Shown piece after piece: positions 1-55,261 of a stretch of DNA of 55,261 nucleotides. The position numbers and the translations under genes are program-made. Positions within the stretch are counted from its first letter, which is position 1; every line of letters starts with the position of its first letter. The notes under the pieces were generated by a model. It had not been told where the DNA came from. It did no database searches and saw only the letters and a list, made by a program, of their open reading frames with translations. Source of the DNA: Candidatus Methylomirabilota bacterium (GTDB lineage Bacteria; Methylomirabilota; Methylomirabilia; Rokubacteriales; CSP1-6); NCBI GenBank assembly GCA_036002485.1, contig DASYTI010000106.1:1-55261 (forward strand). Reading direction: 5' to 3'.

Positions 1-814
1 TGTACATGTGAGGATAGCTCACCGCGTATGCGATCAATCCCCCGATGTCGACGAACTCCCTGGATTGATAGATCGCGGGCAGCCGATGCTTCGTCACAAC
101 GTCGACGAGTGCCTGTCGATGGGCCTGAAAGAGGGTGTCCAGCCCCACCACCATCGCATCGGCGCGCTGCCGTATCGCCGCCTCGAGGGCGCGCGAAAAC
201 TCTTCAGGCTTTCGAACGTCAAAGAGCTGCACGTGAAGCCTGAGGGCTCGTGCCCCTATCTCTGTTTCCTTCCATTGTGAATGGGCCACCGGGTTACTCA
301 TATTGAACAGCCCCGCGATTCGTGACGCTCTCGGCAGCATCTGCTTGAGCAGTTCCAGCCGTTTCCCCTCTATTTCCGTCGCATCGGCGCTCATCCCCGT
401 GATATTGCCGCCCGGCCGTGCGAGGCCGGCGACCACGCCCGAGGTTACCGGATCGCCGCTGGATGCCATGACCACGGGAATGCTTCCCGTGGCATGCTTG
501 GCCGCCAAGGCCGCCGGCGTGCCTCTTGTCACGATCAGATCGACGTTGAGGCGAACCAATTCACTGGCCAGTTCCGGGAATCGCTCGGGGCGACCGTCAG
601 CCGATCGATATTCGATGGCCAAATTCTTCCCCTCGACGTACCCGAATTCCTGCAGTCCCTCTCGAAGGGCATCGAAATTGACCGCGTTGAGGCTTGGGGG
701 CACCGTCTCGAGCACACCGATCCGCCACACCTTCCCCGCCGGCTGCGCCTCGACAACGAGCGGCGCGGCGAGGAGACCGCCCGCCATCGCGCCGAGGAAT
801 GCCCGCCGATGCAC
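1..814 (-). CDS. ABC transporter substrate-binding protein (partial, 3' end outside window)
   Basis: Reading from a GTG at 814 leftwards gives an open frame of about 271 residues that runs off the window edge. It begins VHRRAFLGAMAGGLL, an RR-containing Tat-like export signal ending near VEAQP. It continues with the type I periplasmic-binding fold signature of the PF04392 family: FGYVEGKNLAIEYR, a vDLIVtrGTPAALAAKHAT stretch and GLARPGGNITGMS. The GTG shares its first base with the TAG stop of the upstream paralogue, so the two are almost certainly co-translated. These proteins bind a small ligand in the periplasm for an ABC importer; the ligand cannot be told. No permease or ATPase gene is visible, but they could lie further left. 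The identification as a family member is firm; the substrate is unknown. Confidence 0.85.
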   Translation of the reverse strand, partial: MHRRAFLGAMAGGLLAAPLVVEAQPAGKVWRIGVLETVPPSLNAVNFDALREGLQEFGYVEGKNLAIEYRSADGRPERFPELASELVRLNVDLIVTRGTPAALAAKHATGSIPVVMASSGDPVTSGVVAGLARPGGNITGMSADATEIEGKRLELLKQMLPRASRIAGLFNMSNPVAHSQWKETEIGARALRLHVQLFDVRKPEEFSRALEAAIRQRADAMVVGLDTLFQAHRQALVDVVTKHRLPAIYQSREFVDIGGLIAYAVSYPHMY

Positions 815-1800
815 TACTGGATCACCTCGTCCGCCCGTTGCAGCAGCGACTGCGGGATGGTCAGGCCGAGGGCCTTGGCGGTCTTGAGGTTGATCACCAG
901 CTCGTACTGGCTGGGCGACTCCACGGGAAGGGTGGCCGGACGGGCGCCGCGGAGGATCTTGTCGACATAGACGGCGGCATGGCGGAACTGCTCGGTCAGC
1001 CGCGCGGAGTAGGACATGAGGCCCCCCGCCTCCGTGTACTCCCGGAGCGAGTACATGCCCGGCAGCCGCCGCTCGCGGGCCAGTTCGACGACGCGCAGCC
1101 GCTCCGTGAACAAGAAGGTGTCTCCCGGCACGAGCACGGCATCGGCGTGGTCCCGGGTCATGGCCGCGAAGGCCCGCCCAAGATCGTCGCGGTTGCGCAC
1201 CTCGATGAACTGGACGCGTAGCTCGAGGGCCTTCCCGGTTGTCTCGTACGCACGCAGATCCACTGTCGTCGTGGGGCTCCGAAGCGCCACCACCAGCGGC
1301 CGGGAGCCCTTGGCGAACATCTCCTTGAGGAGCTGGAGCTGCTTGGCGAGGATTTCGGGGGTGAGGTACGTGCTGAGCCCGGTGACGTTGCCCCCGGGCC
1401 GGGCCAAGCTGGTGACGAGGCCCGCCTCTACCGGGTCCACAGCGTTGACCATCACGATCGGGATCGTCTTCGTGGCCCGCTGGGCCGCAAGCGCCGCCGC
1501 CTGGGAGGAGGCGATGATCACATCGACCGGATGCCGCACGAGCTCGGCGGCCAGCCCGTCGAGACGCTCGCGCTGGCCTTCGGCCCAGCGGTACTCGACA
1601 CGGACGTTCTTGCCTTCGATGTGACCCAGCTCTCGTAGCCCGTCCACAAAGGCTGCGGCGATATGTGCCGCCGCCGCCGGCGTCGTGGTCATCAACAGCC
1701 CGACGGTGCGAGCCTTCGCGGGTGGCTGAGCGGCGGCGGCCGTCGACCATGGCGCCGCGGCGCCGGCCAGCCCCCACATGAACGCGCGCCGGTCCATCAT
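814..1800 (-). CDS. ABC transporter substrate-binding protein (PF04392-type)
   Basis: 328 residues. The start is placed at ATG 1800 because AGAGGTG lies five bases upstream; a second ATG follows directly at 1797. The N-terminus MMDRRAFMWGLAGAAAP is a Tat-like signal with a twin arginine, probably cleaved after the AAAAQ region. The mature part has the hallmarks of the family: LRELGHIEGKNVRVEYRWAEG, VDVIIASSQAAALAAQRATKTIPIVM, LARPGGNVTGLS, and a C-terminus with the INLKTAKALGLTIPQSLLQRADEVI signature split across its last 25 residues. It is a close structural paralogue of the downstream gene, which starts on its stop codon. A periplasmic solute receptor is the likely role; the ligand is unknown. 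The conserved ending and length match the family, so the gene looks intact. Confidence 0.9.
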   Translation of the reverse strand: MMDRRAFMWGLAGAAAPWSTAAAAQPPAKARTVGLLMTTTPAAAAHIAAAFVDGLRELGHIEGKNVRVEYRWAEGQRERLDGLAAELVRHPVDVIIASSQAAALAAQRATKTIPIVMVNAVDPVEAGLVTSLARPGGNVTGLSTYLTPEILAKQLQLLKEMFAKGSRPLVVALRSPTTTVDLRAYETTGKALELRVQFIEVRNRDDLGRAFAAMTRDHADAVLVPGDTFLFTERLRVVELARERRLPGMYSLREYTEAGGLMSYSARLTEQFRHAAVYVDKILRGARPATLPVESPSQYELVINLKTAKALGLTIPQSLLQRADEVIQ

Positions 1801-1867
1801 TTGATCACCTCTAATCACCTCGTCCACCCCAGTAGGCAAGGACACCCCTTGAGGTCCAGCGCCTCGG

Positions 1868-2815
1868 CTACTTCAACACATAAGGATTGATCGGGGTCCC
1901 CACGGCCCGCGTGACGGGCAGGGGTGGCGCGACGAGCAGGAAGGCATAGCGGCCGTCGGCCGCGCAGTCGGCGGCCAGCTCCTCGAGGAAGAAGATCTCG
2001 CCGAGGGTCAGGCCCATGTTCGGGATGGCCACCACGTGGAAGGGATTGCGAAAGCCCGCGATCTCCGAGGGGCGGACCTCGACCGCGTAGTTGTCGCAGC
2101 CGATGGCGGCGATCTGCTTGGCGTGCAGCCACGGGGCGGTGTGCACGGAGACGCCCGCGGAGGGATCGAGATCGTAGTACCGCCAGTCGTTCTTGTCGAG
2201 ATAGCGTGACATGTGGCCCGTGCGGACGAGCAGGATGTCCCCGGGCAGTACCTCGACGCGCGCGGCGGCAGCCGTGGCCTCGAGATCGGCGATGGTGATG
2301 GCGTAGCCGGGCTCGAGCGCGCCCACGCCTTTGTGTCGCGCGACGTCGAGGAGGACGCCGCGCCCGGCCAGCTTGCTCTTGGTCTTGTCGATGCTGTTCT
2401 TGGCGGCCCCGCTGCTCGTGACCAGGGCGGCGTCGTAGCCGTTGTACATCTTCCCCTCGAAGAAGATATGGGCGAGGCTGTCCCACTGCGTGACGCACTG
2501 GAGGGGCATGACGATCCAGTCGTCCGAGCCGCCGTAGCCCTCCATGGCCTTCACCTCGGCGGGGGTCTTGGGCGCATCGCCGCCATCGCGGAACATGGTG
2601 TGGATGGGATTGAAGCGCTGCCGCGTGCCGCTCTGAGGCCCGTTGCGCTCGAGGGGGATCCCGAGCGCGAAGACCTTGCCGGTCGTCGCGAGCCGGCAGG
2701 CCGCGGCGATGCGCTCCGGCGTGATGTGGTTCAGGGTGCCGAGCTCGTCGTCCGGCCCCCACCGGCCCCAGTTTCGTACCTGCAGCGCGATCTTCCGGAG
2801 GGCTTCTTCGCTCAT
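1868..2815 (-). CDS. Cyclase family protein (kynurenine formamidase-like fold)
   Basis: 315 residues starting MSEEALRKIALQVRNWGRWGPDDELGTLNHITPE, typical of bacterial PF04199 cyclases. The family usually has a HxGTHxD metal motif. Here the corresponding place reads QCVTQWDSLAHIF near residue 100, as in the longer bacterial subgroup in which Q and W replace the first His and the Gly-Thr-His stretch. Downstream it has GRGVLLDVARHKGVGALEPGYAI and a GDILLVRTGH segment, also conserved in the family. These enzymes are metal-dependent hydrolases or cyclising enzymes acting on amides or lactones; the actual substrate cannot be named. It lies 67 bases upstream of the substrate-binding gene on the same strand, so it may use the imported compound (inference). 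Confidence 0.85.
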   Translation of the reverse strand: MSEEALRKIALQVRNWGRWGPDDELGTLNHITPERIAAACRLATTGKVFALGIPLERNGPQSGTRQRFNPIHTMFRDGGDAPKTPAEVKAMEGYGGSDDWIVMPLQCVTQWDSLAHIFFEGKMYNGYDAALVTSSGAAKNSIDKTKSKLAGRGVLLDVARHKGVGALEPGYAITIADLEATAAAARVEVLPGDILLVRTGHMSRYLDKNDWRYYDLDPSAGVSVHTAPWLHAKQIAAIGCDNYAVEVRPSEIAGFRNPFHVVAIPNMGLTLGEIFFLEELAADCAADGRYAFLLVAPPLPVTRAVGTPINPYVLK

Positions 2816-2919
2816 GCGACCGCCTGGTATGCACGCATGGCGGCGAGTCTAGCAAAGCCGGTGGAGCTGCGGCGAGAGTGTTGCGGAGGGCGGAACGCCG
2901 AGAGACAGATCAGGTGAAG

Positions 2920-3882
2920 CTAGTCGTGGCCCTGCCTGACCGTCTGGGTCGCCGGAACCTCCATCTCCTGCTCGGCATCCAACCCGTCTCGTCCCATGAC
3001 CCAGCTCGGGCTCGGCCCATCCGGCACCGCCGCGGACAGGATTGCCGCGACAGCAGGGCGGGGGCCTTCAAGCCAATCGCCCCGCCTCCGGTCCACCTCC
3101 GGCACGATCACCTCGCCAGCCGGCCGGGACACGTCAAGGGGCTTGGTCCGGGGCTTCGGCGGCGCGGGCACGATCACCGCCACGGCAGGGGGGCGTACGT
3201 CCGGCGCGTCGCTCCGCACCGGCTGCGTCTCCGGTACGGCCAGCGCCGCGACGGCAGGCGGGCGCGCCTCGAGCGCCTCGCCCCGCATCTTCGCGATCAG
3301 CTCCGTGAACGAGTAGTCGCGCAGGATGCGGTTGAACTGGGCGCGGTAGTTCGCGATCAGGCTGACGCCGTCGATGATGATGTCTTGCACCTTCCAGCGC
3401 CCGCCGCGCCACACCAGCCGATAGTCGACGGGAAGCTGGTTCCCGTTCCGGCTCAGGAGCGTGGTGGCGACGCTGGCCGAGTCATCGGCGACGGACTCGC
3501 CCAGGTATTCGAGCCTCACCCCGCCGGACACGCTGGCATTGGTCACGATGGCCGCGACGAAGCCCTTCTCCAGCACACTGGCGAAGAGCCCGACGAACTC
3601 GTCCTGATCCTCCGGCCGCTTCAGATTCCAGGCGGGGCCCAGGGCGAGGGCGGCGGCGGCCCGGAACTCGATCACGTCATTGACCAGCTCGCGGATGGCC
3701 TGGCGCGGCTCTTCCAGCCCGCGCGTCGGATCCATCGTCCGCATGATGGCATTGGCTCGCTCGAAGAAGGTCCGCAAGGCTGCGGTCGGGGATGCGGGGG
3801 ACGCCGCCAAGGCGGGTGGAGCCCAGAGCAGGCCGAGCCCCAGCGCGACCACAAGCCCCCGCGACAGGGCAGAGCAGATCAT
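2920..3882 (-). CDS. MlaC/Ttg2D-family phospholipid-binding protein with repeat-rich C-terminal tail
   Basis: 320 residues. An N-terminal signal peptide (hydrophobic LVVALGLGLLWAPPALA) is followed by a PF05494 domain at about residues 30-210. That domain shows typical MlaC features: FRAAAALALGPAWNLKRPEDQDEFVGLFASVLE, a YRLVWRGGRWKVQDIIIDGVSLIANYRAQF block and an FTELIAKMR ending. MlaC carries phospholipids through the periplasm between outer- and inner-membrane Mla complexes. The remaining 110 residues are unusual: a Pro/Ala/Val-rich tail with about four degenerate copies of R-P-(P)-A-V-A-x-(I/L)-x-V-P. No mlaA, B, D, E or F genes are in the window, so this copy is an orphan here. A clear Shine-Dalgarno site is not seen in front of the chosen ATG. 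Confidence 0.82.
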   Translation of the reverse strand: MICSALSRGLVVALGLGLLWAPPALAASPASPTAALRTFFERANAIMRTMDPTRGLEEPRQAIRELVNDVIEFRAAAALALGPAWNLKRPEDQDEFVGLFASVLEKGFVAAIVTNASVSGGVRLEYLGESVADDSASVATTLLSRNGNQLPVDYRLVWRGGRWKVQDIIIDGVSLIANYRAQFNRILRDYSFTELIAKMRGEALEARPPAVAALAVPETQPVRSDAPDVRPPAVAVIVPAPPKPRTKPLDVSRPAGEVIVPEVDRRRGDWLEGPRPAVAAILSAAVPDGPSPSWVMGRDGLDAEQEMEVPATQTVRQGHD

Positions 3883-3942
3883 CGCGAGGCCAGAGAAGAA
3901 GGTGAGCGAGAAGACGATCGCAGCGTTGGCGGCAACATGGTC

Positions 3943-4362
3943 TCAGCGAATCGTGCCGCCAGGGCAGTGCAGGGTAGTCTGGTGGAATTCGCCGATCGTG
4001 ATGTTCGTGGTGGAGCAGAATGGGCTGGTCGGTCTCCCGTACTCGCCCCCCTGTTCCGGTTTGCCGTATTCACCCGAACCCCCGCTGCCCGTCGCGGCCT
4101 TGTCGGCGGACTTCGTGGAGCCCGTCTGGGCTCTGTCGATGAGCCTGTTGCCGTATTCGGGGCTCGCGGAGCCTGTATTGACCGGCTGGGATCTCTCGCG
4201 GATCTTCGAGCCGGGGCTCGTCGAGCTTTGGTTTCCGAAGTAATCGATACCACCCACGTTGACAAACGTGGACCCCCCAGGGGACACCGTCGGGAAAGCG
4301 GCCACCAGCCCCAGGACGAGGGCCGACACGAACAGGGTGTTTCGCACGGGTGTCTCTATCAT
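3943..4362 (-). CDS. Small secreted protein, function unknown
   Basis: 139 residues with a plausible export signal (RNTLFVSALVLGLVAAFPTVS) and then a Gly/Ser/Thr-rich region that includes the pair EYGKPEQGGEYGRP. The tail carries the only two cysteines, arranged C-x16-C (SPFCSTTNITIGEF...HC). No family is recognised. It lies 60 bases upstream of the MlaC-like gene on the same strand and is divergent from the SulP gene, with a 250-base region between. That region shows a purine-rich GGGGGAG about 11 bases before this ATG but no convincing -35/-10 pair for either direction. Overlapping frames on both strands are also open, so coding status rests mainly on the signal peptide and low-complexity secreted character. 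Confidence 0.5.
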   Translation of the reverse strand: MIETPVRNTLFVSALVLGLVAAFPTVSPGGSTFVNVGGIDYFGNQSSTSPGSKIRERSQPVNTGSASPEYGNRLIDRAQTGSTKSADKAATGSGGSGEYGKPEQGGEYGRPTSPFCSTTNITIGEFHQTTLHCPGGTIR

Positions 4363-4615
4363 TGACGGAGATACTCCCCCGGAGCGGGAAGAGCACGCGT
4401 CATGCCAGCCGGCAGAGCTGTGGAAAGTTCGCTACATACGACGCCCGTGAAATGTTCGGCTACCGGGGATGTTCAGTTCTCCGACAGTGCCTCCCGAGGG
4501 GTTCCGCCTCATACGTGCCGTCCTCGGTGTTCAGGATCGTGCCGCGGAAGCTTCTCCTTGCCGATCAAGCTGCGGACGACAGCCTCGATCCGGTTCGACT
4601 AAGATAGCCGCTCGT

Positions 4616-6865
4616 ATGCCCACAGACACCGTGGCCGCGGGCGCCACGATCGGACGGTCCCACCTCAAGGGCGACATATCCGGGGGCATCACCGCCGGAG
4701 TGCTCACTATCCCGGTGAGCATGGGCTATGGTCTCCTCGCCCTTCAGCCCCTGGGCGAGGGGTACCTCTCGTACGGGATCGTCGCCGGGCTCATGAGCGC
4801 CATCGTCGTCCTGCTCGCCTGTGCCCTGCTCGGCGGCTCGGCGGGCCTCATGTACACGCCCAGGAGTGTGGTGACGCTCGTGATGGCTACCGTGGTCCTC
4901 GAGGGGGTAGCGCATGGTCCTGCCGCCATCGCGGCTCGTGGCGATGTCGGGCGGACCCTCACCCTGGTCTTCTTCGTGGTCTTCACGGCGGGGCTGTTCC
5001 AGGCCCTCTTCGGCGCCGTCCGCCTCGGACGCCTCATCCGCTACATTCCTTCACCAGTCATGTCGGGATTCCAGAACGCGGCGGCCGTTCTCATCCTGCT
5101 CTCCCAGGTGGACACGCTGCTTGGATTTCGCCGACACATACCCCTGAGCGCGATCGCGTCGAATTTGGCCGCCGTGCAGCCGCTGACCCTCGCGGTCGGC
5201 GTCCTCACGTGCGTGGGCATGTGGTACGGCCCGCGGCTCGCGAAACGCATTCCGTCAACCCTTCTCGGGCTCTTCATCGGAACGGCCGCGTACTACGCGC
5301 TCGCGGCGGCGGGCTATCAGGCCCTCCTCGGCCCCGTCATCGGGCCTCTGCCGTCGGCCCTGCCGGTGCCCCGCTATCTTGCCGGCTTCGCCAGTCTCCC
5401 GGCCGAGCCGGGGATCTGGCCCATCCTGCTCACCCTGGCCGTCGGAGCGTTTGGGCTGGCCGTGGTGTCGTCGCTGGACGTCTTGCTCTGCGCTCGGGTC
5501 ATGGACGGAGTGACGGGAGAGCGATCGAGCGGACCCCGGGAGCTCGTGCGGATCGGGCTGGGCAATGTGACCGCGGCCTGCTTCGGAGGAATCCCCAGCG
5601 GCGTGAATCTGGGCGCGAGCTTCGCCAACTTTCGCTCGGGCGGTCGGACGCGGCTCGCCGCGGTAATCGCCGCTGCGGTGATCTTGCTCGCCGTGCTCTT
5701 GCTCAGCCCGGCCATCGCCGTCCTGCCGCGCGTCGTGGTGGCCGGCATGTTGGTGGTCGTGGGGATCCAGCTCTTCGACCGATCGAGCTTTCAGCTCCTC
5801 ACCCGAGTACTGGGCCGGCAGCTCCTCCACCGGCGCGGGATGGTCCTGGACCTTCTCGTGGTCATCCTGGTGGCCACCACCATCCTCGTCTTCGATCCCG
5901 TGGTCGGCGTGGGCATGGGGGTGGCGCTCGCCGTCATGTTCTTCCTCGTCCGGATGAGCAAGTCGGTGGTCCGGCGGATGTATCACGGGGACGTGGTGCG
6001 GTCGCGGAAATCCCGGGATCCGAAGTTGATGGAGCTTCTCGCGGCGCACGGGCGGCAGATCGTGGTCTTCGAGCTGGAGGGACCCATCTTCTTCGGGACG
6101 GCCGAGGATCTGGCCACCCGGGCCGAAGAGCCCGCGCGGGGAGGCGGGGGCTTCGTGGTGCTCGACTTCAAGCGGGTCAACGAGCTGGACAGCACGGGGG
6201 CGCGCATTCTCCTCCACATCAACGACCGCCTGAAGCAGCGGGGCGGGTGTCTCCTCCTCAGCCACACCCATGACAATCACCTCGTGTCCAACGTCCTGCG
6301 AGACCTCGGCGTGACGGGCGCCCTGGGACACCATGGGTCGTTCGTCGATACGGATGCCGCCCTCGAATTCGCCGAAGACCGGCTCATCCTGGCCCATGCT
6401 CCCGGCATCGCCCTGCACGGCGAGATGCCCGTGGACCGGCTGAGCGTCTTCGACGGCTTGACCGAGGCGGAGTGCGCGGTCGTGCGGGCCGTGCTCCTGC
6501 GTCGCACCTACGACAAGGACGAGACCCTCATCCAGGAAGGCAGCCGCGATCGAGACCTCTTCCTCATGGCGCGAGGCGTGGCCAGCGTGAAGGTCGAGCT
6601 CCCGGGCCAGGGCCGGCAGCGCCGGGTCGCGTCGTTCACCGCGGGCACCGTGTTCGGGGAAGTGGCCCTTCTCGACCAGCAGCCGCGCTCGGCTTCCGTC
6701 ACGGCCGACGAGGAAGTGGTCTGCTATGTCCTCTCGGAGGACGCGTTTCGCGCGCTCGTCCGGGACCACCAGGCCATCGCGATCCAGCTCTTGACCAATC
6801 TCGGGAGCGAGCTGAGCCGTCGGCTGCGCCGGGCCAATGCCATGATCTCCGAGCTGGAGGGGTGA
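4616..6865 (+). CDS. SulP-family anion transporter with STAS and cyclic-nucleotide-binding domains
   Basis: 749 residues from ATG 4616 (MPTDTVAAGATIGRS). The frame is open further upstream, but homology to SulP proteins only starts after this Met. Residues about 25-420 form the SulP membrane core: ISGGITAGVLTIPVSMGYGL, then YTPRSVVTLVMA, and PSPVMSGFQNAAAVLILLSQ. A STAS domain follows at about 475-570 with the motif NELDSTGARILL, keeping the DSTG serine. A cAMP/cGMP-binding cassette at about 605-740 shows FGEVALLDQQPRSASV, the phosphate-binding-cassette pattern. SulP proteins move sulfate, bicarbonate or other small anions; here transport is probably gated by a bound ligand in the cNMP domain (inference). 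A TAAGAT box just upstream has no good -35. Confidence 0.9.
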   Translation: MPTDTVAAGATIGRSHLKGDISGGITAGVLTIPVSMGYGLLALQPLGEGYLSYGIVAGLMSAIVVLLACALLGGSAGLMYTPRSVVTLVMATVVLEGVAHGPAAIAARGDVGRTLTLVFFVVFTAGLFQALFGAVRLGRLIRYIPSPVMSGFQNAAAVLILLSQVDTLLGFRRHIPLSAIASNLAAVQPLTLAVGVLTCVGMWYGPRLAKRIPSTLLGLFIGTAAYYALAAAGYQALLGPVIGPLPSALPVPRYLAGFASLPAEPGIWPILLTLAVGAFGLAVVSSLDVLLCARVMDGVTGERSSGPRELVRIGLGNVTAACFGGIPSGVNLGASFANFRSGGRTRLAAVIAAAVILLAVLLLSPAIAVLPRVVVAGMLVVVGIQLFDRSSFQLLTRVLGRQLLHRRGMVLDLLVVILVATTILVFDPVVGVGMGVALAVMFFLVRMSKSVVRRMYHGDVVRSRKSRDPKLMELLAAHGRQIVVFELEGPIFFGTAEDLATRAEEPARGGGGFVVLDFKRVNELDSTGARILLHINDRLKQRGGCLLLSHTHDNHLVSNVLRDLGVTGALGHHGSFVDTDAALEFAEDRLILAHAPGIALHGEMPVDRLSVFDGLTEAECAVVRAVLLRRTYDKDETLIQEGSRDRDLFLMARGVASVKVELPGQGRQRRVASFTAGTVFGEVALLDQQPRSASVTADEEVVCYVLSEDAFRALVRDHQAIAIQLLTNLGSELSRRLRRANAMISELEG

Positions 6866-6906
6866 GCGGGCGAGCCGGGAGAGACGCGATCAGGTAGACT
6901 GACCTC

Positions 6907-7584
6907 ATGTGCGGGCGCTACACGCAGACCGCGGCCTTCGATGAGCTGGCCCTCCGGTTCGGCATCACCGTCGAGGAGGTCGGCGGCGAGGATGTGGTGT
7001 CCCGCTACAACGTCGCGCCCTCGCAGCCCGTGCCCATTGTCGTCGCCCACCATGGCGAACGACGGCTCGTGATGGCTCGATGGGGCTTTCACCCGGGCTG
7101 GATGAAGACCAGCAAGCTCGCGCCGATCAACGCCAAGGCGGAGACCGTGGCAACCAGCGGCATGTTCGAGGCGGCCGTCAGGCGCGGCCGCTGTCTGGTC
7201 CCCGCCGCCGGCTTTTACGAGTGGAAGCCGGTGCCGGGTCAGAAGCGGAAGCAGCCCTTCTACGTCCGGCTCAAGGGCGGCGGGCTCTTCGGCTTCGCCG
7301 GCCTCTGGACGCCGTCCGATCCACAGACCGGCGCGCCGCCGACCTGCGCCATCATCACGACCACGCCAAACGAGTTGCTGGCCCAGATTCATGATCGGAT
7401 GCCCGTCATCCTGGAGCAGGACGACGAGACCCGATGGCTCGACGCGAGCGTGACCGACCCGGGTCACGTCTTGTCGTGCCTGCGGCCCCTGCCGGCAGAC
7501 CGGCTGGAGGTCTATCCCGTGTCCACGCTGGTCTCCTCGCCCGACAATGAAGGCGCCCAGCTCGTCGAGCCCGTCACGGTGTAG
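6907..7584 (+). CDS. SRAP-domain protein (YedK/HMCES-type abasic-site protein)
   Basis: 225 residues beginning MCGRYTQT. The SRAP family needs Cys as residue 2 after Met removal, so this start is certain. Other conserved positions are visible: YNVAPSQPVPIV, RWGFHPGW, INAKAETVATSGMF, RCLVPAAGFYEW and the His-containing QIHDRMPVIL. Proteins of this family form a covalent thiazolidine link through Cys2 with abasic sites in single-stranded DNA and shield them from cleavage. The gene follows the SulP gene by about 40 bases and is followed 17 bases later by a methyltransferase. No SOS-box-like operator is obvious upstream. Confidence 0.95.
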   Translation: MCGRYTQTAAFDELALRFGITVEEVGGEDVVSRYNVAPSQPVPIVVAHHGERRLVMARWGFHPGWMKTSKLAPINAKAETVATSGMFEAAVRRGRCLVPAAGFYEWKPVPGQKRKQPFYVRLKGGGLFGFAGLWTPSDPQTGAPPTCAIITTTPNELLAQIHDRMPVILEQDDETRWLDASVTDPGHVLSCLRPLPADRLEVYPVSTLVSSPDNEGAQLVEPVTV

Positions 7585-7601
7585 GGGAGGGTCGCCGCGC
7601 C

Positions 7602-8372
7602 ATGAGCGAGGACAATCTGCCGGAGCACGTCCGGCGAAACCGGGATCACTGGGACCGGCTCAGCGTGGAGTATGCGGCGTACGGCCGCCGCGCCTGGGCG
7701 CGCGACGAGCCCACCTGGGGCATCTGGGGGGTGCCGGAGCGTGAACTTCGCGTCGTGCCGGAGGTCGACGGCAAGGACGTCATAGAGCTTGGCTGCGGCA
7801 CCGCCTACTGGTCGGCCTGGCTCGCCCGACGGGGCGCCCGGGTCGTCGGCATCGACAACTCCACCAAGCAGCTCGAGACGGCCGCGGCCCTCCAGCGGGA
7901 GCACGGCCTCAGCTTCCCGCTCCTGCATGGCAATGCCGAGCAGGTCCCGTTGCCAGACGCGAGCTTCGATCTCGCCCTCTCCGAGTACGGCGCCAGCATA
8001 TGGTGCGATCCCTACCGCTGGATCCCGGAGGCGGTCAGGCTCCTCAGGCCCGGGGGCCATCTGATCTTTCTCAAGAATGGCACCCTCTTCAATCTGTGCG
8101 CTCCCGATAGCGAGGATCCCGCCGCGGACCGTCTTGTCCGCGACTACTTCGGGCTGCATCGTCTGGAGTGGTCCGACGACCAGTCGGTGGAATTCACCCT
8201 GCCCATCGGCGAGTGGATCCGGCTCTTTCGCGCCAATGGCCTCGAGATCCTGGACCTCGTGGAGATCCAGGCGCCCGACGGCGACACCTCGAGACACAAA
8301 TACGTGACGCACGAGTGGGCACGTCGATGGCCGTCCGAGGAGATCTGGCGCTTGAGGAAAAAGCTCCCCTGA
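7602..8372 (+). CDS. Class I SAM-dependent methyltransferase
   Basis: 256 residues. The SAM-binding motif I is clear at about residues 60-80 (VIELGCGTAYWSAWLARRGARVVGIDNS). The acidic post-I position, the NAEQVPLPDASFDLALSEYGAS motif II region and VRLLRPGGHLIFL motif III follow. This is a Methyltransf_11/25-type Rossmann enzyme with an N-terminal helical segment (HVRRNRDHWDRLSVEYAAYGRRAW). The acceptor substrate is unknown; related soil-bacterial proteins are annotated only at family level. GGGAGGG lies about 11 bases before the ATG. It is in line with the SRAP gene, 17 bases apart, and probably co-transcribed, though a functional link is not evident. Confidence 0.88.
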   Translation: MSEDNLPEHVRRNRDHWDRLSVEYAAYGRRAWARDEPTWGIWGVPERELRVVPEVDGKDVIELGCGTAYWSAWLARRGARVVGIDNSTKQLETAAALQREHGLSFPLLHGNAEQVPLPDASFDLALSEYGASIWCDPYRWIPEAVRLLRPGGHLIFLKNGTLFNLCAPDSEDPAADRLVRDYFGLHRLEWSDDQSVEFTLPIGEWIRLFRANGLEILDLVEIQAPDGDTSRHKYVTHEWARRWPSEEIWRLRKKLP

Positions 8373-8533
8373 GCGAGTTGGGCAATTCGTGCTCAGCAGA
8401 ATGCCGGGGTCGATCATCCAAATGGCCTGCATTTCGGCTCGCGACCGCGTACAATTCCTTGCCGGGCTCGACCCCGTGAAGCATGGATCAGCGAACCGAG
8501 AGATAGCCGGACTTTCCGAGAGAGAGGCGGACA

Positions 8534-9385
8534 ATGGCAAGCTCGACGCTAGGCCTTCTGCATCCAGGGGACATGGGGGGCATGGTCGGCGCCTCGGCAC
8601 GCGCGAATGGTCTCCGCGTACTCTGGGCCTCCGAGGGACGTAGCGCCCAGACCCGCGAGCGGGCCGCCACTGCTGGGCTCGAGGACGTCAACGCGCTCGC
8701 GCCGCTGGTGGCGGCCAGCCAGGTCATCCTCTCGGTATGCCCGCCGCACGCGGCGGTCGATCTGGCTCGTGAGGTCGCCGCTCAGGGCTTCTCGGGCATC
8801 TACGTGGACGGCAATGCCGTCTCGCCCCAGACCGGCCGGGAGATCGGCCGCATCGTGGAGAAGGGCGGCGCCACCTTCGTGGACGGCGGCATCATCGGAC
8901 CGCCGCCCCGCAAACCCGGTACGACACGACTGTACCTCTCGGGTAGCCAGGCCGGCACGATCGCGCGCCTGTTCGAGCAAGGACCGCTCGAGGCGATCGC
9001 CATCGATGGCGGTCCCGGCGCCGCCTCCGCGCTCAAGATGGCGTATGCCTCCTATACGAAGGGCACCTCGGCTCTGCTCATCGCCATCCGCGCCCTGGCC
9101 ATGCAGGCTGGCGTGGATCAGGCGCTGCTCGCCGAATGGGGGCGGAGCCAGCCGGGGGTGGCCGCTCGCTCCGAGAGCGCCGCTCGCGACAACGCACGCA
9201 AGGCCTGGCGATTCACCGGTGAGATGGCGGAGATCGCGGCGACCCTCGAGGCCGCGGATCTTCCCGGCGGCTTCTTCCGTGCCGCCGGCGAGATCTATGA
9301 GCGCCTGGCCAAGTACAAGGACGCGGCCGGGACGCCGTCGGCCGAGGAGGTCATCAAGGCGGCGCTGCAGCGGAATCGCGTCTAG
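8534..9385 (+). CDS. NAD(P)-dependent 6-phosphogluconate dehydrogenase-like oxidoreductase with DUF1932 domain
   Basis: 283 residues. The N-terminal Rossmann part starts TLGLLHPGDMGGMVGASARANG, the dinucleotide-binding pattern of beta-hydroxyacid dehydrogenases. It then shows SQVILSVCPPHAAVDLAREV and YVDGNAVSPQTGREIG; in the family this segment binds the substrate carboxylate. The C-terminal half (FEQGPLEAIAIDGGPGAASALKMAYASYTKGTSAL) matches DUF1932, in which the conserved catalytic Lys sits in the ALKMAY helix. The true substrate is unknown. GAGAGAGGCGG lies just before the ATG. Its TAG stop shares its last base with an upstream GTG of the next gene, so the two dehydrogenase-like genes are a translational pair. 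Confidence 0.88.
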   Translation: MASSTLGLLHPGDMGGMVGASARANGLRVLWASEGRSAQTRERAATAGLEDVNALAPLVAASQVILSVCPPHAAVDLAREVAAQGFSGIYVDGNAVSPQTGREIGRIVEKGGATFVDGGIIGPPPRKPGTTRLYLSGSQAGTIARLFEQGPLEAIAIDGGPGAASALKMAYASYTKGTSALLIAIRALAMQAGVDQALLAEWGRSQPGVAARSESAARDNARKAWRFTGEMAEIAATLEAADLPGGFFRAAGEIYERLAKYKDAAGTPSAEEVIKAALQRNRV

Positions 9386-9408
9386 TGGAGAACGCAGGAG
9401 AGAGGCCC

Positions 9409-10428
9409 GTGAAGGTGTACGGCGCGGCGGACGCGCCCGAGCGGTCGCTCGCGGGCGAGGCCGTGGCCGTGCTCGGCTACGGGAATCTGGGGCGCAGCGC
9501 CGCCCTGAACCTCCGGGACTCCGGCATCAAGGTCCGGGTGGGCAACCGCGAGGACGAGTACCCGGCCCAGGCGCGCGCCGAGGGATTCGAGGTCGTGCCC
9601 ATCGCCACCGCGGCCTCGGACGATATCGTTTTCGTGCTGCTCCCCGATGAGGTCATCCCGGACGTCTTCCCCCGCGAGATCGCGCCCGCCCTCCGGCCCG
9701 GCAGCGCCATCGCCTTTGGCTCGGGCTACAGTCTGGCCTTCGGGCTCATACACCCACCAGAAACGGTCGACGTGCTCCTCGTCGCGCCTCGGATGGCGGG
9801 GGTCTCCGCCCGCACGCGGTACCTGGCGGGACAGGGCTTCTGGGCCTGCGTCGGCGTGGAAGCGGACCGCAGCGGGCGTGCGCAGCAGCGGATGCTGGGG
9901 CTGGCGGAAGGGCTGGGCGTGCTGCGCGCCGGCGCCGTCGAGATGAGCGCGGCGGTCGAGGCGTCGCTCGACCTCTTCGTGGAGCAGACCGTGGGGTCCC
10001 TCCTCGGCATGGCCATCATGATCGCCTTCGACGTGGGCCGTGAGGCGGGAATCCCGCCCGAAGCGCTGGTCATGGAGATGTACATGTCGGGCGAGATGGA
10101 AGTGGTCTTCAAGTCGTTTCGGGAATCGGGCTTCCTCCGCTCCTCGGAGGATCACGGGCCGACGGCCCTCTTCGGCGGGTTGACCCGTACCCTCGAGATG
10201 GACCGGGAGGCCATGGCGAAGAGCTTCCGAACCGTCCTGGAAGACATCCGAAGCGGAGCATTCGCGCGGCGATTCCAGGACGAGGCCCGCAATGGCTACC
10301 CGATGCTCGACGTGGCCAGGACCATGACGCGCGGTCCCTCCCCCATCACCGACGCCGAGGAGCACCTCCGGAGACTGGCGGCGGCTCCCCCGCCCGAACC
10401 GGAAGCTCCGGGCCGCTCAGGTACGTAA
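9409..10428 (+). CDS. Ketol-acid reductoisomerase-like protein with altered catalytic positions
   Basis: 339 residues from GTG 9409, preferred because AGGAG lies eight bases upstream. An in-frame GTG at 9385 would add eight residues and overlap the previous stop by one base. The N-terminal Rossmann fold (VAVLGYGNLGRSAALNLRDSG) and the C-terminal helical domain (LDLFVEQTV, then MEMYMSGEMEVVFKSF) align with class I IlvC, including acidic metal ligands D..E and E...E. The conserved SHG of true KARI is GSG here (AIAFGSGYSLAFG), and the APK lysine is Arg (LLVAPRMAG). It is therefore probably not the isoleucine/valine enzyme. It pairs with the 6PGDH-like gene upstream, suggesting a shared, unknown hydroxy- or keto-acid pathway (inference). 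Confidence 0.8.
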   Translation: MKVYGAADAPERSLAGEAVAVLGYGNLGRSAALNLRDSGIKVRVGNREDEYPAQARAEGFEVVPIATAASDDIVFVLLPDEVIPDVFPREIAPALRPGSAIAFGSGYSLAFGLIHPPETVDVLLVAPRMAGVSARTRYLAGQGFWACVGVEADRSGRAQQRMLGLAEGLGVLRAGAVEMSAAVEASLDLFVEQTVGSLLGMAIMIAFDVGREAGIPPEALVMEMYMSGEMEVVFKSFRESGFLRSSEDHGPTALFGGLTRTLEMDREAMAKSFRTVLEDIRSGAFARRFQDEARNGYPMLDVARTMTRGPSPITDAEEHLRRLAAAPPPEPEAPGRSGT

Positions 10429-10432
10429 GCGC

Positions 10433-11221
10433 TTGCCTGCCGGGCTCGCTGTCACCATCCTGGGCGTCATCGAGGGCATCACCGAGTTCCTTCCCATCTC
10501 CTCCACGGGCCATCTGCTGCTCGTGGAGAACGCGCACTGGCTGCCCCAGCAGTCGGATCTCTTCAACATCACCATCCAGTCCGGGGCGGCCCTCGCGGTG
10601 CTCGCCGCATTCTCCGGCCGCATCCGCGAGCTCTTGTCGAGGCTCGGCGACCCCGCCACGCGAGAGTACCTGCTGCAGCTCGTGGTCGCCTTCGTCATCA
10701 CGGGGGTGGGCGGGCTCATCGTCAAGAAGCTGGGCTTCACGCTGCCCAAGGAGGTCACCCCCATCGCCTGGGCGACCTTGATCGGCGGCCTGGTGATTCT
10801 GGTGATCGAGTGGGCGCTCCGCGGCAAGCGACTGAGCTCGGACGTCACCTGGACGATGGCGGTCGTGGTGGGGCTGGCTCAGCTCCTGGCCGCCGTCTTC
10901 CCCGGCACATCCCGCTCCGCGGCCACCATCTTGATCGCCATGGCCCTGGGCCTGAGCCGCCGGGCGTCGACGGAATTCTCCTTCCTGCTCGCCGTCCCCA
11001 CGCTGCTGGCCGCGGGCGCCTATGAAACCCTGCACGCCCTCCGGCATCCGGGTCCCGTGGCCACCGACTGGGGCCTTCTCGCCCTCGGCACCCTCGTCTC
11101 GGCCATCACCGCGTTTCTCGTGGTGCGCTGGCTCTTGCGGTGGGTCCAGACGCATAGCTTCACGCCCTTCGGCTGGTACCGCATCGCCCTCGGCTTGGCC
11201 ATGCTGATGCGCTTCGTGTAG
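10433..11221 (+). CDS. uppP: Undecaprenyl-diphosphatase UppP (BacA)
   Basis: 262 residues read from TTG 10433, four bases after the previous stop. No ATG or GTG gives a better start, and family proteins begin about ten residues before the motif, as here. The conserved blocks are present: GVIEGITEFLPISSTGHLLL near the N-terminus and AAVFPGTSRSAATI in the second half, which together form the active site with Glu, Ser and Arg. Seven or eight hydrophobic segments are visible. The enzyme removes a phosphate from undecaprenyl diphosphate at the inner membrane, recycling the lipid carrier for peptidoglycan and O-antigen synthesis. It ends in a stem-loop that overlaps its stop codon. Confidence 0.93.
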   Translation: MPAGLAVTILGVIEGITEFLPISSTGHLLLVENAHWLPQQSDLFNITIQSGAALAVLAAFSGRIRELLSRLGDPATREYLLQLVVAFVITGVGGLIVKKLGFTLPKEVTPIAWATLIGGLVILVIEWALRGKRLSSDVTWTMAVVVGLAQLLAAVFPGTSRSAATILIAMALGLSRRASTEFSFLLAVPTLLAAGAYETLHALRHPGPVATDWGLLALGTLVSAITAFLVVRWLLRWVQTHSFTPFGWYRIALGLAMLMRFV

Positions 11222-11236
11222 CGCGCGACGCGCTAC
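11218..11236. terminator. Stem-loop at the uppP stop codon
   Basis: A perfect eight-base stem (GTAGCGCG, loop CGA, CGCGCTAC) that includes the TAG stop of uppP. There is no T-run after it. It lies between the converging uppP and beta-propeller genes and may end transcription or protect the mRNA end (inference). Confidence 0.5.
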
Positions 11237-11291
11237 TCGCCGAACGGGAAGGGGAGGGCGCCCGCGAGGCGCAGCGGCCCCGCGGATCGGC

Positions 11292-12266
11292 TCACTTCAC
11301 GCGATAGACCACGAGCCGGTCGGTCCCGGACTCGGGTGCCCACACCTCACCCGGTCGGCCGAGGATCTGGCGCACATTGGCGCCCGGGCGGTCGCTCGGA
11401 AAGACCTCGAACTTCTCCGTGGCGGGGTCGAAGCGGACCATGGCATTGGCGCCCCAGTCGCTCAGCCACACCATGTCACGCTCGTCGACATAGACGGCAT
11501 AGGTCCGCGGCTTTTCGCCGGGAAGCTTCCAGGTCTTCCAGCTGTTCGAGCGCGGATCGAAGGCGCTGACGTTGCCGCTGTTCCACTCGGCGACCCAGAT
11601 CCGGCCCTTCGAGTCCGACCACACTCGCCGCGCGCCCTGGCCTTTGGTCGGGGGCTCGATGATGGTGGCGGCGCCGGTGTCGAGATCGACGCGGGCGATG
11701 TGGCTGCCCGCGAGGGAGGCATAGTAGACGACGCCGTCCGGTGTCGTCGCGATGCCATAGGGTCCGCGGCCGCGCGGGGCGTCCCATACCTTCATCTCTC
11801 CCGTCTTGGGATCCAGCCGGCCGTAGATGCCGTTCTGGCCGGTGAACCAGACGCGGCCGCGCCTGTCGAAGGTGAGCGTGTTGAGGTTGACGTAGCCGCG
11901 CGCCTCGGGGAGCGGCCAGTGCTTGACCTCGCGGGTCTGGGGATCGACACGGACTATGGAATTGGTGCCGCCTTCGGTGACCCAGGGCGCGCCGTCCGGG
12001 CCGACGATGACGCCGTGCGGGGCGGCGCCGGTGCCGAGACGGATGAGCTCGACCTTGCCCGTGGCGGGATCGAGGCGGCCCAGCTTGCCGTCACGCTGGG
12101 CCGTGTACCAGACGATGCCGTCCGTGCCGACCGCCACATCGTGCGGAAAGCCGCCGCCCGCGGGAAGGGCATAGGCCTGCGCGGCCACTTGCGCCTGCGC
12201 GCTCGACGGAGCACCCGCGAGGAGGAGGCCGGCGAGGAGGACGAGATGCCGCAGCGAGCCGCGCAT
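11292..12266 (-). CDS. Vgb-like (virginiamycin B lyase family) beta-propeller protein, exported
   Basis: 324 residues from ATG 12266, chosen because GAAGGA stands four bases before it and because a signal peptide (LVLLAGLLLAGAPSSAQAQ) follows directly. The mature protein is made of about seven blades with the repeated pattern (D/G)GxxWxTxxxxxxIxRxDPxTGxxxxW: HDVAVGTDGIVWYT, GRLDPATGK, IVRVDPQTREVKHWPLP, GRLDPKTGEMKVW and others. This is the streptogramin lyase/NHL-like propeller group. Most environmental members have no tested function, so lyase activity should not be assumed. It follows ilvE by 20 bases on the same strand. Confidence 0.85.
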   Translation of the reverse strand: MRGSLRHLVLLAGLLLAGAPSSAQAQVAAQAYALPAGGGFPHDVAVGTDGIVWYTAQRDGKLGRLDPATGKVELIRLGTGAAPHGVIVGPDGAPWVTEGGTNSIVRVDPQTREVKHWPLPEARGYVNLNTLTFDRRGRVWFTGQNGIYGRLDPKTGEMKVWDAPRGRGPYGIATTPDGVVYYASLAGSHIARVDLDTGAATIIEPPTKGQGARRVWSDSKGRIWVAEWNSGNVSAFDPRSNSWKTWKLPGEKPRTYAVYVDERDMVWLSDWGANAMVRFDPATEKFEVFPSDRPGANVRQILGRPGEVWAPESGTDRLVVYRVK

Positions 12267-12286
12267 ACCGTCCTTCTCGGGCCGGA

Positions 12287-13207
12287 TCACACGGTGACGG
12301 GCTTGTACACCGGCGTGCGCCACTCGGGGAAGCGCTGATCTATCCCGCGCACCACGTTCAGGTAGGCGGTGGAGAGTTGCTGCGTGATGCGACCGACGCC
12401 GCCATCGCCCACGGGGAAGCGGTCGATGGACACGATGGGCGTGATCTCATAGCCGCTGCCGCAGAAGAAGGCCTCGTCCGCCACGTAGAGCTCGGTGCGG
12501 GCGATCTCCCGCTCGACGACGTCCATGCCGAGGCTGGGGCCGAGCGACTCGATCAGCGTCGTCCGCGTGATGGACTCGAGGATGTCGCTGGTCACGGGCG
12601 GCGTCACGAGCCTGCCCCGGCGGACCATGAAGAAGGTCGCGCCCGTGCCCTCGGCCACCGTGCCCCGCTGGTTCAGGAAGATGGGCGAGTCGTAGCCGTC
12701 GGCCTTGGCCTGCAGCGTGGCGAGCCGCCCGTTCTGGTAGTTGGCGCCGCACTTGAGCCGGATGGGGATGGCGTTGTCATGCGTGCGCTGCCAGGAGCTG
12801 ATGCAGGCCTTGAGCCCGTTGCCGCCCTCCACCCGGGGCCGGCGGCGCGGATTGATGTAGAGACCCGTGGGGGAGGTCGCGTCGAGCCCGGCCCCGGCCA
12901 CGTAGGCGACCAGATGCATGTGGACGTCCTCGCGCACCTCGTTGCCGCGGAGCATGTCGCGCACGGCATCGTAGAGATCGAGGTCCTGGTAGGGAACGGT
13001 GAAGCGCATCATCTTCATGGACTCACGGAAGCGCGCGAAGTGCTCGGCCAGCCGGAAGCAGTAGAGCTCGCCCTCGGCCTCGTTCCAGTAGGCCCGGATG
13101 CCCTCGAAGACATTGCTCGCGTAGAAGACGGCCGCGCTGTTGACGGGCAGAACGGCCTCCGCCTGCGTGACGAGCTTGCCGTTCATCCAGATCTTGAAGT
13201 CTTTCAT
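12287..13207 (-). CDS. ilvE: Branched-chain amino acid aminotransferase
   Basis: 306 residues from ATG 13207 (MKDFKIWMNGKLV). The class IV PLP aminotransferase pattern is clear: FEGIRAYWNEAEGELYCFRLAEHFARFRES near the N-terminus and the PLP-binding lysine in IRLKCGANYQNGRLATLQAK. FLNQRGTVAEGTGATFFMV and RTELYVADEAFFCGSGYEITPI follow. The enzyme transfers the amino group between glutamate and the keto acids of Leu, Ile and Val. It is located downstream of an enolase-superfamily gene, not in an ilv operon. GGAGG is 11 bases before the ATG. A pair of TCCTGATA direct repeats sits about 60-85 bases upstream and could be an operator. Confidence 0.92.
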   Translation of the reverse strand: MKDFKIWMNGKLVTQAEAVLPVNSAAVFYASNVFEGIRAYWNEAEGELYCFRLAEHFARFRESMKMMRFTVPYQDLDLYDAVRDMLRGNEVREDVHMHLVAYVAGAGLDATSPTGLYINPRRRPRVEGGNGLKACISSWQRTHDNAIPIRLKCGANYQNGRLATLQAKADGYDSPIFLNQRGTVAEGTGATFFMVRRGRLVTPPVTSDILESITRTTLIESLGPSLGMDVVEREIARTELYVADEAFFCGSGYEITPIVSIDRFPVGDGGVGRITQQLSTAYLNVVRGIDQRFPEWRTPVYKPVTV

Positions 13208-13264
13208 CTCGCTCGGCTCCTCCGATATGGGTGTCTGTCGTTGTGTCGTCCGACCCGCCAAGAC

Positions 13265-13291
13265 TATCAGGAATCCCCGAAATTATCAGGA
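13265..13291 (-). promoter_or_regulatory. Direct repeats upstream of ilvE (possible operator)
   Basis: On the minus strand the octamer TCCTGATA occurs twice, 19 bases apart start to start, about two helical turns, in the 142-base gap between the mandelate-racemase-like gene and ilvE. The local sequence is less GC-rich than its surroundings. Spacing and position suit a regulator-binding site; no regulator is identified. Confidence 0.35.
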
Positions 13292-13349
13292 TTTGATGAT
13301 CGCGGAAATGGCCGAAGAGCGTATCCGCCTTTCACCATCCAGGACAGGA

Positions 13350-14438
13350 TCAGCCGACCTGGTAACGCTTGATGGCCGCCTGATCGAAGGCGAGGCCCAG
13401 GCCGGGCTTTTCGGGGACGACCAGATGCCCGGCTTCGAGCGCGGGCGGCTCCTCGTACAGCCGGAGCGTCCACGGCATGTACTCGACGGTGAGGCCGTTG
13501 GGGATGGCCGCCACCAGCTGGACGTGGATCTCCGGGATGAGATGGCTGACCACGGGCAGATTGAACGCCTCCGCCATGCCGGCGACCTTCATCCACTGCG
13601 TGATGCCACCCACGCGCAGGAGATCGATCATCACGATGTCGATGGAGCGCGCTTCCAGCATGTGGCGGAACGGCACGATGCCGTAGTGGTATTCGCCCGC
13701 GGCGATGGGAGCGGTGAGGGCATCGGCGATGCGGGCGAGGCCGGGGAAGTCGTCGTGGGCCGTGGGGTCTTCCAGCCAGAAGAGGTGATAGTCCGCGATG
13801 CGATTCCCCACCTCGATGGCCTGGTTCACGCTCCAGAGCTGGTTGATGTCGCACATGAGATCGACGTCGGGGCCGATGGCCTCGCGCATGACGGCGACGC
13901 GCTCGACGGAGGCGGCCACCGTGGGCTCGCTCCCGCACTGCATCTTCATCTGGCGGAAGCCCATGTCCACGAGACGCGGCCCCGCCTTGGCCAGGTAGTC
14001 GACGGGATGCGCGCGCAAGAGGGCGCCGCTGGCATAGGTCGGCACGCGCTCGCGCAGCCCGCCCAGCAGCGCGCAGACGGACTGGCCCACGGCCTTGCCC
14101 TTGAGATCCCAGCACGCCATGTCGATGGCCGAGAGGGCCAGAGCGAAGATGCCCCCCGGGCCCGAGCCGCTCGCCGCGCGGCGGAGCTTGGCCGCGATGG
14201 CTTCCCCCCGGCTCGGATCGTCGCCCACGAGCAGCCGGGCGAGCGTGTCCACCGCGACCCTGAGGGCGGGCGTGAGGGCGGCGCCGAAGAAGGTCAGGCC
14301 GATTCCCGTGAGGCCCTGGTCGGTGCCGAGCTCGAGGAGGACGAACTCGCGCGTATCGGTGGGCGCGGGCAGACCGACCACGAGCGGGTTGTCGGCCGGC
14401 GTGCTCAGCACCCGCGTGGTGACGTGCGTGATCTTCAT
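13350..14438 (-). CDS. Mandelate racemase/muconate lactonizing enzyme family protein
   Basis: 362 residues of the enolase superfamily. AGGTGAGG is five bases before ATG 14438. The N-terminal capping domain ends near residue 120 and is followed by the barrel. Metal-ligand positions are visible as D (MCDINQLW), E (FWLEDP) and E (AAGEYHYG); the end of the barrel has a His pair in SHLIPEIHVQL. The usual KxK at the second barrel strand reads K-M-Q (FRQMKMQCG), so the lysine normally acting as base is a glutamine. An acid-sugar dehydratase or epimerase is possible, but the substrate cannot be deduced. The gene is divergent from the aldo/keto reductase 60 bases away and precedes ilvE. Confidence 0.88.
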   Translation of the reverse strand: MKITHVTTRVLSTPADNPLVVGLPAPTDTREFVLLELGTDQGLTGIGLTFFGAALTPALRVAVDTLARLLVGDDPSRGEAIAAKLRRAASGSGPGGIFALALSAIDMACWDLKGKAVGQSVCALLGGLRERVPTYASGALLRAHPVDYLAKAGPRLVDMGFRQMKMQCGSEPTVAASVERVAVMREAIGPDVDLMCDINQLWSVNQAIEVGNRIADYHLFWLEDPTAHDDFPGLARIADALTAPIAAGEYHYGIVPFRHMLEARSIDIVMIDLLRVGGITQWMKVAGMAEAFNLPVVSHLIPEIHVQLVAAIPNGLTVEYMPWTLRLYEEPPALEAGHLVVPEKPGLGLAFDQAAIKRYQVG

Positions 14439-14498
14439 GGTAGCCTCACCTGGCGAAAGAGTGATCGACGGACGCGAATTCTAGCACGGGACGGAGGC

Positions 14499-15395
14499 AT
14501 GGAAAGACGCCGGCTCGGCCGCACCGACATGATGGCGAGCGTCCTGGGATTCGGGGGCTCGGAGATCGGCTATCAGCGCGTGAGCCGCCAAACCGTGGCC
14601 CGGCTCCTGGACGGCGCCCTCGACGCCGGGCTCAACGTGGTCGACACCGCGGAGTGCTACGAGAACAGCGAGGAGCTCATCGGTGGGGCCGTCGCCGGGC
14701 GGCGCCGGGAGTTCTACCTCTTCACCAAGTGCGGCCATGGCCGCGGCGGGGGTGGGGGAGACTGGCGGCCCGCCGCGCTCCTGGCCAGCATCGAGCGGAG
14801 CCTCAAGCGCCTGGCCACCGACCACCTCGACCTGATCCAGCTCCACAGCTGTTCGGTGGCAGAGCTTCGCAAGGGAGACGTCATCACGGCGCTCGAGCAG
14901 GCGCGAGATCGGGGCTGGACACGGTATATCGGCTATAGCGGAGACGGCGAGGCGGCGCGCTACGCGATCGAGTGCGGCCGCTTCGACACGCTCCAGACCT
15001 CGGTGAGCATCGCGGACCAGGAGGCCCTCGACCTCACGCTGCCTCTGGCCCGAGCGCGAGAAATGGGAGTCATCGCCAAGCGGCCCCTGGCCAATGCCGC
15101 CTGGCGGTACCCTCGAAAGCCCGCCGAGCCCTACTACCAGGCCTACTGGTCCCGCCTGCGGGCCCTCGATTTTCCCTTCCTCAAGAAAGGGCCGGACGCC
15201 GTCGCGTCCACCGCGCTCCGCTTCACCATCGCCGTGGCGGGCGTCCACACGGCCATCGTGGGCACGACAAAGCCAGAGCGCTGGCCGCACAACGCCGCCC
15301 TGCTCGACGCGGGCACCCTGCCCGCCAAGGAGTTCGAGGCCATCCGCGCCAGGTGGCGCGAGGCCGCCAACGCCTCGTGGACAGGGCAGACCTGA
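14499..15395 (+). CDS. Aldo/keto reductase
   Basis: 298 residues from ATG 14499 (MERRRLGRTDMMAS), with GGAGG immediately before it. The frame is open far upstream, but that part is a shadow of the opposite-strand gene. The catalytic tetrad can be placed: Asp and Tyr in VVDTAECYENSEELIG, Lys in LFTKCGHG and His in DLIQLHSCSV. The C-terminal part has the NADP-binding segment GVHTAIVGTTKPE. Such enzymes reduce aldehydes and ketones or oxidise sugars with NADP(H) in the cytoplasm. The gene diverges from the mandelate-racemase-like gene and is followed by a repeat-rich intergenic stretch. Confidence 0.9.
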   Translation: MERRRLGRTDMMASVLGFGGSEIGYQRVSRQTVARLLDGALDAGLNVVDTAECYENSEELIGGAVAGRRREFYLFTKCGHGRGGGGGDWRPAALLASIERSLKRLATDHLDLIQLHSCSVAELRKGDVITALEQARDRGWTRYIGYSGDGEAARYAIECGRFDTLQTSVSIADQEALDLTLPLARAREMGVIAKRPLANAAWRYPRKPAEPYYQAYWSRLRALDFPFLKKGPDAVASTALRFTIAVAGVHTAIVGTTKPERWPHNAALLDAGTLPAKEFEAIRARWREAANASWTGQT

Positions 15396-15468
15396 GCTCG
15401 GCGCCGCCCCCGGCTCGCCCGAACTATTCACGAGCGCGCGTACCGCATCCCGGCCTCCCCTCACCCTG

Positions 15469-15493
15469 CCCTCGCCCCCTTCGGGGGCGAGGG
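15469..15493. repeat. Perfect hairpin 1 in the 15.4-15.6 kb intergenic region
   Basis: CCCTCGCCCCC and GGGGGCGAGGG form an 11-base perfect stem with a three-base loop (TTC). It sits 73 bases after the aldo/keto reductase stop and just before a second hairpin of the same design. There is no T-run. It could serve as a transcription barrier between the convergent genes or be a REP-like element. Confidence 0.7.
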
Positions 15494-15505
15494 ATCAAAA
15501 TGAAT

Positions 15506-15530
15506 CCCTCTCCCTCTCCGAGGGAGAGGG
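15506..15530. repeat. Perfect hairpin 2 in the same intergenic region
   Basis: CCCTCTCCCTC and GAGGGAGAGGG form a second 11-base perfect stem with a three-base loop (TCC), 12 bases from the first. Six bases later the dispersed repeat copy A begins. The shared size and loop length suggest that both hairpins belong to one repeat element. Confidence 0.7.
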
Positions 15531-15536
15531 CCGCAG

Positions 15537-15575
15537 TTCGAGCTGAAGGGCGCAGCCCTGAGGCGAGGGCTGAGT
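15537..15575 (+). repeat. Dispersed repeat copy A
   Basis: A 39-base unit starting TTCGAGCTGAAGGGC and ending GAGGCGAGGGCTGAGT. It matches copy D at 46078-46116 (opposite strand) at 35 of 39 positions. Copies B and C share both ends but differ in the middle. The match continues a few bases beyond the end (AGATCAGGG, compare TTGATC after the partial unit next to copy B). It lies between the convergent aldo/keto reductase and FAH genes. Confidence 0.8.
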
Positions 15576-15610
15576 AGATCAGGGTGGCGTTGTCTCGCGA
15601 ATAGTCCCGG

Positions 15611-16546
15611 TTAGGACTTCGGGGGCGCGTGCTTGCCCGTGAGCTGGGGCGTTGTCCCTTCGAGCTTCTTCTCCTGACGGTCCAGCCGGGTTTCCCTGGC
15701 CCAGGTACGCTTCAAGTCGTCGCGCACGTTGAGGCGCAGCCGCCCCAGCCCTTCCGTCTCCAGCTCGATGCGATCGCCGTCCTGAAAGGCGCTGAGCCCG
15801 CGATGGTTGGTGCCCGTGGCAACCACATCACCCGGCTCGAGGGGATGAATGGAGCTGACCCACTCGATGCATCGCGGGATCTTGTGCGCCATGTCGCTTG
15901 TATTGAAGTTCTGCTTGAGGGTGCCGTTCACCCAGAGGCGAATCTGAAGCTTGTGGGGGTCGGGCACCTCGTCGGCCGTGACCAGATACGGCCCCATGGG
16001 GGCAAACGTGTCGCGTGACTTCATCTGGTAGAAGGTATTCCCGGGGGGGAGCAGCCCCCGCGCCGATCCGTCGATGAAGTTGAGATAGCCGAAGACATAG
16101 CTCATGGCCTCCGCGGCGGGCACCCGCGAGGCGTGCTTGCCGATGACGAGCGCCATCTCCGCCTCGCCCTCGAAGATGGTGGCGGGGACATCGGGGAGGA
16201 CCATGGTGTCGCCATCGCCGATCACGGCGTGAGGCGACTTGTGGAACGCGTTGATAGGGGCCGGCTCGGACCGGGTCCCGTCCTCCATGTAGTTCACGGC
16301 CATGGCCACGATGTTGTAGGGCTTGGGCACGGGCGGCCTGATGCGCAGCTGAGCCACGGGGATCCCCTTGCCGCGGGCGGCCGCTTCTTCCAGCGGTCGC
16401 CGATACTCGGCGAACCGAGCGAGGAGGCCGCTCATGAGCTCGTGCGGCGCATTGTGGGGAATCGATTTCACCGCGTCCGAGACGTCCACCACGGCATCGG
16501 CCTTGAGCACGCCCAGCTTGAAGTCGTCGAAGAACAGGATCTTCAC
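15611..16546 (-). CDS. Fumarylacetoacetate hydrolase family protein
   Basis: 311 residues from GTG 16546, which is preceded by GGGGGTGA at a four-base spacing and overlaps the TGA stop of the MetE-like gene (GTGA). The C-terminal FAH domain is clear: VAMAVNYMEDG, then IFEGEAEMALVIGKHA with the two acidic metal ligands, GYLNFIDGSARG, and MKSRDTFAPMGPYLVTADEV. The end has GDVVATGTNHRGLSAFQDGDRIELE. Family members hydrolyse or decarboxylate beta-diketo and related acids in aromatic and sugar-acid catabolism with Mg2+. The substrate is unknown; translational coupling to the methionine-synthase-like gene suggests a common pathway. Confidence 0.9.
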   Translation of the reverse strand: MKILFFDDFKLGVLKADAVVDVSDAVKSIPHNAPHELMSGLLARFAEYRRPLEEAAARGKGIPVAQLRIRPPVPKPYNIVAMAVNYMEDGTRSEPAPINAFHKSPHAVIGDGDTMVLPDVPATIFEGEAEMALVIGKHASRVPAAEAMSYVFGYLNFIDGSARGLLPPGNTFYQMKSRDTFAPMGPYLVTADEVPDPHKLQIRLWVNGTLKQNFNTSDMAHKIPRCIEWVSSIHPLEPGDVVATGTNHRGLSAFQDGDRIELETEGLGRLRLNVRDDLKRTWARETRLDRQEKKLEGTTPQLTGKHAPPKS

Positions 16547-17613
16547 GGTTTCACCCCCGTCATGTGTTGGACTGCGGCCCGGTGACTGTCGAGCAGGCCC
16601 GGCACGCGCTGGGGATCCGTCCGTCCCCAGCCGCATTCCGAGGCCACCCCGAAGACGTCGACGACATCGCGCGCGACCTTGATGCGCGCCCCGTCACCCG
16701 CGCGGTCGTCGTGGTGTATGAGGCCGAGGTAGAGCGCGCTCTCCCCGAAGCCGTCGAGCTCCCCGAGCGGGCGGAAATAGGCGGCATCCGCACGGTGCCG
16801 GGGCACGGGCATGTGGAGGAAGTCGATGCCCCGGGCCAGAGCCTGGCGCACTCCATTAGCCATCTCCACCATGACGGCCATGTCGCGCGGCATCACCAGA
16901 TGCTCGTCCGCGGGCGAGCCATAGCAGAGGTGATAGCCCATCTCGACGGTGGAGGGGACCGCATCGCCGAGCCGCGCGAGCTCGGCCACGATCTGCCGCT
17001 TGTAGTCCCCCGGCCGCTCGGCGAAGAATCCCTCGTAGACCAGCACCTCCTGGCAGACATCCCACTGGATGGCGAGCTGCCCGGCGGGAATCGACGCCAC
17101 GATCTCCGCGAGCGCGTGTCTGAGCGCGCGCTCATAGGTCGGCAGATAGGCTTCGCGCGCTTTCGGGCTCACGTACATGTAGCCGCTGGCCATGGGCGTG
17201 GGGAGACAGACCTGGAAGCGCGTGCCCGCGGGAATTGCCCCTTCGCCCTGCAGCCGCCGGAACACATCGTAGGAGGCGCGCGCGGCCTGCGCATAGCCGG
17301 TCTCGAAGGCCACCCCGTCGGGATCGATGTCCGCGCGAAAGCGGAGGAGGGGCATCTCGCGCAAGAGCTTGCCGTCCCACTGTCTGAGCGCGAAGAGAGG
17401 AACGGTGGGGTCGATCTCCATGGCCGGATGGTTCTTGAGCATGATGCTTTGAAAGAAGATCCATCGCCGGCGCTCCCCCGTCTCTCCGTCCGGTATCCGC
17501 GGCAGAAAGGGCCCGAGGGCGGCCGCCACGGTCCGGAGCACCGCCTCGGCATCGGCCAGCGGTACGCTGCCGATGAGATGCGCCTCGCCGCTGGGTCGCC
17601 CGGAAGTGGCCAT
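16543..17613 (-). CDS. MetE C-terminal-like (cobalamin-independent methionine synthase/UROD superfamily) protein
   Basis: 356 residues from ATG 17613 (MATSGRPSGEAHLIGSVPL). The open frame continues upstream, but that part lies antisense to the LLM gene. Features of the UROD/MetE-C barrel include AHLIGSVPLADAEAV, LPRIPDGETGERRRWI, an IQWDVCQEVL strand end and a late VASECGWGRTDPQRV, where His/Cys metal ligands are usual in MetE. It is about half the length of full MetE and lacks the N-terminal domain. Environmental proteins of this kind are annotated only as methionine-synthase-like; a methyl- or C1-transfer to an unknown acceptor is the best guess. The gene is coupled by GTGA overlap to the FAH gene. 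Confidence 0.78.
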   Translation of the reverse strand: MATSGRPSGEAHLIGSVPLADAEAVLRTVAAALGPFLPRIPDGETGERRRWIFFQSIMLKNHPAMEIDPTVPLFALRQWDGKLLREMPLLRFRADIDPDGVAFETGYAQAARASYDVFRRLQGEGAIPAGTRFQVCLPTPMASGYMYVSPKAREAYLPTYERALRHALAEIVASIPAGQLAIQWDVCQEVLVYEGFFAERPGDYKRQIVAELARLGDAVPSTVEMGYHLCYGSPADEHLVMPRDMAVMVEMANGVRQALARGIDFLHMPVPRHRADAAYFRPLGELDGFGESALYLGLIHHDDRAGDGARIKVARDVVDVFGVASECGWGRTDPQRVPGLLDSHRAAVQHMTGVKP

Positions 17614-17633
17614 GGCCAAGGCTCGCGTCCAGC

Positions 17634-17660
17634 AGTATAACCTTCTGTGCGGACCGGCAA
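17634..17660 (-). promoter_or_regulatory. Possible promoter for the MetE-like/FAH pair
   Basis: In the 96-base divergent gap, the minus strand shows TATACT (17639-17634) with TTGCCG 15 bases further upstream. The -10 is good, but the spacer is short, so this is tentative. Confidence 0.3.
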
Positions 17661-17709
17661 TCGACCAGGAATCGGGGCCTCGGAGCCCGGGCCCGGTCAG
17701 GGAGGGACG

Positions 17710-18729
17710 ATGGAGCTCGGGATCTTCGATCATCTGGACCGGCGGGAGGCGCCCCTCGACGAGTTCTACGAGAGCCGGCTTCGCCTGCTCGAGCGATACG
17801 ATGCCGCCGGCTTCTACTCGTACCATCTGGCCGAGCATCACGCGACACCGCTCGGGCTGGCTCCCGTGCCCGGAATCTTCCTCGCCGCGGCCACCCAACG
17901 GACCCGCCGCATTCGTCTCGGCCCGTGCGTGTACTGCCTGCCCCTCTATGATCCGCTGCGCCTCATCGAAGAGGTCTGCATGCTCGATCAGCTCTCGCGC
18001 GGGCGCTTCGACTTCGGGGTGGGGCGGGGGATCGTGCCCTACGAGATGGCCTACTTCAACCTGCATCACCTCGAGACGGAGGAGATCTACCGGGAGGCGC
18101 TCGAGGTCATCCTCCAGGGTCTCACGAGCGACGTGCTGGACCACCGGGGGGCGCGCTACACCTACCGCAAAGTGCCCATGATCCTCCGCCCCGTTCAGCA
18201 GCCGCATCCCCCTCTCTGGTATGGCCTCGGCCACGCGGCGGGGGCGGAGTGGGCGGCCACCAACAAGGTGCACGTGATCAGCAATGGCCCCTCGGAGGTG
18301 ACGAAGTCTCTCTTCGATCGCTACGTCGAAGTGTGGGAGCGCAAGCACGGGGGAGCGCCCATGCCGAAGCTCGGCATCTCGCGGCACATCGTGGTGGGCC
18401 GCACCGATGCCCAGGCGGAAGCCCTGGCCCGGTCGAACTATGCCGTGTGGTACGCGAACCTGACCAAGCTCTGGCGCGATTTCGGAGCCACGCCGATCCG
18501 CTTCGCTCGGGATTTCGACGAGGCCCGCCAGCGCGGCATCGCCTTCGCGGGCACGCCGGCCCGCGTCAGGGAGGAGGTCGAGAAGCAGATCGCCGAGAGC
18601 ACATGCACCTACTTCGTCTGCCGGCTCATGTTCGGCAACATGAGCGAGGCGGAGGCCACCGCCTCCATCGATCTCTTCACAGAAGAGGTCATGCCCCACC
18701 TCGCCAAGCTTCCCTCGGCGCGTTCGTGA
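17710..18729 (+). CDS. LLM class flavin-dependent oxidoreductase
   Basis: 339 residues from ATG 17710, with GGAGGGA directly upstream. The luciferase-like barrel is clear: MELGIFDHLDRR, YHLAEHHATPLGLAPVPGIFLAAATQRTRRIRLG split over its N-terminal third, PLYDPLRLIEEVCMLDQLSRGRFDFGVGRG, and the late GTPARVREEVEKQI. The EHH motif after the first strands is typical of the bacterial-luciferase-like group. These enzymes use FMN (or F420 in some groups) to oxidise small molecules. The gene is divergent from the MetE-like gene and converges on the cupin gene with seven bases between stops. Confidence 0.9.
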   Translation: MELGIFDHLDRREAPLDEFYESRLRLLERYDAAGFYSYHLAEHHATPLGLAPVPGIFLAAATQRTRRIRLGPCVYCLPLYDPLRLIEEVCMLDQLSRGRFDFGVGRGIVPYEMAYFNLHHLETEEIYREALEVILQGLTSDVLDHRGARYTYRKVPMILRPVQQPHPPLWYGLGHAAGAEWAATNKVHVISNGPSEVTKSLFDRYVEVWERKHGGAPMPKLGISRHIVVGRTDAQAEALARSNYAVWYANLTKLWRDFGATPIRFARDFDEARQRGIAFAGTPARVREEVEKQIAESTCTYFVCRLMFGNMSEAEATASIDLFTEEVMPHLAKLPSARS

Positions 18730-18736
18730 CGCGAGC

Positions 18737-19087
18737 CTATTCCACGGGCACGAAGATACAGTGACGCAGCTTCCCGTCGATGGCCTTCGAAAGGTGGCCC
18801 TTGCCCGTGGTGTCCTCGACCAGGATCACCTCGCCGGCCCCGATGACGCGGCTCTCGCCATCGCTGGCCGTGATCTGGACCCCGGCGTCGAGGTTGATGA
18901 TGTACTGGCGGCGGGGCGCGGGATGCCAGTCCAGATCATAGGTGGGCGGCACCTGCCGGAAGATGATCCCGGTGGCGGGGAGACGCTTGGAGAGCTTGCC
19001 CCCGCGCGTCTCTTCGGCCCACTCGACGTCGATATCCCGGAAATGCGACTGCCCGCTCGTATCCGTGTACAGGTTATGGATGCGCAT
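18737..19087 (-). CDS. Cupin-fold small protein
   Basis: 116 residues, MRIHNLYTDTSGQSHFRDIDVEW. The second half has cupin features: a DLDWHPAPRRQYIINLDAGVQIT strand pair, then SRVIGAGEVILVEDTTGKGH, with His and Glu positions that often bind metal in cupin motif 2. The length fits a single-domain cupin. Function unknown; it could be a dioxygenase, isomerase or sensor. It converges on the LLM gene and diverges from the Lin0512 gene, 99 bases away. Confidence 0.8.
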   Translation of the reverse strand: MRIHNLYTDTSGQSHFRDIDVEWAEETRGGKLSKRLPATGIIFRQVPPTYDLDWHPAPRRQYIINLDAGVQITASDGESRVIGAGEVILVEDTTGKGHLSKAIDGKLRHCIFVPVE

Positions 19088-19109
19088 GCACGCTCCTCGT
19101 CACGGGCGC

Positions 19110-19138
19110 TTGACAGCCGTGAGTTCATGGTGAACGAT
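19110..19138 (+). promoter_or_regulatory. Likely sigma70 promoter of the Lin0512-VOC-thioredoxin run
   Basis: TTGACA at 19110-19115, a 17-base spacer and AACGAT at 19133-19138, about 48 bases before the GTG start at 19187. The -35 is perfect and the -10 is weak. It is the only such pair in this divergent gap. Confidence 0.45.
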
Positions 19139-19186
19139 GCGTGAGCCGCCGGGCTTTCCCGCGGACGACGCTATCGGAGGTGGGTC

Positions 19187-19519
19187 GTGAGCGCAAGCAG
19201 ATATGTACTCGAGTTCGGCATGGGCGTGGATGTCCATGGCAACGACTCGACCAAGGCGGCCTGCCGCGCCGTGTCGGACGCCATCCGCCACTCGAGCCTG
19301 CCCTTCTTCCAGGATGTCCGCGAGCGGGGGGGCAAGATGCTCGTGGACGTGACGGTCGGCGTTCCCGACCCCGGCTCGGTCAAGATCGACGTCGTCCAGC
19401 GCGAGCTTCCGCACGGTGAGGTGACCGTCCGCCCCGTGAGCGGCGGCCTGCGCGTGACGGGTGCCGATACCATCATCGCGTGCGCGGCCATCACCGTCAG
19501 CGTGGAGTATCCGACATGA
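19187..19519 (+). CDS. Lin0512 family protein
   Basis: 110 residues from GTG 19187, with GGAGGTGGG just upstream. The N-terminus YVLEFGMGVDVHGNDSTKAACRAVSDAIRHSSLPF is the signature of the Lin0512 family (PF09585), small proteins of unknown function with a conserved Gly-Met-Gly and His-Gly pair. The remainder (VDVTVGVPDPGSVKIDVVQRELPHGEVTV) also fits. In several genomes Lin0512 genes occur beside metabolic enzyme genes. Here the stop overlaps the ATG of a VOC-fold protein (ATGA), a strong sign of a joint operon. Confidence 0.9.
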   Translation: MSASRYVLEFGMGVDVHGNDSTKAACRAVSDAIRHSSLPFFQDVRERGGKMLVDVTVGVPDPGSVKIDVVQRELPHGEVTVRPVSGGLRVTGADTIIACAAITVSVEYPT

Positions 19520-19983
19520 CCACGGCCACCACGGGCATCGGGCTGAAGCGTCTGCAGCATCTGGTCTTGTGGGTGTCGAACGTCGAGCGCAGCGTGCGCT
19601 TCTATCGCGACCTCCTCGGCTTCGAGGTGAAGACGCAGTCCCCGCGCGCGGCCTTTCTGAGGATCCCCGGCAGTCCCGACGACCATCACCTGGGCCTCTT
19701 CGAGCACCCGGGCGTGCCCGGACCCGATGAGCGCGTGGCCCGCATGTACCATTCCGCCTGGGAGGTCGGCGAGATCACCGACCTCGTGCGCGCGCGAGAC
19801 CGGCTCCTCGAGGCGGGCGCCCTCGTCGGCGCCTCGAACCACGGGGTGAGCCTGTCGCTCTACGCCAAGGACCCGGACGGGCTGGAGTTCGAGATTTTCT
19901 GGACAGTGCCCGGCGGCACCTCGATTGGGACCAGGGAGCTGGACCTCGAGGGCGAGCTCGCCCGGCGCGGCATCACCAACTAG
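19516..19983 (+). CDS. VOC family (glyoxalase/dioxygenase-fold) protein
   Basis: 155 residues from ATG 19516, which overlaps the previous TGA. A single vicinal-oxygen-chelate module pair is visible: LKRLQHLVLWVSNVERSVRFYRDLLGFEV, HHLGLFEHPG and, at the end, SLSLYAKDPDGLEFEIFW. The His (LQHLVL), a second His (DHHLGLF) and the Glu (EFEIFW) are the usual metal ligands. Members include extradiol dioxygenases, glyoxalase I and resistance proteins; which applies here is open. It is co-translated with the Lin0512 gene and followed by the thioredoxin-like gene 23 bases later. Confidence 0.9.
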   Translation: MTTATTGIGLKRLQHLVLWVSNVERSVRFYRDLLGFEVKTQSPRAAFLRIPGSPDDHHLGLFEHPGVPGPDERVARMYHSAWEVGEITDLVRARDRLLEAGALVGASNHGVSLSLYAKDPDGLEFEIFWTVPGGTSIGTRELDLEGELARRGITN

Positions 19984-20006
19984 ATCCCACAGGAGGAGAC
20001 CACGAC

Positions 20007-20618
20007 ATGGCGCAGCTGAGAATTCCCCTGGACGAGAAGCGCTTCAACACGGGCCTGAGCTGGAAGGACTACCTGGCCCAGATGGGCGACACCAAGCCCC
20101 GCACGGAAGAGAACTACTCCAAGGCCGGCCTCACCGATGACGAGCGCAAGTTCTTTTCCGGCATTGGCCAGGTCAAGTACGTGCTCATGATGGCCGAGAA
20201 CTGGTGCGGCGACGTCCATCGCAACTCCCCGATGATCGCGCGCATCGTCGAGGCCATGCCGGGGGCCGAGATGCGCGTGCTCCTGCGCGACCAGCACCCC
20301 GACCTGACCGAGTGCTTCCTGAACAACGGCTACCGCTCCATTCCCATCGTGGTCTTCTTCGACAAGGACTGGAACGAGGTCGGACGATGGATCGAGCGGG
20401 CCGGCGCCGCCACTCAGCGCTCGTTCGCCATCCGCGCCGCTACGCTTGATGCCGCGCCGGCCGACAACAAGGAGAAGCAGGACGCGGCCATGGCGGAATT
20501 CCGCAAGCAGGTCCAGGGCACGTATGACACGGCCCCCGACAAGAGCTTGTGGCGGGAGACGGCCAAGGAAGTCCGGCAAGTGCTGGAGCAGCGCCTGGGG
20601 CTCGCCGCCAAGAAGTAA
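20007..20618 (+). CDS. Thioredoxin-family protein with WCGD motif
   Basis: 203 residues, with AGGAGGAG upstream of ATG 20007. The thioredoxin-like core lies at about residues 45-140: VKYVLMMAENWCGDVHRNSPMIARIVEAM, then EMRVLLRDQHPDLTECFLNNGYRSIPIVVFFD, with the cis-Pro region SIPIV. The redox motif is W-C-G-D, with a single cysteine, so classic disulfide exchange is unlikely. This matches the group of thioredoxin-like proteins (PF14595 type) usually of unknown function. It is the last gene of the Lin0512-VOC run and is followed by two stem-loops. Confidence 0.88.
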   Translation: MAQLRIPLDEKRFNTGLSWKDYLAQMGDTKPRTEENYSKAGLTDDERKFFSGIGQVKYVLMMAENWCGDVHRNSPMIARIVEAMPGAEMRVLLRDQHPDLTECFLNNGYRSIPIVVFFDKDWNEVGRWIERAGAATQRSFAIRAATLDAAPADNKEKQDAAMAEFRKQVQGTYDTAPDKSLWRETAKEVRQVLEQRLGLAAKK

Positions 20619-20619
20619 A

Positions 20620-20635
20620 GGAGGCGCTCGCCTCC
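20620..20635. terminator. Stem-loop after the thioredoxin-family gene
   Basis: GGAGGC, loop GCTC, GCCTCC begins two bases after the stop codon. There is no T-run. It is probably an mRNA 3'-end structure together with the longer hairpin that follows. Confidence 0.4.
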
Positions 20636-20657
20636 GCTGATCGAGTGTCACGCCCCC

Positions 20658-20698
20658 GTCCCGCCCGGGGGAGCGCTCACGCGCTTTCCGGGCGGGAC
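20658..20698. terminator. Long GC-rich stem-loop
   Basis: GTCCCGCCCGG (20658-20668) pairs perfectly with CCGGGCGGGAC (20688-20698). Inside, AGCGC and GCGCT form a second stem around TCAC. It is a strong two-part hairpin without a T-tract, 40 bases after the thioredoxin-family gene, and is likely a terminator or RNA-stability element. Confidence 0.5.
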
Positions 20699-20836
20699 GA
20701 GTCCGCGCTCCGAAGAACCCTCGCCCGAGCTGGTCGCACGCGGTGAGTCGAAAGCAGTGTGTGGTATCCTACCCCCGTCGGGATTTGGGTCGTATCACAG
20801 ACGTAACTTGCCGGAACTACGTGACGAGTATGGGTC

Positions 20837-20889
20837 GAGGGCTGAGTTGATCTTCGAGCCGAGACGGTGCCGACGAGCCGAGGGCTGAG
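20837..20889 (+). repeat. Dispersed repeat copy B with a partial unit beside it
   Basis: The full unit spans 20853-20889, starts TTCGAGCCGAGACGG and ends GAGCCGAGGGCTGAG. Its first 28 bases are identical, on the opposite strand, to 21562-21589 in copy C. Directly before it, 20837-20852 repeats the terminal part (GAGGGCTGAGTTGATC), so a second, incomplete unit abuts it. Copy B ends 14 bases before the ATG of the small membrane protein gene and comes close to its Shine-Dalgarno site. Confidence 0.8.
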
Positions 20890-20903
20890 AAGATGAGGGG
20901 AGC

Positions 20904-21122
20904 ATGAAGAGCTTCGCGTCGCGCTACATCGCACTGCTTTGGCTCCTCGCGGTGCTCAGTCTCGTGGGTTGGTTCATCTGGAACTCCGACCTGGCCGGCT
21001 GGATCCTCGTTGTGTTGGTCGTGGGGCTCATGGTCTGGCAGCTCACGAGCCGCGAGCGCAGCGGGCGGGGCGGAGGAGCGAGGTCCAAGAGCCAGCGCCT
21101 GCCCGACGAGCCCACTCCATGA
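20904..21122 (+). CDS. Small two-helix membrane protein, function unknown
   Basis: 72 residues. Two hydrophobic segments are evident: IALLWLLAVLSLVGWFIW at about 9-26 and GWILVVLVVGLMVWQLT at about 32-48. A charged, disordered tail rich in Arg, Gly and Ser follows. AGGGGAG stands right before ATG 20904. The stop overlaps the ATG of the next gene (ATGA), so the two are co-translated. No family is recognised. The tail composition suggests a cytoplasmic or periplasmic tether. Repeat copy B sits immediately upstream. Confidence 0.65.
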   Translation: MKSFASRYIALLWLLAVLSLVGWFIWNSDLAGWILVVLVVGLMVWQLTSRERSGRGGGARSKSQRLPDEPTP

Positions 21123-21481
21123 GAGGGGTCCGCGTCCCCGCGCTCGCGCTCTCGATGGCCCTGCTCCTCGGCTCCGTCGCGGCCTGGGCGCAGCCCGAGA
21201 GAGCCAGCGAGCCGTCGACCCGCTGCTCGAGCTATGCGGTCGGCACCAACACGCAGACCGAATGTCAGCGCGCGGCGGGTCCCGCCACCTCACCGGCCAT
21301 CCACTGCACCAGCTCGAAGACGGGCACCGACACGCATGTCGAGTGCGCGCCCGTCGCCGCTCCCATCGTCATGGGAACGAGGCGCCCCGAGGCCTCACGG
21401 GCGCTTCCCGCCATGCCCGCCCCGCCCATGCGCTGCTCCAGCTACGCGATCGGCTCCTCCGTCTACACCGACTGCCGCTAG
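21119..21481 (+). CDS. Secreted protein with three C-x12-C repeats, function unknown
   Basis: 120 residues from ATG 21119. The signal peptide VPALALSMALLLGSVAAWAQ is probably cut after Ala24. The mature part has six cysteines in three pairs at 36/49, 63/76 and 106/119, each exactly C-x12-C. The units read CSSYAVGTNTQTEC, CTSSKTGTDTHVEC and CSSYAIGSSVYTDC, so the consensus is C-(S/T)-S-x-x-x-G-(T/S)-x-x-x-(T/V)-(E/D)-C. Linkers are Pro/Ala-rich. Each unit is probably a small disulfide-closed hairpin (inference). I do not recognise the family. ATGA overlap ties its translation to the membrane protein upstream. Confidence 0.7.
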   Translation: MRGVRVPALALSMALLLGSVAAWAQPERASEPSTRCSSYAVGTNTQTECQRAAGPATSPAIHCTSSKTGTDTHVECAPVAAPIVMGTRRPEASRALPAMPAPPMRCSSYAIGSSVYTDCR

Positions 21482-21486
21482 CGCGC

Positions 21487-22161
21487 ATGCCCCGCCGGTG
21501 CCATTGGGCCCGCGGCGAGCCCGACACCACTCAGCCCTCGCCTCGCCGGTCTCCTCGCCTGCGGCTCGTCGGCACCGTCTCGGCTCGAACGACCACTGCG
21601 TATCACGACCTCGAATGGGGCGTCCCGGTGCGTGACGACCGCCGGCTCTTCGAGCTCCTCGTCCTCGAGGGCGCCCAGGCCGGACTCAGCTGGTCGACCA
21701 TCCTGGCCAGACGCGCGGGGTACCGGCACGCCTTCGCGCGCTTCGATGTCGCGCGGGTGGCCCGCTTCAGGCCGGCCGTGATCGGCCGCCTGCTGCGTGA
21801 CCCCGGCATCATCCGGCACCGTGGCAAGATCGAGAGCGCGATCGGCAACGCGCGGGCCGTTCTTGCCGTCCAGCGCGAGCACGGCAGCTTCGCCGCGTAT
21901 CTCTGGGATTTCGTCGGCGGCCGGCCGCTCGACAACCGCCGGCGCTCACCCGGCCAGGTGCCGGCCCAGACGCCGCTCTCCCAGGCGCTGTCGCGCGATC
22001 TCAAGCGGCGCGGCTTCACCTTCGTCGGCCCCACGACCTGCTATGCCTTCATGCAGGCGGTCGGGCTCGTCAACGATCACCTCACCTCATGCTTCCGCTA
22101 CGCGCCCGTCCGCCGTCTCGCGGCGAGGCGAGGCGGAGCACGGCACCGAAAGCATGCTTGA
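21487..22161 (+). CDS. tag: DNA-3-methyladenine glycosylase I with an in-frame repeat-encoded insertion
   Basis: 224 residues from ATG 21487. From residue 39 on, the protein follows Tag closely: YHDLEWGVPVRDDRRLFELL, LEGAQAGLSWSTILARRAGYR with the catalytic-pocket residues, DPGIIRHRGKIESAIGNARA, and KRRGFTFVGPTTCYAFMQA with VNDHLTSC at the end. The zinc ligands would be Cys5, His40, and the His and Cys of NDHLTSC. In E. coli Tag the first two are 13 residues apart; here 35, because 22 extra residues (about 16-37) interrupt an otherwise colinear N-terminus. The extra DNA is repeat copy C. Tag excises 3-methyladenine from alkylated DNA. Whether the enlarged loop is tolerated is not known. Confidence 0.9.
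   Translation: MPRRCHWARGEPDTTQPSPRRSPRLRLVGTVSARTTTAYHDLEWGVPVRDDRRLFELLVLEGAQAGLSWSTILARRAGYRHAFARFDVARVARFRPAVIGRLLRDPGIIRHRGKIESAIGNARAVLAVQREHGSFAAYLWDFVGGRPLDNRRRSPGQVPAQTPLSQALSRDLKRRGFTFVGPTTCYAFMQAVGLVNDHLTSCFRYAPVRRLAARRGGARHRKHA
21529..21589 (-). repeat. Dispersed repeat copy C, inside the tag coding sequence
   Basis: On the minus strand this 61-base unit starts TTCGAGCCGAGACGG, shares 28 identical bases with copy B, and ends GAGGCGAGGGCTGAGT as copies A and D do. ACCACT occurs at 21526-21531 and again at 21592-21597, exactly 66 bases apart, and may be a target duplication, though ACT is also part of the repeat's usual end. The unit lies within codons 15-35 of tag and adds no stop in the tag frame. 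Confidence 0.82.
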
Positions 22162-22211
22162 GATCGCGGTGCGGGCCGTCTAGACTGACCGTGTGCTGAC
22201 CACGATGTCGC

Positions 22212-22700
22212 ATGGCGAGTGACCGCGGGCCGATGGGCGGCATCCTCCGCTTTCTCGGATTGAGTGGCGCCCCGGAGGACTCGGCGCCGCGCGCGGTCAT
22301 CTCGGCGGGCCTGAGCGATCCCTCCGATCCCGGGCGCGCGGTCCTGGGCAGCGGCCTCTCCCTTCGCGGCGAGATCACGGGGGAAGGTGACTTCCACGTT
22401 TACGGACGCTTCGAGGGCGAGATCGACGTCTCCGGACGCGTGGTGGTGGCCGAGAGCTCCGAGGTGGACGCCAATGTCAACGCCGCCTCCATCGTCATCG
22501 CGGGCAAGGTTCGCGGCAATCTCTCGGCCACCACGCGCCTCGACATCCTTCCCACCGGCGTGCTGACGGGCACCCTCAAGGCGGGCAGCTTCTCGGCGGC
22601 CGAGGGCGCCTCCGTCAAGGGCGAGATCTGGCTCGAGCGTGCGCAGCACAGCCGCCCGAGCGATGGACGAGGCCTCGGCTCCCCGGAGGAGCCAAGGTGA
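22212..22700 (+). CDS. Bactofilin family polymer-forming protein
   Basis: 162 residues. The central right-handed beta-helix of bactofilins is evident at about 45-145: GSGLSLRGEITGEGDFHVYGRFEGEIDVSG is followed by ESSEVDANVNAASIVIAGKVRGNL and LPTGVLTGTLKAGSFSAAEGASVKGEI. The repeated (V/L)xGxxxGx pattern marks the coils. Bactofilins polymerise without nucleotide at the inner membrane and organise cell-wall or stalk functions. The flanking N- and C-termini are disordered, as usual. The stop overlaps the GTG of the next gene (GTGA), coupling it to a membrane-anchored TPR protein. Confidence 0.92.
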   Translation: MASDRGPMGGILRFLGLSGAPEDSAPRAVISAGLSDPSDPGRAVLGSGLSLRGEITGEGDFHVYGRFEGEIDVSGRVVVAESSEVDANVNAASIVIAGKVRGNLSATTRLDILPTGVLTGTLKAGSFSAAEGASVKGEIWLERAQHSRPSDGRGLGSPEEPR

Positions 22701-23350
22701 GCGAGCTCCTGGCCGCCCTCCAGGCATCCCGCTGGGGCCGCTGGGCGGGCCTGGCGCTCCTGGCCCTCGCCCTCGTCGGTCTCGGCTGGGGTGGCTGGAT
22801 GCTCTGGAGCACGCGCGCGGAGTCTCACGGGGCCGTGGCGCTGGCCCAGGCTCGGCTGCTCCTGGCCCAGGCGCAGGCCCCCAACGCGGCGCCTGGCGCC
22901 GAGGGGCGCGCCCAGAAAGCCCTCGAGGAGGTCGTCGCGGACTTCCCGAGGCTGAGCTCGGGAGCCCAGGCTGCGTATCAGCTTGGCAATCTCCGGTTCG
23001 CCGCCGGGCAATACCCTCAGGCTCGCGCGGCCTTCCAGATCGCCAAAGCCCGGGCGCGCTCGACGAGCCTGGTCAGCCTGGCTTCCTTGGGCATCGGCTT
23101 CACCTTCGAAGCGGAAAAGAACTATGAAGCGGCCGAGAAGAGCTACTCCGAAACCATCAAGGGCGCCGGCCCCAAGGACTTCCTCTACGAAGAAGCCATG
23201 TCGGACATGGCCCGGGTCCAGGAGCTAGGTGGCAAGCGCGCCGCGGCGGTCGAGACCTATCAGAAGATCCTGAAAGAGCTGCCTGATGGTCGACGCGCCG
23301 AGGAGATGCGAGCGCGCGTGGCCATGCTTCAGTCCCCAATCAAACCGTAG
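22697..23350 (+). CDS. Membrane-anchored tetratricopeptide-repeat protein
   Basis: 217 residues from GTG 22697 (GGAGGAG upstream). One N-terminal membrane helix (WAGLALLALALVGLGWGGWML) is followed by helical TPR units: AQKALEEVVADFPRLSSGAQAAYQLGNLRFAAGQYPQARAAF (within residues 73-115), LASLGIGFTFEAEKNYEAAEKSYSETI, and MARVQELGGKRAAAVETYQKIL. The layout, one helix and a periplasmic TPR domain, resembles YfgM/TPR_21 proteins, which assist outer-membrane or secreted proteins; that role here is inference. It is co-translated with the bactofilin gene, so a shared envelope function is plausible. Confidence 0.82.
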   Translation: MSELLAALQASRWGRWAGLALLALALVGLGWGGWMLWSTRAESHGAVALAQARLLLAQAQAPNAAPGAEGRAQKALEEVVADFPRLSSGAQAAYQLGNLRFAAGQYPQARAAFQIAKARARSTSLVSLASLGIGFTFEAEKNYEAAEKSYSETIKGAGPKDFLYEEAMSDMARVQELGGKRAAAVETYQKILKELPDGRRAEEMRARVAMLQSPIKP

Positions 23351-23461
23351 TCTCAGGAAGCTAACCCGAAGATATTGCACCCTTCCTGCTATGTCTGATA
23401 AGAGGCATTATGTCAACCATGCTTCTACCATGATCCGGGCAACTCTCCGAAGACTCCCCCG

Positions 23462-24106
23462 TCAATCCAGGATGGTGGCCGTCAGGATGAAGCTCGACTC
23501 GCTGGCCGACTGCTGCTGGCTGTAGCCGAGGATCTGGCGGGTGACCTGATTGATCCCGCGCGTGGCGCCGCCCACGCGCATGGCGCGGCCATTGGGCACG
23601 ATGACGTCGGTCACCGCCTCGTTGAACTCGATGCTGCCGCCGCCGTCCGGGGTGAAGTAGCTGACCTGGGGGACGAGGCGCACCCGGATCTGGCCCTTGG
23701 GAAGAATGGTCGGATTGACCACGAGGGTCGTCCCCACGCGCTGCCAGGCCGTCCCCTGCGCGATGTATCCCTGCCCGGTCGCGTAGTCCCGGAACCACGA
23801 GATCGCGGTGTAGGGCACCTCGCTCGCCACCATCATGCTCGCCGTGCCGCCGTCCTGGACGACGGTGAACACGCCATTGGTCCGCGTGGTGCGAGTCGTC
23901 GTGTCGTCGACGGCGAGACCGCCGCGGGCCCGCGGCTTCTTGCCGTCCTCGATGACGATGCCGCCCTGCCCCTGCGCGCCCTGGCGCGAGGCCTGGCTCT
24001 GCTGCTGGAACTCGAGGACGACCTTGACCTGACGGCCCGTCTGGGCGCCCGCAGGCATGCCGGTGGTCAGGATGAACGCGATGACCAGGAGCGGCGGGAA
24101 GCGCAC
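23462..24106 (-). CDS. Short secretin-like exported protein
   Basis: 214 residues from GTG 24106, five bases after the paaA-like stop, with TAGGG upstream. A signal peptide (FPPLLVIAFILTTGMPAGAQ) leads into QVKVVLEFQQQSQASRQG. The later part resembles the secretin beta-domain: MMVASEVPYTAISWFRDYATGQ, then TTLVVNPTILPKGQIRVRLVPQVSYF, then GGSIEFNEAVTDVIVPNGRAMRVGG. True GspD or PilQ secretins exceed 500 residues and have N-terminal periplasmic domains that are missing here. It may be a small secretin-family channel part or assembly protein. The 110-base gap to the convergent TPR gene is lower in GC and shows no clear structure. Confidence 0.65.
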   Translation of the reverse strand: MRFPPLLVIAFILTTGMPAGAQTGRQVKVVLEFQQQSQASRQGAQGQGGIVIEDGKKPRARGGLAVDDTTTRTTRTNGVFTVVQDGGTASMMVASEVPYTAISWFRDYATGQGYIAQGTAWQRVGTTLVVNPTILPKGQIRVRLVPQVSYFTPDGGGSIEFNEAVTDVIVPNGRAMRVGGATRGINQVTRQILGYSQQQSASESSFILTATILD

Positions 24107-24111
24107 GAGCC

Positions 24112-24939
24112 CTACCCCGGGATCTGCCCCTCTTCGGGCAGCTTGTCCCAGACCGGCTTCCACTCGGGCGGGTGGAGTCCCACCGCCTCGGCCTTGTCCT
24201 TGACCTCGGCCGCGAAGGCCTGGCGCACCTCGTCGTTGTCCCGGACCTTGAGGCGGTACTTGCGATACACGGCGTTCTTGGCCGTGCGCGGGCGGCCGAA
24301 GATGTTCATGGTGCGGATGTACCACTTCTCGAACGTCTTCTGCGCCTCGTCGCGGGTCGAGGGGTCCTCGGCGAGCTTCTTGACCCAGAACTCCCCGTGG
24401 CGAATGTGGAACTTCTCCTCCTTGAAGATGCCCTCGATGGCCCGCACCCAGGGCCCGTAGGAGCAGTGCCGCACGTCTTCGAGCTGGTGCCCCGCCCCGC
24501 GGTCCATGCAGAAATTGAAGAAGGTGAAATCGGCCCAGGTATCGATGGGGTAGTAGAAGATGTTGACGCGCTTGTCGTCGGTGATCCGGGTCGTCCCGAT
24601 ATCGGCCGAATCGTCGATCCGCATGGCCAGGGCCTCGTCGTGAGCCTTGACGTGGGCCTGCACGTCCACCCCCAGATCGCCGAGCAGCCCGTACATCACG
24701 GCGGCGTGGCGATGCTCGTCCTTGACGATCTGCGCGACCACGTGCTTCTCCTCCACGTCAGGGGCCTTCATGATCCACGGGACATAGCCGTAGCCGCCGG
24801 ACAGCTCCGAGTCAGCCTGCATGGTCATGAGGTGGATCAGGTTCTTCTGGTACTCCTCCGTCATCTCTTCGGCCGCCTCGATGCGCTCGCCGCGCTCGAT
24901 CCGGGCCAGGAGCTCCGCCTCCGTCACGCGCCCGCTCAT
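24112..24939 (-). CDS. PaaA-like phenylacetyl-CoA epoxidase/di-iron oxygenase subunit
   Basis: 275 residues, PF05138 family. Di-iron ligand motifs are visible: Glu in MQADSELSG, D-E-H-R-H (IVKDEHRHAAVMYG) and E-E-K-F-H (IFKEEKFHIRHGEF), which match the DExxH and EExxH pair of E. coli PaaA. The protein also shares YPIDTWADFTFF and CSYGPWVRAI with PaaA. It is some 35 residues shorter than E. coli PaaA. PaaA with PaaB, C and E adds an oxygen across the ring of phenylacetyl-CoA; no other paa epoxidase subunits are present here. AAAGGAG lies upstream, inside the end of paaK, and one base separates the two genes. Confidence 0.85.
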   Translation of the reverse strand: MSGRVTEAELLARIERGERIEAAEEMTEEYQKNLIHLMTMQADSELSGGYGYVPWIMKAPDVEEKHVVAQIVKDEHRHAAVMYGLLGDLGVDVQAHVKAHDEALAMRIDDSADIGTTRITDDKRVNIFYYPIDTWADFTFFNFCMDRGAGHQLEDVRHCSYGPWVRAIEGIFKEEKFHIRHGEFWVKKLAEDPSTRDEAQKTFEKWYIRTMNIFGRPRTAKNAVYRKYRLKVRDNDEVRQAFAAEVKDKAEAVGLHPPEWKPVWDKLPEEGQIPG

Positions 24940-24940
24940 G

Positions 24941-26254
24941 TCATCTCCTTTCCACCACGCGCACCGCCTTGCCCTCGCTGCGAGGAATGGTCTTGGGCGG
25001 TACGATGACCACGGCCAGATTGAGCCCCAGATGGCCCCGGAGCCTCTCCCCTACCCGCGCGGACAGCCTCTGCACCTCGGGCCGCGATGGGTCGAAGCCG
25101 CCCCAGGCACGCACGCGGGCCTCGGCGGGCTCCACGTGCACCTCGAGGGTGGGAAAGCCGGCCGTGCGGTCCACCACCAGCTGATAATGCGGCGCCAGCT
25201 CGTCCAGCGTCAACAAGGCCGCCTCGAGCTGGGAGGGATAGACGTTGACGCCTTTGATCACGAGCATGTCGTCCACCCGGCCCTTGATCCGCGCGATCCG
25301 CGCCGTGGTCCGCCCGCATCGACAGGGCGTGGCATCGAGGCTGGTCAGGTCGCCCGTCCGGTAGCGGATCATGGGCAGCGCTTCCTTGGTGAGACACGTC
25401 AGAACCAGCTCGCCCTCGGCACCCTCGGGCCGCGGCTCGCCCGAGACGGGGTCGATGATCTCGGGCAGAAAGTGATCTTCGTTGAGGTGAAGCCCGTCGC
25501 GCGCCTCCGCGCATTCCATGGCCACCCCCGGGCCGATGATCTCGCTCAGCCCATAGCAGTCCACCGCGCAGAGCCCCCAGAGCGCCTCGAGTTGCTGCCG
25601 CATCGCCTCGGTCCACGGCTCGGCGCCGAAGATGCCGTACCTCACCCCCACCGCGCGGGGGTCGAGTCCCTGCTCCCTCATGGTCTCACCGATGTGGAGG
25701 GCGAACGAAGGTGTGCAGGCCAGACCCTGCGGGGAGAAATCCTGGAGGAGCAGGATTTGCCGGAGGGTGTTGCCGGAGGAGACGGGCACCACCGTCATGC
25801 CCATGTGCTCGGCGCCGTCGTGAACGCCCAGGCCCCCCGTGAAGAGGCCGTAGCCGTAGGCAATCTGAATCAGGTGCCCGGGCTCGGCGCCGGCCAGGGC
25901 CAGCGAGCGCGCCATGACCTCGCGCCACGTCTCGAGGTCGCGCCGCGTATAGCCGACCACGGTGGGCTTGCCCTTGGTGCCCGAGGAGGCGTGCACGCGG
26001 ATGAGGGCCTCGCGCGGGACGGCGAAGAGGCCCCAGGGGTACTGGTCGCGGAGATGGCTCTTTCGCGTGAAGGGCAGTCGCGCCAGATCGTCGAGGCTCT
26101 TGATGGTGGCGGGATCCACGGCGGCCGCCGCGAAGGCTTCGTGATAGAACGGCACGCGCTCGCTCGCCCAGGCCGTGGCGTGGCGCACCCGCTCGAGCTG
26201 GAGCTCGCGGAGGGCCGCGCGCGACATGGTTTCCGCCGCCCGATTCCAGATCAT
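24941..26254 (-). CDS. paaK: Phenylacetate-CoA ligase
   Basis: 437 residues of the ANL superfamily, with the usual PaaK length. Visible motifs: LPFTRKSHLRDQYPWGLFAVP, the AMP/phosphate loop VHASSGTKGKPTVVGYT, FGAEPWTEAMR, DCYGLSEIIGPGVAMEC, and the hinge region RYRTGDLTSLD. The C-terminal domain has RIKGRVDDMLVIKGVNVYPSQLE with the catalytic-loop lysine region. It activates phenylacetate to phenylacetyl-CoA with ATP. One base separates it from the PaaA-like gene, so the two likely act in sequence on one aryl-acetate. Enzymes of the group also take other aryl acids, so exact specificity is not fixed. Confidence 0.93.
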   Translation of the reverse strand: MIWNRAAETMSRAALRELQLERVRHATAWASERVPFYHEAFAAAAVDPATIKSLDDLARLPFTRKSHLRDQYPWGLFAVPREALIRVHASSGTKGKPTVVGYTRRDLETWREVMARSLALAGAEPGHLIQIAYGYGLFTGGLGVHDGAEHMGMTVVPVSSGNTLRQILLLQDFSPQGLACTPSFALHIGETMREQGLDPRAVGVRYGIFGAEPWTEAMRQQLEALWGLCAVDCYGLSEIIGPGVAMECAEARDGLHLNEDHFLPEIIDPVSGEPRPEGAEGELVLTCLTKEALPMIRYRTGDLTSLDATPCRCGRTTARIARIKGRVDDMLVIKGVNVYPSQLEAALLTLDELAPHYQLVVDRTAGFPTLEVHVEPAEARVRAWGGFDPSRPEVQRLSARVGERLRGHLGLNLAVVIVPPKTIPRSEGKAVRVVERR

Positions 26255-26261
26255 GGCGAGG

Positions 26262-26531
26262 TTAGCCGAGCGTCACGCGCGTCACCAGCCACCCCTGACG
26301 CGCCACGAAGCGCATGATGCTCTCGATGAGCCGCACGTCCGCACCCGCGTCCAGGCTCACGCGGTCGGGTAGCACGTGGCGTACCTCGGGGTACGAGATC
26401 AGCACACGCAGGAGGGTCCGCACGCGGGGATCCGGGGAGAGGAAGCCTCGGCGACCGGGATCGCCCGGTCCAGGATGCCAGTCGGGCTGGAAAGAAGCCT
26501 GGAGGGTCTGCGTGGTCGCCGCCGGGCTCAC
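26262..26531 (-). CDS. Small protein coupled to the glycosyltransferase, function unknown
   Basis: 89 residues from GTG 26531, which overlaps the TGA stop of the glycosyltransferase (GTGA). The sequence starts VSPAATTQTLQASFQPDWHPGP. It goes on with FLSPDPRVRTLLRVLISYPEV and ESIMRFVARQGWLVTRVTLG, a mix expected for a small soluble domain and not for random translation. It ends seven bases before paaK. No family is recognised. Coding status is supported by the overlap, the absence of an alternative gene in the 270-base space, and the balanced composition. Confidence 0.55.
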   Translation of the reverse strand: MSPAATTQTLQASFQPDWHPGPGDPGRRGFLSPDPRVRTLLRVLISYPEVRHVLPDRVSLDAGADVRLIESIMRFVARQGWLVTRVTLG

Positions 26532-27718
26532 CGCCGACGCTCGAGGGGCGTTCGCCGGTTCTCCAGCCGGCTCAGCCGGCTCCCCAGCACGCTTAGATAG
26601 TGGCCGGCCATGGCGGCGACCTGCCGGACGGCGGAGAACTCGGTCTCCGCGCAGGCCCGCGCCGACCGCGACATGCTCTCGCGCCGCGCCGGATCGAGAA
26701 GGAGGCCGATGGCGGCGTCGGCCAGATCCGCGGCGTCGCCTTTGGTCAGGAGTCCCGTCTCCCCGTCCCGGATCACCTCGTCGACTCCCGAGGCCCTGAC
26801 GGCCACCGCGGGCAGCCCGCAGGCATGCGCCTCGGCGAGGACGAGGCCCTGCGTCTCGGTCTCGGAGGCGAAGAGGAAGAGATCGGCCGCCTGGTAATAG
26901 GGGGGAAGCTCCTCGCGCGGGACACCGCCCAGGAAGTGGATGCGCTCGTGCGCGGGGCTGCCCGCCGCCCGTCGCTCGAGCGGCCCGACATGGCTCCCCT
27001 GACCCACCAAGATCAGTCGCGCTCCCGAGACCGCCTCCGCGATGGAGCCGAAGGCCTCGATGATCCGCTCCACGCTCTTCTCGCGGTCGAGCCGCCCGAC
27101 GTAGAGACAGATGGGCGCGTCGGGGGGAAGGCCAAGGCGCCGCCGCGCCGCCTCTCGCTCTCCGGGGCGAAAGCGGTCGAGGTCCACTCCCGTGGGCACC
27201 ACGACCACCGGGGCCCGCACCCCTCTCGACACGAGCACCTGCCCGATGCTGGCCGAGGGCGCCACCACCAGATCCGTCGCGTCCGCGAACCGGCACGAGA
27301 GCCGGACGGCCAGGGCGGCCACGAGCCTCTCGGGTAGCGGCACGTAGTGCGCGTACTTCTCATAGCGCGTGTGGTAGGTGAACACGATGGGCCGCCCGGC
27401 TCTTGAAGCCAGTCGCCGGGCGGCCGGGCCCAGGAGAAAGGGGTGCTGGGCGTGGAAGATCTCGAGCCCGAGCTCGCGCGCCGTGCGCGCGAGGCGCGGC
27501 GAGAGCGGCAGGGGCAGGGCGAAGCCAGGATAGGTCGGCGCCGGCACCGATGGGTAGCGAAAGACGAAGGCCGGCTCGGGAAGCGGCCGGGCAGGCGCGG
27601 GCGCGAAGACCCAGGCCCGATGGCCGAGGGCGTCGAGGCCCTCGCGCAGGGTCTCTACCGCGGTGGTGACGCCGCCGCGGAAGGGAAGGTAGTTGTTGGT
27701 GAAGAGACCGACGCGCAT
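26528..27718 (-). CDS. Glycosyltransferase family 4 protein
   Basis: 396 residues of the GT-B fold. The N-terminal domain starts MRVGLFTNNYLPFRGGVTTAVETL and contains EIFHAQHPFLLGPAARRLA and TYHTRYEKYAHYVP. The C-terminal GT1 domain (PF00534) has PTGVDLDRFRPGE, LYVGRLDREKSVERIIEAF, and the E-x7-E-type nucleotide-sugar site SETETQGLVLAEAHACGLPAVAV. The N-terminal similarity to diacylglycerol glucosyltransferases and PimB-like mannosyltransferases suggests a membrane-lipid or polysaccharide acceptor (inference). It lies four bases after the bifunctional-nuclease stop and is coupled to the small gene downstream. Confidence 0.9.
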   Translation of the reverse strand: MRVGLFTNNYLPFRGGVTTAVETLREGLDALGHRAWVFAPAPARPLPEPAFVFRYPSVPAPTYPGFALPLPLSPRLARTARELGLEIFHAQHPFLLGPAARRLASRAGRPIVFTYHTRYEKYAHYVPLPERLVAALAVRLSCRFADATDLVVAPSASIGQVLVSRGVRAPVVVVPTGVDLDRFRPGEREAARRRLGLPPDAPICLYVGRLDREKSVERIIEAFGSIAEAVSGARLILVGQGSHVGPLERRAAGSPAHERIHFLGGVPREELPPYYQAADLFLFASETETQGLVLAEAHACGLPAVAVRASGVDEVIRDGETGLLTKGDAADLADAAIGLLLDPARRESMSRSARACAETEFSAVRQVAAMAGHYLSVLGSRLSRLENRRTPLERRR

Positions 27719-27721
27719 CCG

Positions 27722-28255
27722 TTATTCATCCTGAGCGCCGGGCTCTTTTCCGCGCTCGATCTTGCCGAAGTCGCCGGGCTTGATCGAATCGAGCCAGGTC
27801 TTGATGGTCGCCTGGTCCTCGGCGAGCCCCTTGCCGAGGTCCCGCTCTTTGGTCACCTCGACGCTCTTGGCTTTGACCACGACCTCCTCGTCCACGAAGA
27901 TCGACGCGCCCACGCGCAGGGCGAGGGCGATGGCGTCGGAGGGACGCGAGTCGACGGTGATCTCGGCCGAGCCGAGCTGGAGGTGGATGACGGCGTAGAA
28001 CGTGTTCTCGCGAAGGTCGTTGACCACGACCTTGACCACCCGGGCGTCGAGCGACTCGAGGATGTTCTTGATCAGATCATGGGTCATGGGGCGCGCCGTG
28101 GTGATCTTCTCGAGCTCGAGGGCGATGGCGTTGGCCTCGAAGAGGCCGACCCAGATGGGCAGCGAGCGCTTCTCCTCCTCGTCGCGCAGGATGATGATGG
28201 GCATGTTCGACAGGGGATCGAGGGCGAGCTGCTTCACTTTCATTTCGAGAAACAT
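27722..28255 (-). CDS. Bifunctional nuclease family protein
   Basis: 177 residues with a PF02577 domain: MKVKQLALDPLSNMPIIILRDEEEKRSLPIWVGLFEANAIALELE, then RPMTHDLIKNILESLDARVVKVVVNDLRENTFYAVIHL, and VDSRPSDAIALALRVGASIFVDEEV. (These stretches run across the first 130 residues.) The RPSDAIALA block is the most conserved part of the family. The family was named for DNase/RNase activity seen in a plant member; bacterial functions are poorly known. An acidic tail follows. GGGGGAC stands before ATG 28255; a second Met at residue 5 is also possible. It follows miaB by 21 bases. Confidence 0.9.
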   Translation of the reverse strand: MFLEMKVKQLALDPLSNMPIIILRDEEEKRSLPIWVGLFEANAIALELEKITTARPMTHDLIKNILESLDARVVKVVVNDLRENTFYAVIHLQLGSAEITVDSRPSDAIALALRVGASIFVDEEVVVKAKSVEVTKERDLGKGLAEDQATIKTWLDSIKPGDFGKIERGKEPGAQDE

Positions 28256-28276
28256 GCCGTCCCCCCTGCGCCGCGG

Positions 28277-29629
<1,353 letters not shown>

Positions 29630-29644
29630 AAAAGACCGACACTT

Positions 29645-29673
29645 ACGTTAGCATTCGCACCTGGGCCTGTCAA
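29645..29673 (-). promoter_or_regulatory. Sigma70-like promoter of miaB
   Basis: On the minus strand, TTGACA (29673-29668), 17 bases, then TAACGT (29650-29645), placed 16 bases before the miaB ATG in the 55-base gap after accA. The -35 is perfect; the -10 keeps the three most conserved positions. The short leader agrees with the lack of a clear Shine-Dalgarno site. Confidence 0.55.
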
Positions 29674-29684
29674 ACCGGCGAGGC

Positions 29685-30638
29685 TCAGACCGATTCTTCG
29701 AACACGCCGATCCGGCGGAATTTGTCGGCCCGCTGGGAGACGAGCTCGCTCGGAGAGAGCGAGCGGAGCTCCCAGAGGGAGTCGCGGAGCGCAGAGCGCA
29801 GATTGGCCGCGGTCTCCTCCCAGTTCCGATGCGCGCCCCCCACCGGCTCCGGCACGACACCGTCGATGACGCCCAGGCTCTTGAGCTCCGGCGCCGTGAT
29901 GCGCATGAGCTCGGCGGCCTCCGGCGCTTTCGTGGCCTCGCCCCAGAGGATGGCCGCGCAGCCTTCGGGCGAGATGACCGAGTAGACCCCGTACTCCAGC
30001 ATGAGCACCCGATTGCCCACGCCGATGGCGAGGGCCCCCCCGCTTCCGCCCTCGCCGGTGACCACGCAGACAATGGGCGTCCCGAATCCAGCCATCTCGC
30101 GGAGATTGCGCGCGATGGCTTCGGCCTGGCCGCGCTCCTCGGCGCCCAGGCCCGGATAGGCGCCGGGCGTATCGATGAAGGTCAGGATGGGCTTGCCGAA
30201 CTTCGCCCCCAGCTCCATCAGCCGCAGGGCCTTGCGATAGCCCTCCGGGTGCGGCATGCCGAAGTTCCGCGCGATGTTCTCCCGCGTGTCACGCCCCTTC
30301 TGGTGACCGAGCACCACCACGGGCTGACCCTCGAAGCGGGCGAGCCCGCCCACGATGGCCTTGTCGTCGCCGAAGACGCGATCGCCGTGGAGCTCGATGA
30401 AGTCGTCGAGGAGGAGACGGAAGAAGTCGAGGGTGTGCGGACGCTTCGGGTGACGGGCGAGCTGCGTGCGCTGCCAGGGCGTCAGGGAGCCATAGACCTT
30501 CTGCTGGAGGCGCCGGAGGCGCTCCTCGAGACGATGGATCTCGTCGCGGGCGCCCTGCGGGTTCTCCGACGCGCGAAGCTCCGCGATCCGGTTCTCGAGC
30601 TCCAGGAGTGGCCGCTCGAACTCAAGCTCGTCCCGCAT
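29685..30638 (-). CDS. accA: Acetyl-CoA carboxylase carboxyltransferase subunit alpha
   Basis: 317 residues from ATG 30638, which overlaps the dnaE end by 17 bases; the usual AccA N-terminus ([18 protein letters not shown]) starts there. Conserved blocks include TLDFFRLLLDDFIELHGDRVFGDD, LGHQKGRDTRENIARNFGM, FIDTPGAYPGLGAEERGQAEAIARNL (across two conserved segments), and VTGEGGSGGALAIGVGNRVLMLE. The subunit with AccD transfers carboxyl from biotin to acetyl-CoA, the first step of fatty acid synthesis. dnaE-accA adjacency is common in bacteria. birA, which biotinylates the partner AccB, is nearby in the same run. accD is not in the window. Confidence 0.96.
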   Translation of the reverse strand: MRDELEFERPLLELENRIAELRASENPQGARDEIHRLEERLRRLQQKVYGSLTPWQRTQLARHPKRPHTLDFFRLLLDDFIELHGDRVFGDDKAIVGGLARFEGQPVVVLGHQKGRDTRENIARNFGMPHPEGYRKALRLMELGAKFGKPILTFIDTPGAYPGLGAEERGQAEAIARNLREMAGFGTPIVCVVTGEGGSGGALAIGVGNRVLMLEYGVYSVISPEGCAAILWGEATKAPEAAELMRITAPELKSLGVIDGVVPEPVGGAHRNWEETAANLRSALRDSLWELRSLSPSELVSQRADKFRRIGVFEESV

Positions 30639-33600
30639 ACTCGACGAGTATACTGCCGGGGCCAAGCACGCCTTCGACTTTCCCCAGCAGCGCCTCGTCG
30701 GCCAGCACGGATAGCCCCTTGGCCCGGACCACGACCTCCTGCTCGTCCAGGAGGACGTGGACGAAGAGCGGCGTCGGCCCGGGATGGGCTTCGCAGATCC
30801 CGCGCACGGAGGCCAGGAGGGCCGGCGCCTCCGCCACCCCCGCCCGCACTCTGATCCGGCACGTCTGCGCGCTCTCGAGGCTGGCCGCGCCGTTTCCGGG
30901 TCCGGCGGCCCGCTCCCCGCCCGCGCGGACCTGGGCGACGGTCGGCTCGTCCAGCGGCTTGACCTCCTCGGTGAGGACGACGCGACCCTTGTCGCTGTCG
31001 TCGATGCGACCGCGTACGAGCACGGGTCCGCGGTCACGGAGGGCCACCGCACACGCCCGATACGGCTCGGGAAAGATCGTGAGCGGCACCGAGCCGTCCA
31101 CCAGCTCGAGCGTGGCGAAGGCCATGCGATTGCCGCTCTTGGTGGAATTCTCCTGGAGCGCGCTCACCAGTCCGAGGAGGAGCACACGCGAGGCAACGGG
31201 CAAGGTGGCCAGCTCGGCGGCCGAGACGGCCCCGAGACGCCCCGCCACCTCGCGAAACTCGTCGAGCGGGTGCCCTGATAGATAGAAGCCGAGCACATCC
31301 TTCTCGTAGGCCAGGAGCTCCTCGCGCGGCCACTCCGCCACCTGCGAATCGGGTCGCGGCACCGGCGCCGAGGCGTCCGTGCGCGGCGAGGTGAGAGACT
31401 CGAAGAGGGAGCCCTGCCCCTCCTCCCGATCGCGCTGGCTACGCTGCCCCGCCTCCATGGCCTGGTCCAGCCCCGACAGAAGTCCGGCGCGCGTGTCCCC
31501 CAGCGAGTCGAAGGCGCCCGCCTTGATCAGGCTCTCCACGACGCGTCGATTGACGAGCCGAAGATCGACGCGGCCGCAGAAATCGGCCAGGCCCGCGAAA
31601 GCTCCCGCCTCGCGCGCCTTGGTGATCGACTCGATGGCCGTGGTCCCCACGTTCTTGATGGCGGCCAGGCCGAAGTGAATGGTGTCGCCGAGCACGGTGA
31701 AGCGCGCGCCCGAGACGCCGACGGCGGGCGGCTCCACCCGGAGCCCCATGCTGCGGCATTCCTCCATGTACTGGACGATCTTGTCCGTCTTCTCCATCTC
31801 CGACGTGAGCAGAGCGGCCATGAACTCGACAGGATGGTTCGCCTTGAGGTACGCGGTCTGGTAGGCGACGAGGCCGTAGCACGCGCCGTGCGAATTGTGA
31901 ACGGCCATACCATTGGCGAGAAAGCTCGCAGCTCCAGGGACTTCGAAGTCGTACGTCGCCTCTTCACCCTCGAGGCTGAAGCTTCGCGCGCGTGACCAAG
32001 CGGTGGGCGTTTCCGTCAGGGCGGCGAGGGCCGGTGAGTCTAACCGTTGAGCGAGGAAGGCGAGCGTGTCCCTTCGGATGCCTCGCTTGCGCCTATCTGC
32101 GAAGAGCAGGCCCCCCGAGATCCCGAGGGCGCGATACCCGGCGCGCAGACTCGGGAAGGCCTTGAGGACCGCCTCGCGAAGCGGCTCGAGATATATCTCT
32201 TTGGGCACCACATCCACGGTTCCTCGCGCGAGGAGCCTGGGCCAACCCTCGGACGAATCGGCGAGCCTTTCGAGCGCCTGGCGTTTCTGCACGAGCAGAT
32301 GGGCGCCGACCGCGGTTCTGAATCGAGCGAACATGGCGCGGCCGCCGAGGAGGTTGACCGTGAAGCCCTGACGCCGGCCGCCACGGTAGGAGAAGCTCTT
32401 CGTGTGGATGGTGGCGGAGAGTCCAAGCTTGAGCAGCAAACGCCTGACGTCTTCGGCCAGCCCTTGGGAAGAGGTGGCGTAGAAGATCGACCGCGTCTTC
32501 TCGTGGATGCACCCATCACCCTGGAAGAGTTTGGCCACCAGCACGGCCAGGCTTCGCTGGTCCCAGCGGTCCACGAGGGCCGGGACTCGCTTCTCGAGGG
32601 CCCCTAGCCTTTGGAGCCCGCACTCGTCGAAAAGGAAGGTTACCGCCCCCGGCGGCATTTCACGATCAGCGCGAACGGGCCGGACAGACGAGGCCTTGCC
32701 CGTTCTCCGATGCTCGACGCGGGCAACGGTATTCGGAAAAGCTGCGAGCACCCGTGCCATGTCCTCGATCTCATCGACCGCGCTGGAAAACAGGTAGAAG
32801 TGTCCCGGATAGCCCAGGGATCCTTCCGAGAGAGCGTAGCCGAGCAGCGCCGCGTGACTCTCTGGCACCGTCATGCTCCCCGTCGGGAGCTCGCGCACGA
32901 CCGCCACGAAATCGTCGACGGTGAGCTCTTCGGCGTTGACCCAACCTCGCTGGGTGAAGACGGGGTGGTCGGGAGTGCACCGGAGCTGCATCCCGTTTCT
33001 CAGTCGAAGCCGACCGACGGTTCTCACTCCGCTCGGTCGGACCGCAAGAGCAGGGAAAGGGCCGTCCTTGGTCAGGACAAGATCCCCACGCCGCACCTCG
33101 GTGATCGGCTTCCGGGTCCCGTCGGCCATCTCGATCTGTGAATCCCCTGTCAAGCATTTGTTGAACCCATAGCCCGCGAATTTCTCGATGAGGTCCCAGA
33201 TGCGCTCGGCCTTGCGGCCGTCGATGTCGTTGGCGCGGCACCCCACGAGGAATTTCGCCTTCTGGGCGGCCATGAGCTCGCGGTCCTTCTTGCCCATGGC
33301 CTTGCGCAGGGTGTCGGCCTCGCCCAGGGTGAAGCCGGCGAGCTCGGCCGCGAGCCCCATCACCTGCTCCTGGTAGACCATGATCCCGTAGGTCTCCTGG
33401 AGGTACTTCTCCATGAGGGGATGCTCGTAGGTGCTGGGGGCCCGGCCGTGCTTGCGATTGATGAAGTCCGGGATCAGCTCCATGGGGCCCGGCCGGTACA
33501 GCGACACCATGGCGATGATGTCCTCGATGCGGGTAGGATTGAGGGCTTTGAGGGCGTCTCTCATGCCCGCCGACTCCAGCTGGAAGACCCCGAAGGTCTT

Positions 33601-35481
33601 GGCCTCGGAGAGCAGCTGATAGGTCTTGGCGTCGTCGAGGGGCAGCGCCTCGGGGTCGAGGGCGATGCCCGTGGACTCCGAGACCAGGCGCGCGGCATCG
33701 GCGATGACCGTCAAGGTGCGCAGCCCCAGGAAGTCCATCTTGAGCAGGCCCAGCTTCTCGATGGGCCCCATGGCGTAGCCCGTGATGAGCTCGGGCCGCT
33801 TGGGATCCTTGTAGAGCGGCACGCGGTCCATGAGCGGCACGTCGGAGATGACCACGGCCGAGGCGTGCACGGATGCGTGGCGGGTGCAGCCCTCGAGCGT
33901 CCGGGCCACCGCCCAGAGCTCCCCGATCCGGCTGTCCCGCTTCACCTGCTCGGCCAGGGCCGGCGCCTTCTCGAGCGCTTCGTCGAGGGTGATGTTGAGG
34001 GGGAAGACGGGGACGAGCTTGGCGATCCGATCCGCCTCGCCGAACGACAGGCCCATCACCCGCGCGACGTCGCGGATGACCGCCTTGGCCCCCATGGTCC
34101 CGAAGGTGATGATGTGGGCCACGCGGTCCGCGCCGTAGCGATCCACGACGTAGCGGATGACCTCGTCACGCCGGTCGTCGGCGAAGTCGATGTCCATGTC
34201 GGGCATCGAGATGCGCTCGGGATTCAGGAAGCGCTCGAAGAGGAGCCCGTAGCGAACCGGATCGACATTGGTGATGCCGAGACAGTAGGCGACGAGGGAC
34301 CCCGCCGAGGAGCCCCGGCCGGGTCCCACCGCGATCCCCTTCCCGCGCGCGTAGGCGATGAAATCCCAGACCACGAGGAAGTAGCCGGAGAAGCCCATCT
34401 TCGAGACGACGGAGAGCTCGTAGCGGAGGCGCTCGACCACGGCGTCCGGGGGCGAGCTGCCGTAGCGCCGGGCCAGGCCCTCCGTGGCGAGGTGCTCGAG
34501 GTAGGAGTCGAGGGTGTGGCCGGCGGGGACGTCGTAGTTCGGCAGGTGGAACTGTCCGAAGCCCAGCTGGAGCTTGCAGCGCTCGGCCACGGCCAAGGTA
34601 TTGCGGTATGCCTCGGGCAGATCCTTGAAGACGGCGCGCATCTCGTCGGCCGACTTGAGGTAGAACTCCTCCGTCGAGAACCGCCACCGGTTCGGGTCGC
34701 TCATGGTGGCGCCCGTCTGGATGCACAGGAGCGTCTCGTGGGCCCGCGCGTGTCCGGCTTCGACGTAGTGCGAGTCATTGGTGCCGCAGAGCGGCGCCCC
34801 GATCTGCCGGGCCAGCCGCACGGTGGCCTCGGTCACTCGGGCCTGGAGATCGATCCCGTGGGACTGGACTTCCATGAAGTAGCAGTCCTTGCCGAAGACC
34901 TCCTGGTACCAGCCCGCCGTCTCCAGGGCCTTGGCCTCCTCCCCGGCCGAGAGCAGCTTGCTCACCTCCGAGTTGAGGCAGCCCGAGAGGACGAGGAGCC
35001 CATCGGCATGCTGGGCCAGCAGCTCGTGATCGACGCGCGGCTTGTAGTAGAAGCCCTCCAGATACGCCTTCGAGACGAGCTTGATCAGGTTGCGGTAGCC
35101 CGTCTCGTTGCGGACGAGGATGGTGGCGTGGCTGGCGCCCTCGTAGCCGCCGTCCTGGGGCGAGCGCTCGAAGCGGCTGCCCGGGGCGACATAGAGCTCG
35201 CATCCGATGATGGGCGTGATCCCGGCCTGCTGACAGGCTGCGTAGAAGTCGATAGCGCCGAAGAGGTTGCCGTGATCCGTGAGGGCGAGGGCCGGGAAGC
35301 CGAGCTGGGCGGCGCGGGCGATGAGCCCCACGTCCACCTCTTTCTTGCCCTGCCCCGGAGCGCGCTCGATCTTCTCGAGCTGGGCGGCGCCGTCCAGCAG
35401 GCTGTACTCCGAGTGGACGTGGAGGTGGACGAAGTCGGCGCGCGGGGCGCCACCCTCCCGGACCGGGCCGTCTACTCCCAT
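30622..35481 (-). CDS. dnaE: DNA polymerase III subunit alpha, with intein
   Basis: 1619 residues as encoded, 1198 after removing a 421-residue intein, the normal DnaE1 length. A PHP domain starts at [16 protein letters not shown]. The polymerase core has the catalytic motif PDMDIDF at about 427-433, [18 protein letters not shown] and the [10 protein letters not shown] fingers region. The intein interrupts [15 protein letters not shown]. After it come the helix-hairpin-helix region and an OB-fold ([17 protein letters not shown]). DnaE is the replicative polymerase. The start ATG overlaps the guaA end by ten bases with no strong ribosome site, and the end overlaps accA by 17, so translation of the run looks coupled. 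Confidence 0.97.
31894..33156 (-). mobile_element. DnaE intein with LAGLIDADG homing endonuclease
   Basis: Residues 776-1196 of the precursor. It starts with Cys ([17 protein letters not shown], block A). The block B TxxH is present in [15 protein letters not shown]. It ends [10 protein letters not shown] (block F/G), with His-Asn last and Ser as the +1 residue. The middle holds two LAGLIDADG-like helices: [13 protein letters not shown] and [14 protein letters not shown], both keeping an acidic residue, so the endonuclease may still be active. All splicing residues expected for a class 1 intein (Cys1, block B Thr and His, final His-Asn, Ser+1) are in place. The insertion point is K/S in GFNK/SHG, three residues downstream of where cyanobacterial split DnaE inteins sit. 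Confidence 0.95.
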
Positions 35482-37013
35482 TCGATGGTGCTGGGAGGCT
35501 TGGAGGAGATGTCGTAGACCACGCGGTTGACGCCCTTGACCTCATTGATGATGCGCGAGGAGATCCGCGCGAGAAGATCATAGGGCAGCCGGGCCCAGTC
35601 CGCGGTCATGGCGTCCTGACTCGTGACGGCTCGGAGGGCGACCACATCCGCATAGGTGCGAAAATCGCCCATGACGCCCACCGTCCGTACCGGTAGCAAG
35701 ACGGCGAAGGCCTGCCAGACTTCGTGCTCGAGCCCGGCCCGGCGCACTTCCTCCTGGACCACCGCGTCGGCTTCCCGCAAGACGGCCAGCCGCTCTTCGC
35801 TCACCTCGCCCAGGACGCGGATGGCCAGCCCCGGGCCCGGGAAAGGCTGGCGCCAGATGATCTCGCCCGGCAGCCCGAGCAGCGCGCCGACTTCGCGGAC
35901 TTCATCCTTGAAGAGCTCGCGGAGCGGCTCGAGCAGCTTGAACGTCATGTCGGGGGGCAGCCCGCCCACGTTGTGATGCGTCTTGATGGTCGCCGACGGG
36001 CCCTTGAAGGAGACGGATTCGATCACGTCCGGATAGAGGGTGCCCTGGGCGAGCCAGGGAATGTGACCGAGCTTGCGCGCTTCTTCCTCGAAGACGGCGA
36101 CGAACTCATTGCCGATCCGCTTGCGCTTGGTCTCCGGATCTGTCACATCTCTCAAACGGTCGAGAAAACGCTTACTTGCGTCAACATGGATGAGCTTGAT
36201 CTTGAAGGTATCCCTGAAGGTCGCGACGACGGCCTCCGCCTCGCCCTGTCGCAGGAGCCCATTGTCCACGAAGAGGCACGTCAGCTGGTCGCCGATGGCC
36301 TTGTGGATGAGCACGGCGACCACCGAAGAGTCGACGCCACCCGAGAGGGCGCAGAGCACACGATCTCGTCCCACCGTCTCGCGGATGGCCGAGACCTCGG
36401 TGTCGATGAAGGAGGCCATGGACCAATCACCCGTGGCGCCGCAGGCGGTCAGGAAATTCCTCAGGATCGTCTTGCCCTGCTGCGTATGGGCGACCTCGGG
36501 GTGGAACTGGACGGCGTAGAGCCGGCGCCGGGAATCGGCCATGGCGGCCACCGGACAGTTCTCCGTGGAGGCGAGCCGAGCGAATCCCGACGGCGGGCTC
36601 ATCACGGTGTCGCCATGGCTCATCCACACGGTGAGTCGCCCGCTCGGTGAAGGCGTCACCCCCTCGAGCAATTCCCCGGGCGCTTCGAGAGCAAGCTCGG
36701 CGGGACCGTACTCGCGCCTTTCCGCGGGCACGACCTTCCCGCCCAGCAGATAGCCCATGGCCTGCATGCCGTAGCAGATGCCGAGCACGGGGATGCCCGC
36801 CTCGAAGAGCCGCGGGTCGGGCAGCGGCGCGCCGTCATCGTAGACGCTAGACGGACCGCCCGACAGGATGATGCCCTTGTAGCCTCCGGCCAGGAGCTTT
36901 TCCACGGGTTCCGTGCAGGGAACGATCTCGGAGTAGACGGACAGCTCGCGGACGCGGCGGGCGATCAGCTGGCTATACTGCGCGCCGAAATCGAGAACGC
37001 AGATCTTATCCAT
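35472..37013 (-). CDS. guaA: GMP synthase (glutamine-hydrolysing)
   Basis: 513 residues from ATG 37013 ([16 protein letters not shown]), with GGAG six bases upstream. The class I amidotransferase domain has the nucleophile Cys80 in [11 protein letters not shown] and His171/Glu173 in QFHPEVAHT. The ATP-pyrophosphatase loop is LSGGVDSS at about 223-230. The C-terminal dimerisation domain ends STIEWE, the usual GuaA terminus. It converts XMP to GMP with glutamine and ATP. It lies between guaB3 and dnaE; the guaB3-guaA pair provides the two steps from IMP to GMP. Confidence 0.97.
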
Positions 37014-37100
37014 CGAGACTCCGGGCAAGTTCTGCCGAGCGCATCATCGGCCCCATCCCGCCATGGCTTTCCGGGCGGCGCCGGCGCAGCAACCGCTCCG

Positions 37101-38261
37101 CTATCTGGGCGTGCCCAGCTTCTGGGCCCGCTGGAACACCTTGCCTTCGGTCTTGATGGACGGCGCGATGATGAGCTCGGTCTGCTGGAGCTCTCTGATG
37201 CTCATGGCGCCCACGGAGCCCATGCAGGTGCGGATGGCCCCCACGAGGTTGAGGGTGCCGTCCTCGGTGAAGGCGGGGCCAAAGAGGATTTGCTCGAGGG
37301 GGCCCGCCACACCCACGCGGATGCGCGTCCCCCGCGGAAGGTTCGAATGCGGCGTGGCCATGCCCCAGTGATAGCCCCGGCCGGGCGCCTCCTGGGCGCG
37401 CGCGAAGGCTGAGCCGATCATGACAGCGTCCGCCCCCGAGGCGAGCGCCTTGCAAATGTCACCGCCGCTCGTCATGCCGCCGTCCGTGACGATGGGGACG
37501 TAGCGGCCCGTGCGCTTGTAGTAGAAGTCGCGCGCCGCCGCGGAGTCCGCCGTCGCCGTCACCTGCGGCACGCCGAGTCCCAGCACCTCACGGCTCGTGC
37601 AGGCGGCGCCCGGCCCCACCCCGATCAGGAGGGCGTCCACGCCACAATCCATGAGCTCGAGACAGGCTTCGTACGTCACCACGTTGCCGACGATGAGGGG
37701 GATGGACAGGTGCTTCTTGAGCTGGCGGAGATCCATGGGCTTGTACTCGGTGGCGATGTGGCGGGCCGTGGTGACCGTGGACTGGACGACGAAGAAATCG
37801 GCGCCGGCCTCCTCGGCGATCTTGGCGAAGCGCTCGGCGCGCTGCGGGATGGAGGAGACGACCACGGGACCGCCGCCCTTCTTGATCTCCGACACGCGCT
37901 TGTGGATCAGCTCTTCCTTGATGGGCTCGCCGTAGATGCCCTGGATGATCTTGGTCGCTTCTTCGAGGCTCGCCGAGGTGATCCGGTCGAGCACCTCGGC
38001 AGGATTCTCGTAGCGCGAGAAGATGCCCTCGAGGTTGAGCACGGCGAGCCCGCCCAGCCGTCCCATCTCGATGGCCAGCTTGGGGCTGACCACGCCGTCC
38101 ATGGCCGCGGCCATGATGGGAATCTGGAAGCGGCGGCCGCAGAGCTCCCACGAGATGTCGACCTCGCTGGGATTGATGGTGAGCGACCCGGGGACCAGCG
38201 CGATGTCGTCAAAGCCGTACGCCGCCCGAGCCTTGCGCCCGCGCCCCACCCACATGCCCAT
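37101..38261 (-). CDS. guaB3: GuaB3 family IMP dehydrogenase-related protein
   Basis: About 386 residues from ATG 38261; an upstream GTG at 38297 would add 12 residues and is possible. The start region GRGRKARAAYGFDDIALVPGS is typical of GuaB3. The barrel has IPIMAAAMDGVVSPKLAIEMGRLGGLAVLN, the active-site loop GVGPGAACTSREVLGLGVPQ with the catalytic Cys, and VTDGGMTSGGDICKALASGADAVMIGSAFA. (Segments quoted from successive strands.) CBS regulatory domains of canonical GuaB are absent, and the C-terminal part differs, as in actinobacterial and cyanobacterial GuaB3. Given guaA directly downstream it may be the cell's IMP dehydrogenase; another guaB outside the window cannot be excluded. Confidence 0.9.
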   Translation of the reverse strand: MGMWVGRGRKARAAYGFDDIALVPGSLTINPSEVDISWELCGRRFQIPIMAAAMDGVVSPKLAIEMGRLGGLAVLNLEGIFSRYENPAEVLDRITSASLEEATKIIQGIYGEPIKEELIHKRVSEIKKGGGPVVVSSIPQRAERFAKIAEEAGADFFVVQSTVTTARHIATEYKPMDLRQLKKHLSIPLIVGNVVTYEACLELMDCGVDALLIGVGPGAACTSREVLGLGVPQVTATADSAAARDFYYKRTGRYVPIVTDGGMTSGGDICKALASGADAVMIGSAFARAQEAPGRGYHWGMATPHSNLPRGTRIRVGVAGPLEQILFGPAFTEDGTLNLVGAIRTCMGSVGAMSIRELQQTELIIAPSIKTEGKVFQRAQKLGTPR

Positions 38262-38361
38262 AGGGTTGATCGTCCTCTCCAGGCCCGGACGGGTCACCGC
38301 CCCCCCACCAGGCCCCGTATATAGAGAACCACCGGCCGCGCCCTACCGTATTTAGGGGGAG

Positions 38362-38390
38362 AGTATACGAGGGGGCGCGCGGAGAGTCAA
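38362..38390 (-). promoter_or_regulatory. Strong sigma70-type promoter of guaB3-guaA-dnaE-accA
   Basis: On the minus strand TTGACT (38390-38385), a 17-base spacer and TATACT (38367-38362). Both boxes match the consensus at five of six positions. The -35 overlaps the TGA stop of coaX, and about 100 bases of leader lead to guaB3. This is the best promoter in the window. Confidence 0.7.
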
Positions 38391-39181
38391 CCCTGACGGC
38401 CTTCGCGCGGCCCCTCCGCGGGGTGGGCGCGCTCCCACAGCACGCGCAAGCCCTCGAGGGTGAGATCGGGATTGACCGCGTCGATGCTCCGCGCCACTCC
38501 GCGCATCTGCTCGGCGAGGCCGCCCGTCGCCACGACCTTCACGGGCGACCCCATCTCGCTCCGCATGCGCTCGACGAGGCCATCGACGAGGCCGGCCCAG
38601 CCGTAGGTCAGCCCCGACTGGATATTGGTCGCCGTGTTCCGGCCTATGGCCTCCTTCGGCTTGAGCAGCTCGACCCGGTAGAGTCGCGCCGCGCGCGAGA
38701 TCAGCGCCTCGGAGGCCGTGACCAGTCCCGGGGCGATGGCGCCCCCGATGAACTCTCCCCGACCGTTGACGCAATCGAAGGTGGTCGCCGTCCCGAAATT
38801 CACGATGATCAACGGCGCGCCGTAGAGCGTCACGCCGCCCACGATGTCGCAGAGCCGGTCGGCCCCGACTTCTTGCGGCGCGTCCACGAGGAGCGGTACA
38901 TCGCTCATGCCGGGCTCGACGGTGAACGGGTTGCCGCCGAAATACGCCTCGACCATGGCTTCGAGCGTCTGCTGCACGGTGGGCACCACGTTGGAGATGG
39001 CCACGCCCCGGATCTCCTGCTGCGCGATGCCTCGCGTGGCCAGGAGGGTCCGGATGAACACGCCGTACTCGTCGGCCGTCTGCTCCCGGCGCGTGGTCAG
39101 GCGCCAGGACACGAGGAGGCGGGAGTCCTGGCAGACGCCGATCTTGGTATTGGTATTGCCGACCTCAATGAGCAGGAGCAC
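38387..39181 (-). CDS. coaX: Type III pantothenate kinase
   Basis: 264 residues from GTG 39181 (GGAGG six bases upstream), overlapping the birA end by 17 bases. Family blocks: LLLIEVGNTNTKIGV at the start, WRLTTRREQTADEYG, the VPLLVDAPQEVGADRL segment with the catalytic Asp, and IIVNFGTATTFDCVNGRGEFIGGAIAPG. The first phosphate motif usually reads D-x-G-N-T; here it is E-V-G-N-T. CoaX phosphorylates pantothenate, the first step of coenzyme A synthesis, and needs a monovalent cation. The coaX-birA adjacency is common in bacteria. In some species a BirA-CoaX fusion exists. Confidence 0.93.
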   Translation of the reverse strand: MLLLIEVGNTNTKIGVCQDSRLLVSWRLTTRREQTADEYGVFIRTLLATRGIAQQEIRGVAISNVVPTVQQTLEAMVEAYFGGNPFTVEPGMSDVPLLVDAPQEVGADRLCDIVGGVTLYGAPLIIVNFGTATTFDCVNGRGEFIGGAIAPGLVTASEALISRAARLYRVELLKPKEAIGRNTATNIQSGLTYGWAGLVDGLVERMRSEMGSPVKVVATGGLAEQMRGVARSIDAVNPDLTLEGLRVLWERAHPAEGPREGRQG

Positions 39182-39938
39182 GGTCAGCCTCCGCGGCGAC
39201 TTCACCGGCAACGATCCGCAGCTTCCTGCCGTCGTCCATCCGGAGCACGAGGGCCCCGTCGGCGGCCAGGTCCACGGCCAGGCCCTCGCGCCCATCGGCG
39301 GCCTGGGCGCGGCGGCCTATGCTCCAGGCGCGCTCGAGCCACGCTGGCCGGAGCACGCTCAGGCCTCCCTCGAGAAAGCGGGCATAGCGCTCCTGGAGCG
39401 CCTCCAGCAGCGCGCCCAGCACCGCCGCCACCTCGTGGGGACGCTCGGTGGCGAGCCGCAGCGACGTCGCGCGCTCGGCCAATTCGTCCGGAAAGACGAG
39501 CTGGTTGACATTGACGCCAATGCCCAGGATGACGTGCGCGAGGCGACCCGACGGGTCGGTCGAGGCCTCGGCCAGGATGCCCGAGACCTTCCGGCCGTCC
39601 AGCAGCACGTCGTTGGGCCAGCGGATCTCCGCCTGGACTCCGGGAACTTCACGGAGAGCGTCGGCGACCGCGATAGCCGAGACGAGCGAGAGCTGGGGCG
39701 CGAGGGCGGCCGCGATGGGTGGACGGAGAACGACCGACATCAAGAGACTCTCGCCCGGCGCGTCGAGCCAGACGTGTCCGCGGCGTCCCCTGCCCGCGCT
39801 CTGGTGGGCGGCGATGACCACGGTGCCCTCGCGGGCGCCGGCGGCCGCGCATCGGGCCGCCTCCCCCTGCGTGGAATCGAGGGCGGCGAAGCGATGGATG
39901 GTGTGGCCGAGGCGCCTCGCCGACGCGGCCCGGATCAC
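39165..39938 (-). CDS. birA: Biotin-[acetyl-CoA-carboxylase] ligase (no HTH domain)
   Basis: 257 residues. The catalytic domain shows LDSTQGEAARCAAAGAREGTVVIAAHQSAGRGRRGHVW (residues 20-58), with the GRGRRG biotinyl-AMP loop, WPNDVLLDGRKVSGIL and VILGIGVNVN. The short C-terminal SH3-like domain ends the protein. There is no N-terminal winged helix, so this is the non-regulatory type that only attaches biotin to AccB. The ATG overlaps the valS stop (ATGA), and the end overlaps coaX. accA nearby fits a shared acetyl-CoA carboxylase context. Confidence 0.94.
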   Translation of the reverse strand: MIRAASARRLGHTIHRFAALDSTQGEAARCAAAGAREGTVVIAAHQSAGRGRRGHVWLDAPGESLLMSVVLRPPIAAALAPQLSLVSAIAVADALREVPGVQAEIRWPNDVLLDGRKVSGILAEASTDPSGRLAHVILGIGVNVNQLVFPDELAERATSLRLATERPHEVAAVLGALLEALQERYARFLEGGLSVLRPAWLERAWSIGRRAQAADGREGLAVDLAADGALVLRMDDGRKLRIVAGEVAAEADRAPAH

Positions 39939-42550
39939 GCGAGGCCGGCCAGGCTTTGGGTGAGCTTGGCCTCGATCTGCTGCTGCTCGCCGAGGCGCTC
40001 GCGCTCGCGGGCCACCACCTCGGCGGGCGCGCGCTCCACGAAGTCCGGCCGCGAGAGCTTGCCTTCGAGGAAGGCGATCTCCTTGCGGGCCCTCTCGATC
40101 TCCTTGCCGAGGCGGGTCCGCTCCGCGGTGACGTCGACCACGCCCTGGAGATGCACGAAGACGTCGATTCCGGAGTCCACCACGTGGGCCGAGAGGGGCG
40201 GCCGCTCGGCCCCGGGCACGATCCGCACCCTCGCTCGCGCCAGGCCGCCGATCAGAGGCGCGGCGGCTTCGAGAGCCTTGGTCACCTTCATCGACGGCCG
40301 CACGGTCACCTCGAGCTCGGCGGCGGGCGAGATCCGGCTCTCGCTCCGCACGGTCCGGATCGCGCTGACCACGGCGATGACCGGCGCCATCTCGCGCTCG
40401 GCCGCCGCATCGCGTCCCTTGCGCCCGGCTTTCGGAAAGGGCGCCAGCATGATCGACTCACCCTCGTGGGGCAGCCGCTGCCAGATCTCTTCCGAGATGA
40501 AGGGCATGAACGGGTGGAGCAGCCGCAGCGTCGTCTCCAGCGTCTCGGTCAGCGTGCGCTGGGTCACCGCCCGCGCGATGGGATCTTCCGTCTGGTACAG
40601 GCTCCGCTTGGCGATCTCGAGGTACCAGTCGCAGAACTCGTGCCAGAGGAACTGGTACACCGCAGAACCCGCGTCGTTGAAGCGGTAGGCATCGAGGGCC
40701 TTCCGGACGGCGGCCGTCGTCGCGTGCAGGCGACTACCGATCCAGCGGTCCGCCACGGACGGCTTGCCCCTGGCCGCCAACGCTCGGTCGAAGCCGTCGA
40801 GGTTGGTCAGCACGAGCCGCGCGGCGTTCCAGATCTTGTTGGCGAAGTTCCGGTAGCCCTCGATCCGCTCGTCGCTGATCCGGATATCCCTCCCGAGCCC
40901 CGCGAGGGCGGCCAGGGTGAAGCGGAAGGCATCCGTCCCGTACCTTTCCATGACCACCACGGGATCGGCCACGTTGCCCTTGGACTTCGACATCTTCTGG
41001 CCTTCGGCGTCGCGGACGATGGCGTGCAGGTACACGTCGCGAAACGGCACCTCGTCCAGGAAATGGAGCCCGAGCATGGCCATCTTCGCCACCCAGATGT
41101 TGAGAATGTCGGGACCCGTGATGAGGACGCTGGTGGGATAGAAGGTCCGGAGGTCGGGCGTGTCGTCGGGCCAGCCCAGCGTGGAGAACGGCCAGAGCCC
41201 CGACGAGAACCAGGTGTCGAGCACGTCGGGATCCTGGCGCAGGGGGCCGCCGCACTTCGGGCACTCAGTCAGATCGGTCCGCGAGACGTGCACGCTGCCA
41301 TCCGCGTCACAGTACCAGACGGGAATCCGATGCCCCCACCACAGTTGCCGCGAGATGCACCAGGGCCGGATGTTCTCCATCCAGTGGTAGTAGGTCTTGA
41401 CCCAGTGACGGGGCAGGATCTTGATGCGTCGCCCCCGCACGGCCTTGGTGGCGACCTCGGCCAGGGGCTTGACGTTGACGTACCACTGGCGCGAGATGAG
41501 CGGCTCCACCACCGTCTTGGAGCGATAGCAGAGGCCCACGGCGTGGCGGTAGGGCTCGATGCGCTCGATGAGCCCGAGCTGCTGCATGTCCTCCACGATG
41601 CGCTTGCGGGCCTCGAAGCGATCGAGCTCCGCGTACTTGCCCGCCTCCGCGGTCATCCGCCCGTCGAAGCCGATGACCGTGCGCGTGGGCAGGTTGTGGC
41701 GGCGCCCGATCTCGAAGTCGATGGGATCGTGGCCGGGGGTGACCTTGATGACGCCGGTGCCGAACTTCGGATCCACGGCGCTGTCCGCGATCACGCGCAA
41801 GGTGACGGTGCCCTCGACCGACGGCACCTCCAGCGTCTTGCCCACGTACTTGGCGTAGCGCCTGTCCTTGGGGTGCACGGCCACCGCGGTGTCGCCCAGC
41901 TTCGTCTCCGGGCGCACCGTTCCCAGGGTGAGGGGGCCGTACTTGATGTACACGAAGTCCGTGTCGCGCTCCTCGCGCTCGACCTCGAGATCCGACAGCA
42001 CGGTCTGGCAGCTCGGGCACCAGTTGACGATGTAGTCGTCCTGGTAGATGAGGCCTTCCTCATAGAGACGGACGAAGGTCTCGCGCACGGCGCGGGACAG
42101 CCCGGGATCCATGGTGAAGCGCTCGCGCGACCAGTCGCAGGAGGCGCCCAGGCGCTTGAGCTGGCGGATGATGGTCCCGCCGGATTCCTCCTTCCACTTC
42201 CAGGCGCGCTCCAGGAAGGCCTCGCGCCCGATGTCGCGACGGGTCTTGCCCTCGGCGGCGAGCTGCCGCTCCAGGATCACGTGGACGGCGATGGAGGCGT
42301 GGTCGGTGCCGGGAACCCACAGCGCGTTGTAGCCATCCATGCGCTTGTAGCGGATGAGGATGTCTTGCAAGGTATTGTTGAGGGCGTGCCCCCAGTGCAG
42401 CGAGCCGGTGACGTTGGGAGGCGGGATGACGATGCAGTAGGGCGGCTTGGGCGAAGCGGGATCGGCGCCGAAGAATCCGCGCCCTTCCCATTCGCGGTAC
42501 CAGCGTGACTCGACGTTGCTCGGGTCGTAGCGGTCCGCGATCTCAGCCAT
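39935..42550 (-). CDS. valS: Valine-tRNA ligase
   Basis: 871 residues from ATG 42550 (MAEIADRYDPSNVESRWY). The class I signatures are HWGH in PPPNVTGSLHWGHALNNTL and KMSKSKGN near residue 520. The editing (CP1) domain lies between them and includes the TVRPETKLGDTAVAVHP segment. The C-terminal anticodon-binding domain and a short coiled-coil arm (ERTRLGKEIERARKEIAFLEGKL) follow, as typical for ValS. It charges tRNA-Val and edits threonine. It starts ten bases after the preceding gene's stop and overlaps birA by four bases. Confidence 0.97.
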   Translation of the reverse strand: MAEIADRYDPSNVESRWYREWEGRGFFGADPASPKPPYCIVIPPPNVTGSLHWGHALNNTLQDILIRYKRMDGYNALWVPGTDHASIAVHVILERQLAAEGKTRRDIGREAFLERAWKWKEESGGTIIRQLKRLGASCDWSRERFTMDPGLSRAVRETFVRLYEEGLIYQDDYIVNWCPSCQTVLSDLEVEREERDTDFVYIKYGPLTLGTVRPETKLGDTAVAVHPKDRRYAKYVGKTLEVPSVEGTVTLRVIADSAVDPKFGTGVIKVTPGHDPIDFEIGRRHNLPTRTVIGFDGRMTAEAGKYAELDRFEARKRIVEDMQQLGLIERIEPYRHAVGLCYRSKTVVEPLISRQWYVNVKPLAEVATKAVRGRRIKILPRHWVKTYYHWMENIRPWCISRQLWWGHRIPVWYCDADGSVHVSRTDLTECPKCGGPLRQDPDVLDTWFSSGLWPFSTLGWPDDTPDLRTFYPTSVLITGPDILNIWVAKMAMLGLHFLDEVPFRDVYLHAIVRDAEGQKMSKSKGNVADPVVVMERYGTDAFRFTLAALAGLGRDIRISDERIEGYRNFANKIWNAARLVLTNLDGFDRALAARGKPSVADRWIGSRLHATTAAVRKALDAYRFNDAGSAVYQFLWHEFCDWYLEIAKRSLYQTEDPIARAVTQRTLTETLETTLRLLHPFMPFISEEIWQRLPHEGESIMLAPFPKAGRKGRDAAAEREMAPVIAVVSAIRTVRSESRISPAAELEVTVRPSMKVTKALEAAAPLIGGLARARVRIVPGAERPPLSAHVVDSGIDVFVHLQGVVDVTAERTRLGKEIERARKEIAFLEGKLSRPDFVERAPAEVVARERERLGEQQQIEAKLTQSLAGLA

Positions 42551-42559
42551 GATGATCGC

Positions 42560-43633
42560 TCATTGTAGCACGGGGGCCACGCCGCTCAGGCGCCACCCGG
42601 AGGCGCCGCGGCCCCACCAGAGCGTCCACGGAACGCGCCGTCCACTGTCTCCAGGCGCGCTGGCCGCCACCTGCGCCGTCCTGGGCGTATCAGGGTTCTG
42701 GACATCGCACGCCGACTCGGGCGCGAGGCCCGCGGGCAGCCTCTCGCGCACGGCCGCGTCGGGTACAAGGGTGGCGACGGCGCGCGTGTCGCGTCTCTCC
42801 AGCGCGGCGAAGAAGCGCGTCACCGCCACTTGCAGCTCCCGGTGCCAGCCGTTGAAGAGCTGGCGGCTCACGAGCCGGAGGCGGCCCGTGGCCGCCTCGG
42901 CGCGATAGATGTCTTCCTGCTCGCTCTGGACGTCGCAGCCCGGTTTCCAGCCCGGATAGCGGAGCTCGTAGCGGACGAAGACCGTTCCCGCCTTGACCAC
43001 GAGCTGGGAAGCCCAGAGCCCGTCCGGGTACATCTCCGCGCTCCGCCACGGCGACACAAGGGCACGGCCGCGGACACGCCACAGAGCGACCCGCAGGGGA
43101 CGGCTTCCCCATCCGGTGGGCGCCTCCGTCCACGCGGCGAGGAAGCTGGCCGTGTCCCTTTCCCCCTGGCGGGGCCACGGAAAGACCTCGGGCACGCCGT
43201 CCTCGCGCCACGCCCTGATGAGCGACGGGGTGCCGCCGTCCCGGCCATACAGCCGTATCGAATTGCCCACGCCCTTGGCCGAGAGATGGAAGCGCCCCAC
43301 CAGAAAGCTACCGCCCACCGGCTCGATCCGGAGCGAGGCGCCACCCCAGGCCTCGGCGAATGCCTCCAGACGATCGCGGATGAACTCGGACGAAGCGAAA
43401 GGACCGCCGCTGCGCAGGTTGTCCAGCACCTCGGCATCGAGGAGAGCCTCGAGCTCGTCCTGGACGTCGGCGTCGAGCCGCCCGCCTATCTCTTCGACGA
43501 GGGCGAGCCGTCGCGAGGCGAGCTCGCGGAAGCGTTCCAGACGGTCCCGAGGCTCCGCGGCGCCGGCCGCGCCGGTCGAGAGCAGCCACCAGAGGAGCGA
43601 GAAGACGAGCGCGAGAAGGACCGGAGCGCGCAT
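42560..43633 (-). CDS. Exported protein of unknown function
   Basis: 357 residues from ATG 43633 (MRAPVLLALVFSLLWWLLSTGAAGAAEP), a clear signal peptide with probable cleavage after GAAGA or AGAAE. The following helical region (RDRLERFRELASRRLALVEEIGGRL, residues 29-53) leads to a mixed part with FLVGRFHLSAKGVGNSIRLYG, LVSPWRSAEMYPDGLWASQLV and RYPGWKPGCDVQSEQED. I do not recognise a family. It diverges from lptFG with only 14 bases between the two start codons and precedes valS on the same strand. The composition and signal peptide support a real gene. Confidence 0.75.
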   Translation of the reverse strand: MRAPVLLALVFSLLWWLLSTGAAGAAEPRDRLERFRELASRRLALVEEIGGRLDADVQDELEALLDAEVLDNLRSGGPFASSEFIRDRLEAFAEAWGGASLRIEPVGGSFLVGRFHLSAKGVGNSIRLYGRDGGTPSLIRAWREDGVPEVFPWPRQGERDTASFLAAWTEAPTGWGSRPLRVALWRVRGRALVSPWRSAEMYPDGLWASQLVVKAGTVFVRYELRYPGWKPGCDVQSEQEDIYRAEAATGRLRLVSRQLFNGWHRELQVAVTRFFAALERRDTRAVATLVPDAAVRERLPAGLAPESACDVQNPDTPRTAQVAASAPGDSGRRVPWTLWWGRGASGWRLSGVAPVLQ

Positions 43634-43647
43634 GCGCCTATCGTACA

Positions 43648-45981
43648 ATGGGCGTGGTGCTGAAGACCGTCGACCGCTACCTGCTGAGAGAGCTCGGCCC
43701 GCCCTTCGTGCTCGCCGTCTGCGTGCTGACCTTCTTCCTCGTCATCGACCGCGTGTACGACCTGACCGATCTCGTCATCACCAAGAACGTTCCCTTCCAC
43801 CTGGTCCTCGGTCTGCTCGCGTTCATGCTCCCGGCCTTCCTCGGCCTGACCTTGCCCATGGCCCTCCTCGTGGCCGTCCTCCTCGTGTCGGGACGCATGG
43901 CCGCCGACATGGAAGTGGCAGCCTTCAAGGCCTCCGGCGTGAGCCCGCTCCGGCTTTTCCGCCCCTTCGTGCTCGCGGCCTGTGTGGTCAGCGCGGTGGT
44001 CGCCTTCGTCACCCTGATCGCCGCCCCCGCGGCCAGTGGGGCCTTCCAGAACCAGCTCTTCCAGATCCTCCAGACCAAGGCCACCACGGGCATCAAGGAG
44101 CGCACGTTCACCGCGTCGTTCAACCAGATGGTCATGTACGTGGAGGACATCAGCGCCTCGCAGATGGCCCTTCGTGGCCTCCTCGTCTCCGACGAGCGCG
44201 ATGCCAAGCTCTCGCGCGTCATCGTGGCCAAGGAGGGACGCCTCTTCACGGACACGAAGCGGCGGCGCGTGACCATGCGCTTCATCGACGGAGTGGTGAG
44301 CGAGACCGACGCCAGCGACGCGAGGCGATTCCGCCTCACCGCCTTCAGCCTGTACGACCTCAACCTCCCGCTCGAGAATCCCCAGAGCGCCGCCCAGCGC
44401 ATCGAGAAGCCCGAGAAGGAGATGACTCTCGAGCAGCTGCGCGCCACCATCGCCGAGCTCGAGCCGCAGGGACAGATCGTGGTCCCCTTCCGCGTCGAGA
44501 TCCAGAAGCGCTTCACCCTGCCCGTGGCCGCTCTCATCTTCGTCATGGTCGGGTTTCCCCTGGGCATCCGCACCTTGCGCGGCGGCCGCACCCTGGCCAT
44601 GGGGTCGAGCCTGGCCATCGTGGTCGGCTACTACGTCATCCACACCTTCCTCGAAGGCCTGGCCCTCCGGCGGCGGCTGCCCGTGACCCTGGCCATGTGG
44701 CTGCCCAATGTCATCTTCGGCGTCGCGGGCCTCGTCCTGCTGTACGGCGCCACCGCGGGTATGCCCCTGTCCTTCACGCGAGTCCTGCTACGGCTCCGCG
44801 CCGCCCTCCCGCGCGTCGTCCGACGGGTGGTCCCCCGGCCTCCGCCCGTCGAGCGGACGCGGCGGGAACCCGCGGGCGCCCGCGGGCCGCGCGCCTCGAC
44901 CTACATCATCGATCGCTATCTCGTCCGCGAGTATCTGACCTTCATCGGGACGGGCGTGGCGGTGGCCGCCGTGCTCATCCTCGTGGTCGATCTCCTCCAG
45001 TACCTCGACAAGTTCCTCCGGGTGAAGCCGCCCTTCCTCTACATCTTCCAGCACCTGCTCTACCGTCTGCCCGGCTCGCTGTACGATGGACTGCCCATCA
45101 TCGTGCTGATCTCGACCGTCTTCCTCTTCCTCTCCCTGACCCAAGCGCGGGAGCTGGACGCCATGAAGGCGGCGGGGATCAGCCTCTACCGCGCCAGCCT
45201 GCCCGTCCTCCTCGTCGCTCTCGCCATCAGCCTCACCTCGGTGGTGCTCCAGGAGACGGTGCTTCCCGTCATCAACAGCAAGGCGGAAGAGGTGGACCGG
45301 ATCAAGATCCGTGGCAACCAGCCCCGTCACCTCCAGCGCCAGACGCAGATCTGGTATCGGTCGTCGGACACCCGCTTCATGCGCATGGAGCTGCTGGACC
45401 CGATCGAGCGCTCGCTCGACGGCCTCCTCGTGGTGGGAATAACCTCCGATTTTCGCCTGGCCGATCGGCTGGACGCGCGCAAGGCGCGCTGGACGGGGGA
45501 GGGATGGGTGCTCTCCGACGGCGTCTCTCGTCACGTGGGGCCGGGCAACCACGTGAGCGCCGACCCCTTTGCCGAGCGCCTCGTCACCATGCCCGAGCAG
45601 ATCAATGACCTGATCCAGGTCCAGCAGGCGCCCGAGACCATGAGCTTCAGAGAGCTCCGGACCTATGTCACGCGGCTCGCGGAGACGGGGCACAACGTCG
45701 GCAAGTATGTCGTCGATCTCTACCGCAAGCTCTCGTTCCCCCTCATCCACGTGATCCTGGCGCTCGTGGCCATCCCGTTCGCCCTGAGCTCGCCCCGGAG
45801 CGGCGGCCGCGCCGTGGGGATCGGCGTGGCCATTCTCATCTCCATCAGCTACTGGGTCATCCACTCCATCGCCATCGCCTTCGCGAAGGCGGAGCTCCTC
45901 CCTCCCCTGCTCGGCGCCTGGACGGCGAACATCGTCTTCGCGGGCGTGGGAGTGGCCTTGTTTCTCCGCGCCCGCACTTAG
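43648..45981 (+). CDS. Fused LptF-LptG lipopolysaccharide-export permease
   Basis: 777 residues encoding two LptF/LptG-type units in one chain. The first (about 1-370) starts VDRYLLRELGPPFVLAVCVLTF and contains MALLVAVLLVSGRMAADMEVAAFKASGVS (near residues 70-100), a periplasmic jelly-roll part and VGFPLGIRTLRGGRTLAMGSSL. A Pro/Arg-rich linker spans about 372-416. The second unit (417-777) restarts with YIIDRYLVREYLTFIGTGVA, TQARELDAMKAAGISLYRASL and IPFALSSPRSGGRAVGIGVAI. LptF and LptG are normally separate proteins forming the LptB2FG transporter that lifts LPS from the inner membrane. No stop or frameshift separates the halves here. Confidence 0.92.
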   Translation: MGVVLKTVDRYLLRELGPPFVLAVCVLTFFLVIDRVYDLTDLVITKNVPFHLVLGLLAFMLPAFLGLTLPMALLVAVLLVSGRMAADMEVAAFKASGVSPLRLFRPFVLAACVVSAVVAFVTLIAAPAASGAFQNQLFQILQTKATTGIKERTFTASFNQMVMYVEDISASQMALRGLLVSDERDAKLSRVIVAKEGRLFTDTKRRRVTMRFIDGVVSETDASDARRFRLTAFSLYDLNLPLENPQSAAQRIEKPEKEMTLEQLRATIAELEPQGQIVVPFRVEIQKRFTLPVAALIFVMVGFPLGIRTLRGGRTLAMGSSLAIVVGYYVIHTFLEGLALRRRLPVTLAMWLPNVIFGVAGLVLLYGATAGMPLSFTRVLLRLRAALPRVVRRVVPRPPPVERTRREPAGARGPRASTYIIDRYLVREYLTFIGTGVAVAAVLILVVDLLQYLDKFLRVKPPFLYIFQHLLYRLPGSLYDGLPIIVLISTVFLFLSLTQARELDAMKAAGISLYRASLPVLLVALAISLTSVVLQETVLPVINSKAEEVDRIKIRGNQPRHLQRQTQIWYRSSDTRFMRMELLDPIERSLDGLLVVGITSDFRLADRLDARKARWTGEGWVLSDGVSRHVGPGNHVSADPFAERLVTMPEQINDLIQVQQAPETMSFRELRTYVTRLAETGHNVGKYVVDLYRKLSFPLIHVILALVAIPFALSSPRSGGRAVGIGVAILISISYWVIHSIAIAFAKAELLPPLLGAWTANIVFAGVGVALFLRART

Positions 45982-46038
45982 CCCCCGAAGTGTTTTCCAG
46001 CGCACATCTCAGGCGGCTCAAAAGGGTCCAGATGCGAG

Positions 46039-46154
46039 GCGGCGAGCGCCGCGGCCCCCGAGGCGTGATTCTCACTCACTCAGCCCTCGCCTCGTGGCTC
46101 CGCCCCTCAGCTCGAAATGCCACGTACGTTGAGGGGCGCCGCGGCGCTCGCCGC
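46039..46154. repeat. Nested palindrome between lptFG and the UPF0182 gene
   Basis: A perfect 17-base inverted repeat (46039-46055, GCGGCGAGCGCCGCGGC, and its complement at 46138-46154) encloses 82 bases with dispersed repeat copy D at its centre. It lies in the 204-base gap of two convergent genes, so it may form a large terminal hairpin in both transcripts. Confidence 0.7.
46078..46116 (-). repeat. Dispersed repeat copy D
   Basis: On the minus strand a 39-base unit, TTCGAGCTGAGGGGC to GAGGCGAGGGCTGAGT, matching copy A at 35 of 39 positions although they are 30 kb apart and in opposite orientation. Confidence 0.8.
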
Positions 46155-46185
46155 ACTCCCGCAGATGGGCCTTTTTCAGCCGCCG

Positions 46186-48906
46186 CTACCGAGCGTCGCG
46201 GAGCTGGCGGAGAAGGGCCTCGAGCTCCTTTTGCGCCTGGCCATAGGCCGACCAGTCGCCCCTCTTGATCGCCTCCTGCCCCCGCTGCCAGGCCTCCCAG
46301 GCCCTCTGGACGAGTCCGGCCAGCGCGCCCGACACGACCGGAGTCGGCCGGCCGTCCGGGCTCTTGGCCGCGGGCGCGTCATCGCCACGCACCCGCCCGC
46401 CGAAGATGCGCTGGAGGGATTGCTCGAGGGTGGGTTCCATGGCGATCTGATTGCCGAAGGCGACGATGACCCGGCGGAGCTCGGGCAGCGCCCCCTGCTC
46501 GGCAGAGAGGTAGAGGGGCTGAACGTAGATCAGCGATTCCTCAATGGGGATGGCGAGCAGTGAGCCTCGCAGCACGCGCGAGCCCTGCTGGTTCCAGAGC
46601 GAGATCTGCTGCGAGATGACGGGATCCTGATTGATCCGCGCGTCGACCTGGCGCGGGCCATAGACGAGCTTCTGCTTGGGGAAGATGTACACGACCAGCC
46701 CGCCATAGTTCGGCGCGTCCATCCGCGCCCCCATGATGGCGATCATGTTGTCGCGCCGCGCCGGGTTGAAGCCGGAAAGCAGGACGAACTCCTCCCGCTT
46801 CTCCCCGGGCAGCCGCATGATGGTGAAGTAGGGCTCGATCTCCCGGTCGCGCCCTTCCTGCTGCAGGCGCGGGATGCTCCAGAGATCCTCCTTGTTGTAG
46901 AAGACCTGGGGGTCCTGCATGTGGTAGGTGCCATAGAGCTTCGCCTGGATCCGGAAGAGGTCCTCCGGGTACCGGATGTGGGCGCGAAGATTCTGAGGCA
47001 TCTGCTCGAGCGGCTTGAAGAGCCCGGGGAAGGCCCGCGCGAAGGTGCGGATCAAGGGATCCTTCTCATCCGCGATGTAGTACGCCACGGTGCCGTCGAA
47101 GGCATCCACGGTCGCCTTGACCGAGTTGCGGATGTAGTTGATGGGGCCTTCGGGCTGCGCGAATGGATAGCGGTCCGTGACCGTGTAGGCGTCCACCATC
47201 CAGATGAGACGCCCCTCGTCCGTGATGACGAGGTAGGGGTCGTGATCGAAGCGGAGGAAGGGGGCGACCTGACGGACGCGCTCGCCTACCCTACGGTAGA
47301 GCATGATCCGGCTCTCCGCCGAGATGTCGTCGGAGAGGAGGATCTTGATCTCGCCGAAGCGGATGGCGAAGGCGAGCTTGCGGAGAAAGCCCCCCACGGG
47401 AATGCCGCCCCGGCCATCGTACCGGGTGTACACGTTCTGATCGCCGGACGGATAGTTCAGCTCCTGCGACTTGGTGCGCACGATCGCATACTCGTTGCTG
47501 AGCTCTCCGTAGTAGATCTCCGGCCGGGTGATCTTGGGCACCCCGCCTTTGACCACCGGCGGGATGTCCTGCACGAAGAGATCGGGCAGCCCTTCCGGGG
47601 TGATGCGGTTGACGGGCCCGGCCACCAGCCCAAAGCCGTGGGTGAAGGTCAGGTGCTCGTTGATCCAGACCCGGCTCGGGAGGTGCGCGTAGGACATCTC
47701 CCGCGCGGAGAGCATGATCTGCCGGAGCTCGCCGTTGAGGGTGTAGCGGTCCACGTCCACGTCGGCGAACTTGTAGTAGGTCCGGATCTCCTGGAGCTGG
47801 GCGAAGCTCGTGAGGAGCGGCCGATGGTCCCAGAGCCGGATGTTCTTGATGGTGAGGCTGTTGCGGTCGAGGGCGGCCGCGGTCAGCCGATCCTCGGCGG
47901 GAAAATCCTGCTCCTTGATCGCGTCGAGACCGTAGGCCTGCCGTGTCATCCGGATATTGTGTTTGATGTACGGCCGCTCGGCTTCGAGCTCGTTCGGCGT
48001 CACCTGCAAGCGCTGGAGGAGGGCTGGGTAGATGCCGAGCCCACCGACCCAGACCACGGCGAGCACGACCAGGCCCGCCACCAGGAAGCCCCAGCCCCCG
48101 CGCCCGATCTGGAGCACGCAGGCCGCCGCGCACAGGAGCGCGATGGCGGCGAGGGCGCCGAGGGCCGGAAGGGAGGCGTGGACGTCGGTGTAGGAGGCGC
48201 CGAAGACCACCCCGCGCGGCGAATAGAGAAGCTCGTAGCGGTCGAGCCAGAAGCCGACGGATCGGAGAACAAGAGCCAGCGCGGCCAGGCCCAGGAGGTG
48301 AGTGCGAGCGCCCACGGCCATCCGGGGTCCCTGGGCCGTGAGGACCAGGCTTCGCAGCAGCACGTAGGTGGCGATGCTCAGGACGAGAGTGCCGACGACG
48401 AGGGTGAGGGCACCACTGTAGATGAAGCGCCAGAGGGGCAGCTCGAAGACGAAGAAGGACAGGTCGCGACCGAAGAGCGGATCCGCCACCCCGAAGGGGG
48501 TGGCATTGAGATAGCGCAGGAGCATGTCCCAGGAGGCGCTGGCCCTGATACCGGAGAGGAGGGCGATGACGGCCACCGCGGGCACGAGCAGGCGCCGGAT
48601 CAAGGGCTCGAGGACGGCGCGTCCGGGCAGCCCGAGCTGATCGTCGAGCTCCCACAGCACGTCGGGAGCCGCGGTGCGCGCGGCCATCCAGAGATTGGCG
48701 TAGAGGAAGGCGAAGACGATGCCCCCCGCGCCCAGCACGAGCCAGCCCCGCAGGGTCAGGACGGTCGTGAAGACCTGGGTGAAGCCGACCTCACCGTACC
48801 AGAGCCAGTCCGTGTAGAGCGGGACGGCCTGGCCGACGCCGGCGAGGACGATGAAGGCCAGGAAGAGCCACAAGCCCAAACGCGGAGGACGCTGTCCTGT
48901 CGCCAA
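46186..48906 (-). CDS. UPF0182 family membrane protein
   Basis: 906 residues, read from TTG 48906; GGAGG lies nine bases upstream and no ATG or GTG gives a better start. Residues 1-300 hold about seven membrane helices (LGLWLFLAFIVLAGVGQAVP, WLVLGAGGIVFAFLYANLWM and later ones). The large soluble part is typical of PF03699: YIKHNIRMTRQAYGLD, DRNSLTIKNIRLWDHRPLL, INEHLTFTHGFGLVAGPVNR, GELSNEYAIV and LYRRVGERVRQVAPFLRFDHDPYLVI (over successive segments). A helical tail, WEAWQRGQEAIKRGDWSAYG, ends it. The family function is unknown; it is broadly found in actinobacteria, cyanobacteria and others. Confidence 0.93.
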   Translation of the reverse strand: MATGQRPPRLGLWLFLAFIVLAGVGQAVPLYTDWLWYGEVGFTQVFTTVLTLRGWLVLGAGGIVFAFLYANLWMAARTAAPDVLWELDDQLGLPGRAVLEPLIRRLLVPAVAVIALLSGIRASASWDMLLRYLNATPFGVADPLFGRDLSFFVFELPLWRFIYSGALTLVVGTLVLSIATYVLLRSLVLTAQGPRMAVGARTHLLGLAALALVLRSVGFWLDRYELLYSPRGVVFGASYTDVHASLPALGALAAIALLCAAACVLQIGRGGWGFLVAGLVVLAVVWVGGLGIYPALLQRLQVTPNELEAERPYIKHNIRMTRQAYGLDAIKEQDFPAEDRLTAAALDRNSLTIKNIRLWDHRPLLTSFAQLQEIRTYYKFADVDVDRYTLNGELRQIMLSAREMSYAHLPSRVWINEHLTFTHGFGLVAGPVNRITPEGLPDLFVQDIPPVVKGGVPKITRPEIYYGELSNEYAIVRTKSQELNYPSGDQNVYTRYDGRGGIPVGGFLRKLAFAIRFGEIKILLSDDISAESRIMLYRRVGERVRQVAPFLRFDHDPYLVITDEGRLIWMVDAYTVTDRYPFAQPEGPINYIRNSVKATVDAFDGTVAYYIADEKDPLIRTFARAFPGLFKPLEQMPQNLRAHIRYPEDLFRIQAKLYGTYHMQDPQVFYNKEDLWSIPRLQQEGRDREIEPYFTIMRLPGEKREEFVLLSGFNPARRDNMIAIMGARMDAPNYGGLVVYIFPKQKLVYGPRQVDARINQDPVISQQISLWNQQGSRVLRGSLLAIPIEESLIYVQPLYLSAEQGALPELRRVIVAFGNQIAMEPTLEQSLQRIFGGRVRGDDAPAAKSPDGRPTPVVSGALAGLVQRAWEAWQRGQEAIKRGDWSAYGQAQKELEALLRQLRDAR

Positions 48907-48920
48907 GGAGGAGGACCTCC

Positions 48921-48950
48921 GGCTCCCGGATGAGGGAAATCCCGGGAGCC
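48921..48950. terminator. Stem-loop between ahcY and the UPF0182 gene
   Basis: GGCTCCCGG (48921-48929) pairs perfectly with CCGGGAGCC (48942-48950) around a 12-base loop. It follows the ahcY stop by some 20 bases and has no T-run. It may end the metK-ahcY transcript or reduce read-through. Confidence 0.45.
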
Positions 48951-48972
48951 ACGCTGTCGAAAAGGACCGGCG

Positions 48973-50355
<1,383 letters not shown>

Positions 50356-51507
50356 TCAGATGCCCGCGTCGTCCCGCAGGTCCTTGACCCGGTTGGTTTG
50401 CTCCCAGGTGAACTCGGGCTCGGTCCGGCCGAAGTGGCCGAAGGCCGCCGTCTTGTGATAGATCGGCCGCCGAAGGTCCAGGTACTTGATGATGCCGATG
50501 GGGGTGAAGTCGAAGTGACGACGGACCATCTGTTCGAGCTTGGCATTCGTCACCTTGCCCGTGCCGAAGGTCTCGACCATGACGGACACGGGCTCGGCGA
50601 CCCCGATGGCATAGGCGACCTGCACCTGCGCGCGCTCGGCCAGCCCCGCCGCCACGATGTTCTTGGCCACGTGCCGCGCCATGTAGCATGCCGATCGGTC
50701 CACCTTCGTCGGGTCCTTGCCGGAAAACGCGCCCCCGCCGTGCGGGCAGGAGCCGCCATAGGTGTCCACGATGATCTTGCGTCCCGTGAGGCCCGTGTCG
50801 CCCATGGGTCCGCCGGTGACGAAACGCCCCGTCGGATTGATGTGGTACGTGACCTTCTTGGGATCGATCAGGTGCTTGGGTACGGTGGGCAGGACGACGT
50901 GCTCGATGATGTCCTTCCTGATCTTCTCGAGGCTCGCGTCGGGACCGTGCTGGGTGGAGATGACCACCGTCTCCACGCTCACGGGCTTGCCGTCGGCATA
51001 GCGCACCGACACCTGGCTCTTGCCGTCGGGGCGGAGGTAGTCGAGGGCGCCGCTGCGGCGCACCTGGGAGAGCCGCTGCACCAGCTTGTGCGCCAGCATG
51101 ATGGGCAGCGGCATCAGCTCCTCGGTCTCCGTGCAGGCATAGCCGAACATGAGCCCCTGATCGCCCGCGCCCAGCTTGTCCACGCCCATGGCGATGTCGC
51201 TGGACTGCTCGTCGATGGCCGTGATGACGCCGCAGGTTTCGAAATCGAAGCCGAACTTGGCCCGCGTATATCCGACGCCCTTGATGGTCTCGCGGGCGAT
51301 CTTCGGGATGTCCACGTAGCAGGAGGTCGTGATCTCACCCGCCACCACCACGAGGCCCGTCGTGAGCAGGGTCTCGCAGGCCACGCGCCCGGTGGGATCC
51401 TGCCTCAGGATCGCGTCGAGCACGGCGTCCGAGATCTGATCAGCGATCTTATCGGGATGTCCCTCGGTCACCGACTCCGAGGTGAACAGATATTCCTCAC
51501 GCGCCAT
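50356..51507 (-). CDS. metK: S-adenosylmethionine synthase
   Basis: 383 residues; GGGAGG lies six bases before ATG 51507. Signature segments: [24 protein letters not shown] at the N-terminus, [23 protein letters not shown] around residue 118, and the phosphate loop [22 protein letters not shown]. The C-terminal [12 protein letters not shown] region is also typical. It makes SAM from methionine and ATP. Its product's spent form is handled by AhcY, encoded next. The 5' leader contains two hairpins and might be regulatory. Confidence 0.97.
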
Positions 51508-51530
51508 CGTCGTCCTCCCGTCAATTTGGT

Positions 51531-51578
51531 CACTGCCCGGGGGCAGTGGTGACTACTTCGTCCGCCCGGATTCGGACG
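51531..51578 (-). promoter_or_regulatory. metK 5' leader with two hairpins
   Basis: In transcript order: CGTCCG/CGGACG with an eight-base loop (51578-51559), then CACTGCC/GGCAGTG with a four-base loop (51548-51531), then the Shine-Dalgarno site. An alternative pairing of GTCAC with GTGAC would enlarge the second stem. No recognised SAM riboswitch class could be matched by eye. Confidence 0.45.
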
Positions 51579-51588
51579 TACTCACGCG

Positions 51589-51617
51589 AGGTTAGCATGG
51601 TCCCCGACAGCGCTCAA
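51589..51617 (-). promoter_or_regulatory. Possible metK promoter
   Basis: On the minus strand TTGAGC (51617-51612), 17 bases, TAACCT (51594-51589). It lies in the gap after the GH57 stop and about 80 bases before the metK ATG. The -10 resembles that proposed for miaB (TAACGT). Confidence 0.4.
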
Positions 51618-51631
51618 GCGAAATGCCGTCG

Positions 51632-53764
51632 TCAGGCCGACCCGCGCGCGCCACGGGGAGCTCCCCGCGGCCGCACGCTCGGCGCGATGGTGACGAAGCC
51701 CCCCCACGAGCTTCCCTTCGCCAAGGTCACGGGCCAACTCAGGAGCAACGCCGAGCCCTGGTAAATGCGCTCGAAGCCGCTCTCGGAAAGCGACACCGTC
51801 TCGATGGGCGCCCAGCCGACATGCCCACCCGGAGACCACTGGAGGGCGATCTCGCCGCCTATCCACTCGTCCACGAGGGTGAGGGCCACCGCGCCGTCGA
51901 GCGCGCCGCGCGAGCCCAGCGACGGTCTGTCGGGGGCGCCGTAGTAACGCCCCTCGGCGTCTCCCGCGGTGAGGGTGAGATTGAGCTGGACGGCCCATCG
52001 CCCCTCGAGCGGGTCTTCGCCGTGCCAGTAAAGCCGGTATTCCGCGCGCACCTCCGCGAGCGATGCGCCGATGGTGACGCGCTTCTCCACGCGAAGGGGC
52101 AGGCCGTCGGGCGCTTCGAGATCGAGGGCCGCTTCGAAGGCTGTCTCCGTGGAGAACACCCGCGCGTGGAATGCCCGCTCTCCGAGGGCGAGCCGGGCCC
52201 CGGACCATGGGTTGAGCGGGTCGGGCGCCTCGGCGGAGGAAAAGAACCCATCCATCAGCGAAGCGCGGCGCCAGGGATCATAATCAAGGAGCCTCTGAAG
52301 ACCCTCCTCCTTGACCGTGGGCGCCGCGTGGATGGTTTTGGCCCCGGTGATGTCCGCCGCCTCCAGCCTGTCCTTGACGAGGCCGTGATAGGCCTCCGGC
52401 CGCCGCGTGAAGACGGCCGCCACGTCGAGATCGAGAGGGCGAAAGGCGAGCTCGCTCACCGTCCCCCCCGCCTCGGGGCGGAGGGTGACCGCGAGCTCCC
52501 GGGTGCGCACGCGGATCTCCTCGCGCCCGTCGCCGTCGATGTCCTCGCGCGCCCACTCCACGGCCCTCCTCGCCGCCGCCTCGTCCAGCCGGCGCTCCGC
52601 CGCCACCAGCGCGCTCCTCACGGCGCGGCGGAGGTGGGGCAGATAGCAGCCGCCGAAAACGCCGTGCCAGTAGGCGTCATTGGCCTGGCTGCGCCAGAGA
52701 TCCTCTCGCGCGGCCTGCAGGCGCGGGTCGTCCGGGCGAGCCCGCAGCGCCTCGTGGAGACGGCGCGACAGGGCGAGCATGATTCCATAGGCATCGCCCA
52801 TCTCCGGATACTTCACGAGAAAGTTGCGCCAGAAGCCGCCGCGCAGCAGCCGCGCCAGACGAGGGCCGTCGGGCAGCGCCTCCAGCCGGCGACGTGTCTC
52901 TTCGAGCTCCTGCGCGGCCGCCGCGGGCAGCGCCCACTCGCCCATTTCCGTGTAGGAGGCCGTGGGCAGGTAGACGCGGCCGGCCGGGGGCGCCGCGTCG
53001 AGCCATCCGGAAAAGGTCGACATCTGGAGCCGCGGCGCGGCCACCAGCGCCTCGAAGAATCTCGGGAGCCAGCGCTCTCCGTAGGCGAGATGGTGCGTGC
53101 CCGGCCACACCCCGAACTTCTCGCCGTCGTCGAACAGGGTCAGCGCTCCCGCGCCGCGCCGTGACTCGAGGTAGCCGAGGGCGTCTTCGGGTGGGGAGAA
53201 GGGCACGAGGTAACGGAGGCGCTGGCTGATGGGAAAGACGGCGAGCCGATCGCCCTGCTCCTCGGTCAGGTAGTAGCCGCCCAGGGACTCGGGCTCGAGC
53301 CCGGCCAGGGCGAAGTGGGCGTCGTCGAGCACGACGAACTCCACGCCGGCGCGACGGAGGATGCGCGGGAGCTGGGGCTCCCACACGCGCTCGGCCAGCC
53401 ACACCCCCCGCGCGCGCGCCCCGAAATTGGCGCGGAGGAACTCGGTCAGGGCCTGGATCTGCCCGACCTTGTCCTCATCGGGCAGCATGGCCAGGATGGG
53501 CTCGTAGAACCCCCCCGTCAGGAGCTCGACACGTCCCTCGGCCGCGAGCCGTCCCAGCAGATCGAAGGTCGCCGTCGCCCGCTCCCGCAGAAAGGCGAGC
53601 AGGCCGCCCGAGCAGTGGACGGCCACCACCATGCCCTCGACGGCCCCCGCCGCTTCGAGGAAGGGATGATAGGCCTGGGCGGCCGCCTCCAGGACGACCG
53701 AGTCGAAGTTGCCGACGGGCTGATGATTGTGAACGCCGAAGAGGAAGCGGAGGTCCTCACTCAC
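51632..53764 (-). CDS. GH57 family 4-alpha-glucanotransferase/alpha-amylase-like protein
   Basis: 710 residues from GTG 53764, which overlaps the rapZ stop region by eight bases. The N-terminal GH57 barrel starts LRFLFGVHNHQPVGNF (the HQP motif). The catalytic Glu is at about 125 in GVWLAERVWEPQLP, and the catalytic Asp at 212/213 in LFDDGEKFGVWPGTHH. Both match the positions known in the Thermococcus litoralis enzyme (E123, D214). The C-terminal half, starting near residue 400, is the DUF1926-type beta-sandwich (TVSELAFRPLDLDVAAVFTRR, DGFFSSAEAP). Such enzymes cut and transfer alpha-1,4-glucan chains in the cytoplasm, as in glycogen use. Confidence 0.92.
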   Translation of the reverse strand: MSEDLRFLFGVHNHQPVGNFDSVVLEAAAQAYHPFLEAAGAVEGMVVAVHCSGGLLAFLRERATATFDLLGRLAAEGRVELLTGGFYEPILAMLPDEDKVGQIQALTEFLRANFGARARGVWLAERVWEPQLPRILRRAGVEFVVLDDAHFALAGLEPESLGGYYLTEEQGDRLAVFPISQRLRYLVPFSPPEDALGYLESRRGAGALTLFDDGEKFGVWPGTHHLAYGERWLPRFFEALVAAPRLQMSTFSGWLDAAPPAGRVYLPTASYTEMGEWALPAAAAQELEETRRRLEALPDGPRLARLLRGGFWRNFLVKYPEMGDAYGIMLALSRRLHEALRARPDDPRLQAAREDLWRSQANDAYWHGVFGGCYLPHLRRAVRSALVAAERRLDEAAARRAVEWAREDIDGDGREEIRVRTRELAVTLRPEAGGTVSELAFRPLDLDVAAVFTRRPEAYHGLVKDRLEAADITGAKTIHAAPTVKEEGLQRLLDYDPWRRASLMDGFFSSAEAPDPLNPWSGARLALGERAFHARVFSTETAFEAALDLEAPDGLPLRVEKRVTIGASLAEVRAEYRLYWHGEDPLEGRWAVQLNLTLTAGDAEGRYYGAPDRPSLGSRGALDGAVALTLVDEWIGGEIALQWSPGGHVGWAPIETVSLSESGFERIYQGSALLLSWPVTLAKGSSWGGFVTIAPSVRPRGAPRGARGSA

Positions 53765-54650
53765 GATCGATGTCCCGGTGCCGGACCACGGGCGCGGCAC
53801 CCGTGGCCTCGAGCGCCCGGCGCAGGGACTCGACGAGCGTGACCGAGCGGTGGCGGCCCCCCGTGCAGCCGATGGCGACGGTGAGGTAGGCCTTGCCCTC
53901 GCGCTGGTACAGGGGGACGAGGAAGCGGAGCAGATCCTCGAGCTTGGCGAGGAGCTGCCGCGCCTCCTCGAAGGACAGCACGTATTGGGCCACGGGCTCA
54001 TCTCGGCCGTCCAGCGGCTTGAGGGCCGCCACGAAGTGCGGGTTGGGCAGGAAGCGCACGTCGAAGACGAGATCGGCATCGTACGGCGCGCCGTGCTTGA
54101 AGCCGAAGGACATGAGCGAGACCGTCAGCCCGTCGCGCGTCCCGTGCGGACCATAGGCCTCCACGAGCCGGTCCTTGAGCTGGTGGACGGAGAGCCCGGT
54201 GGTGTCGAGGATGCGGTCGGCGACCCCGCGCAGGTGGGCCAGGGCCTTCCGCTCGGCGCGGATGCCTTCGAGCACGCCGCCCTCGCCGGCCAGGGGGTGG
54301 CGGCGCCGTGTCTCCTGGTAGCGCCGCACCAGGGTCTCCTCCCCCGCTTCGAGGAAGAGCACCTCGGGCTTGTGCCCCTGGGCCCGGAGCTTGTCGAGCG
54401 TCTCCATGAGGTGGGCGAGATACTCGCCCTCGCGGATGTCCACCCCCAGGGCAATCATCCGGATATCGCGGCTCGAGTGCTCGCAGAGCTCCGCGAAGGT
54501 CGGGATCAGGGTGGTGGGCAGGTTGTCCACGCAGAAATATCCCAAGTCCTCGAGGCACTTGATGGCGTAGCTGCGCCCCGCTCCCGACATGCCCGTGATG
54601 ATGACGAAGCGAGGAGCGGGGACGGACGCGGCCGATTGCTCGGCAGGCAT
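53757..54650 (-). CDS. rapZ: RapZ/YvcJ family nucleotide-binding RNase adapter
   Basis: 297 residues. The N-terminal kinase-like domain has the Walker A FVIITGMSGAGRSYAIKCLEDLGYFCVDNLP (residues 15-45), with Arg in place of the usual Lys, a variant also seen in actinobacterial homologues. GVDIREGEYL and LFLEAGEETLVRRYQETRRRHPL follow. The C-terminal domain has FGFKHGAPYDADLVFDVRFLPNPH, and at the end IGCTGGRHRSVTLVE. In E. coli RapZ guides RNase E to GlmZ sRNA and controls glucosamine-6-phosphate synthesis; in other phyla the role is less clear. It follows rpoN by seven bases, a variant of the known rpoN-ptsN-rapZ neighbourhood. Confidence 0.95.
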   Translation of the reverse strand: MPAEQSAASVPAPRFVIITGMSGAGRSYAIKCLEDLGYFCVDNLPTTLIPTFAELCEHSSRDIRMIALGVDIREGEYLAHLMETLDKLRAQGHKPEVLFLEAGEETLVRRYQETRRRHPLAGEGGVLEGIRAERKALAHLRGVADRILDTTGLSVHQLKDRLVEAYGPHGTRDGLTVSLMSFGFKHGAPYDADLVFDVRFLPNPHFVAALKPLDGRDEPVAQYVLSFEEARQLLAKLEDLLRFLVPLYQREGKAYLTVAIGCTGGRHRSVTLVESLRRALEATGAAPVVRHRDIDRE

Positions 54651-54657
54651 GCTCCCC

Positions 54658-55261
54658 TCAGCGCTTCTTGGGTTGGAGCCGCCGCTGGTGCGAGGGGAGA
54701 ATGCCGAGCTCCTCCCGGTACTTGGCTACCGTGCGCCGCGCGATGGTGAGGCCCTGTCCGCGCAGGACTTGGGCGATCTCCTGGTCCGACAGCGGCTTGC
54801 CCCCGTCCTCGGCGGCCACGAGATCCCGGATGTTCTTCTTGACGGAGACGGAGGAGACCATCTCCCCGGAGTCCGAGGCAATGCCGCTGTGGAAGAAGTA
54901 CTTGAGCTCGAAGAGCCCCTGCGGCGTCTCCACGTACTTGTTGGTGGTCACGCGGCTGATGGTGGACTCGTGCATGCCGATATCCTCGCCCACGTCCCGG
55001 AGCGCCAGAGGCCTCAGGTGGGCCACGCCCCGGTCGAGGAAATCGCGCTGGAACTTAACCAGGCTCTGCGTCACCTTCCGCAGCGTGCGCTGGCGCTGCT
55101 CGACGCTCTTGATGAGCCACACGGCCGAGCGCAGCTTCTGCTCGACATAGAGCCGCGCCTCGTCGCCCGAGCGGCGCAGGAGCGAGCGGTAGAGGGCGTT
55201 GACGCGCAGGCGGGGGATCCCCTCCTCGTTGAGCACCACCACGTAGTCGTCGCCCACCTTG
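54658..55261 (-). CDS. rpoN: RNA polymerase sigma-54 factor (partial, 5' end outside window)
   Basis: The C-terminal 200 residues of RpoN. They contain part of the core-binding region (DDYVVVLNEEGIPRLRVN), the DNA-binding helix-turn-helix (LRPLALRDVGEDIGMHESTISRVT), the FELKYFFHSGIASDSGE segment and the RpoN box ARRTVAKYRE, which contacts the -24 element. The gene continues beyond the right edge; full proteins are near 450-500 residues. Sigma-54 directs polymerase to -24/-12 promoters with activator ATPases. No activator gene is in the window. Confidence 0.96.
   Translation of the reverse strand, partial: KVGDDYVVVLNEEGIPRLRVNALYRSLLRRSGDEARLYVEQKLRSAVWLIKSVEQRQRTLRKVTQSLVKFQRDFLDRGVAHLRPLALRDVGEDIGMHESTISRVTTNKYVETPQGLFELKYFFHSGIASDSGEMVSSVSVKKNIRDLVAAEDGGKPLSDQEIAQVLRGQGLTIARRTVAKYREELGILPSHQRRLQPKKR

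Follow-up and report, generated by a model that had tools for sequence, protein, structure and literature searches.

A three-unit, cysteine-paired gene coupled to a small membrane-protein gene in one genus of Methylomirabilota

Tachyplesin, protegrin and thanatin are antimicrobial peptides of animals, each a single, strongly cationic chain closed into a beta-hairpin by disulfides. Bacteria, for their part, have small exported proteins whose genes are coupled to those of small membrane proteins. Several small disulfide units in one secreted chain are reported for the SCREPs (secreted cysteine-rich repeat proteins, PMC6262176). The locus considered here lies in a window of 55,261 nucleotides (the whole stretch of DNA that was analysed, contig DASYTI010000106.1 of a Candidatus Methylomirabilota bacterium) and consists of a gene for a three-unit, cysteine-paired protein, P0001, whose start overlaps the end of a gene for a small membrane protein, P0002 (Table 1).

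Table 1. Coordinates of the gene pair and its parts within the window
Feature	Position	Strand	Basis
P0002, membrane partner, 72 aa, two hydrophobic helices with a short loop between, basic tail	20904..21122	+	translation; homologues
ATGA stop/start overlap of P0002 and P0001	21119..21122	+	ATGA or GTGA in 5/5 orthologous pairs
P0001 open reading frame, three-unit protein, 120 aa plus stop	21119..21481	+	translation; orthologues
Signal-peptide-like N-terminus of P0001, residues 1-25 (MRGVR, hydrophobic core, cleavage between AWA and Q)	21119..21193	+	cleavage site by eye
Unit 1, CSSYAVGTNTQTEC, residues 36-49	21224..21265	+	model strands 34-41, 44-50, low confidence
Unit 2, CTSSKTGTDTHVEC, residues 63-76	21305..21346	+	model strands 60-68, 71-79, low confidence
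Unit 3, CSSYAIGSSVYTDC, residues 106-119	21434..21475	+	model strands 106-111, 114-119, low confidence

The three-unit gene

Translation gives the P0001 reading frame just as an earlier note on this DNA had it, coordinates and stop included. All six cysteines fall, as that note had said, into three equally spaced pairs (residues 36/49, 63/76 and 106/119, each 13 apart), and the window copy has no cysteine outside the units. The units are 14 residues long, of the form C-x12-C, and are set on Pro/Ala-rich linkers; in all five orthologues (the window copy, G000, and those of four relatives, G001 to G004) the third unit is followed by an arginine and the stop codon, and by nothing else. Of 1,000,000 random placements of six cysteines in the 95-residue mature region, a fraction of 3.9e-5 had three consecutive pairs with a spacing of 13, and a fraction of 0.0012 had three pairs sharing any one spacing. 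Since this pattern was picked after the fact, its conservation in all four relatives is the stronger test.

The unit consensus proposed in the earlier note fits all three window units, but invariance across the 15 units of the five orthologues is limited to C1, G7 and C14. Residue 8 is S, T, N or P in every unit, position 11 is histidine in nine of the 15, and position 13 is D or E in 12. The frequencies at positions 11 and 13 would suit a periplasmic metal-binding protein, with the His, Asp, Glu and Cys of D-T-H-T-E-C motifs as ligands. Position 11 is, however, tyrosine in all five third units and glutamine in window unit 1, and the sole invariant residues have a hairpin-like spacing rather than that of a C-x-x-C site; we consider metal binding quite unlikely.

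P0001 is a real gene, and its third-position GC of 0.90 (0.86 to 0.91 in the four neighbours compared) is consistent with coding. By eye, the window copy begins with basic residues, continues with a hydrophobic core and offers a plausible small-x-small cleavage site, in keeping with the secreted-type protein of the earlier note, and the N-termini of the orthologues are likewise hydrophobic, with a cleavage site that is indistinct in G001. Inspection against the lipobox consensus found no lipobox in the orthologues: the G000 and G004 copies have no cysteine in their first 35 residues, while in G001 to G003 Cys17 is preceded by valine, which we take not to be a lipobox.

Distribution and selection

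In a whole-genome search, matches to P0001 at E 1.8e-12 or better were found in five of 60 genomes, namely its own and four of the same genus. A family search with the five-orthologue alignment (57 genomes, cut-off E 0.01) recovered all five genus genomes and none of the 52 others. Within a phylum set of 95 genomes, all of one class, a strict DNA pattern for the unit was found in four genomes, with five matches, every one in P0001 orthologues, and none for the reversed control; the pattern misses G001, whose units deviate from it. A search of the same set with a profile of the 14-residue unit, as the earlier note had recommended, returned the 15 units from which it was built at E 7.0e-4 or better and, as the next place, a partial match at E 0.265. 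As the profile was made from these same units, the finding is the gap beneath them, and no further credible unit was found in the 95 genomes.

Recognised families gave no credible relative of P0001, in line with the earlier note's failure to place it: the best match was EpCAM_N at E 0.14 in Pfam, E 0.17 in NCBIfam and E 0.63 in PHROGs, PADLOC gave no match, and neither the orthologue profile nor the unit profile matched a PDB sequence up to E 10. P0001 was unmatched in plasmids and phages up to E 10 (tblastn), and a search of viral contigs with the orthologue alignment found no relatives. Rfam had no matches on window positions 20500-22500, and a literature search found no paper on P0001.

Several candidates were considered and rejected. 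In 18 of the 60 genomes there were matches at E 0.006-0.1, where the regular expression C-[ST]-[ST]-x3-G...C found no in-frame unit; this expression also misses the units of G001 to G003 and is a weak filter, the profile and alignment searches being the better evidence. A locus in a Bacteriovoracaceae genome matched in its signal peptide only. Of four plasmid places at E 1-7 with the unit profile, three (H1, H2 and H4) lacked a unit pair on reading; the fourth, H3, falls inside a ParB-like gene. A scan of 84,980 species with exact 8-residue patterns from the window copy was insensitive, failing to return even the known genus relatives, and because it used exact short peptides it says little about distant relatives. 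For this reason we describe P0001, as judged by these searches, as confined to one genus of its phylum and not as found nowhere else, the search beyond the phylum being shallow.

All 15 C-x12-C units are intact in the window copy and the four relatives, and the frames are unbroken. The earlier note had named two observations that would count against it, an absence anywhere of homologues with conserved cysteine spacing and frame disruptions in close relatives; such homologues are present in all five genus genomes, and not one frame is broken in the four relatives. By the method of Nei and Gojobori, dN/dS for P0001 is 0.37 between G000 and G004 and 0.44, 0.36 and 0.29 for the three pairs among G001 to G003, rising to 0.63-0.86 in the six cross-clade pairs, for which dS is 0.80-1.00. 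At that divergence, constraint on the protein as a whole is modest, with the linkers free to diverge. The corresponding values are 0.12-0.39 for P0002 over the ten pairs and 0.12-0.25 for the nearby bactofilin, from which it appears that the constraint on P0001 is real but looser. In all ten pairs the units carry less non-synonymous change per site than the remainder of the mature region, the ratio of the two being 0.40-0.70, a value to be read with the uncertain linker alignment and the non-independence of the pairs in mind.

The genus restriction, the modest cross-clade constraint and the free linkers would all suit a gene that arose recently in this lineage, does little or nothing, and is translated by chance through its coupling to P0002. 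Against this reading stand the conserved units, the intact frames in five of five genomes, the retained overlap and the dN/dS of the closer pairs, which stays below 0.5; in G003, moreover, the pair is intact though most of the downstream methyladenine glycosylase gene (Tag) is gone. We regard a nearly functionless gene as improbable, if the least so of the alternatives considered here.

The membrane partner and its locus

The ATGA overlap with the gene of a two-helix membrane protein that the earlier note had reported is real, and the gene pair, whose conservation it had proposed to examine, is kept in all four genus relatives. The four-base overlap is ATGA in G000 and G002 and GTGA in G001, G003 and G004. 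Homologues of P0002 were found in the four relatives at E 1.6e-21 or better and in G006, a member of another genus, at E 1.3e-14; the remaining matches are at E 2.6e-4 or weaker, and several contain stops. The G006 homologue is on the bactofilin contig, and neither inspection of this locus nor the unit profile found a P0001-like gene or unit in G006, suggesting that P0002 has a life of its own. Also in G006, another small protein with hydrophobic stretches is encoded before bactofilin (loci L063 and L080).

Downstream of the pair are Tag (PF03352), bactofilin and a TPR protein. Wherever a contig covers the region, the pair is at this bactofilin-side locus; of the 57 family genomes, 37 have a bactofilin match at E 1e-12 or better. 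Most simply, the ancestor of the genus gained P0001 beside a membrane gene already present near bactofilin, or else P0001 was lost in other lineages. In G003 only a short Tag remnant follows the three-unit gene, with bactofilin at once after it and the pair intact. In several other genera (loci L083-L086), bactofilin is immediately preceded by a gene for a small protein that starts with a hydrophobic stretch and has two C-x-x-C pairs (for example YQRCPHCGALVRRVYRGWLRCHRCGRQYRRG); a cytochrome-c-like reading frame comes before that gene.

Small exported units of disulfide-hairpin type next to a coupled small membrane protein, in a narrow taxonomic range, might also be the precursor of a toxin or bacteriocin-like secreted peptide acting on other bacteria, P0002 then conferring immunity or serving in export. 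From residue 26 on, the five orthologues have charges of +2.1, +0.7, -1.2, +0.1 and -1.2 at pH 7, unlike the cationic hairpin peptides, and this near-neutrality weakens the antimicrobial option raised in the earlier note. PADLOC, Pfam and NCBIfam gave no toxin or immunity match, P0001 is both younger and less conserved than its partner, and the locus beside bactofilin is constant where the contig shows it. A toxin is, in our judgment, a poor candidate.

A thioredoxin-like gene lies upstream of the pair (20007-20618) and adjoins it in G004 too; on the stretches 5' of the pair in G003 and G002 it was not seen, other frames being listed there. This neighbour bears on the idea that P0001 is a redox-responsive or regulatory small protein whose disulfides report envelope oxidation and signal through P0002. 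All six cysteines are paired, the genome encodes a VKOR homologue over the Pfam cut-off, and a membrane partner is coupled, in keeping with such a role. The window P0002, however, is without cysteine, and the thioredoxin-like neighbour, though retained in G004, was not seen on the G003 and G002 stretches; we consider redox signalling quite unlikely.

A dispersed repeat occurs near the pair. When the genome was searched with an 81-base query (21525-21605), 63 matches were obtained up to E 1, of which 47 reach E 1.5e-14 or better. The repeat is about 61-66 bases long, several copies being tandem with a period of 64-67 bases, and it was found in all four genus relatives and in two of 21 other genomes searched. 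In the window, the repeat is read in frame within Tag as an insert of about 26 residues between the CHWARGEPD start and the YHD motif; the Tag proteins of G004, G001 and G002 lack this insert. The Tag of G004 has a longer C-terminus, its frame reading on beyond the point where Tag ends in the window, into sequence like that of the repeat (GAGCCGAG... stretches). The repeat is also present in inverted orientation upstream of the pair, at 20853-20885. At 14 other repeat loci inspected with their spanning frames, most copies look by eye to be intergenic or at gene ends, and as RNA the repeat folds no better than its shuffles (z 0.76).

Hairpin models, proposed role and comparison with known systems

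Single-sequence AlphaFold2 runs on full P0001 and on P0001 without the signal peptide both gave exactly three hairpins, those listed in Table 1, in line with the disulfide-hairpin option of the earlier note. With mean pLDDT of 55.2 and 56.8 and pTM of 0.32, these models are a hint only. The strand centres of the hairpins (42.5, 69.5 and 112.5) coincide with the midpoints between the two cysteines of each unit, which puts the turn at G7 and residue 8. When C-x12-C turns over two residues, its cysteines face each other at a non-hydrogen-bonded position, where a cross-strand disulfide can form, and glycine followed by S, T or N suits a type II' turn. The invariance of C1, G7 and C14 alone may thus be explained by a disulfide-suited pair and a turn that begins with glycine. 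VKOR-family enzymes drive disulfide formation outside the cytoplasm.

We propose that P0001 would be exported through a Sec-type signal peptide, and that outside the cytoplasm each C-x12-C unit would fold into a separate two-strand beta-hairpin, with G7 and residue 8 (S, T, N or P) forming the turn and C1 opposite C14, the two probably joined in a disulfide by the cell's oxidative folding enzymes. Strung along flexible Pro/Ala-rich linkers, these hairpins would resemble beads on a string, an arrangement suggesting that in the cell envelope P0001 probably serves as a small multivalent binder or structural component. Coupled translation probably sets the ratio of P0001 to P0002, and the partner may hold P0001 at the membrane. 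That the two proteins touch is a guess from the coupling of their genes, and the loop between the helices of P0002, at about six residues, is a small surface for such contact.

We put the probability at about one half that this is an orphan, genus-restricted pair in which an exported multivalent hairpin protein is made together with a small inner-membrane partner. The fuller proposal, that nothing in the protein folds except the 14-residue hairpins, each standing alone and closed by a disulfide, and that this architecture was born in this genus and is displayed in the envelope as a multivalent binder with a dedicated membrane partner, is more doubtful, and we offer it only tentatively. If the units do fold alone, they would be a natural minimal repeat scaffold of 14 residues, one disulfide and three invariant positions. 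The pair would also illustrate clearly how a new small exported gene can arise, translationally coupled, beside an older membrane gene, since G006 has the membrane gene without P0001. For now, P0001 takes its place among the many exported proteins confined to single lineages, as an orphan gene that is real but still modest.

Among known systems, the pair resembles the coupled bacterial small-protein pairs in its four-base overlap and small membrane partner, and differs in being unnamed as a family in Pfam, NCBIfam, PHROGs and PADLOC. With tachyplesin, protegrin and thanatin P0001 would share a short two-strand hairpin with cross-strand cysteine pairs; those are single cationic animal peptides, whereas P0001 is a near-neutral bacterial protein of 95 residues with three putative hairpins on linkers. 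The SCREPs are alike in carrying several small disulfide units per secreted chain, but they are reportedly animal venom proteins with larger, knotted domains (PMC6262176), a description that sets them apart from P0001.
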